Below, piece after piece: positions 1 to 35,118 of a DNA stretch of 35,118 nucleotides; the stretch's first letter is position 1; the number at the start of each line of letters is the position of its first letter. The position numbers and the translations under genes are program-made. The notes under the pieces are model-generated. The model was not told the origin of the DNA. It did not search any database and worked only from the letters and a program-made list of their open reading frames with translations. The DNA is from a virus, in IMG/VR virus record IMGVR_UViG_3300030430_004029, positions 1-35,118 of that record. One strand, given 5' to 3'.

Positions 1-58
1 TAGATGGGTCGTATCTGGCAATCCACCAAGAGGAAAATTTGTTGGTCCCATAATATAA
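1..58 (+). CDS. 3' end of an upstream gene (partial, frame uncertain)
   Basis: The first bases look like the tail of a gene entering from the left, because a rho-independent terminator follows about 40 bases later. Two + strand frames are open from the edge: one ends at a TAA at 56-58 with a C terminus reading GNPPRGKFVGPII, the other at a TAA at 51-53. The first looks more protein-like, but so few residues are present that neither frame nor product can be settled. Confidence 0.3.
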   Translation, partial: RWVVSGNPPRGKFVGPII

Positions 59-98
59 AAAGAAACTACCACTCACAAAATAAAACTCAATCATCAAA

Positions 99-122
99 TC
101 CCTCCTTGTGAGGGGTTTTTTG
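99..122 (+). terminator. Rho-independent terminator upstream of uvsY
   Basis: A perfect CCCTC/GAGGG stem (100-104 with 110-114) with a 5-base loop is followed by G and a run of six T (116-121). It separates the upstream gene from uvsY and sits directly before the uvsY promoter. Confidence 0.85.
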
Positions 123-123
123 T

Positions 124-151
124 TTGACACCACAATAAATAATGTTATACT
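124..151 (+). promoter_or_regulatory. Sigma70-like promoter of uvsY
   Basis: TTGACA at 124-129 and TATACT at 146-151 are separated by 16 bp. Placing the -10 box at -12 to -7 puts transcription start at about 158, which is the A of the uvsY ATG, so the mRNA would be leaderless. A T4-late-like AATAAATA also lies at 134-141 between the boxes and could give a second, late start at about 147. Confidence 0.75.
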
Positions 152-157
152 TTTGCG

Positions 158-604
158 ATGAACAGACCCACTCTCAAACAAATACAAGAAATGGTTGATA
201 CAGATCTTGCCATTGACCGCACAGAACTTGAAGCAGAGTCAGCGAGATCACCACAGATTCACAACAAGTACCTTCGTCTTTACACAGAGACAAGAAACAT
301 ATTACATTCGCTACGTCTTGAAAAGAGTCGAGTCAAAAAACTCAAGTGGCTGTATTACAATGGCAAACTCTCACAAGAAGAACTTGAAGCCAACAATCTA
401 GAACCTTTTCAGCACAAGATTCTCAAGACAGACATGCAGACGTTTCTTGATGCAGACGATGATCTGCAAAAGGTGACTGCAAAGATTTTGATGAACGAAG
501 AGATCGAGAACTATCTTGATAAAGTATTGAGTGAAATCTCAAATCGACGATGGACGATTCGAAATATGATTGAGTGGCTCAAGTTTACAAATGGCGTGAA
601 CTGA
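158..604 (+). CDS. uvsY: UvsY recombination mediator
   Basis: This 148-residue protein resembles T4 UvsY (137 aa), the mediator that loads the UvsX recombinase onto gp32-coated single-stranded DNA during recombination-dependent replication. Support comes from its size, its charged helical character and a C terminus of the UvsY type (NRRWTIRNMIEWLKF). uvsW follows one gene later; in T4 uvsW and uvsY are also neighbours. The ATG has no Shine-Dalgarno sequence and lies where transcription from the upstream promoter should begin. There is no in-frame alternative start closer to a ribosome-binding site. No enzymatic motif is expected in this family. Confidence 0.8.
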   Translation: MNRPTLKQIQEMVDTDLAIDRTELEAESARSPQIHNKYLRLYTETRNILHSLRLEKSRVKKLKWLYYNGKLSQEELEANNLEPFQHKILKTDMQTFLDADDDLQKVTAKILMNEEIENYLDKVLSEISNRRWTIRNMIEWLKFTNGVN

Positions 605-608
605 AAAA

Positions 609-620
609 CATAAATACCAT
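609..620 (+). promoter_or_regulatory. T4-type late promoter (CATAAATACCAT)
   Basis: The 12-mer CATAAATACCAT matches the T4 late consensus TATAAATA at seven of eight positions. The identical 12-mer recurs at 1649-1660 (+) and 32481-32492 (-), each time immediately before a gene. Expected transcription start is about 622, leaving a 14-base leader that contains AGGAG ahead of the ATG at 636. Confidence 0.8.
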
Positions 621-635
621 GTGCAGGAGAAACGC

Positions 636-1631
636 ATGGAATATCGTCAGTATCAAAATCTCACCGAGACGTATCTCAATGAAGTCAATGAAGATACGAA
701 ACAAAATTTAGATGAGGTCGCATTACCAGTGAATCTTGCTCTATTGGCAGCAAGAGCAGCCCAAATGTCACCAAAACTTTCAAAAGTATTAAAAGTTCTG
801 GGTGGGACTGAATTGGCTGCCTACGGCAGTGCGGCCGCAGATGAATTTGAGGGTGAAGGCACGCCGCAAAAACCTGGCGATGATTATGATGGTGATGGTA
901 TTCGAAACTCATTAGACAGCGATGATGATAATGATGGTGTTCTTGATGTGGATGACGATAATCAGTATGGTGGGCTTGGTTCACAACAAGTAGGAAAAAG
1001 AAAAATAGGCGGTGTTCCTAATCCACTCGATCCCGTGATAAGAGCGTCAGAAAAAATATTCGTAGACTATCCAACTGATGCAATCGAATATCTCGTCAAT
1101 TTATTTTCAGAAGATTTTGAAAATGAAGAGAAAAAACATTTGAATGAGGTGGCAATACTACCACTATTAATACCACTTGCCGCTAAATTAGGTATCACAG
1201 GAACAACTCTCGGTACGGCAGGTATATTGTCGGGATCTATGATGGGTGGTGCTGATAGAATACTCTCAAAATCACAACAAAAGGCTGATAGACAAAAGCA
1301 AGACAATATTGACGCTGTAAACGCAAAAGTTTTTAATAGTGGTCAACTGCAAGATGTTGAGACAATCAATTCAGTCTTAGATCTTATCGGTGGAACAGAG
1401 GGTATGAATGTGGCCGTGCTTGATTCACCATATGACACACTCGTAGGAATCACAACCGTCGAAGATTTGTATAATTGGTTGACAAATAACGGTATTACCA
1501 TAACTGGACTCTACGCTTATCTCATGCAAATGTTGGGGGCTGAAGGTGGGCCAAATCTTGTGCAGATGGCAGAGCGAGATGCTATTGGCTTCTTGAGATC
1601 TAACCCAGATCTGTTTAACGATTCACCATAA
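636..1631 (+). CDS. Probable virion protein with thrombospondin type 3-like calcium-binding repeats
   Basis: This 331-residue protein was not matched to a named family. The ATG at 636 is preferred over the in-frame GTG at 621 because AGGAG (625-629) fits it. Residues about 83-108 are a run of Asp-rich loops (DYDGDGIRNSLDSDDDNDG) typical of thrombospondin type 3 calcium-binding repeats. The N terminus ends in a LNE (residues 14-16) that fits the LxE cleavage rule of the T4 gp21 prohead protease. Two later segments, LDEVALP and LNEVAILP, each precede an Ala/Leu-rich hydrophobic stretch. A late promoter lies just upstream, which agrees with a structural role. Head-internal or tail-associated location is inference. 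Confidence 0.55.
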   Translation: MEYRQYQNLTETYLNEVNEDTKQNLDEVALPVNLALLAARAAQMSPKLSKVLKVLGGTELAAYGSAAADEFEGEGTPQKPGDDYDGDGIRNSLDSDDDNDGVLDVDDDNQYGGLGSQQVGKRKIGGVPNPLDPVIRASEKIFVDYPTDAIEYLVNLFSEDFENEEKKHLNEVAILPLLIPLAAKLGITGTTLGTAGILSGSMMGGADRILSKSQQKADRQKQDNIDAVNAKVFNSGQLQDVETINSVLDLIGGTEGMNVAVLDSPYDTLVGITTVEDLYNWLTNNGITITGLYAYLMQMLGAEGGPNLVQMAERDAIGFLRSNPDLFNDSP

Positions 1632-1648
1632 TCATCTCAATTTTATCT

Positions 1649-1660
1649 CATAAATACCAT
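1649..1660 (+). promoter_or_regulatory. T4-type late promoter of uvsW
   Basis: This is an exact second copy of CATAAATACCAT. By T4 geometry (box at -13 to -6) transcription starts at about 1662, only five bases before the uvsW ATG at 1667, with no room for a Shine-Dalgarno sequence. T4 uvsW is likewise a late gene. Confidence 0.75.
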
Positions 1661-1666
1661 TGGTTT

Positions 1667-3148
1667 ATGAGTGATATTGAAATACAGTCGGTCGATTCTG
1701 TTTATGTGAAAGCGTTGTGTGAGCCGAGTATCGCACAAGAGTTATCCGATTATTTTACATTCAAAGTGCCAGGAGCACAGTTTACACCAGCGTATCGAAA
1801 CAAGATGTGGGATGGCAAGATTCGTCTTTACAACCAACACTCACAAAAAGTTTATGCTGGTTTGTCACCATACATAGAACAGTTTGCCAATGAGAGAGAG
1901 TATGAAGTTGGCACAAATTTGCCAATTAATTTGCCAATTGATGACTCTGAGATACAAGACTATATCAATGATCTGAAACTCACAGCAGCCAACAAGGACA
2001 TCGCTCCTCACGCTCACCAAGTTGATGCTATCACACATGCACTATCACGCAGGAGAACGCTTCTGCTGTCTCCTACAGCGTCAGGAAAGTCTCTTATCAT
2101 ATACGTTTTGATGCGTCGTTGGCTCGACGAGAACCCTGACTCAAAAATGCTTATCATTGTGCCAACAATCTCTCTTGTCTCGCAACTGCACTCTGACTTT
2201 GCTGATTATGCCAACAAAACAGATTGGAACGCAGATGATATGGTGCACAAGATCTATGGCGGTCAAGAGAAAACTACCAAAAAACGAGTCGTGATCTCAA
2301 CTTGGCAAAGTATCTACAAGCAACCAAAGAAATACTTTGATCAGTTCTCTGGTGTGATTGGTGATGAGTGTCACCAGTTCAAGTCGCAGTCTCTTACAAA
2401 CATCATGACAAAACTTTCTGATTGTGATTTTCGCGTGGGTCTTACAGGCACGCTCGATGGCACAAAAACACACAAGTTGGTCATTGAAGGATTGTTTGGT
2501 AGCACAAATCGTGTTGTGTCTACAAAGCAACTCATGGACAAAGATCTACTATCAAAACTCAAAATTGATTGCATTCGTCTAAAGTATCCAGACGAGGTAT
2601 GCAAAGAATGTAAGAAACTCAAGTATTCAGAAGAGATAGATTATCTGGTCACGAATCAAAAACGAAATGAATTTATTGCAAACCTTTGTGGTCACGCAAA
2701 GGGAAACTCACTCGTTCTTTTTAATTATGTTGATAAACAAGGCAAGCCATTGTATGATATGATTACAAAGAAGTATTCAAATCGAAAAGTTTTTTATGTT
2801 TCTGGTGAAACAGATGTAACCATTCGTGAAGAGATTCGTAAAATAACCGAAGAAAGTGAGAACGCAATCATTGTGGCATCGTACGGCACATTTAGTACAG
2901 GAATAAATATAAGAAGATTGCACAATGTTATCTTCGCTTCACCATCGAAGAGTAGAATTCGAATTCTACAAAGCATTGGTAGGCAACTTAGGAAGTCAGA
3001 GCATAAGGAGACAGCCAAGTTATTCGATATTGCAGACGACCTAACATGGAAGAGTCATCAAAACTACACACTCAAACATTTTCTTGAAAGGGTAAGAATT
3101 TACAATGAAGAAAAATTTGACTACAAGATGATTACCATAAGACAGTAA
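1667..3148 (+). CDS. uvsW: UvsW-like DNA/RNA helicase
   Basis: This 493-residue superfamily 2 helicase resembles T4 UvsW (587 aa), which unwinds R-loops, drives branch migration and turns off origin-dependent replication late in infection. The N-terminal ~115 residues match the phage UvsW type. Walker A is SPTASGKS (residues 135-142), the DExH box is DECH (233-236), followed by GLTGT (motif III). The C-terminal RecA-like lobe carries the SIGRQLRKS motif VI. It is about 90 residues shorter than T4 UvsW. It sits behind its own late promoter and is followed nine bases later by the 3158 gene. Confidence 0.88.
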   Translation: MSDIEIQSVDSVYVKALCEPSIAQELSDYFTFKVPGAQFTPAYRNKMWDGKIRLYNQHSQKVYAGLSPYIEQFANEREYEVGTNLPINLPIDDSEIQDYINDLKLTAANKDIAPHAHQVDAITHALSRRRTLLLSPTASGKSLIIYVLMRRWLDENPDSKMLIIVPTISLVSQLHSDFADYANKTDWNADDMVHKIYGGQEKTTKKRVVISTWQSIYKQPKKYFDQFSGVIGDECHQFKSQSLTNIMTKLSDCDFRVGLTGTLDGTKTHKLVIEGLFGSTNRVVSTKQLMDKDLLSKLKIDCIRLKYPDEVCKECKKLKYSEEIDYLVTNQKRNEFIANLCGHAKGNSLVLFNYVDKQGKPLYDMITKKYSNRKVFYVSGETDVTIREEIRKITEESENAIIVASYGTFSTGINIRRLHNVIFASPSKSRIRILQSIGRQLRKSEHKETAKLFDIADDLTWKSHQNYTLKHFLERVRIYNEEKFDYKMITIRQ

Positions 3149-3157
3149 GGAGATAAA

Positions 3158-3724
3158 ATGTCAAAGTATAAAATTTTTAGAACACATGACGGTGAGAGTA
3201 TCATCGGCAAAATTGTAGATTCAAATCGTGTCTCCTTTTTAGTAAACAGACCAATGAGGATTTCAATCAGCACAATTGGTATTTGTGATGACATGGAAAA
3301 AGAAATGACTCACACAGCCATGACGGTAACGCTACGAGATTGGATCGAGTTTTCAAAAGACGATGATATTCGCATACCAAAGAAGCATATTGTCACTATG
3401 GTAAGTCCAAACAAAGGTATCATCGAAGATTATGAGAATGCAAAAAGAACCATCGACTTTGCACCTCTCAAAGGACAACCACGAAAAGAAGATATCAGTG
3501 ACGAAGACATGGCAGAGATCATGAGAAAACTTGATGACTCTGAAATGGGTAAACTCTTCGACTACTTTGAACAAACGCGAGAGGAAGTCATCGAAAGTAT
3601 GGATGAAACCAACGATGTCTTCGATTCAACAAATCATGAAAGAATTATCGACAAGACTCGATATAAAGAGGACGACGCTACCGATTGGAGAAACTGGTCT
3701 GACAATCCCGAAGAGTATCTCTAA
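3158..3724 (+). CDS. Putative Sm/LSm-fold protein
   Basis: This is a 188-residue protein with a strong AGGAG ribosome-binding site ahead of ATG 3158. The first ~85 residues read like an Sm-like barrel: a strand with GESIIGKIVDSN, a strand with FLVNRPMRI, then an IEFSKDDDIRIPKKHIVTMVSP segment resembling the paired Sm2-type strands. The remaining ~100 residues are acidic, helical and end in a Trp/Asp-rich tail. Hfq/LSm proteins bind RNA, so post-transcriptional regulation is a possibility, but the assignment rests only on the strand pattern. It lies at the end of the uvsY-uvsW block, just before the gap with the gp55 promoter. Confidence 0.5.
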   Translation: MSKYKIFRTHDGESIIGKIVDSNRVSFLVNRPMRISISTIGICDDMEKEMTHTAMTVTLRDWIEFSKDDDIRIPKKHIVTMVSPNKGIIEDYENAKRTIDFAPLKGQPRKEDISDEDMAEIMRKLDDSEMGKLFDYFEQTREEVIESMDETNDVFDSTNHERIIDKTRYKEDDATDWRNWSDNPEEYL

Positions 3725-3817
3725 GTATTATAAAGGGCCCCGGACTTCTTCTTATCAACGAAGGCACCTATATTTAGACAGACGTTAGAAAAAAGCCCAT
3801 GGATTTCTAGAAAGAAT
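3725..3817 (+). other. Non-coding gap between the Sm-like gene and gp55
   Basis: About 90 bases lie between the stop at 3722-3724 and the gp55 promoter. A short GC-rich palindrome (GGGCCC, 3736-3741) is present, but no convincing stem plus T-run and no tRNA were found. Confidence 0.5.
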
Positions 3818-3845
3818 TTGACAAATACTTTTTACACTCTATACT
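3818..3845 (+). promoter_or_regulatory. Sigma70-like promoter of gp55
   Basis: TTGACA (3818-3823) and TATACT (3840-3845) have a 16-bp spacer, the same boxes and spacing as the uvsY promoter. Predicted start is about 3852, giving a 17-base leader that contains AAGAGG before the ATG at 3869. The TTG of the -35 box is in frame with the gene and can be mistaken for its start codon. Confidence 0.8.
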
Positions 3846-3868
3846 TCTGTAAACAACAAGAGGATATT

Positions 3869-4405
3869 ATGGCAAAGAAGAAAAGTGAACCAGAACACTA
3901 TGTAAACAATGAAGAATTTCTACAGGCGATCATAGAGCATCGTGAAAAGATTGAGAAAGCAGAAGAGAACGAAGAACCTAAACCTGGTGTAAGTGAATAC
4001 ATCGGTGAGTGTTTTCTTAAGATAGCGACCAAGTTATCGCAGAAACCAAACTTTGCAAACTACACCTTTCGTGATGACATGATATCTGATGGTGTTGAAA
4101 ACTGTTTATCGTATGTTGGTAACTTTGACCCAAAGAAGTTTACAGATCGTAAACCGAACCCGTTTGCTTACTTCACACAAATAATTTATTACGCCTTTCT
4201 TCGTCGTATTGCCAAAGAGAAAAAGCAAATGTATATCAAGTATCGTGCCATACAAGCCGCAGATGCAAGAGGCACTTTTGATGAGTGGGCAAAAGGCAAT
4301 AATTTTATTGACGCTGAAAGCACAAACGCATATGCTGATTATCTAAAACTTACCTCGACCGATCTGTCTAAGTTTGAAGATGAAAAGGATAAGAAGAAGA
4401 AATGA
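3869..4405 (+). CDS. 55: Late-transcription sigma factor gp55
   Basis: This 178-residue protein (T4 gp55 has 185) is the phage sigma factor that directs host RNA polymerase to TATAAATA-type late promoters, with gp33 and the sliding clamp as partners. The central segment NPFAYFTQIIYYAFLRRIAKE has the sigma region 2-like helix typical of gp55, preceded by the acidic/aromatic DMISDGVENCLSYVGNFD. The ATG at 3869 is chosen because it follows AAGAGG, whereas the earlier in-frame TTG at 3818 lies inside the -35 box. It overlaps gp47 by four bases. Its presence agrees with the late promoters found in this window. Confidence 0.85.
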   Translation: MAKKKSEPEHYVNNEEFLQAIIEHREKIEKAEENEEPKPGVSEYIGECFLKIATKLSQKPNFANYTFRDDMISDGVENCLSYVGNFDPKKFTDRKPNPFAYFTQIIYYAFLRRIAKEKKQMYIKYRAIQAADARGTFDEWAKGNNFIDAESTNAYADYLKLTSTDLSKFEDEKDKKKK

Positions 4406-5439
4406 AAGTTGCAATCATCACCGATACGCATTTTGGTGCGAGAGGTGACTCGCCTGTTTTTCTAGAGCATTTTCTAAACTTTTTTGAGAGCGAGTTCTTT
4501 CCGTATCTCAAAGAGCATGATATCAAACACGTTATTCATATGGGTGACCTTATGGATCGTCGTAAGTTTGTAAACTTTTTGACACTGAAAAATGTTCGTG
4601 ATCGCTTTGTGCAAAGAATCATAGATGAGAACATTAGCACACATATCATAATTGGTAACCATGATATCTACTTTCGAAACACCAATGATGTAAACTCTGT
4701 TGAGCAACTTTTTGATGGTGATAGCGAGTTTGTAAAGTTCTACGCAGAACCAACGACAATAGAAATTGATGGTAAAAAACTTGATCTATTACCATGGATC
4801 AATCGTGGCAATAAAGAGGTAACATTAGACTTTTTGAGAAACACAACTTCGCACGTTTGTTTTGGGCACCTAGAAATCACAGGACACTTGATGTTGCCTG
4901 GTGTAAAATGTGAGGGTGGTCTTGATCCAAAGTTCTTCAAGAAATACAAGAAGGTTTATAGTGGTCACTTTCACACCAAAAGTAGTGACAAAAATGTGTC
5001 GTATCTTGGCACAGCCTATCAAATCACCTTCAGCGATTGGGGCATTGAAAAAGGTTTTCATATTTTTGACACCGAGACTTACGAGTGTGAATTTATTGAA
5101 AACAAAAAAGAAATCTTTCACAAGATAGTCTATGATAATAAACCAACTAAAGATGTAAACTTTGATAAACTCAAAAATTGTTATGTCAAGGTCATCGTGA
5201 CCAAAAAAGATGAGGTCACAAAGTTTGAAAAATTCTTAGATAAACTCTATGATTCTGGTGTAGAAGATGTTACCATCGTAGAGCAGGATGAATCATATGA
5301 ACCGAGTGAAGACGAGATTGACATCTCTGTGGACACAATCACACTCATAGAGGATGAAATAGATTCACAAGAGGTAAAATTTAAAGAAGAGATCAAAAAA
5401 CTAGCGAAAGAGATATACCTAGAAAGCATTGATGAATGA
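4402..5439 (+). CDS. 47: gp47 recombination nuclease subunit (Mre11/SbcD-like)
   Basis: This 345-residue calcineurin-like metallophosphoesterase (T4 gp47 has 339) is the nuclease half of the gp46/gp47 complex, which resects double-strand ends and helps degrade host DNA. All family metal-binding motifs are visible: DTH (residues 8-10), GDLMDR (48-53), GNHD (85-88), GH (155-156) and GHFH (188-191). It overlaps gp55 by ATGA at its start and gp46 by four bases at its end, so the three are probably co-translated. The acidic C-terminal tail is unremarkable for the family. Confidence 0.93.
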   Translation: MKVAIITDTHFGARGDSPVFLEHFLNFFESEFFPYLKEHDIKHVIHMGDLMDRRKFVNFLTLKNVRDRFVQRIIDENISTHIIIGNHDIYFRNTNDVNSVEQLFDGDSEFVKFYAEPTTIEIDGKKLDLLPWINRGNKEVTLDFLRNTTSHVCFGHLEITGHLMLPGVKCEGGLDPKFFKKYKKVYSGHFHTKSSDKNVSYLGTAYQITFSDWGIEKGFHIFDTETYECEFIENKKEIFHKIVYDNKPTKDVNFDKLKNCYVKVIVTKKDEVTKFEKFLDKLYDSGVEDVTIVEQDESYEPSEDEIDISVDTITLIEDEIDSQEVKFKEEIKKLAKEIYLESIDE

Positions 5440-7154
5440 TAATATTTGAGAATGTTCGGTGGAAGAACTTTTTATCTACCGGTAACAATTTTACAGAAAT
5501 CAATCTGAACAAAACTAACAACACATTGATTGTTGGTGATAATGGTGCAGGCAAGAGTACGATACTCGATGCCCTCACTTTTGCTTTGTTTGGTAAACCA
5601 TTTCGTAGAATTACAAAAACAAAACTGATCAACAGCGTAAACGAGAGAGACAGTATCGTAGAGTTGACGTTCAAGAAAGGTAAGAATGTTTATCTGATTC
5701 GACGAGGACAAAAGCCTGCACTGTTTGAAATATATCGAAACGGTGAGTTGATAAATCAAACTGCGAAAGCAAAAGACTATCAAAAATACCTAGAGAAAAA
5801 TGTTCTTGGTATGAATATGAAGTCTTTTACACAAGTGGTAATTCTTGGTAGTTCTTCGTTTGTGCCATTTATGCAATTGAGTGCCAGTGATCGTCGAGAT
5901 GTGGTTGAAGATCTTCTTGATATCAAGGTGTTTAGTTCGATGAACGATGTTCTCAAAGGTCGGTCTACAACTTTGCGAAGAGACTTGGATCAAAACACTG
6001 TAGACCAAAAGGTATCGAAAGAAAAGATCAGAATTCAAAATGACTATGTTGAAGGCTTAAGAAAGAAAAGTTTGTCGAACATTGAATCACATAGAGATGA
6101 AATTGATAAGACAAAAAAAGCGATAGATACGAATAAGAAAAAAATCAAAAGCATAGAAAATGAAATTGCAAAGATAGATGCCGAAAGAAACGATCTACTT
6201 TCAGAACTCAAAGACACTGGTAAAATATCCTCAATCAAGAGCAAATTAGATCATAGACTTGAGAGTGAAAATAAGATGAAAAGTTTCTTTGAAAACAACG
6301 AAACTTGCCCAACGTGCGATCAAACCATTCACGAAGATTTTCGTGTGGCAAAACTTTCATCCATCAAAGACAAAATAAAAGAACTTGATGAAGCCATAAA
6401 AGAACTTGAAGAGAAGCAAGAGGCGGCAAGACAAATACAAAATCAGGCAGATATACACGCCTTAAGTGTGACAAAGTTGAATGTGTCCTTGAATGAAAAA
6501 GAGGGACTGATTCGCTCGAACGAACAATACATTCAGAAACTTGAAGACCTTGTTGATGAAATACAAAAACAAACCACAGAGATTGACTCAGAGATTCGAA
6601 AGGCTGATACTCTCACCAAAGAACTTGATTCTATCAATGTGGAGCGTGAAGATATTCTCAAGAGAGCCAAGATAATTGGCACGCTTAGTGAGTTGTTGAA
6701 AGACTCTGGTATCAAAACTAAAATTATTCGTCATTACCTGCCGACGATGAACAGATTAATCAATAAATACCTGTCCGATATGGATTTCTTTGTCAACTTT
6801 ACGATTGACGAGAACTTCAATGAGGTAATAAAAAGTCGCTACCGCGATGAATTTAATTATGACAACTTCTCTGAAGGAGAAAAATTTAGAATTGACATCT
6901 CACTTCTACTTACATGGCGAGAGATTGCAAAAAGAAAAAATAGTGTAAGCACAAACCTTTTGATTCTTGATGAAGTTTTTGATAGTAGCCTAGACACAGC
7001 AGGCACAGACGTATTCATGAAACTTTTGAAGAGTCTTGGCAACAAGTCAAATGTTTTTGTGATCTCACACCGAACAGATACCATCGTAGATAAATTTTCA
7101 AGTGTGATTAGATTCGAAAAGAAAAACAATTTTAGTCGAATAGCAAAGGATTGA
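5436..7154 (+). CDS. 46: gp46 recombination ATPase subunit (Rad50/SbcC-like)
   Basis: This 572-residue SMC-like ATPase (T4 gp46 has 560) partners gp47. Walker A is GDNGAGKS (residues 34-41). A long charged coiled coil is interrupted by the zinc hook CPTC (291-294). The ABC signature FSEGEK and Walker B LLILDEVFD lie near the C terminus, followed by a VISHR switch motif. It is complete, with no frameshift. It overlaps gp47, and its last bases supply the AAGGA ribosome-binding site of the next gene. Confidence 0.94.
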   Translation: MIIFENVRWKNFLSTGNNFTEINLNKTNNTLIVGDNGAGKSTILDALTFALFGKPFRRITKTKLINSVNERDSIVELTFKKGKNVYLIRRGQKPALFEIYRNGELINQTAKAKDYQKYLEKNVLGMNMKSFTQVVILGSSSFVPFMQLSASDRRDVVEDLLDIKVFSSMNDVLKGRSTTLRRDLDQNTVDQKVSKEKIRIQNDYVEGLRKKSLSNIESHRDEIDKTKKAIDTNKKKIKSIENEIAKIDAERNDLLSELKDTGKISSIKSKLDHRLESENKMKSFFENNETCPTCDQTIHEDFRVAKLSSIKDKIKELDEAIKELEEKQEAARQIQNQADIHALSVTKLNVSLNEKEGLIRSNEQYIQKLEDLVDEIQKQTTEIDSEIRKADTLTKELDSINVEREDILKRAKIIGTLSELLKDSGIKTKIIRHYLPTMNRLINKYLSDMDFFVNFTIDENFNEVIKSRYRDEFNYDNFSEGEKFRIDISLLLTWREIAKRKNSVSTNLLILDEVFDSSLDTAGTDVFMKLLKSLGNKSNVFVISHRTDTIVDKFSSVIRFEKKNNFSRIAKD

Positions 7155-7156
7155 TT

Positions 7157-8326
7157 ATGGAAGCAACAGAACAAAAACCATGGCAAAAAGGCATTGACAT
7201 CGACATCATCAATGGTATAAAAGAAAATTATACAGAATGGAATGCCTATTCTAGATCACCGTTTAGTGAGATGAATGGACCTGCAATCGCAAAGGCAATT
7301 GATGAGGGTAAACTAGAGGAGATCAAACCGTTCGATGAGTCAGAACCAGTTGGTTGGATTGAAACTGCTCTTGCAAAAACATCTACCGCTGTCACCATGT
7401 TCTATGATGTTGTGATCGCAAAAAGAATGAAAGGTGATCGTGTGATCACTCGCATTGCCTGCCCGAAAGAGCATGATCATCTTCTAATTGAAAAACTCAA
7501 TGAGTATAAAGAGCGTTGCTTCTTGCACATTTGGGAAGAAGATACGAGACTCAAGAAGATTGCCGATACTTGTGGATTCAAAAGACTTGGAACAAAGATA
7601 AACACATTCTCAGAAATGACTGGTATCTACTTCCGTGAATCAAGTTCGACGCTGTTTGAGACAGAACATCCGTTGATGGATCCAGCAGAGGAGTCAACGC
7701 TTCTCAAGTTGAATCTTCCAGACTTTACAGAACTTTGTGATAGTGTCTCGCATAAACTTTTGAGCGAAGGTATCGAATATCAAAACCACTATTCAAAATA
7801 TAACAAGAGTAAGTCATGGGGTGCCATTTCTCTGCGAGGTTACTCACCTGATCCTAACTTCATTGAGAATCCAAAGTGTATGAATGATAAATGGCACAAA
7901 GAGCATGAAGGTGAAAACTTTGTGTTGCAAGATACCGAAGTGCGTGCTTTGTTTCCTGAGGTCGAAGAAATACTAAAACATATTCCTGGTGTGTATCATC
8001 GCATTCGTTTCATGCGATTGAAACCAGGTGGTGGTGAGTTGCAACGACACACAGATCAAGTTGAGCCTGATGCTGGCGTTCGTGATGAGAGGCTGATTCG
8101 CTTGCATGTGCCTATCAAAACAAATCCAAAGGTCGAGTTCAGTGCTTGGAACTGTGATGGCGAAAAGCGTTCGACAAATATGGTGCAAGGTTCTACTTGG
8201 TATCTTGACATTCGAAAACCACATACAGCCATCAATCATGGTGATGACGAAAGAATTCATCTGGTGATTGATGTTGAGTCAAACGAACAACTTCGTGACC
8301 TTCTTCGCACTGGTATCGAAGCATGA
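7157..8326 (+). CDS. GNAT-like domain fused to an Asp beta-hydroxylase-like 2-oxoglutarate/Fe(II) oxygenase
   Basis: This 389-residue protein has two parts. Residues about 1-165 look like a GNAT acetyltransferase fold, including RLKKIADTCGFKRLGTK, the late GNAT helix-strand usually written as 'FYEKxGF'. Residues about 190-385 resemble aspartyl/asparaginyl beta-hydroxylases of the 2-oxoglutarate/Fe(II) family: the HTD facial-triad pair at 298-300, the distal His at 356 (RKPHTAIN) and a 2OG-binding Arg shortly after (ERIHLVIDV). The ATG at 7157 is preferred over TTG 7151 because AAGGA (7146-7150) fits it. The substrate is unknown; such oxygenases recur in marine T4-like phages. It overlaps the following GNAT gene. 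Confidence 0.72.
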   Translation: MEATEQKPWQKGIDIDIINGIKENYTEWNAYSRSPFSEMNGPAIAKAIDEGKLEEIKPFDESEPVGWIETALAKTSTAVTMFYDVVIAKRMKGDRVITRIACPKEHDHLLIEKLNEYKERCFLHIWEEDTRLKKIADTCGFKRLGTKINTFSEMTGIYFRESSSTLFETEHPLMDPAEESTLLKLNLPDFTELCDSVSHKLLSEGIEYQNHYSKYNKSKSWGAISLRGYSPDPNFIENPKCMNDKWHKEHEGENFVLQDTEVRALFPEVEEILKHIPGVYHRIRFMRLKPGGGELQRHTDQVEPDAGVRDERLIRLHVPIKTNPKVEFSAWNCDGEKRSTNMVQGSTWYLDIRKPHTAINHGDDERIHLVIDVESNEQLRDLLRTGIEA

Positions 8327-8763
8327 ATCATGCAACAGAAGAAGATGGCAAAAAAATATACGAGGCGTTTCGAGAATACAAAGAAATATTTCCTCACATC
8401 AGAAAAGATTACCTAGAGAGAAACATCAAGAAAGGTAATGTGATACTTGAAGATGGTGTGGTAATTGTTTATGGTAAATATCAAAGAAAGCAGCGCCTCG
8501 GTACAAGCACTGCACAGAAAGGTGAATACATAATTCATCAGATACTCAATGTTGAACAAGGCAACGGCAAAGCATCTGATGTGTTTCACAAATTTTTTGA
8601 ACACATAAATTCAAACCTCTGGTTGTGTGTGAGAAATGAAAATACAAGGGCAATATCCTTTTACGAAAAAGTTGGTTTTGAAAAAGATGGTGACATCGCA
8701 TGGAAGTCTGGTGAACTACCAGGCACAGTTTTTTGTAAAAGAAAGGTTGACCTTTTTGGGTAA
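8323..8763 (+). CDS. GNAT-family N-acetyltransferase
   Basis: This 146-residue protein has the size and core of a single GNAT domain. VEQGNGKASDVFHKFFEH corresponds to the acetyl-CoA-binding strand-loop-helix (a variant of Q/RxxGxG/A), and ENTRAISFYEKVGFEKDG is the diagnostic C-terminal helix-strand. It overlaps the upstream oxygenase fusion by ATGA, so the two are probably used together. Target (protein, amino sugar or other amine) cannot be told. Confidence 0.75.
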   Translation: MNHATEEDGKKIYEAFREYKEIFPHIRKDYLERNIKKGNVILEDGVVIVYGKYQRKQRLGTSTAQKGEYIIHQILNVEQGNGKASDVFHKFFEHINSNLWLCVRNENTRAISFYEKVGFEKDGDIAWKSGELPGTVFCKRKVDLFG

Positions 8764-8774
8764 TGTTTTATAAT
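8747..8774 (+). promoter_or_regulatory. Sigma70-like promoter of uvsX and probably the sugar cassette
   Basis: TTGACC (8747-8752) and a perfect TATAAT (8769-8774) are 16 bp apart. Start is predicted at about 8781, and AAGGAG (8783-8788) precedes ATG 8794. It overlaps the 3' end of the GNAT gene. No terminator was seen before 28.67 kb, so this promoter could drive the sugar genes too. Confidence 0.8.
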
Positions 8775-8793
8775 GGTCGCAAAAGGAGTATGA

Positions 8794-9852
8794 ATGACAA
8801 ATTTACTTTCGTCTATGGTCAAAGCATCTGGTAATGATTTTGCCACTGTTGTCAATGAGGGCATTGAGTCAGATGTGAGAGGTTTTGTTGATACTGGATC
8901 GTATGCTTTCAACGCACTACTTTCAGGATCAATCTATGGTGGTATGCCAGACAACAAGATTCTTGCTATCGCTGGCGAGTCTGCAACTGGTAAAACTTTT
9001 TTCACTATCAGTGTGGTAGAGAAGTTTTTGAATGACAACCCTGATGGTGTTGTTTTGTATTTTGATAGCGAGCAAGCCGTCACATCTGAGATGCTTACTT
9101 CAAGAGGTGTCGATGCAAAACGAATCGCTGTGTTTCCCGTGTCTACGGTTGAGGACTTTAGACACCAATGTATTCAGATCGTAGACAACTATCGTGAGTT
9201 GCCAAAGAGTGAGCAGAAGCCTATGCTTGTTGTTCTTGATTCCTTGGGTATGCTTTCAACGATCAAAGAGATGACAGACACCGCAGAGGGCAAGAATGTT
9301 CGTGATATGACTAGGGCCCAAGTGGTCAAGTCTACGTTCAGAACCTTGACGCTCAAACTTGGTGCTGCTGGTATTCCTTTGATCATGACAAATCACACCT
9401 ACAAGGTTGTTGGTTCTATGTTCCCAACATCTGAAATGGGTGGTGGTACAGGCTTGAAGTATGCTGCATCTACGATTGTGTATCTCTCAAAGAAGAAAGT
9501 GAAAGAGGGTACCGATGTGATCGGTAATATCATTCACTGTAAACTTTACAAAGGTCGCTTGACAAAAGAAAACTCAATGGTTGATGTTCTGTTGAATTAT
9601 GAGACTGGTGTGAATCCATATTATGGTCTGCTCGATATCGCACTCAAGCATGGCATCGTGAAGAAGTCATCAACTCGTTTTGAGTTTCCTGATGGGTCAA
9701 AGGCTTTTGAGAAGAGTGTCTACAAAGACCCTGAAAAATATTTTACAGACGATATCATGAAACAACTTGATGAAGCCTGTAAAAAAGAATTCTTGTATGG
9801 CTCTTCTGTTGAAGAGGATAACACAGCCACGCTAGAGGTAGTGGACGAGTGA
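8794..9852 (+). CDS. uvsX: UvsX RecA-like recombinase
   Basis: This 352-residue protein (T4 UvsX has 391) is the phage strand-exchange recombinase, working with UvsY, gp32 and gp41. Walker A is GESATGKT (residues 61-68), Walker B is MLVVLDSLG, and the ITMTNHTYK/GGGTGLKYAAS region matches RecA/UvsX L1-L2 and the segment after it. The C terminus is acidic, as in RecA proteins. A strong ribosome-binding site and promoter lie upstream. The stop overlaps the GTG start of the first sugar gene, coupling the sugar cassette to a core replication gene. Confidence 0.93.
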   Translation: MTNLLSSMVKASGNDFATVVNEGIESDVRGFVDTGSYAFNALLSGSIYGGMPDNKILAIAGESATGKTFFTISVVEKFLNDNPDGVVLYFDSEQAVTSEMLTSRGVDAKRIAVFPVSTVEDFRHQCIQIVDNYRELPKSEQKPMLVVLDSLGMLSTIKEMTDTAEGKNVRDMTRAQVVKSTFRTLTLKLGAAGIPLIMTNHTYKVVGSMFPTSEMGGGTGLKYAASTIVYLSKKKVKEGTDVIGNIIHCKLYKGRLTKENSMVDVLLNYETGVNPYYGLLDIALKHGIVKKSSTRFEFPDGSKAFEKSVYKDPEKYFTDDIMKQLDEACKKEFLYGSSVEEDNTATLEVVDE

Positions 9853-10760
9853 AACATATCGTGACGGGTGGCTCTGGTTTTATTGGATCACATATCGTGG
9901 ATCGTCTTGTGTCTGACGACCACGATGTTGTGGTCATAGACAATGAATCGGCCGACTGTCACGATCATTTTTATCACAACGACAAGGCAACATATTACAC
10001 ATATGATATTTGTGAATTACAAAAAATACAACCATTGTTCGAAAACGTAGACACTGTTTTTCACTGTGCTGCCGAAGCAAGAATACAACCATCAATCGAG
10101 AATCCGTTTCTTACCGTAAATACAAATGTGAATGGTACGCTGAGTGTTTTAGAGGCATCAAAAAGAACTGGTGTTCGAAGATTGATTTACTCCTCTACAT
10201 CATCTTCCTATGGTCGTGGTGATGTTCCGAACTACGAGACTGCAAAAGAAGATTGCCTAACGCCTTACTCTGTGTCAAAAGTTGCAGGCGAAAAATTGTG
10301 TTCTGTGTATGAGGGCTTACATGGTCTTGATTCGGTTGTATTGCGATACTTCAACGTCTATGGTGATCGATCACCTCTCAGAGGTCACTATGCACCTGTC
10401 ATTGGTAAGTTCTTGCGTCAGAAAAGAAATGGTCAACCACTCACTATAATTGGTGATGGCTTACAGACAAGAGATTTCACACACATATCTGATGTTGTAG
10501 ATGCGAACATTCTAGCATCCGAGTGTGTTTTTGATAACGCTGAAAAAAAGGTCATAAACATCGGTACAGGTAAACCAAGAACGATTAAAGAAATCGCAGA
10601 AATAATATCAGACAACATAACTCACTTAAAAGAAAGACCAGGCGAAGTCAGACATACACATGCGATGAATGCCCGTTCGGACTTCGTGTTAGGTAAATCA
10701 GAGTATGTAGATTTATTTGATTGGCTAAAAGAAGAACTGGAGAAGAACAATGAAGGTTGA
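9849..10760 (+). CDS. NAD-dependent nucleotide-sugar epimerase (UDP-hexose 4-epimerase-like)
   Basis: This 303-residue extended short-chain dehydrogenase starts at a GTG overlapping the uvsX stop. The Rossmann motif VTGGSGFIG lies at residues 5-13 and the catalytic YSVSK at 140-144 with SSTSSSYG before it. RYFNVYGDR and TRDFTHISDVV are typical of UDP-glucose/UDP-GlcNAc 4-epimerases. UDP-GlcNAc or UDP-Glc epimerisation is likely but the substrate cannot be fixed. It is the first gene of the cassette and overlaps the GT25 gene by 11 bases. Confidence 0.82.
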   Translation: MKHIVTGGSGFIGSHIVDRLVSDDHDVVVIDNESADCHDHFYHNDKATYYTYDICELQKIQPLFENVDTVFHCAAEARIQPSIENPFLTVNTNVNGTLSVLEASKRTGVRRLIYSSTSSSYGRGDVPNYETAKEDCLTPYSVSKVAGEKLCSVYEGLHGLDSVVLRYFNVYGDRSPLRGHYAPVIGKFLRQKRNGQPLTIIGDGLQTRDFTHISDVVDANILASECVFDNAEKKVINIGTGKPRTIKEIAEIISDNITHLKERPGEVRHTHAMNARSDFVLGKSEYVDLFDWLKEELEKNNEG

Positions 10761-11403
10761 TTTACGAAACACCAGAACTAGATGGATCAACGTTGAGTCT
10801 GACAAAACAAAAGCAGAACAAATGGTCGAACTTCTTGATAAACTACAATACAAGAATGCCGAAAGATTTAACGCTATCACCTCTGTCGATGTAAAACAGA
10901 AGAATCAATTTTACCTAACACATTGTTGCGGTGAGTCACATTTTCATGCCTTAGAAGAAACAATTTTATCTGATAACGAACCAGTTCTGATTTTAGAAGA
11001 TGATGTAGAGGTTGAATATAAAAACTACCTAAATGAGTTTGAAATACCAAAAGGTATTGACGCTCTTTACCTTGGCACATCTCACGGCGATGGTAAATAC
11101 GAAGCACTTCCTATTAATGAGTTCTTGTTTAGAATTCAAAGAGTGTTCGCTTGTCATGCAATATTGTTTTTGAACCCTGCGTATGCAAAGGCTGTAATCG
11201 AGGATGGTAGAAACACGATATACAATCTAAATGGTCCGTTTGATGTGACTCTTGCGTACAATGTTCAACCTAGATTCAACGTATGTGCTGTTCAGAAACC
11301 ATTCTTTTATCAAGCAGACTCAAAGAACACGACTAATCTTTATGAGGGCATAACAAGAGCGCCCCTGAAATCAAAATTCAAAACAATGACTGGTGCCTCA
11401 TGA
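10750..11403 (+). CDS. Glycosyltransferase family 25-like protein
   Basis: This 217-residue protein resembles LPS-type GT25 (LgtB/LpsA-like) enzymes. CCGESHFHALEE corresponds to the family's GC-x-SH segment, and VLILEDDVEV is the metal-binding EDD motif. An N-terminal RxxRW segment also fits. Members typically transfer galactose or glucose from UDP-sugars onto LPS outer core. No signal peptide or membrane segment is seen. The end overlaps the GT11 gene by ATGA. Confidence 0.75.
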   Translation: MKVDLRNTRTRWINVESDKTKAEQMVELLDKLQYKNAERFNAITSVDVKQKNQFYLTHCCGESHFHALEETILSDNEPVLILEDDVEVEYKNYLNEFEIPKGIDALYLGTSHGDGKYEALPINEFLFRIQRVFACHAILFLNPAYAKAVIEDGRNTIYNLNGPFDVTLAYNVQPRFNVCAVQKPFFYQADSKNTTNLYEGITRAPLKSKFKTMTGAS

Positions 11404-12197
11404 TCACTTTCAACAACATCGGATACTTTGGGCGACTGGGTAATCAAATGTTTCAGTATGCCGCTCTTGTTGGCATAGCAACCAAAAAAGGTTTTGAGTA
11501 TGGCATACCACATAAGAATGCTTCAGTCAAAAAGGTTGTAAATCGTGTGACAGGTGAGGAGAAGTTAGATCTTCTTGACTTCTTCAAGAACATCAAGGCT
11601 AAAAACGTCACTGAAACAAACGAGAAAACAATATACTATGACCGTGCATGTAAGTATGAACCAGGCTTCTTCGATGTGGTTGAAGATGGTATGGACATAT
11701 TAGGATACTTTCAAAGTGAAAAATATTTTTCGCACTGTGAAAAAGAAATTCGTGAGCAGTTTGCTTTTGATGAGAAAGAGCATATATTTGCATGGCATCA
11801 TGTCAACAAAGGTACCTATGATAATCCGATTTGTGTTCATGTTCGCCGGGGTGACTATGGTCAATACAATGGCATACATGATTTTCCTGGTAAAGATTAT
11901 TATCACGAGGCAATGAAAGAGTTTCCTGATGGTCGTTTTGTTTTTTATTCAGATGATTTAGATTGGTGCCGTGAAGAGTTTCCTGGTCATGATTATGATG
12001 ATAAAAAGAATCCTTACCAAGCACTACAATCCATGAGTTGTTGTCGTGGTCATATTATCGCAAACAGTAGTTTCAGTTGGTGGGCAGCATGGCTCAGTGG
12101 TAAGAATGGTAAAACTGTAGCGCCATCAAAATGGTTTGGGCCTAAGGGTCAGCAAGACTGGCAAGACATATACTGTGAAGGGTGGAAAGTCATATGA
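11400..12197 (+). CDS. Alpha-1,2-fucosyltransferase-like (GT11)
   Basis: This 265-residue protein has the GT11 hallmarks: an N-terminal GRLGNQMFQYAAL motif, HVRRGDY at residues 147-153 (GDP-fucose binding), FYSDDLDWC, and NSSFSWWAAWL with VAPSKWF near the end. The family moves fucose from GDP-fucose to galactose. The GDP-mannose 4,6-dehydratase gene at the far end of the cassette would supply the donor precursor. It overlaps its neighbours by four bases on both sides. Confidence 0.85.
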   Translation: MITFNNIGYFGRLGNQMFQYAALVGIATKKGFEYGIPHKNASVKKVVNRVTGEEKLDLLDFFKNIKAKNVTETNEKTIYYDRACKYEPGFFDVVEDGMDILGYFQSEKYFSHCEKEIREQFAFDEKEHIFAWHHVNKGTYDNPICVHVRRGDYGQYNGIHDFPGKDYYHEAMKEFPDGRFVFYSDDLDWCREEFPGHDYDDKKNPYQALQSMSCCRGHIIANSSFSWWAAWLSGKNGKTVAPSKWFGPKGQQDWQDIYCEGWKVI

Positions 12198-13012
12198 AAC
12201 ATCTACACTGTATAAATCAATCGTTCAGTCATGGACTCGGATCGAATGATAAAGTTAAGCCAAACTTTACATGGCTACACAATCAGTTGCCTTCAAACAA
12301 AGATGAACCTGTTGTTGTGATTGACTCACTTCTCACTTCTGTCATGAATATGAGCGAGCAATATAAAATGTATTCGTGGCTCTGTGAGTCAAGTGCCATC
12401 ATAAGTGATACGGTTCAGTTTATCAAAGACAATTTAGAACTTGTGATGTCACATTACAAAAAGATTTTTACATGTGATTATTCGTTGGTATCTTTGCATG
12501 ACAGAATAGAATTTTGTCCACCTGGTAGCAACATGCCTTGGGTGACTGATGAACCAAAAGACAAAACTAATTTGGTGTCAATTATATCATCAGGTAAGAA
12601 CACAACAGACGGACATAAACTTAGAAACAAGTGTGTAGAATATTGCCTAAATAATCCAGGCTTTGATGTTTATGGTAGGGCTTTCAACCCGATTGAGAGA
12701 AAAGACGAGGCTTTGTTGCCATACATGTTTTCTATAGTCTATGAGAATTGTTGTTGTGACAAATACTACACCGAAAAAATTACTGATTGTTTTGCCAGTA
12801 AAACGATACCAATCTATTGGGGCACCAATCTTATCAAAGAGGACTTCAATGAAGATGGTATAATTTTTGTTGATAATTTACCAAAAACCATCTTGTCAGC
12901 AGAGTTATATCATAGTAAGATAGACTCAGTGAACGAGAACTACGACAGAGTAAAAAAACTAGAGGCGGCCGATGATCTAGTGTATGAAAAAATTATGGGA
13001 GAGAAACCGTGA
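12194..13012 (+). CDS. GT10-like (alpha-1,3-fucosyltransferase fold) glycosyltransferase
   Basis: This 272-residue protein starts at ATG 12194, which overlaps the GT11 stop (ATGA); an in-frame GTG at 12182 is less likely. The segment from SIVYENCCCDKYYTEKITD through IPIYWGTN matches the GT10 donor-binding motif (FENS..DYVTEK...PVYWG). The preceding KNTTDGHKLRNKCVEY fits the RxxFv/lxL-type region. GT10 enzymes use GDP-fucose, so it may act beside the GT11 enzyme. The Cys-rich NCCCDKY is unusual in this position. Confidence 0.7.
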   Translation: MKHLHCINQSFSHGLGSNDKVKPNFTWLHNQLPSNKDEPVVVIDSLLTSVMNMSEQYKMYSWLCESSAIISDTVQFIKDNLELVMSHYKKIFTCDYSLVSLHDRIEFCPPGSNMPWVTDEPKDKTNLVSIISSGKNTTDGHKLRNKCVEYCLNNPGFDVYGRAFNPIERKDEALLPYMFSIVYENCCCDKYYTEKITDCFASKTIPIYWGTNLIKEDFNEDGIIFVDNLPKTILSAELYHSKIDSVNENYDRVKKLEAADDLVYEKIMGEKP

Positions 13013-13917
13013 AGTATGATAATGTGATTTTCTTTAACTACTTTCACCTAGGTGATATACACATATCAAGAAACTACATCAAAGAAATGATGGGTCGCAT
13101 TCAGGCTGATACTTTTTTCGAGACGAATCAGTATGGTGATCATGTAATCAAAGACATTGATAATCTACACTACTTACGATGGCATTCTTTCTTGAATTTT
13201 TGTAGTATACCATATGATATGCCATTTGCGGTGACCATGAATGGTGATAAAAAAACACTGTTCATTAATACATGGGTGGCACAAAATCAACCACTAAACA
13301 AGATACCAAAAGAAGAGGGCACATGTACCTTTCCGAGAAATACAGAAAACTATAATATCATTTTGCGTGAACTTGAATTGCCTGAAATACCAAAAGATAG
13401 CGTAGACATTTTTCCTAGCATAGATTACGAAAGGTATGAGATTGATGGTGTGAACAGTTTTCTTAGTAAGAATGGTGGGCCTTTTGTCTTAGTTTTCAAC
13501 AACGAAAGTAAGTCTGGTCAAAGTGTGGACTTTGATTTTGATCCAATCGTTGAAAAATTGTGTGATGAATATAAAAACCATAAGTTTATTTTCAGCAACG
13601 GTTCTGATTTCAAACACGAAAGAGTTTACAATGCCTCTGACATCATAGGTAAAAATGAATTCGATCTCAATGAACTTTCATACCTAAGCACATTCTGTGA
13701 TGTCATGGTTGGTAGAAACTCTGGGCCACAAGCGTTCTGTTATGTGATAGAAAATTTCTTATGCCCAAACAAAAAAAATATGGTAATATCAGACTTTGAA
13801 AAAGACGCTGACTATCAGGCGCATACCTATAAAGAGTGTCAGATGAAAACACGCTGGATGCGTTATGGTGACAAGGACGTTTTTGAATTTATGAAGGAGT
13901 TTATGGATGAAAATTGA
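13009..13917 (+). CDS. Putative GT-B glycosyltransferase (heptosyltransferase/GT9-like)
   Basis: This 302-residue protein begins at GTG 13009, overlapping the previous stop. The N terminus FFNYFHLGDIHISRNYI resembles the GDxxxSRxxI start of GT9-like proteins. Near the C terminus, LNELSYLSTFCDVMVGRNSGP resembles the GT9 donor-site segment (...LixxadlvigndSGP). The middle is poorly conserved. The family assignment is tentative; a sugar-transfer role is supported mainly by location. Confidence 0.5.
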   Translation: MKYDNVIFFNYFHLGDIHISRNYIKEMMGRIQADTFFETNQYGDHVIKDIDNLHYLRWHSFLNFCSIPYDMPFAVTMNGDKKTLFINTWVAQNQPLNKIPKEEGTCTFPRNTENYNIILRELELPEIPKDSVDIFPSIDYERYEIDGVNSFLSKNGGPFVLVFNNESKSGQSVDFDFDPIVEKLCDEYKNHKFIFSNGSDFKHERVYNASDIIGKNEFDLNELSYLSTFCDVMVGRNSGPQAFCYVIENFLCPNKKNMVISDFEKDADYQAHTYKECQMKTRWMRYGDKDVFEFMKEFMDEN

Positions 13918-14281
13918 AGTATCTGCTGGTGAGTGTTTCGACAAGATTTCTATTCTTGAAATCAAGTCAGAGAAACTACAAGAGGAAAAGAAACAACATG
14001 CCATCAAAGAGAGAGATCACCTGAAAGAATCTGTTGGTGAACATGCACATATCTTTGAGCATTCTGTCTATGAGGATCTTTGTGAGGTAAATAACACCTT
14101 GTGGGTCATTGAAGATGAGATTCGTGAGAAAGAAAAACTTCAAGAGTTTGATGATGAGTTTATTCAACTTGCAAGAAAAGTTTACATCACAAATGACCGA
14201 AGATTCAATCTAAAAAATAAAATCAATGAAATGACAAACTCAGAGTTCAAAGAGCAAAAAAGTCACGATGATTGTGACTGA
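13907..14281 (+). CDS. DUF6165-like protein
   Basis: This 124-residue helical protein opens with VSAGECFDKISILEIKSEKL, which matches the characteristic start of DUF6165 proteins (sPGELiDKiTILeIK). Such proteins have no known reaction but are frequently found beside glycosyltransferases in surface-polysaccharide loci. Predominantly charged helices suggest an accessory or binding role. It overlaps the preceding gene by 11 bases. Confidence 0.65.
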   Translation: MKIEVSAGECFDKISILEIKSEKLQEEKKQHAIKERDHLKESVGEHAHIFEHSVYEDLCEVNNTLWVIEDEIREKEKLQEFDDEFIQLARKVYITNDRRFNLKNKINEMTNSEFKEQKSHDDCD

Positions 14282-14295
14282 AAGAGAGAAGTGAA

Positions 14296-15351
14296 TTGAA
14301 AGAATTTTTAAGTTATGGTTTGGGTGAGATAAAACATGATTACATACATGGTGCCTCTTTCCGTGACCTTTCCCACATTGATATTGACAACAGGCTACCA
14401 CTTGGTTTTCAAACCAAAGGCGAGCATGATGAGTTGCCTTATCTTGCTGATGGTAAGAGAAAGGCGATCATATGCACAAGATTAGACTGGGAAACAAATC
14501 TTGGTAATCTGAATGACACCTTCAGGTTCATAATGAATCACCAAGACAAGACAAAGTTCGTACTCATAACTTATGGTTCTTACATCTCACCACCAGAAGA
14601 GTATGTAAACAATATGCCAAGAAATATTCAAAAGTGGTATGCTGTAAATTCAAACTATGAACATCCTAAGATTACAGGAATACCATTAGGTATTGGTAAA
14701 CCAATTTGGGATAATGGTCAAATAGATTCTTTAGCAGAGAGTTGCACGACAAACAAAAAGAATCTGCTCTACATCAATCACAATACCAAGACTGATCAAA
14801 GAACAGAACGTGCTGGTGTGAGAAAATCTATCTACGATAGGTTTGCAAACGAAAATGGTGACTGGTTTAAATTAGATGATATCTCTGGTGAATGTTCTTT
14901 CTATGGTTATGAGTCTGGTAAAAACATACTAGAAGAATATGATCTCTCCGATACAGACCCAAACACGAAGTTGAACATCGCACAAGGTATTTCAGAGAGA
15001 GGTCATCGCAGGTTTAGAGCAGGTGATAAAGAGGTTCAACAAAATACAAAAGACTACCACAAAACTTTGTCAGAGTATAAGTTTACTTTAGCACCATCTG
15101 GTATGGGATACGACACGATGAGAATGTGGGAAGCGTTGTACCTAAAAACGATACCAATCGTCACTGATTGTGTTGCACTTAGGCACTTTCAAGATTTGCC
15201 TGTGCTATTCTCAAAAGACTTTACAGAAATCAACGAGAACTACTTGAACGAAAAATATGAGGAGTTGAAAAACAAAGAATGGGATCACGAAAAGTTGTTT
15301 ATGCCATATTGGAAAAACAGAATACTCTCTGACTTTGAAAACATAAAATGA
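14296..15351 (+). CDS. Exostosin-like (GT47-type) glycosyltransferase
   Basis: This 351-residue protein has an exostosin-like C-terminal donor site: YKFTLAPSGMGYDTMRMWEALYLKTIPIV, followed by LPVLFSKDF. The N-terminal half carries a Rossmann-like start and IPLGIG. The start is a TTG at 14296 after a purine-rich AGAGAGAAG; no in-frame ATG lies nearby and an upstream GTG is stopped at once, so this non-ATG start is the only good choice. The end overlaps the next gene by ATGA. Confidence 0.65.
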   Translation: MKEFLSYGLGEIKHDYIHGASFRDLSHIDIDNRLPLGFQTKGEHDELPYLADGKRKAIICTRLDWETNLGNLNDTFRFIMNHQDKTKFVLITYGSYISPPEEYVNNMPRNIQKWYAVNSNYEHPKITGIPLGIGKPIWDNGQIDSLAESCTTNKKNLLYINHNTKTDQRTERAGVRKSIYDRFANENGDWFKLDDISGECSFYGYESGKNILEEYDLSDTDPNTKLNIAQGISERGHRRFRAGDKEVQQNTKDYHKTLSEYKFTLAPSGMGYDTMRMWEALYLKTIPIVTDCVALRHFQDLPVLFSKDFTEINENYLNEKYEELKNKEWDHEKLFMPYWKNRILSDFENIK

Positions 15352-16067
15352 CTTACCAACTAGAAAAGAAAACGGCGCTGTGCTTTGCCTGCACAGGCAG
15401 ATCAATCGAACATACGTTTGATAATATCAAAAAGAATCTTATTGACCGCATTGATAATCATGATATAATTTTGTATCTCACAAAGGGAAAGTTCTCTGAC
15501 ATAGCCTTGAAAAAGTTTGAAAGAGAAAATGTTGTAAATTGCAGAGTGGTCGATGAAGTGCCATTTGATCTAGCACCATACACATTCAGACCCTCTTGGC
15601 CTCCTGCTTTCGTTGGTAATCTAGAGCCAGGCAGACAAGTGTATTTACAGATGATCAAGTCGAGATCTATCTTGAATGATATGATAGATGAAACTGGTAA
15701 TGATTATGACAGAGTAATTTTTTCAAGACTTGATGTTCTATACGATGAGCCTTTTAAGAAAGAGTTTGATGATTTTGATTTAGACTTCATAAACATTCCA
15801 GATTTTCACAATTGGGGTGGGTACAATGATAGATTTGCCATAAGTAATAGAAACAATATGAGAAAGTATTTTTCTCTCTTTGATCGAATCGATGAGTATT
15901 CAAGAGAAGGTGTGGTTCTACACGCCGAAACAAATCTGAAACTTCATCTTGACCGACAAGGTGCTAGAATCAAACATTTTCCTATTCGTTTTATTCGTGT
16001 TCGAGGCGGCGGCAAACTACATGAGTCTGTCGAAGAACTAAACAATGAGTGGAGTGGTATTGCATGA
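15348..16067 (+). CDS. Unassigned surface-polysaccharide protein, probable glycosyltransferase
   Basis: This 239-residue protein was not assigned to a named family. YDRVIFSRLDVLYDEP places an RxD motif in a GT-A-like position, and NWGGYNDRFAISNRNNM looks like an acceptor-site loop found in hypothetical proteins of capsule and O-antigen clusters. The N terminus LCFACTGRSIEHTF has a Rossmann-like start. Overlaps of four bases on both sides support co-translation. Confidence 0.45.
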   Translation: MTYQLEKKTALCFACTGRSIEHTFDNIKKNLIDRIDNHDIILYLTKGKFSDIALKKFERENVVNCRVVDEVPFDLAPYTFRPSWPPAFVGNLEPGRQVYLQMIKSRSILNDMIDETGNDYDRVIFSRLDVLYDEPFKKEFDDFDLDFINIPDFHNWGGYNDRFAISNRNNMRKYFSLFDRIDEYSREGVVLHAETNLKLHLDRQGARIKHFPIRFIRVRGGGKLHESVEELNNEWSGIA

Positions 16068-16897
16068 GATATTTGATTCTTGGTTCTGAGGGGCAAATTG
16101 GTGGTCACCTTCAGGACTATCTCAGAAGTAAGGGACATTCGGTCACCGAGTTTGACATAGAGATTACGAGTGATCACGATCTTCGTAAACAAAACAACAA
16201 AGAACTTTATCATGCATTGAAGTATGCAGACTTTGTTTTCTTTTTGGCTTTTGATGTTGGTGGTTCAAGATATTTGAAAAAGTATCAAGAGACCTTTGAG
16301 TTTTATAGAAACAATATGATGATCATGTCGAATACGTTTGAGCAGTTGAGAAACAAAAAGGTGCCTTTCATATTCACATCTACGCAAATGAGCAAGATGG
16401 ATTTCTCTGCCTATGGTAGACTCAAAAGACTTGGTGAACAATGCACAAAACATTTGGGTGGTGTCATCGTGAGTCTGTGGAATGTTTATGGTTTTGAAAA
16501 AGATCCTAACAGCGAAAAGAACCATGTTCTCTCTGATTTTGTTCGTATGGCAAAAGAGGGTGAGATAAAAATGTTGACTGATGGCGAAGAGTCAAGAGAT
16601 CTCTTACACGCCGATGATTGTTGTGAGGCACTATACACTTTATCACAAAACTATGACACGATAGACAGAGATAAGAACCTTCATGTCTATTATGGTAAAT
16701 GGACAAAGATCATAGACCTAGCAAACATGATTGCAAAATATGTTCCTTGCAAAGTCACACCATCAAAAGATATTGATAGTGTTCAGAACTCTATGCAGGT
16801 AGAGACAGATGACTACATCAAAAAGTATTGGCAACCAAAAATTGATCTAGAGGCAGGTATCAAAAATATTTGTGAGAAAACATACGCCGATGCGTGA
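16064..16897 (+). CDS. NAD-dependent epimerase/dehydratase (extended SDR)
   Basis: This 277-residue protein has an N-terminal LGSEGQIGGHL Rossmann motif, STQMSKM in the catalytic Ser/Thr position and YGRLK as the Y-x3-K pair. LWNVYGFE and SRDLLHADDC are the usual SDR nucleotide-sugar motifs. The ATG at 16064 (ATGA overlap) is preferred to GTG 16049. The substrate is not predictable; 4-epimerisation or 4-keto reduction (for example a GDP-fucose synthase-like step) are both possible. It precedes the GT29-like gene. Confidence 0.72.
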   Translation: MRYLILGSEGQIGGHLQDYLRSKGHSVTEFDIEITSDHDLRKQNNKELYHALKYADFVFFLAFDVGGSRYLKKYQETFEFYRNNMMIMSNTFEQLRNKKVPFIFTSTQMSKMDFSAYGRLKRLGEQCTKHLGGVIVSLWNVYGFEKDPNSEKNHVLSDFVRMAKEGEIKMLTDGEESRDLLHADDCCEALYTLSQNYDTIDRDKNLHVYYGKWTKIIDLANMIAKYVPCKVTPSKDIDSVQNSMQVETDDYIKKYWQPKIDLEAGIKNICEKTYADA

Positions 16898-17597
16898 ACT
16901 TGATAAGTTTCTAAATGGAAAAAGAGTTGCTCTTGTAGGACCATCACCACACCTATTGAATACAAACTCTGGCACCCTCATAGATCAGTATGATGTCGTT
17001 GCCCGTGTCAATTATTTTCAAACACCTAATGATGTAAAGAAAGACTACGGTTCAAGAACAGATTTAATGTTTCATAATTTTGCCACACCATGGATTCCTG
17101 CCCTAGGTGAATTGATTGATAAACACAGTGACGACTATGACAACGTGAAATTTTTAGCGTGCCCTGTCATCAAGGGTGGTCACGGTGATAACATAACAAC
17201 ATGGTCACCAGATCATGTGAGTGTTGTGGTAAAAAATGCAGAGAGTATTAATAAAAACAATGTGCCTTTCGAGTGGATTGGTGTGTCTGATTATATGAAA
17301 ATATACAATCATTTGGGTTGCGAGCCATACTCTGGTTCTATGGCGATATCAATGTTATTGTCTGCACCGATTGAAAAACTTTTTATCACTGGTTACACAT
17401 TCTACCGAGGTGCAAAAACACCATCTGACATTTACTTTGATGGTTATAAAACAGAGGGTCACAAAAATAGAATGCCTGGTCATGCGGGTGACGCAGAAAA
17501 AAAATCGTTTGAATACTTTTTAGAACTTTACAAAAGCAATTCTGATCGTATAATTGTAGATGAAAAATTATCCGAGATAATAGAAAGTGAATCATGA
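16890..17597 (+). CDS. GT29-type sialyltransferase-like protein
   Basis: This 235-residue protein resembles GT29 sialyltransferases. Residues about 13-40 contain ALVGPSPHLL, NSGTLIDQYD and VVARVN, the L-motif arrangement that binds CMP-sialic acid. YSGSMAISMLL at 147-157 fits the S-motif, and HAGDAE (198-203) fits the Hx4E VS-motif. The ATG at 16890 is chosen over GTG 16872; it overlaps the previous gene by 8 bases. Directly downstream lie nanE, neuB and neuA homologues, which would make the donor. No membrane anchor is seen, unlike the Golgi enzymes. GT29-like bacterial proteins may use other CMP-nonulosonates. Confidence 0.7.
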   Translation: MRELDKFLNGKRVALVGPSPHLLNTNSGTLIDQYDVVARVNYFQTPNDVKKDYGSRTDLMFHNFATPWIPALGELIDKHSDDYDNVKFLACPVIKGGHGDNITTWSPDHVSVVVKNAESINKNNVPFEWIGVSDYMKIYNHLGCEPYSGSMAISMLLSAPIEKLFITGYTFYRGAKTPSDIYFDGYKTEGHKNRMPGHAGDAEKKSFEYFLELYKSNSDRIIVDEKLSEIIESES

Positions 17598-18223
17598 ATA
17601 TACCAAAAGGGTTGATAGTTTCTTGTCAAATAGAACCTGGTAGTAGTTTCGCATGGCAAGATGTTTACAAGTTTGCAAACGAGGCGATACGAGGTGGTTG
17701 TGTGGCGTTAAGAATCAGGGGTTGTGCCTCTGTCTATGAGGTAAGAAAACGAGTAGATCATCCTATTATTGGCCTGACTAAAGGTGAGCATGAAGATGGC
17801 ACCGTTTGTATTACACCATCTTTTGTTGATGCGATGAGTCTTGTAGAGTCTGGTGCAGATTACGTCGCCGTTGATGCGACTGGTCGATCTGGTTACGGGC
17901 ATATCAAAAGAATGCATGAAGAAGGTGTAAAGTTGATCGGTGACGTTTCAAATTTTGATCAGGCACAGTCTGCCATTGAAAGTGGCTGTGAGTGTCTTAC
18001 AACGACACTAAGTGGTTACACAAAAGACTGTGAATACAGTGAAGAACCTGATTATAAATTATTAGAGGAATTAGTTTCTACGAACATCCCTATTTTAGCA
18101 GAGGGTAGATATTGGGAAAGATCACAAGTCAAGAAAGCATTTGATCTTGGAGCCCATGCCGTAGTTGTTGGTTCAGCGATAACAAGACCACATTTGATAA
18201 CAGAGAGGCTGTGTGTATTATGA
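17594..18223 (+). CDS. nanE: N-acetylmannosamine-6-phosphate 2-epimerase (NanE-like)
   Basis: This 209-residue TIM-barrel protein is close to the usual NanE size (about 220-230). The motif series is clear: HPIIGLTKGE (catalytic Lys region), ADYVAVDATGRSG, then IPILAEGRYW and VVVGSAITRPHLIT at the phosphate-binding end. NanE interconverts ManNAc-6-P and GlcNAc-6-P, normally in sialic acid breakdown. Here it stands beside biosynthetic genes, so it more likely supplies ManNAc-6-P from the host GlcNAc-6-P pool. Overlaps of four bases link it to the GT29-like gene and neuB. Confidence 0.85.
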   Translation: MNIPKGLIVSCQIEPGSSFAWQDVYKFANEAIRGGCVALRIRGCASVYEVRKRVDHPIIGLTKGEHEDGTVCITPSFVDAMSLVESGADYVAVDATGRSGYGHIKRMHEEGVKLIGDVSNFDQAQSAIESGCECLTTTLSGYTKDCEYSEEPDYKLLEELVSTNIPILAEGRYWERSQVKKAFDLGAHAVVVGSAITRPHLITERLCVL

Positions 18224-19065
18224 AAGCAAACGTGATTGCTGAAATTGGTATCAATCATCAAGGTGACTTAAATCTCATGAAAGAGATGATGTTGATCGCA
18301 AAACGTTGTGGTGCTGATTATGCGAAAGGGCAGAAACGTGAACCAAAACTATGCCTGACAAAAGAGCAGTATGAAAAGCCATATGATAGCCCGAATAGTT
18401 TTGGTAAAACTTACGGTGAGCATAAAGAAGCCCTAGAGTTTTCAAAAGATCAATGGAAAGAGTTGTTTGACTATGCACAAGAGATTGACATAAAATTATT
18501 TGCGAGCGTATTTGATGAGGCTAGTGCCGAATTGATGTTTGATCTTGGGGCTGACCTATTTAAAATAGGCTCGGCTGAGGTAAACAAACATGAGTTGTTA
18601 AAGGTTATTCGATCATTCAACAAACCTATCATCCTCTCTACTGGTATGTCAACCATTGAAGAGATAGATGCCGCAGTTGATTGTTTGACTGGCTCTGAGT
18701 TGACGATCATGCACTGTACCTCTGCGTACCCATGTAAAGAAGAAGATGTCAATCTAAACGTGCTGAAAACTCTCAAGAATAGGTACTATCACAAAAGAAC
18801 AAATATCGGTCTGAGTGGTCATTACATTCAAGGTAGTGGTGCAATTGAGTGTGCCGCGATGGGTCTTGGTGCAACTTGGTTTGAAAGGCACTTCACTCTT
18901 GACAGAACAATGAAAGGATCAGATCAATCATCTTCTCTTGAACCTACAGGGCTAGAGAGAGTTATCAAATCTATCCGAAGCGTTGAGAAGGCGATGGGTA
19001 AAGCAGAAAAGACCATTTTAGATTGTGAGATTCCTGCTCGAAATAAATTCAAAGGAGACTTATGA
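18220..19065 (+). CDS. neuB: NeuB-family sialic/nonulosonic acid synthase, lacking the SAF domain
   Basis: This 281-residue protein carries the complete NeuB barrel, which condenses phosphoenolpyruvate with ManNAc (or ManNAc-6-P). Motifs in order: AEIGINHQGDL, LSTGMST, MHCTSAYPC, NVLKTLK, IGLSGHY and ERHFTLDRTMKGSDQ. It ends shortly after the barrel, whereas ordinary NeuB proteins (~350 aa) add a C-terminal SAF/antifreeze-like domain that closes the partner's active site. The ATG at 18220 overlaps the nanE stop. Legionaminate or pseudaminate synthases share this fold, so the exact product is not fixed by sequence alone. Confidence 0.85.
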   Translation: MKANVIAEIGINHQGDLNLMKEMMLIAKRCGADYAKGQKREPKLCLTKEQYEKPYDSPNSFGKTYGEHKEALEFSKDQWKELFDYAQEIDIKLFASVFDEASAELMFDLGADLFKIGSAEVNKHELLKVIRSFNKPIILSTGMSTIEEIDAAVDCLTGSELTIMHCTSAYPCKEEDVNLNVLKTLKNRYYHKRTNIGLSGHYIQGSGAIECAAMGLGATWFERHFTLDRTMKGSDQSSSLEPTGLERVIKSIRSVEKAMGKAEKTILDCEIPARNKFKGDL

Positions 19066-19838
19066 CCGCGTTAAATATTGGAGCAAACTCTTTTCGTGAA
19101 GATGGGTGGTTAAATTTAGATCACCCATCAACTCGCTATTCTGGTGAGCAGGCAAAAATAGATGTGCCTCATGATTTGATGAGTGGTGAGGCAATCGCAT
19201 TAGGTGATAATACTCTTACGGCCGCTTATACATCACATACCATTGAGCATATTTCTGATCAGTATGTAGAGCAAACATTCAAAGAGGTTTACAGAATGTT
19301 AGAACCTGATGGTGTTTTTCGCGTGACATGTCCTGATAGTGATAGACTCTACAAAGCATATGTGAATGGCGACAAAGAGTATCTTACAAGTTGGGTGTTT
19401 CCACACCCTGATGGTAGACAACAATTCTTTCGTTCATTTGGTTTGGGTGAACAATTAGTTTTTATTGTGGCAAGTAATATGTCACCATACTCAAAAAGAA
19501 ATCCTGATCTGGCACGTATCACTGAAGGTATCGAGGTCTTTCAAGAACCTGAGATTGAGAATATTCTTAAAACAAAGAGCAAAGAAGACGCTCTGACTTT
19601 TTTCACCGATGCATGTCAAGAAAGAGCCTTACATTTACAGAAACAAATTCCTGGTAATCATGTTAGTTGGTGGAACTTCGAGAAGATAAAAAACATCATG
19701 GAAAAAGTTGGTTTCAAAGACGCACATAAAAAGAAATATAACGAATCTGATTATGAAATTTTTAAGAATTTTGATGAGAAAAATAAAGACAGTGTTGCAC
19801 AAAAACATTATAGTGTTTTTGTAGAGGCAAAAAAGTGA
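19062..19838 (+). CDS. SAM-dependent methyltransferase
   Basis: This 258-residue protein is a class I methyltransferase of the Methyltransf_11 type. LNIGANSFREDGWLNLD is the SAM-binding first strand and loop, YTSHTIEHISD the motif with acidic/His residues after strand 3, and EVYRMLEPDGVFRVTCPD the post-I region. The acceptor is unknown. Its place between neuB and neuA, with four-base overlaps on both sides, raises the possibility of sugar O-methylation, perhaps of the sialic acid itself. Confidence 0.72.
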   Translation: MTALNIGANSFREDGWLNLDHPSTRYSGEQAKIDVPHDLMSGEAIALGDNTLTAAYTSHTIEHISDQYVEQTFKEVYRMLEPDGVFRVTCPDSDRLYKAYVNGDKEYLTSWVFPHPDGRQQFFRSFGLGEQLVFIVASNMSPYSKRNPDLARITEGIEVFQEPEIENILKTKSKEDALTFFTDACQERALHLQKQIPGNHVSWWNFEKIKNIMEKVGFKDAHKKKYNESDYEIFKNFDEKNKDSVAQKHYSVFVEAKK

Positions 19839-20467
19839 AAGTGATCATACCCGCGAGGGGCGGTTCAAAAAGAATACCAAACAAGAACATCAAAGAACTA
19901 AATGGAAAGCCACTCATATCTTATGCGATAGAGACTTCCCTTTCAGTCGCCGATGATGTTTTTGTCAGCACAGACTCAGTTGAAATCGCTGATGTCGCAG
20001 AGAGATATGGCGCCTTTGTTGTAAAAAGACCAGGTCATCTGGCGACCGACATATCGAGAACAGAGGATTCGATTGAGCATTTCTTAGATATTGTTGATGG
20101 TGTGAATGAGTTTGCTTGTGTTCAGGCGACAACACCTATGTTGACAGGTGAAGACTTGAAAAGTGGTTTTGATACTTTGAGAGAACATGACTATGACAGT
20201 GTGATTTCTGTGGTTGAAAGGGCTGAGTATCTGTGGGATCACACCAACAAACCAATAAACTTTACGCGATATGGCCGACCAAGAACACAAAAACTTTCTA
20301 AAACATTTTCAGAAAATGGTGCTTTCTACGTCACAACAAAAAAGTCATTTGAGAAAAATAAATGTTTGTATGATGGGTTAGTTGGCTTTGTGGTGATGAG
20401 TGAACTTTCATCTTTAGAAATAGATACCGAAGAAGATTGGAATCTGGTGAGCAAATGTATGAGTTGA
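19835..20467 (+). CDS. neuA: CMP-N-acetylneuraminate cytidylyltransferase (NeuA-like)
   Basis: This 210-residue enzyme activates sialic acid (or a related nonulosonate) with CTP. The N-terminal IPARGGSKRIPNKNI is the diagnostic CMP-sugar synthetase motif, followed by VSTDSVEIADVAERYGA, a QATTPML segment and a C-terminal LEIDTEEDW metal-binding motif. Length is typical for a single-domain NeuA. It starts at a GTG overlapping the methyltransferase stop and ends inside the start of the CMAH-like gene. Confidence 0.87.
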   Translation: MKVIIPARGGSKRIPNKNIKELNGKPLISYAIETSLSVADDVFVSTDSVEIADVAERYGAFVVKRPGHLATDISRTEDSIEHFLDIVDGVNEFACVQATTPMLTGEDLKSGFDTLREHDYDSVISVVERAEYLWDHTNKPINFTRYGRPRTQKLSKTFSENGAFYVTTKKSFEKNKCLYDGLVGFVVMSELSSLEIDTEEDWNLVSKCMS

Positions 20468-22227
20468 TAAATGTGAGTGATGTTCAATGTCCACACCTGG
20501 TGAACATACAAGGTGACTCTTTCTATATCGTTCAAGATGAAAATTCATACCAACTTCTATCAACGACATGCCCACACCAAGGTGCTAAGGTTGATCTATG
20601 TGATGACTCTTTTGTTTGTCCTGTTCATCAGTGGAAGTTTGACTTGAGCGGTGAGTGCATGAACATAAAGAACCAAACACTATTCAAAACAGAACTGGTC
20701 AATAAAGATAATAAATTATTCGTCGATCTAAAAAAGTTAAACACCACAATCGAGAGAAGATTCAAGTCTGAAAAATCATCAGACATTGACATAGACTTCA
20801 AGGTTCATGCTCATGCTTGCCTAGAGATTGTGCATGAAGGATTCTCAATACTTACAGATCCATGGTTAGACGGGCCAGCATTTTATGGTTCGTGGGCCCA
20901 TCACCCAAAACCAAAAGTAAAGGTGAGCCAGTTAGATCCAGATGTAATATGGATCTCTCATGAACACTCAGATCACTTTCACAAAAATACTTTGATACAA
21001 TTTCCAAGAGAAACTAGGATATACTTTCCTAACTTTGCAAACAAGAGAATTGAAAACGAACTTGTGAAGTTAGGCTTTACTAATCTCACACCAGTTTCTT
21101 TTGGTAAAAGTTATGACATCAATGATAAAATAAAAATCACTTGCTATGAACCCGAGAGTGTTTGGAATGATAGCATCGTTCACATCGACGTTGATGGTTT
21201 CAACATACTGAACATTAATGATGCTGGTGTAAATCATAAGATAAAAAAATATCTACCTCCCATAGACCTTTTGTGTTCGTCATTCTCACCAGGTGCGTCT
21301 GGTTATCCTTTGTGTTGGGACATGACTGATGATGAACAAGACAAATACTATGAGAGAGTGAAACATGGCACGATAGAGATGCTAAGACAAGCCATGAAAA
21401 TGTATCAGGCAAAGTTTCTTTTGCCATTTGCCTCTCACTTTAGACTACAACATCCACGACATGAAGATTATGACCTGAGAGTTGGTAAAAATACTATCAT
21501 GGATGTGAAACAAAAACTTGTTGAACATCAGGTTATCGACATACTACCAGGCGAGTCATGGAATAGTATGAGCGGTAACTTCTTTCGCGTGTACGGTGAA
21601 CAAACTAAACAAAAAATGTATAATGGTCGTAGACACTTTTTCAATCTTGATGAGTTTGCAAAATTTTATCCTGAGCCTTGTGCGGTCGATGTTGGTGAAT
21701 TGCAGAAATACTTGTTGAATCTAAACAACACGCCAGAGATAGTTCATTGTGAAAATATACAAGTGAGACTGAACGGCTGTTTCTTTTACGTTGAAAATGG
21801 TGAGTTATTCATAGGTAAAAAAACAAAACCAAACTTAGAGATAGACGTACCAATTGAGATACTACAACAGATTATCACTAATGATGTTTCTTGGGATGAG
21901 GCACACATCGGGTATTGGTGTAAGATGAAGCGAACTGGTGAATACAATCAAAACTTTTGGAGATTGCTGCAATCCCCATACTACTTGAAACGCGGTAAAA
22001 AAACAGATTGCAAAATTTCAAATATGAATGTGAGTTATCTACTCAAAAAATATCCTGAGACAGATGCCATATTGAGAAGGTATGGTTTGTATTGTTCTTC
22101 GTGTTCTTCCTCGTTCAAGGAAAATGTTTTGCAGGCGATTGAGTATCATGGGTTGTCAGAGCAGGACTCTAAAAAGTTATTCAGAGAACTAAATTTCGTT
22201 CTAAATACTAATGAGGTTTTGTTATGA
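20455..22227 (+). CDS. CMAH-like CMP-sialic acid hydroxylase with extra C-terminal DUF1858-like domain
   Basis: This 590-residue protein has three parts. Residues 1-95 form a Rieske [2Fe-2S] domain with C39-x-H41 and C55-x2-H58. Residues about 115-400 are UlaG-like metallo-beta-lactamase with HEHSDH (169-174), and DPWLDGPAF, GASGYPL and LLPFASHF match the vertebrate CMAH pattern, as does SWDEAHIGYW further on. CMAH converts CMP-Neu5Ac to CMP-Neu5Gc. The last ~70 residues resemble DUF1858 (YPETDAILRRYGLYCSSC), absent from mammalian CMAH as I know it. The ATG at 20455 overlaps neuA, whose product is the expected substrate source. Action on a related CMP-sugar remains possible. Confidence 0.8.
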   Translation: MYELINVSDVQCPHLVNIQGDSFYIVQDENSYQLLSTTCPHQGAKVDLCDDSFVCPVHQWKFDLSGECMNIKNQTLFKTELVNKDNKLFVDLKKLNTTIERRFKSEKSSDIDIDFKVHAHACLEIVHEGFSILTDPWLDGPAFYGSWAHHPKPKVKVSQLDPDVIWISHEHSDHFHKNTLIQFPRETRIYFPNFANKRIENELVKLGFTNLTPVSFGKSYDINDKIKITCYEPESVWNDSIVHIDVDGFNILNINDAGVNHKIKKYLPPIDLLCSSFSPGASGYPLCWDMTDDEQDKYYERVKHGTIEMLRQAMKMYQAKFLLPFASHFRLQHPRHEDYDLRVGKNTIMDVKQKLVEHQVIDILPGESWNSMSGNFFRVYGEQTKQKMYNGRRHFFNLDEFAKFYPEPCAVDVGELQKYLLNLNNTPEIVHCENIQVRLNGCFFYVENGELFIGKKTKPNLEIDVPIEILQQIITNDVSWDEAHIGYWCKMKRTGEYNQNFWRLLQSPYYLKRGKKTDCKISNMNVSYLLKKYPETDAILRRYGLYCSSCSSSFKENVLQAIEYHGLSEQDSKKLFRELNFVLNTNEVLL

Positions 22228-22541
22228 GATATTGTTTTGATTTAGATGGCACGCTCTGCACCATCAGTGAAAATCTAGATTACGAGAGTGCTGAACCAAT
22301 ACACAGTCGAATAAAGCAAGTAAACAAACTGTACGATGAGGGAAACTATATCATCATTGATACAGCAAGAGGAACTTTGACCAGAAAAAACTGGTACGAA
22401 GTGACAAAAGATCAACTTGCAAAATGGAATGTGAAGTATCACCAACTCAAAACTGGCACAAAAGCGGCCGCCGACGTTTACATTGATGATAAAGCACATA
22501 ACGCGGCCGATTATTTTAATAATGAGGACAAAAATGGGTAA
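22224..22541 (+). CDS. Small HAD-superfamily phosphatase (capsule-biosynthesis EcbF/BcbF-like)
   Basis: This 105-residue protein has HAD motif I as DLDGT (nucleophile D6, acid D8), a motif II-like IIDTARG, and a motif IV-like VYIDDKAHN. There is no cap domain. Size and motif spacing match small phosphatases of capsule clusters. In this position it could remove phosphate from a sialate-9-P or ManNAc-6-P intermediate; that is inference. It overlaps the CMAH-like gene by ATGA and the next gene by eight bases. Confidence 0.72.
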   Translation: MRYCFDLDGTLCTISENLDYESAEPIHSRIKQVNKLYDEGNYIIIDTARGTLTRKNWYEVTKDQLAKWNVKYHQLKTGTKAAADVYIDDKAHNAADYFNNEDKNG

Positions 22542-23472
22542 GGTTGCACTACTTTTTACGACTAGAAATTGCTATCAACTTTTTGATGGTATATTTTTTG
22601 CGAAAACAACACAAGATTTTTCTGACTATCACATCTTCAACATAGATCTAAACTCCACTGAAGAGCAAAAGAAACTAGCAGAAGATGTATTTGAGAGACA
22701 CGGCATGGAAAACATACCAGTAGATGGTAATGATCCAAACATATACTCGGTCGAAAAGAATATTGAGTTGTGTATCAAGCACATAGAGGATAATAATCTA
22801 GACATCGAGTGGATTATTTGGTGTTCACATGATGGTGTTCTTGAGGGTGATTATTTTCTACAAAGATTTGAAAGTCAGATAGAAAGAAATCCTGAATTCA
22901 AAACAAAAGTTGGTGTGATCGGTTTCACTGACATTGGAAATGTAGAGGTTGGTAAACCTTGTTATGGTCGTGGTGAACTTCCGCCTGACTTGACAGAGAT
23001 TGGCTCTGGGTGGTATCAAAACTTACCATCAGAGTATCAAGAGCAAGACTATTTTTTAGTGCAGCACGCACACGATAATGTCGTTGCCGTGAATATTGAT
23101 CTATGGAAAAAACATATCGAACCAGATTATGATTTTGTTTTGTTTACCGTCTGGGATGATATCTGTCAACAGTTTGGATTAAAAAATATTGCAAGCGTCA
23201 CCATACCATCTCTTGTCGTTTTAGATTGTTATAGAGAAAAGGTAAATTTTGGGTTGCAAAGATCCTTGAATGCAACTACCATGACCCATGTGGATTCTTA
23301 TCAAACAAAATCTTGGATTGATGCATGGGAAAAGAAGTATGGTTACTTGAGAACTGGTAGTGGTGGAGGGAGACCTGTTAAATTACCGAAGATGTACGAG
23401 GGAACGATACTCGAAAAAATACATTCGTGGGCTATTGCAGACGGGCCGAAAAAACTAGGAGACTTATCGTGA
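22534..23472 (+). CDS. Unassigned glycan-cluster protein, possible glycosyltransferase
   Basis: This 312-residue protein is not recognised. The ATG at 22534 is chosen because GAGG (22524-22527) precedes it and upstream in-frame starts lie deep in the HAD gene. Residues LLFTTRNCYQLFDGIFFAKTT and the acidic IEWIIWCSHDGVLEGDYF look like a GT-A nucleotide-sugar fold, and DNVVAVNIDLWKKH could be an acceptor-side loop. The evidence is positional and fold-like only. It overlaps the cupin gene by GTGA. Confidence 0.4.
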   Translation: MGKVALLFTTRNCYQLFDGIFFAKTTQDFSDYHIFNIDLNSTEEQKKLAEDVFERHGMENIPVDGNDPNIYSVEKNIELCIKHIEDNNLDIEWIIWCSHDGVLEGDYFLQRFESQIERNPEFKTKVGVIGFTDIGNVEVGKPCYGRGELPPDLTEIGSGWYQNLPSEYQEQDYFLVQHAHDNVVAVNIDLWKKHIEPDYDFVLFTVWDDICQQFGLKNIASVTIPSLVVLDCYREKVNFGLQRSLNATTMTHVDSYQTKSWIDAWEKKYGYLRTGSGGGRPVKLPKMYEGTILEKIHSWAIADGPKKLGDLS

Positions 23473-23888
23473 TTGAAAATATTTACTCAAAGGTAGAGCC
23501 AGACAAACTTCTTCATACGATTTATCGTTGTGATAAGTTTGAAAATCGGGTTGATATCACATCAGAGGACAAGTATTTGCAGGGTGCTGTCATTGGTATG
23601 AATAAAGGTAAAAAATATCGATCACACAAGCACATTACCTGCGAGAGAAATACTGACATTACACAAGAGGCTTGGTTAGTCTTTCGTGGATCAGTAAATG
23701 TAAAATACTACGATGTGAACAGTGAACTTTTGAAAGAGGATACAATTCATGAGGGTGATTGCTCGATCACATTCGGTGGCGGTCATGGATTTGAAGGGGG
23801 ATCTGACGATACAATCGTATACGAATTTAAAATGGGACCGTACTTTGGTAGAGAAGCCGACAAAGTTTTTATTGATGAGGAAGAATAA
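23469..23888 (+). CDS. Cupin-domain protein
   Basis: This 139-residue protein starts at GTG 23469, overlapping the previous stop. YRSHKHI...QEAWLVFRGSV carries the HxH and Glu of cupin motif 1, followed by EGDCSITFGGGHGFEG, the second motif with a His. Small cupins in sugar clusters often isomerise or epimerise nucleotide sugars or bind them, but many are non-catalytic. Its exact role is unknown. The next gene begins directly after its stop. Confidence 0.6.
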   Translation: MIENIYSKVEPDKLLHTIYRCDKFENRVDITSEDKYLQGAVIGMNKGKKYRSHKHITCERNTDITQEAWLVFRGSVNVKYYDVNSELLKEDTIHEGDCSITFGGGHGFEGGSDDTIVYEFKMGPYFGREADKVFIDEEE

Positions 23889-24698
23889 ATGAAACCTAAA
23901 ATTACCCTTGTGACTTGTCATCACTTTAGACCTGATTTGTTGCGAAGAGCGATACAATCTGTTCAAAAACAAACCCTCAAAGATTATGAACACATCATAG
24001 TCTCCGATCACTGCCCATTTACTGAGCATGTGTATAAAGATTTTGCTGATGATGACCGAATCAAGTTTTTTGAAGTTGAAGAGCCTCATGAAGAGAACTA
24101 TGGTGCCTTAGCATTTAGGCTGGCAATTGAAAAAGCCGAATCTGATTACATTTGTTACCTGCTTGATGATGATGTATTATATGAAAATCACTTAGAGGTT
24201 CATTACAACTACATGAACAAAACAAATGGTGTTGGTCAAAGTTATCATGACTTTGCCAGATTCTCACCACCAAATGATACGGCACATTCCATCGCTACAA
24301 AATCGTTTCAAGATTTAGTAGAGATGTCAAAATCAAACAAAGACATTTCTGAGAGATCAATCGACGTATCATGTTTGTCACACACAAAAGACGCTGGCAT
24401 TTCTGTTGGGTGGAAAACGCAGACAGAACTAGGTATTGGTGGTACACCAGAAGATAACTGGTTCATGGCTGAGATTGGTGTTGATCGTGATAATCGAATC
24501 AATGAGACTACCTGCATCAAGTGTGGTTGGGGTGGTTACTGGAGAGATCAAGCGTCAACACGGGGACTAGATTCAGATTATAAGAACATACTCTTAAACA
24601 AACTTGTAAAGGACGAAAGCACAACATCAGGTTATCGATTGAACGCTGATAGTCCGTACGCTTATCCTGATTTGATCAATACACTTTATGGAGAATGA
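23889..24698 (+). CDS. Family 2 (GT-A) glycosyltransferase
   Basis: This 269-residue enzyme opens with ITLVTCHHFRPDLLRRAIQSV and QTLKDYEHIIVSDH, the classic GT2 nucleotide-binding start. YICYLLDDDVLYENHL contains the metal-binding DDD/DxD motif. The donor and acceptor are unknown. It follows the cupin gene directly (TAA then ATG) and ends two bases before the RmlD-like gene start. Confidence 0.8.
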   Translation: MKPKITLVTCHHFRPDLLRRAIQSVQKQTLKDYEHIIVSDHCPFTEHVYKDFADDDRIKFFEVEEPHEENYGALAFRLAIEKAESDYICYLLDDDVLYENHLEVHYNYMNKTNGVGQSYHDFARFSPPNDTAHSIATKSFQDLVEMSKSNKDISERSIDVSCLSHTKDAGISVGWKTQTELGIGGTPEDNWFMAEIGVDRDNRINETTCIKCGWGGYWRDQASTRGLDSDYKNILLNKLVKDESTTSGYRLNADSPYAYPDLINTLYGE

Positions 24699-24699
24699 T

Positions 24700-25389
24700 A
24701 TGAAAGTTTTACTCTTTGGTGGTACAGGAATACTTGGCAAGCAAATCACAAAAAAGTTAGAGATGGGTGAACATGATTTTCTTTCTCTCGGTAGTGCTAA
24801 CTGCTCGATAGATGACTCATTTGACGTTTATGATACCATCATAGAGTATGATCCAGATATTGTGATACACTGTGCTGGTTTTGTCAATACAGCCGAGGCA
24901 GAAAAATATCCAGATCGATGTATTGAGGTAAATGTAAATGGCACTTCGAACATTGTGGGTGTTTGTAGAACGCTAGACAAAAGACTCGTCTACATATCAA
25001 GTGAATATGTGTTTGATGGATCTGAAGATGAGTATACAACCGAGAGTGGATTGAAACCAATAGGTGTTTATGGTTTGACAAAGGCTTGTGGTGAACTAAT
25101 TGTCAAGACGCTTGAGAATCACATGATCATCAGAGCGCCTTTTTGGAGAGACGAAACATTCAATGTGCCTAAGGCATTCAAGGATCAATACACATGCCGA
25201 CAATACGTTCATGAGGTTGTAGATGACATTTTGAGTGCTAGTTTTTCAAAAGAGGTTGGTGTCAAACACATAGTTGGTAAGTATCAAAGCCTCTATGATC
25301 TAGCCATCGAGACTAAACCTGAAATCGAAGGCATTGACATGCCAGAAAAATTTAGAGGCATACTGCCGATGAAAATAAAACTAATTTGA
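24700..25389 (+). CDS. RmlD-like 4-keto-sugar reductase
   Basis: This 229-residue SDR resembles dTDP-4-dehydrorhamnose reductase. The Rossmann motif is LLFGGTGILGKQI; VIHCAGFVNTAEAE, VYISSEYVFDGS and YGLTKACGE (Y-x3-K) match RmlD. It is about 60 residues shorter than typical RmlD (~290). The ATG at 24700 follows GGAG (24690-24693). No RmlA or RmlB is present in the window, so it may reduce a product of the cassette's GMD or a host precursor. Confidence 0.75.
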   Translation: MKVLLFGGTGILGKQITKKLEMGEHDFLSLGSANCSIDDSFDVYDTIIEYDPDIVIHCAGFVNTAEAEKYPDRCIEVNVNGTSNIVGVCRTLDKRLVYISSEYVFDGSEDEYTTESGLKPIGVYGLTKACGELIVKTLENHMIIRAPFWRDETFNVPKAFKDQYTCRQYVHEVVDDILSASFSKEVGVKHIVGKYQSLYDLAIETKPEIEGIDMPEKFRGILPMKIKLI

Positions 25390-25402
25390 AAGTGAGTTTG
25401 TA

Positions 25403-25942
25403 ATGAGTCAGCCTAATAAATTTCCTAGAGAGCATCATGATGATGTAATCGTCTTTGAACTTCCTATCTTTAGTGATGATAGAGGAAGTTTTAGACTTTT
25501 GTATGGTGAAACACCGAACGATATGAACACAAATTTTGTGCAAGATAATTTTTCTGTGTCAAAGAAAAATGTGATTCGCGGTCTGCATCTGCAAACGAAT
25601 AACCCACAAGGCAAACTAGCCAGTTGTGTTCGTGGTTTACTGACCGATGTGTCTGTTGATCTTAGAAAAGACTCGCCTACTTATGGTAAAGTTTATCAGT
25701 TTGACCTTACTGAAAACCGACATGTTTTTACGCCACCTGGTTTCGCTCATGCGGTAATCGCTAGAGAGGATGATAGTTGCCTTTTCTATAAGTGTACGTC
25801 AGAGTATGATCCAAATTGTCAACTGATTTTGAATCCTTTCTGTGAAGATTTGAACATTGACTGGGGTGTTGATCGTAAAGACTGTATCGTGTCAGAAAAA
25901 GACTTGAACGGTTTGTCATTCTCTGAATATGATGCAAGATGA
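25403..25942 (+). CDS. RmlC-like dTDP-4-dehydrorhamnose 3,5-epimerase
   Basis: This 179-residue cupin is the normal RmlC length. Motifs: FSDDRGSF, VQDNFSVSKKNVIRGLHLQ (catalytic His), VDLRKDSPTYGKV and FTPPGFAHAV. RmlC epimerises C3 and C5 of 4-keto-6-deoxy sugars. With the RmlD-like reductase next to it, the pair could complete a 6-deoxyhexose branch. It overlaps the DUF2061 gene by ATGA. Confidence 0.85.
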   Translation: MSQPNKFPREHHDDVIVFELPIFSDDRGSFRLLYGETPNDMNTNFVQDNFSVSKKNVIRGLHLQTNNPQGKLASCVRGLLTDVSVDLRKDSPTYGKVYQFDLTENRHVFTPPGFAHAVIAREDDSCLFYKCTSEYDPNCQLILNPFCEDLNIDWGVDRKDCIVSEKDLNGLSFSEYDAR

Positions 25943-26139
25943 ACCAAACAAAAACTAGAAGTTTCATAAAATCTGTGCTATGGCGTTTTTTTGCCACGTT
26001 AAATAGTTTTGTAATACTATCACTTGCGATTACAGGTAGCAATTTATTGAACGCCGTCTATATGAACATAAGTGGTTTGATAGTGTATTACGTTTATGAA
26101 AGAGTTTGGAATAAAATAAAGTATGGAGTTATAGAATGA
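25939..26139 (+). CDS. DUF2061 small membrane protein
   Basis: This 66-residue protein matches DUF2061: the TKTRSFIKSVLWRFFAT start, then two hydrophobic segments (residues about 22-34 and 40-52) and ERVWNKIKYG at the end. It should sit in the inner membrane. Its function is unknown; the family is found near sulfur and polysaccharide genes. It overlaps both neighbours by four bases. Confidence 0.72.
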   Translation: MNQTKTRSFIKSVLWRFFATLNSFVILSLAITGSNLLNAVYMNISGLIVYYVYERVWNKIKYGVIE

Positions 26140-27092
26140 AAAATATACTGATCGTTGGTGGTGCAGGTTACGTTGGTACTAAATTGTGCGACACCTTGAT
26201 AACAAGAGGTTACAATGTGAAGGTTATTGACCTTCTATGGTTTGGTAATAATACAAACGAAAAATGCGATGTCATCAAGAAGGACGTTTTTTCTTTGACA
26301 GTTGATGACATGCAAGGTATCGACACGATAGTTTTTGTAGCAGGCTTGTCAAACGATCCTATGGCAGAGTATTCGCCAGCAGAGAACTTTGTTTCTAACT
26401 CAGCGGCACCAGCGTATCTCGCATACATCGCAAAGCAAAGTGGTGTGAGAAAGATGATCTATGCGAGTAGTTGCTCGGTATATGGTTATGCCGTCAACGA
26501 GTTTTATGATGAGACAGGACCCACGGTCGCTCAGTACCCATATGGTTTGTCAAAGTTGCAAGGTGAAAGATCTGTCATCGAGATGAGTGATGAAAACTTC
26601 TCTGTGATAGCATTTAGAAAAGGCACGGTATCTGGTTACAGTCCAAGAATGAGACTAGATCTTGTCGTGAATACCATGTTCAAGTGTGCGATGCAAGATG
26701 GTGTCATTACGGTAAACAATCCATCGATATGGAGACCTATCTTAGATATCAACGATTGTGTCAAGGCTTATGTCAGAGCCATAGAGTCAGACGATAAAAC
26801 CTCTGGTGTTTTCAATCTAGCATCAAACAACTATACTGTTGGTGAAATTGCTGACATGACAGCAAAAAGAATTGAAGAGAACACAAATAAAAAAATAAAA
26901 CTGAACATCAAAAATAATCCTGACATAAGAAATTACAAGGTAAACTTTGATAAGATACAAACAGTTTTTGGTTACAGACCAACTGGTAGTATTGAAACAA
27001 TCGTTGATGATTTACAAAATAATCTTGACAAGTTTGAAGACTTTGATAATAATAACTACTACAATATAAAGGTATTCAAAGAACAAAAATGA
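26136..27092 (+). CDS. NAD-dependent epimerase/dehydratase (extended SDR)
   Basis: This 318-residue SDR has an N-terminal IVGGAGYVGTKL Rossmann motif, YASSCSVYGYA and the catalytic YPYGLSK. RPILDINDCVKAY is the conserved nucleotide-sugar epimerase segment. The substrate is unknown. It overlaps the DUF2061 and DegT-like genes by four bases and may act on the GDP- or dTDP-keto-sugars made in this cassette. Confidence 0.8.
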   Translation: MKNILIVGGAGYVGTKLCDTLITRGYNVKVIDLLWFGNNTNEKCDVIKKDVFSLTVDDMQGIDTIVFVAGLSNDPMAEYSPAENFVSNSAAPAYLAYIAKQSGVRKMIYASSCSVYGYAVNEFYDETGPTVAQYPYGLSKLQGERSVIEMSDENFSVIAFRKGTVSGYSPRMRLDLVVNTMFKCAMQDGVITVNNPSIWRPILDINDCVKAYVRAIESDDKTSGVFNLASNNYTVGEIADMTAKRIEENTNKKIKLNIKNNPDIRNYKVNFDKIQTVFGYRPTGSIETIVDDLQNNLDKFEDFDNNNYYNIKVFKEQK

Positions 27093-27697
27093 GTTTTGAT
27101 GCAGTATTAGAATTAGAAAAAAGAATCGCAGAGTTTTATGGTGCGCCTCACGCTGTGGCAGTAGATTGCTGCACACATGGTGTTGAGTTGTGTTTGCGAA
27201 TGTTGAATTGTAATGATATAACAATACCAACTAGAACTTACGTTTCGATTCCTATGCTTGCAGAAAAACTAAACTTGCGATGGACATGGAAAGATGAAAA
27301 CTGGCAAGACTATTACGAGATTGGTAACACCAATATCATCGATGCTGCTGTGTTGTGGAAAGAAAACAGTTATGTTGCAGGTAAGTTTATGTGCCTGAGT
27401 TTTCAGTTTCAGAAACATTTAAATTTGGGTAGAGGTGGTATGATACTAACCGATTGCCCTGAGTCGGCTGAGAGATTGAAAAAAATGTCGCATGATGGTA
27501 GATTACCAGACATACCTTGGAGAGAACAAAATATAAATTGTTTGGGATATCATTACTATATGACACCCGAGACCGCTGAACTAGGTCTAAATAAAATCGA
27601 CAAGGCAATACAGACGAAGCCCCGTCAATGGGTTATTACTGACTGGCCTGACTTGAGAAACATGAGCATTTTTAATAATATGGAGACTATAAAATGA
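27089..27697 (+). CDS. Short DegT/DnrJ/EryC1-like aminotransferase
   Basis: This 202-residue protein matches the N-terminal large domain of DegT/DnrJ/EryC1 sugar aminotransferases. Visible features are FYGAPHAVAVDCCTHGVEL, the PLP-ring Asp in IIDAAV (D85) and the PLP Schiff-base Lys in QKHLNLGRGG (K109). Usual members have 360-400 residues, and the C-terminal small domain is almost entirely missing. The reading frame is intact, with clean overlaps on both sides, so this looks like a compact form rather than fresh decay. Whether it is active is uncertain. Confidence 0.7.
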   Translation: MSFDAVLELEKRIAEFYGAPHAVAVDCCTHGVELCLRMLNCNDITIPTRTYVSIPMLAEKLNLRWTWKDENWQDYYEIGNTNIIDAAVLWKENSYVAGKFMCLSFQFQKHLNLGRGGMILTDCPESAERLKKMSHDGRLPDIPWREQNINCLGYHYYMTPETAELGLNKIDKAIQTKPRQWVITDWPDLRNMSIFNNMETIK

Positions 27698-28671
27698 GTA
27701 AAGTGGCATTGGTTACAGGTATCGCAGGACAAGATGGTAGTTACCTAAGTGAACATCTGATTGAGCAAGGTTATGAGGTTCACGGTGTTATTCGAAGGCA
27801 GTCTACCGCTGAACATCAAGAGTCTAGAATTGATCACCTATTCGAAACGGGAAAGATCAATACACACTACGCTGATCTTCTAGATGTACCGTCGCTCACA
27901 AGTATTGTCACCGATGTAAAACCAACACACATTTTCAACTTGGCTGCGATGAGTCACGTTAGAATTAGTTTTGAAGTTCCTGCCTTCACGATTCAGACAA
28001 ATGGTCTTGGTGTTCTCAACATGCTAGAGATTTATCGTCAGTATGCACCAGATGCAAAATTTTATCAAGCGTCATCATCAGAGATGTTTGGTAACTCTGT
28101 TGATGATGATGGCTTTCAGCGTGAATCAACCAGCATGAACCCAGTAAGCCCATACGGTTGCTCAAAGGTTCTCGGTTACAATCTGGTTAGACACTATCGC
28201 AACGCTTATAAACTGCACGCATGTAATGGTATTTTGTTTAATCACGAATCACCACGAAGAGGCTCTAACTTCGTGACAAACAAAGTGGCAAAGACTGCCG
28301 CACAAATCAAACTTGGTCTCGCTGACAAACTAGAACTTGGTAACATGGACTCATATCGTGATTGGGGTCACTCTAAAGATTACACAAGAGCCATGATCAA
28401 GATTATCAATCACGACACACCAGATGACTTCGTTGTTTCGACAGGCGAGACATACTCGGTTCGTGATTTGTGTAAGGTTGTTTTTGAACACTTAGATTTG
28501 AACTACGAAGATTACGTTGTTCAGAATCCAAAGTATATGCGACCAGAAGAGTTGAAGTATCTTCGTGGCGACTGCACAAAAACAAAAGAAGTTTTGGGTT
28601 GGGAACCAGAATACACTTTTGAGTCTATGATGCAAGAGATGGTTGATCATTGGCTAGAGAAATTGAAGTAA
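27694..28671 (+). CDS. gmd: GDP-mannose 4,6-dehydratase
   Basis: This 325-residue SDR converts GDP-mannose to GDP-4-keto-6-deoxymannose, the committed step to GDP-fucose and related sugars. TGIAGQDGSYL is the GMD-type Rossmann motif, RRQST and NLAAMSHVRISF follow, SSSEMFG carries the catalytic Ser/Glu and YGCSK the Y-x3-K. NHESPRRG and MDSYRDWGHSKDY are diagnostic of GMD. It is the last gene of the cassette, and its product would feed the GT11 and GT10-like fucosyltransferases upstream. Confidence 0.92.
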   Translation: MSKVALVTGIAGQDGSYLSEHLIEQGYEVHGVIRRQSTAEHQESRIDHLFETGKINTHYADLLDVPSLTSIVTDVKPTHIFNLAAMSHVRISFEVPAFTIQTNGLGVLNMLEIYRQYAPDAKFYQASSSEMFGNSVDDDGFQRESTSMNPVSPYGCSKVLGYNLVRHYRNAYKLHACNGILFNHESPRRGSNFVTNKVAKTAAQIKLGLADKLELGNMDSYRDWGHSKDYTRAMIKIINHDTPDDFVVSTGETYSVRDLCKVVFEHLDLNYEDYVVQNPKYMRPEELKYLRGDCTKTKEVLGWEPEYTFESMMQEMVDHWLEKLK

Positions 28672-28686
28672 AGATAAATTTTTCAC

Positions 28687-28714
28687 TTGATGTTTTTCTA
28701 CGCGGGTGTAGAAT
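28687..28714 (+). promoter_or_regulatory. Sigma70-like promoter of gp41
   Basis: TTGATG (28687-28692) and TAGAAT (28709-28714) are 16 bp apart. The predicted start is 28721, the first base of the gp41 ATG, with the same six-base gap seen between the uvsY -10 box and its ATG. The mRNA would be leaderless. Confidence 0.68.
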
Positions 28715-28720
28715 GTCTGC

Positions 28721-30094
28721 ATGAGTGTTGAACAAATTATTCTTTCTAATCTAGTCTTGAATGACGAGTATTGCCGCAAGACTCTGCCATTTCTCAAAGA
28801 CGAATATTTTCTCGATGAGTCAGAGCGTGTGGTTTTCAAGACCATCAAAAACTTTGTTGAAGAATTCAATGCCTTGCCAACGCAAGACGCATTGAAGATT
28901 GCTCTTGACAAGGACAAAAATCTAAATGAGTCGGTGCATCAGACTTGTGTTCGTATCATCAACAACTTTGGTGATGGTGAGCCAAATACAGAATGGCTTC
29001 TCAAAGAATCAGAAACTTTCTGTAAAGACAAAGCCGTTTACAATGCGATCATGAACTCGATTGCCATCATTGATGGCCAAGACAAAGAGAAAGGCGAGAC
29101 TGCGATACCTCAGATTCTTTCTGACGCTCTCGCTATCTCTTTTGATACTCATGTCGGTCACGATTATGAAGAAGACTCTGATGAGCGGTTTGATTTTTAT
29201 CATCGTGTTGAAACACGAACCGAGTTTGATATTGATCTGATGAACAAGATCACGAACGGTGGTCTTCCGAACAAAACTCTAAACGTAGTCATGGCTGGCA
29301 CTGGTGTCGGCAAGTCTATGTTCTTGTGTCACTTTGCAACCTCATGCCTGAAACAAAACAAACGAGTCTTGTATATCACCTGTGAAATGGCAGAGGAAAG
29401 AATCGCAGAGCGTATTGATGCAAATATGATGAACATCACACTCGACACACTCAAGACCTTGCCGAAAGAAATGTATGATCGTAAACTTGAGCGGGCGATG
29501 AAGAATGTTAGTGGTCGCCTAATTGTGAAAGAGTATCCGACCGCTTCGGCAAACGTCATGCACTTTCGGTCTTTGTTTGAAGAGTTAAAACTCAAGAGAA
29601 ACTTTGTGCCTGATGTGGTCATCGTTGACTATCTCAACATCTGTGCCTCTGCAAGGTTCAAAGCAGGATCGTCTGTGAACTCTTACACTTTCATCAAAGC
29701 GATTGCAGAAGAACTTAGAGGCCTCGCAGTAGAGATGAACCTACCTATCGTTACCGCAACGCAAACGAATCGAACAGGCTTCTCGAATACTGATGTGAGT
29801 CTCGAAGATACCTCTGAATCGTTTGGTTTGCCAGCAACGGCTGACTTTATGTTTGCCTTGATCACCACAGATGAACTTGAGCAACTTGGTCAGATCATGG
29901 TGAAGCAATTGAAGAATCGTTATGGCGATCCAAACACGAACAAAAAGTTTGTGATCGGTGTTGACAAGTCGAAGATGTCATTCTACAATCTTGAAGATTC
30001 AGCACAGACATCTCTCACACCTGCACCACAAGAAAATCTTGGTGGTCTCGACAGCAAGTTTGAGAAAGGAAACTTTGATGGGTGGAACATATGA
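28721..30094 (+). CDS. 41: Replicative DNA helicase gp41 (DnaB-like)
   Basis: This 457-residue protein (T4 gp41 has 475) is the hexameric 5'-3' replication-fork helicase. An N-terminal DnaB-N-like helical domain is followed by the RecA-like motor: Walker A GTGVGKS (residues 193-199), VLYITCEMAEERIAERIDAN, Walker B VVIVDYLNI, the TATQTNR sensor and a C-terminal VGVDKSKM-type Arg-finger region. In T4, uvsX, gp40 and gp41 are adjacent; here the sugar cassette separates uvsX from gp41 and no gp40 is seen. The ATG has no ribosome-binding site. Confidence 0.9.
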   Translation: MSVEQIILSNLVLNDEYCRKTLPFLKDEYFLDESERVVFKTIKNFVEEFNALPTQDALKIALDKDKNLNESVHQTCVRIINNFGDGEPNTEWLLKESETFCKDKAVYNAIMNSIAIIDGQDKEKGETAIPQILSDALAISFDTHVGHDYEEDSDERFDFYHRVETRTEFDIDLMNKITNGGLPNKTLNVVMAGTGVGKSMFLCHFATSCLKQNKRVLYITCEMAEERIAERIDANMMNITLDTLKTLPKEMYDRKLERAMKNVSGRLIVKEYPTASANVMHFRSLFEELKLKRNFVPDVVIVDYLNICASARFKAGSSVNSYTFIKAIAEELRGLAVEMNLPIVTATQTNRTGFSNTDVSLEDTSESFGLPATADFMFALITTDELEQLGQIMVKQLKNRYGDPNTNKKFVIGVDKSKMSFYNLEDSAQTSLTPAPQENLGGLDSKFEKGNFDGWNI

Positions 30095-30420
30095 TAAAAG
30101 TATTAGAGACAGAACCACCGAAGAAATTAATCCTAAATATTGTTGAATGGTTCCTTACGAGACACGATCTAACAGAAACAAAAGTCTACGTTCACCCGCT
30201 ACACAACATGAATTGTTGGGGTGAAGCAGAACAAATTTGTGAAGGTGAGTATCGTATCAAAGTATGCACCAACCAATCTCTTCGTGACTTTGTTGCTACC
30301 GTGATGCACGAACTCGTTCATGTGCAACAATGGGAAACAGGTGTGTGGAAAGGTGACGGCGAAAAGGAAGCAGAGAAACGTCAATACAAATTGGCAGACG
30401 AATACTGGAAAGGCAAATGA
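30091..30420 (+). CDS. Small HExxH putative metalloprotein
   Basis: This 109-residue protein has the zincin motif HELVH in VMHELVHVQQWETG, with Glu-rich EKEAEKRQYKLADEYW after it that could give the third ligand. The preceding RDFVATVMHE resembles SprT/minigluzincin helices. It might be a small metallopeptidase, but no wider match can be made. The ATG at 30091 overlaps the gp41 stop (ATGA) and is preferred over GTG 30082. It overlaps the methyltransferase gene by four bases. Confidence 0.62.
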   Translation: MIKVLETEPPKKLILNIVEWFLTRHDLTETKVYVHPLHNMNCWGEAEQICEGEYRIKVCTNQSLRDFVATVMHELVHVQQWETGVWKGDGEKEAEKRQYKLADEYWKGK

Positions 30421-32018
30421 TGAAAAAATATTTCTTCGAAAAAAATACACACGTTCTAAACTCTGAAGTCAATGTGTTCTTTGAGAATCTTCTTGACATG
30501 AGTAATGATGAGTTTCGACAATGGGTGATCGACTATCGCAAAAAACTTATTGAGTCATGGGACAATTATGGTTGTGCGCCTCGCTCTGGTGCAGACGAAG
30601 AAAAAATTATCAAGACTTTCAACTCGCTTTCATCACACCCTGTTCACAAGTTTGAACACACCGATCAACTTGGTTGCTCGTTCGAGAAAAAGAACGATGT
30701 CATTCTCAACACGGCAAGGGCAGGCACCGAAGTTGATCAGTTCTTTCCGACAATGATGAAAGCAAGAATCAACTACAATGCAAAGAGTGATGGTCACTCT
30801 GTCTATGATATGTTCTCTGATGACAAGTACCTTGAGCGAATGGTCAAAGGCAGTCAACGGCACTTCAAGCGTGATAGTTTTTATCATTACAGTCACACCA
30901 TGAAACTTGGTGATCCATCGAACATTATCAGTGCAGACAGTGGTTTTGATTTCTGTGAGAAGTGTTGTCAGAATCAACAACTCATGGAGTCAATGGGTTA
31001 CGATTACTGGTTGAGCGAGAAAGAAGAGTCTGAAGGATTGTCAACAGGCTACTACCGTGTTGATCAGTCGAAGCAACTTTCATTGTCAGCCGAACAGGTC
31101 AAGACCTTACATGATCGTGGTTGTTTTACTGATCGACAAATTGCAAACATTGATGTGAACGATCTGAAACCAGATCACGTTTACATTCTGCGTCTATACA
31201 AACTTGGGCAGAAGATCTTTCCGAAAGGCTTCACTGCATTCAAGATTGGTTACATTCAAGTGGCAGTAAACTTCCCACCAATGACTGCCAAGTATCTCTA
31301 TGAAAGGTTTACTGAGCATGTTAAAGATCAAGAAGTTCTTCGCATTTATGATCCATCTTCCGGTTGGGGTGGTCGCATTCTTGGCGCTATGTCTGTACGG
31401 GATGATCGTCGGGTTCACTATATTGGCACAGACCCTAATCCAGAAAATCAAATCCCCGAAGAGGGCATAAGTCGATACGACTACCTTGCCAAGTTCTTCA
31501 ACGATAACACATATCGAGGCAATGGCATTTTCAGTGATGCCAATACGTTTGAAACCTACGACGAGTGTGCAGAAGATATCAAGAACAACCTTGGCTTTCA
31601 AAAGCACAAGGGTAAACTTGATCTCGTATTCACATCGCCTCCATACTTCAACCGTGAGGGCTACGCTAACGACGATAAACAGTCGTATCAGCGTTATCCA
31701 GGCTATCAGGGGTGGGTAGACGGGTTCTTGCGACCAACGCTTGAGACGGCGGTTGAGTATCTTCGACCGCAAAGATATCTGCTCTGGAATATTGCAGACA
31801 TTCTCATGGGTAAAGAATACATGCCACTTGAGAAAGACTCGAAAGATATTCTTGAGTCACTCGGTATGGAGTATAAGGGCTTTGTCAAGATGGCAATGGC
31901 ATCTATGCCAGGACAAAACCGACTCGATGAGAACGGCATTCCCAAGTGCAAGAACTATTGCAAAGTGAATGGGCAGTATCTCAAATACGAGCCGGTTTTC
32001 GTCTTTTGGAAACCTTAA
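30417..32018 (+). CDS. Putative amino-group DNA methyltransferase (N4-C/N6-A type)
   Basis: This 533-residue protein carries a SAM-binding motif YDPSSGWGGR (residues 311-320) and the catalytic TSPPY at 406-410. SPPY favours cytosine-N4 methylation, although N6-adenine enzymes use similar forms. The two motifs are only ~85 residues apart and the domain lies in the C-terminal half; the first ~300 residues are unassigned and could hold target recognition, with FCEKCC near 180-185. No cognate restriction gene is seen, so host-restriction evasion or regulation is likelier than an R-M pair. Its stop lies in a palindrome. Confidence 0.75.
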   Translation: MMKKYFFEKNTHVLNSEVNVFFENLLDMSNDEFRQWVIDYRKKLIESWDNYGCAPRSGADEEKIIKTFNSLSSHPVHKFEHTDQLGCSFEKKNDVILNTARAGTEVDQFFPTMMKARINYNAKSDGHSVYDMFSDDKYLERMVKGSQRHFKRDSFYHYSHTMKLGDPSNIISADSGFDFCEKCCQNQQLMESMGYDYWLSEKEESEGLSTGYYRVDQSKQLSLSAEQVKTLHDRGCFTDRQIANIDVNDLKPDHVYILRLYKLGQKIFPKGFTAFKIGYIQVAVNFPPMTAKYLYERFTEHVKDQEVLRIYDPSSGWGGRILGAMSVRDDRRVHYIGTDPNPENQIPEEGISRYDYLAKFFNDNTYRGNGIFSDANTFETYDECAEDIKNNLGFQKHKGKLDLVFTSPPYFNREGYANDDKQSYQRYPGYQGWVDGFLRPTLETAVEYLRPQRYLLWNIADILMGKEYMPLEKDSKDILESLGMEYKGFVKMAMASMPGQNRLDENGIPKCKNYCKVNGQYLKYEPVFVFWKP

Positions 32019-32023
32019 GGTTT
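32010..32023. other. Palindrome at the convergent gene junction
   Basis: A perfect 14-bp palindrome, AAACCTTAAGGTTT, covers the methyltransferase stop codon and ends one base before the stop of the - strand gene. Folded, it gives only a 5-bp AT-rich stem with a TTAA loop and no strong T-run, so terminator function is doubtful. Confidence 0.4.
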
Positions 32024-32024
32024 A

Positions 32025-32453
32025 TTACTGAGGGGTATAGATAGGCCTTCCGTCTGGACCAGACTTCTTACCGAAGGGGTTGTTTGGATTGAATACATAA
32101 GGATTCCTGAACCGACGCCGCCCTGGGTGAAAACTTTCTTCATGCTCGCCTTCGTGCATACCTTCGTCTTCTTCATGATCCATCTCATGCATACCAGCAC
32201 GAATCATCATGCGGCCGAGTTCTGCAAGAGCCTTCTCGTCCATTTCGTGGGCGCCCTCATGATAGCCTTCATCTTCTTCATGATCCATTTCTTTCATCGC
32301 TTCATGATAGCCAGCCATCAGGCCTCGCTTCATGCCCTCATGATAGCCTTCATCTTCTTCATGGGCACCTTCGTGGACACCAGCATAAAGTTCTTGTAGT
32401 CCTTGATTGAAGCCGGCTTTGTAAGCCTCGCTAAGTTGTTCTCTAAAGTTCAT
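32025..32453 (-). CDS. His/Glu/Asp-rich repeat protein with capsid-targeting-like N terminus
   Basis: This 142-residue protein is not a recognised family. The ATG at 32453 follows AGGAGA and a late promoter; an in-frame TTG at 32474 is discarded. The start MNFREQLSEA fits a T4-type leader ending in LxE. The middle (residues about 25-105) is built from repeats of HEEDEGYHEG/HEEDEGMHEG with GMKRG and GYHEAMK insertions, rich in His, Glu and Asp. The tail is Pro/Asn-rich and basic. Metal binding or a packaged head-internal role are possible. The same HE(E/K)DEG motif occurs in the basic protein at 33246-33740. Confidence 0.6.
   Translation of the reverse strand: MNFREQLSEAYKAGFNQGLQELYAGVHEGAHEEDEGYHEGMKRGLMAGYHEAMKEMDHEEDEGYHEGAHEMDEKALAELGRMMIRAGMHEMDHEEDEGMHEGEHEESFHPGRRRFRNPYVFNPNNPFGKKSGPDGRPIYTPQ
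32253..32363 (-). repeat. 30-bp direct repeat inside the His/Glu-rich gene
   Basis: Exact 30-bp copies lie at 32253-32282 and 32334-32363 (period 81 bp) and encode the HEEDEGYHEG unit twice. Further partial copies surround them. The period is a multiple of three, so the reading frame is kept. Confidence 0.8.
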
Positions 32454-32480
32454 TTGTTTTCTCCTGTTGATCAATAGGTG

Positions 32481-32492
32481 ATGGTATTTATG
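32481..32492 (-). promoter_or_regulatory. T4-type late promoter (CATAAATACCAT)
   Basis: This is the third exact copy of the 12-mer, on the - strand. Predicted start is about 32479, giving a leader of about 26 bases with AGGAGA before the ATG at 32453. Confidence 0.8.
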
Positions 32493-32495
32493 TTT

Positions 32496-32897
32496 TTAGA
32501 TGGTTATAATTTCGATCTCTTTTCGTATGGGTAGCATATCGCCAAGTTTGATACCAAGACTATCTGCTGTACCAAAAGGAAACTCAATCGCAAACTTGAG
32601 AGGTCCATCTATAAAGTGTTCTGTGTTCATGCTCTTTGTTCTGGGATGAAACATATGCGAGATGTCAAAGACAGTGCCGTTTCGATCCATTGATACGATG
32701 TCCATGTCCATCTTACAGTTTTTCATCGTGAAGATCTTGCTGCCTTCATCGGGAAAAGAGAATAGCATACCATGATTCTTGGGTAGGCCAGTGCGATGCA
32801 TGAGTCCGACTTGTCTCTTTGATGGTGAAGCAGCGATCTCTAGCATCACTGGTTGACCACCGATCTCTATTTGTAGTCGCCGAAGACCCTCAAACAT
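32496..32897 (-). CDS. DUF192-family protein
   Basis: This 133-residue protein matches DUF192: VGLMHRTGLPKNHGMLFSFPDEG, then FTMKNCKMDMDIVSMDRNGTV, the family's MxNTxxpLDixfid pattern, and a C-terminal GTADSLGIKLGDML like the usual GtaerlgIkvGDkv. The function is unknown; bacterial members are often secreted, but no signal peptide is seen here. It starts three bases after the stop of the upstream gene, and the next late promoter begins just beyond its stop. Confidence 0.82.
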   Translation of the reverse strand: MFEGLRRLQIEIGGQPVMLEIAASPSKRQVGLMHRTGLPKNHGMLFSFPDEGSKIFTMKNCKMDMDIVSMDRNGTVFDISHMFHPRTKSMNTEHFIDGPLKFAIEFPFGTADSLGIKLGDMLPIRKEIEIITI

Positions 32898-32899
32898 AA

Positions 32900-33166
32900 T
32901 TAGTCGTTTTTTTCTTCGAGAAGTTTACGAATCCACAGTATGTCTGTCTTGATTTGTGCCAAATCTGTGAGAATCTGTGTTTGACCAAGTTCTGTTTTTT
33001 CGATTCGATCTTTTGCTTCCATGACTTGAGTTTCAAGAGCATTTATTCTACTCTCAAACGATGCTTTTGTTGAACTTGTGGTCCACACAAACCCTAGAAT
33101 CGTTAGAACCCATGTAGAAGAAAGACCAATCATGAGGGGTTTGTGCTGCGATTTTGTGTCTGCCAT
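32900..33166 (-). CDS. Small single-pass membrane protein with coiled coil
   Basis: This 88-residue protein starts at ATG 33166; a TTG at 33184 is possible but less likely. Residues about 12-30 (LMIGLSSTWVLTILGFVW) form one membrane segment. Residues about 37-75 are a heptad-patterned coiled coil ending in DILWIRKLLEE. Such architecture occurs in phage lysis proteins (holin/XhlA-like) and in tail or membrane-associated proteins, but no family is assigned. Confidence 0.6.
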   Translation of the reverse strand: MADTKSQHKPLMIGLSSTWVLTILGFVWTTSSTKASFESRINALETQVMEAKDRIEKTELGQTQILTDLAQIKTDILWIRKLLEEKND

Positions 33167-33185
33167 AGAAATGTCTCGTTTCAAA

Positions 33186-33196
33186 GTTTATTTATG
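33186..33196 (-). promoter_or_regulatory. Late-type promoter (CATAAATAAAC)
   Basis: CATAAATA on the - strand matches the core of the three exact late promoters. It begins one base after the terminator's T-run and lies about 20 bases ahead of ATG 33166. Confidence 0.6.
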
Positions 33197-33221
33197 AAAA
33201 AAGCCGACTCAAGGTCGGCTT
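33197..33221 (-). terminator. Rho-independent terminator of the basic repeat gene
   Basis: A 7-8 bp GC-rich stem (AGCCGAC 33202-33208 with GTCGGCT 33214-33220) and 5-base loop is followed, in - orientation, by a run of T (33202-33197). It lies just past the stop at 33246 and abuts the next late promoter. Confidence 0.85.
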
Positions 33222-33245
33222 CTTTCGAGAAAAATGCATTAGTGT

Positions 33246-33740
33246 TTATCGTCGGGATTCTCTAAGTGCCGCTTCAACACCACGAACATATGCTTCAGCG
33301 TAGGCTTCGCAATGGCTCTCTTTCTTAGAACGACTTGTTTTTAGACGCAGATCTTGCTTTGATCGCAGCCTGCGATCCGGTTTGACGGGGCGCATAGGAC
33401 TTAGTTCTTTCAGATGCTTGCCTTCTTTCTTGGAGTGCATACCTTCTTTCTTAGAATGCATACCCTCTTTCTTGGAGTGCATACCTTCTTTCTTAGAATG
33501 CATACCCTCATCTTTTTCATGAGCGCCTTCAAAACTTCTACGCTTTTTCTTTTTACCTGGACCTTGCAAACCACCACCTGTACGAGGCTTGCTAGATTTA
33601 GCAGCCACTCTCGAATCTGGTTGTCTCATTTTTGGTGACTTATCACCAAAACCAGTATACTCTGGCGTTCTCTTCTCTTCAAGGTTGCCCTTCAAGGCTT
33701 CTCTTTGCTCAAAGAGCATTTCTCGTTGTCTCCAATGCAT
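33246..33740 (-). CDS. Highly basic protein with EGMHSKK tandem repeats
   Basis: This 164-residue protein is strongly positively charged (Lys/Arg-rich throughout). Residues about 70-107 contain GAHEKDEGMH followed by four tandem EGMHSKK units. Flanking parts are Lys/Arg/Ser-rich (GPGKKKKRRSFEG, RLRSKQDLRLKTSRSKK), and the tail YAEAYVRGVEAALRESRR is helical. AGGAGA precedes ATG 33740, and a late promoter lies upstream. Its composition suggests nucleic acid binding, for example a DNA-associated head protein; that is inference. No named family is recognised. Confidence 0.6.
   Translation of the reverse strand: MHWRQREMLFEQREALKGNLEEKRTPEYTGFGDKSPKMRQPDSRVAAKSSKPRTGGGLQGPGKKKKRRSFEGAHEKDEGMHSKKEGMHSKKEGMHSKKEGMHSKKEGKHLKELSPMRPVKPDRRLRSKQDLRLKTSRSKKESHCEAYAEAYVRGVEAALRESRR
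33421..33504 (-). repeat. Four tandem 21-bp repeats in the basic protein gene
   Basis: Four head-to-tail 21-bp units (33421, 33442, 33463, 33484). Units 2 and 4 are identical, units 1 and 3 differ at one base, and the two types alternate, so there is also a 42-bp period. They encode EGMHSKK in frame. Confidence 0.9.
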
Positions 33741-33760
33741 TATTGTTTCTCCTATGAGTA

Positions 33761-33776
33761 TCAGTATTTATTTATG
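33761..33776 (-). promoter_or_regulatory. Late-type promoter of the basic protein gene
   Basis: In - orientation the sequence reads CATAAATAAATACTGA. The AATAAATACTGA part is close to T4 TATAAATACTA. It overlaps the stop codon of the upstream gene and precedes AGGAGA and ATG 33740. Confidence 0.6.
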
Positions 33777-34203
33777 GGTTTAGTGGTGTTGTAGAGGCAG
33801 ATCCTGACTGTGTTGCAGAACTCTGTGTGCCAAGAATACCGAGAAGTCCTGCGAGTGGTAGGGTAAATCTGTTTCGACCCAATCTTCTCGCTATATTTCT
33901 AATAATTTTGGCTCTTTGTGAAGGACTTCTGGCACTTGAATTTGCGATTGCTATTAACGCATCGGTCTCTGCACGAAGTTTTTTAATCCTAGGCAAAAAC
34001 TCATCAGGCACAATGGTTATACCGGTGTCGTTTTGCCATCTCACCATGTCTATGAAGTCGGCGTCAGACATCGTACGAACATAATCAGACCATATATTTA
34101 AAGCCTCTCGACTAAAAGGTGCAGCACCTGCCTGCTGCTCAATCTGTCTACGAAGCATTTGCCAATGTCCATCTTCACTTAGATATTGCTTGAACCTTTT
34201 CAT
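33772..34203 (-). CDS. Putative head-associated protein with capsid-targeting-like leader
   Basis: This 143-residue protein starts MKRFKQYLSED, which shares the MKxFxxYLxE leader with its two upstream neighbours. The LSE at residues 8-10 fits the gp21-type LxE cleavage rule. The body is mostly helical, with basic stretches (KIIRNIARRLGRNRF) and an Ala/Leu/Gly segment followed by a Ser/Thr/Gln-rich tail. No family is recognised. AAGGAAG precedes the ATG, which overlaps the upstream stop (ATGA). Confidence 0.55.
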   Translation of the reverse strand: MKRFKQYLSEDGHWQMLRRQIEQQAGAAPFSREALNIWSDYVRTMSDADFIDMVRWQNDTGITIVPDEFLPRIKKLRAETDALIAIANSSARSPSQRAKIIRNIARRLGRNRFTLPLAGLLGILGTQSSATQSGSASTTPLNP

Positions 34204-34397
34204 TTGTCTTCCTTGTCGTATTTTCTTTTTGCCATCTGTGTCGCAACGGCATACATCACACCCTTGCCGTCCTCTTTGCCATATCTTCGCTCAAAGTCTT
34301 TGAGTTTTGGTTTGAGTTTTTTGACATACTTCTCACGATACTTGAGTTCTGTTTTCGTGAGTTTTCTCTCATCTAGATATTCGATAAATGATTTCAT
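34200..34397 (-). CDS. Small conserved T4-like phage protein with capsid-targeting-like leader
   Basis: This 65-residue basic protein starts MKSFIEYLDER. The remainder (TKTELKYREKYVKKLK, FERRYGKEDGKGVMYAVATQMAKRK) resembles short hypothetical proteins I recall in cyanophages and related marine T4-like phages (LTKxELKxRE... VMYATATxMAKK). LDE at 8-10 fits LxE cleavage. Its role is unknown; a virion or head-internal location is inferred from the leader. Four-base overlaps join it to both neighbours. Confidence 0.65.
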   Translation of the reverse strand: MKSFIEYLDERKLTKTELKYREKYVKKLKPKLKDFERRYGKEDGKGVMYAVATQMAKRKYDKEDK

Positions 34398-34600
34398 CCA
34401 CCGCCCTTTGCAATCATAATGGCTGCCATGTAGTCATTCGCATCTTTTTTATTTTTGTAAACCTTCTTGAGTTCTTTGCGATGCTTGCCTGTTTTAGTTA
34501 GCACACGTTTGCCATCTTTTTTCATATCAGCGTAGACACCCCATCTACCGTCAGGCATCTTTCTCACATCTTCATTAAGATATTCGATAAATGATTTCAT
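34394..34600 (-). CDS. Small basic protein with capsid-targeting-like leader
   Basis: This 68-residue protein has the same first eight residues as the previous gene (MKSFIEYL), followed by NED. The body RWGVYADMKKDGKRVLTKTGKHRKELK is Lys-rich and ends in a small Ala/Gly tail. LNE at 8-10 fits LxE cleavage. No family is recognised. It overlaps both neighbours by four bases. Confidence 0.6.
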   Translation of the reverse strand: MKSFIEYLNEDVRKMPDGRWGVYADMKKDGKRVLTKTGKHRKELKKVYKNKKDANDYMAAIMIAKGGG

Positions 34601-35118
34601 TTGAACACTTTTACGATTTGCCCAGTTTTATTTTCGATAGCGATTGTGGTGTTAGGCATTTTTTCAGCCAGTTCTTTGACGATAGCAGGCAACATCTTTG
34701 CAAACTTCGTTGACTCTTGATGAATTACTTTTTTGTTCTTCATCACAACCACTGTGAATGGTCCGTCTGCATCACCAAGACCACTCACGATCTTTCTTGC
34801 AGTAGGTAGTTTTTTCTCTTCGAGTTTCATCACCTTATTCATTGCCTTGAGTAAGTCTTTAGGTTTGAATTTGTGAACGTTGTCTGCTCTTGCTTCGTAG
34901 TCACCATAGCCACTAAGGTTCATGTCATTCAGAACACCTGCAATCTCTTGCTTGGCTTTCTTGTTCAATCCCTTGATCATGCCTTGTATGTCACGGGCTG
35001 CTATTGCTTCATCGAGTTGCACATCTTCTTTCAAAGTTCCCGAAATCTTGAAGCCAGTTTTCTTTTGGAACATTCCACCAAAGGCATTATCAAGTTTTTT
35101 CTTTGCAAGTTTAACAAA
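34597..35118 (-). CDS. Unassigned late-region protein, 5' end beyond the window
   Basis: The frame is open from ATG 35073 through to the right edge, adding 15 residues (FVKLAKKKLDNAFGG), so the real start is probably off the window and the methionine at 35073 is likely internal. At least 173 residues are present. The C-terminal ~60 residues have alternating strands (PFTVVVMKNKKVIHQ, NTTIAIENKTGQIVKVFK). TLKE and QLDE near the visible start also fit LxE sites. No family is recognised. Confidence 0.55.
   Translation of the reverse strand, partial: FVKLAKKKLDNAFGGMFQKKTGFKISGTLKEDVQLDEAIAARDIQGMIKGLNKKAKQEIAGVLNDMNLSGYGDYEARADNVHKFKPKDLLKAMNKVMKLEEKKLPTARKIVSGLGDADGPFTVVVMKNKKVIHQESTKFAKMLPAIVKELAEKMPNTTIAIENKTGQIVKVFK

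Follow-up and report, generated by a model that had tools for sequence, protein, structure and literature searches.

A marine T4-like virus very probably runs an expanded version of the T4-type capsid-targeting system, in which short N-terminal leaders on differing proteins would serve for entry into the prohead and then be cut off by gp21. The window, by which we mean the whole stretch of DNA analysed here, is a 35,118-base IMG/VR virus record of a marine T4-like myovirus. It holds uvsY (158) and uvsX (8794), together with genes that we take, from their translations as read, to be uvsW (1667), gp46/gp47-like genes and a gp41-like helicase (28721). Judged by UvsX, the isolates closest to it are HTVC008M, Melnitz and cyanophages (about 57–61%), and its left end begins just past the head genes. 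For comparison we used related contigs that hold more leader genes (G001, G002, G021–G025 and G029), where G021 nearly duplicates part of G001 and is not independent of it. These contigs are metagenome fragments, so that leader-gene counts per genome are lower bounds; start codons were picked by rule. The analysis lists, from sequence alone, a large candidate head payload in a marine group, assigns to each protein a predicted cleavage site and puts forward a second tag as a candidate; the head contents of marine T4-like phages thereby become testable by proteomics.

Three adjacent genes share a T4-like leader

The initial annotation had drawn attention to consecutive minus-strand genes starting MKSFIEYLNE, MKSFIEYLDE and MKRFKQYLSE, and all three were recovered as described (leader 1):

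34597..35073, minus strand: 158-aa ORF, first gene of the coupled operon, matching the C-terminal part of a 415-aa G001 protein
34394..34600, minus strand: leader-1 gene, 68 aa, MKSFIEYLNE (34571–34600), basic body of pI 10.1
34200..34397, minus strand: leader-1 gene, 65 aa, MKSFIEYLDE (34368–34397), basic body of pI 10.0
33772..34203, minus strand: leader-1 gene, 143 aa, MKRFKQYLSE (34174–34203), basic body of pI 10.7

Each leader-1 start codon overlaps the preceding stop by 4 bp (ATGA), and the ORF at 34597–35073 is coupled to them likewise, forming one operon. A scan of the genome for MKxFxxYLxE-type starts, proposed in the same annotation, returned exactly these three places in the record and no others. 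Searches of Pfam and PHROG gave no family with a convincing E-value for any of the three bodies, and likewise showed no homology of the mature bodies to the T4 internal protein families. In G001, the homologue of the 34394–34600 protein starts MLSFIEYLEE and that of the 33772–34203 protein MKNFKEYLEE. Among isolates, no relatives of the 34394–34600 protein were found and the 34200–34397 body gave weak partial matches only; the latter contains a YGxxxGKxVMYAxATxMAK module, which has relatives in genes just upstream of gp21 in three head-region loci, L253, L267 and L272 (weak, E 0.003–0.05).

In T4, the ten N-terminal residues of IPIII are enough to bring about uptake into the head, targeting depends mainly on residues 4 and 7 and processing on residues 8 and 10, gp21 cleaves after L/I-x-E, and a T4-type capsid-targeting sequence (CTS) is defined as an N-terminal propeptide of 10–19 residues that ends in L/I-x-E (PMC9026906). 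All three leaders in the window end at residue 10, as YLNE, YLDE and YLSE, a length within this range, and F4, Y7, L8 and E10 are present in 3/3, at the positions where T4 has Y4, F7, I8 and E10. The suggested resemblance to a T4 CTS cut by gp21 thus extends to the four positions tied to function by experiment, and leader 1 passes every feature of a T4 CTS that can be checked at the sequence level. The pattern M..[FY]..[FY][LI].E occurs at 3 of the 48 N-termini in the window, whereas 3 of 2,444 distinct ones fit it in other marine T4-like contigs; it is found at 4/77 N-termini in G001 and 4/38 in G022, and T4, the positive control, has it at 3/266 (two MKTYQEFIAE proteins and one small ORF). 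At the internal rate of 5.7e-5 per position the binomial p is about 3e-9, uncorrected for motif choice, and the leader pattern was absent from 100 dinucleotide shuffles.

A 368-aa protein in G002 (L096, 5035–6141) carries a natural leader 1 with Asp at position 10 (MKKFFNYLTD). As Asp at this position in T4 permits targeting and blocks cleavage (PMC9026906), this protein may be packaged uncut.

A second leader class on many unrelated bodies

The shared-leader set singled out in the initial annotation is real, but its extent had been underestimated, as relatives have at least a dozen genes of this kind and, in addition, another class of leader. This leader 2 has the form ...KEAYxxGYxxALxE and as a rule spans 21–26 residues. 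Among G001 N-termini, 61 pairs score 42 or more, against 0 mid-protein pairs and 4 C-terminal pairs; isolates show no comparable excess of similar N-terminus pairs. The leader-1 cluster comprises MKSFLEYLTE, MKTFLEYLNE, MLSFIEYLEE and four MKSFKRFLxE/MKSFLQYLKE genes in G022, and the leader-2 cluster MTPEQRQMIKEAYQEGYYQALDE, MNFRQQLQEAYEAGYRSGLNE and kin, with 12 in G001. Related contigs have up to 12 leader-2 genes each, mostly on unrelated bodies: similarity between bodies was seen in 8/325 leader-2 pairs (26 proteins) and in just 8/91 leader-1 pairs (14 proteins), the latter all orthologues or one paralogue group, in agreement with the earlier view that only the leader is common. For 55 leader proteins, neither PADLOC nor NCBIfam returned a convincing match.

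The leader-2 motif is N-terminal in 30 of 33 cases; it was not found in T4 or four marine isolates, and a search among isolates gave no credible match. Same-residue codon pairs of the leader-2 copies in G001 differ silently in 109/347 cases, indicating that the peptide itself is what is kept. The 34200–34397 body was found behind three leaders, MKSFIEYLDE, MKTFLEYLNE and MNLKSFKDHFNE↓ACW..., showing that bodies move between leaders. Almost every member has LxE at the end of its leader. G001, G002, G022 and G029 show an excess of N-terminal LxE (odds ratios 2.1–4.5; p between 5e-3 and 4e-7 over the two size classes), as does, weakly, the window (odds ratio 2.1, p 0.016, in proteins shorter than 420 aa). 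No genome-wide enrichment of this kind was seen in T4 or in four marine isolates; because T4 itself lacks it, its absence from other phages does not exclude single CTS genes there.

Leader 2 is longer than any T4 CTS and follows another pattern, falling outside the T4 criterion (10–19 residues; aromatic 4 and 7, L/I 8, E 10). Although it ends in LxE, we therefore do not class it as a T4 CTS and propose only that it works like one. The chances are even that leader 2 is an independent capsid-targeting signal that docks to the core, is cut by gp21 and, in a clade of uncultured marine T4-like phages, fills heads with a dozen or more unrelated cargoes, lysozyme-like and calcium-loop proteins among them.

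Prohead protease and head genes linked to the leaders

The window record itself lacks gp21, which was reached by contig overlaps through uvsW, gp23 and gp22. L302 shares 7,355 bp with the window at 99.7% and extends back via gp3 and gp23 into gp22; L475 overlaps L302 at 98.2%, and L474 overlaps L302 at 94.3% and the left end of the window directly at 93.9% over 625 bp. Both L475 and L474 contain gp22, gp23 and a gp21 that matches PF03420 at E about 3e-39 or better, and L475 has in addition gp17 to gp20 and small genes before gp21; gp20-gp21-gp22-gp23 is thus present in contigs joined to the window by direct or chained overlap. The initial annotation had proposed looking for a gp21 homologue and counted a genome with no prohead protease as evidence against packaged head proteins; that objection does not apply, the homologue lying in contigs that overlap, directly or in chain, at 94–99.7%. 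From these contigs, which represent the same or a near-identical virus, we infer that the virus of the window has gp21. Among 20 contigs chosen by UvsX, gp21 was found in one, because these contigs are fragments.

Leaders and head genes are linked in several ways. First, gp23 of the window's virus reads ...LLENQERYLKE↓AAPVN, a predicted pro-site with the same YLxE as the leaders; the Pfam Gp23 domain starts only downstream of the predicted YLKE↓A site, and P3 is Leu at 102 of 113 gp23 sites predicted by alignment in the wider set. Second, G029 (66 kb) bears both leader classes plus gp21, with one leader-2 gene between gp20 and gp21 and another, for which no isolate relatives were found, directly after gp23. 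Linkage of leader 2 to prohead genes was also seen across 241 head-region loci around gp23 or uvsW (2,890 genes), where 6/6 leader-2 genes flank gp23 or precede gp21. Third, the leader-2 protein at 32025–32453 of the window holds a 16-residue repeat, VHEGAHEEDEGYHEGM, that recurs unchanged in gp22 of L473, the two coding stretches differing by six silent codons; L473 is 92.7% identical to L302, which begins beyond this part of gp22. The HEEDEGYHEG-repeat gp22 scaffold of near-identical viruses lies at 4668–6047 in L473 and at 9389–10774 in L475.

Other leader genes, promoter-like sites and charge

Further genes and promoter-like sites in the window are as follows:

33246..33740, minus strand: encodes 164 aa, start MHWRQREMLFE; very basic (pI 10.3), with MHSKKEG repeats
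32025..32453, minus strand: gene for a 142-aa protein, leader 2 MNFREQLSEAYKAGFNQGLQE (32391–32453), acidic HEEDEGYHEG repeats common to gp22
636..1631, plus strand: located between uvsY and uvsW, encodes 331 aa with a DxDGDG calcium-loop-like stretch, start MEYRQYQNLTETYLNE
33769..33776, minus strand: late-promoter-like CATAAATA, 28 bp before the 33246–33740 gene
32485..32492, minus strand: late-promoter-like CATAAATA, 31 bp before the 32025–32453 gene
609..616, plus strand: late-promoter-like [TC]ATAAATA, 19 bp before the 636–1631 gene

Two of these genes had been described as related in form to the three leader-1 genes. The start at 32453 (MNFREQLSEAYKAGFNQGLQE) and the YLNE at residues 13–16 of the ORF at 636 hold, but the 32453 gene does not belong to the MKxFxxYLxE class and is a member of the second, longer one. 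The 636–1631 protein has no Pfam match. Starts related to that of the 33246–33740 protein occur in G002 (MHWKQRLLLLQE), and this protein bears the leader-2 motif EAYVRGVEAALRE at its C terminus (33258–33296).

All five [TC]ATAAATA sites in the window sit 10–31 bp ahead of gene starts, the position expected of late promoters of the T4 type; only this placing is striking, since no more sites are present than chance would give. Four of the five cargo bodies in the window have a pI of 10 or more against a window median of 5.8, and the 32025–32453 cargo is acidic.

The C-terminal copy of the leader-2 motif in the 33246–33740 protein continues as EAYVRGVEAALRE↓SRR, and a mid-protein copy in L004 (3793–4434) as EAYEAGYESELNE↓G, each as if cleaved there. 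T4 Alt has a C-terminal propeptide (PMC9026906). The acidic HEEDEGYHEG repeats of gp22 and the 32025–32453 protein and the basic MHSKKEG repeats of its neighbour at 33246–33740 could pair by charge. A DUF192 protein (E 2e-24; 32496–32897) lies inside the leader-gene cassette and is kept there in G001.

Candidate cargo proteins in related contigs

In G023, leader 2 stands on a T4-lysozyme-like protein (L153, 96–998; PHROG endolysin 1.5e-7, internal virion lysozyme 5e-5), which scored 0.002 against T4 lysozyme in the PDB and in which Pfam sees no lysozyme domain; its structure model, with a mean pLDDT of 45, was too poor to use. This cargo may act as a lysozyme inside the virion. DxNGDG calcium-loop motifs occur in the four leader-1 proteins of G022.

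A CWxGYKQVGMKKKGxxMVPNCVPE module recurs in L006 (4647–4937), L223 (1097–2851) and L220 (7582–9357), the copy in L223 being in a gene just upstream of gp21. The L006 protein, a relative of the 34200–34397 body that bears this module, matches 336 phage records. Syn9 gp114 shares these modules and, because it is not annotated as structural, was set aside as proof.

Proposed pathway and alternative explanations

Several lines of evidence argue for capsid targeting: F4, Y7, L8 and E10 are kept and gp21 is present in overlapping contigs; the gp23 pro-site YLKE↓A matches the YLxE of the leaders; leaders are shared on differing bodies, bodies move between leaders and N-terminal LxE is enriched; leader-2 genes flank gp21 or gp23, and a 16-mer is identical with gp22; and bodies are basic, one cargo is lysozyme-like and late-promoter-like sites are well placed. 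Against it stand the position of gp21 outside the window record, the prediction of the gp23 sites by alignment, the shortness of the motif, the absence of LxE enrichment from T4, the greater length and different pattern of leader 2 and the one acidic cargo. Under the capsid-targeting reading, the leader genes would be expressed late, and the N-terminal leader (aromatic 4 and 7, L8, E10) would dock to the core that gp22, the scaffold, forms in the prohead. As the shell assembles, it would enclose the leader-bearing protein, and gp21 would then cut after LxE, freeing a mostly basic body inside the head among the DNA; in this clade the second leader class would do likewise for a large further set of unrelated bodies. 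Delivery of the cargo into the host, the least certain part, might equally well happen or not, because some members resemble accessory proteins of the prohead core more closely than effectors for injection.

The latter resemblance leads to a possible, though less likely, explanation, namely that leader proteins enter the prohead as core or scaffold accessories like gp67/gp68 and are consumed and expelled at maturation, being neither retained nor injected. The repeats that the 32025–32453 protein shares with gp22, the likeness of the 34200–34397 module to the end of genes just upstream of gp21 and the leader-2 genes in the gp67/gp68 place in G029 would all suit such a role; a retained payload accounts better for the bodies being so many and so varied, for their scatter away from the head genes and for the lysozyme-like and calcium-loop cargoes. 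It is improbable that the shared leader is a trace of recent duplication or recombination of gene 5′ ends with no targeting role. MKSFIEYL is indeed encoded by identical DNA in two adjacent window genes, but flanks are not shared, the silent differences among leader-2 copies point to a kept peptide, the positions kept are those needed in T4, and leaders recur with other bodies in distinct contigs. Very improbable, too, is that the leader signals something else (attachment to the membrane or the tail, chaperone tagging or binding to the nucleoid). The amphipathic character of the leader-1 peptides, which places them in the top 4–7% of N-termini, would fit, whereas the genes beside gp21 and gp23, the LxE that closes the leaders and the repeat in common with gp22 speak for the head. 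Chance resemblance of short N-termini, to which a ten-residue motif also fitting 3 of 2,444 background N-termini might lend itself, was rejected on the background set and the shuffles (0 matches in 100), given three adjacent genes among 48 and the binomial p.

Relation to known packaging systems

The capsid-targeting reading places the leader proteins closest to the T4 CTS proteins (IPI, IPII, IPIII and Alt), which have the same ten-residue leader (aromatic 4 and 7, L/I 8, E 10), likewise on unrelated, mostly basic small proteins and likewise with a gp21-gp22-gp23 head operon. The set described here differs in that its bodies are unrelated to internal proteins, it has more members per genome and a second leader class, and its genes lie in scattered, putatively late cassettes in an uncultured marine clade. 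Few T4 internal proteins use the CTS, and a review suggests that T4-like phages may take up various others by it (PMC9026906). The T4 gp67/gp68 genes find a parallel in G029, where a leader-2 gene and small LxE-site genes occupy the same place between gp20 and gp21; there is no sequence family match, however, and most leader genes lie far from the head operon. The giant phages phiKZ and SPN3US package a large inner-body or ejection payload that is cut after Glu by a diverged gp21 homologue (PMC9026906), a likeness drawn by literature description only, the virus group here being ordinary T4-like. Marine isolates of the Kyanoviridae (HTVC008M, Melnitz, P-SSM4, Syn9 and S-RIM8) have gp21 and single CTS-like starts (MKKFSAFLKE, MKSYNEFISE) but neither the leader-2 motif nor the expanded set or N-terminal LxE excess. 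Among the open-access papers searched, none dealt with capsid-targeting sequences of marine T4-like phages.

A sialic-acid-like pathway

Separately, the window carries a sialic-acid-like pathway at 16890–22227:

16890: GT29 sialyltransferase-like
17594: NanE-type epimerase
18220: NeuB
19062: methyltransferase
19835: NeuA/PseF-type CMP-sugar cytidylyltransferase
20455: Rieske plus metallo-beta-lactamase-fold protein

The domain order of the last protein recalls that of CMP-sialic acid hydroxylase.
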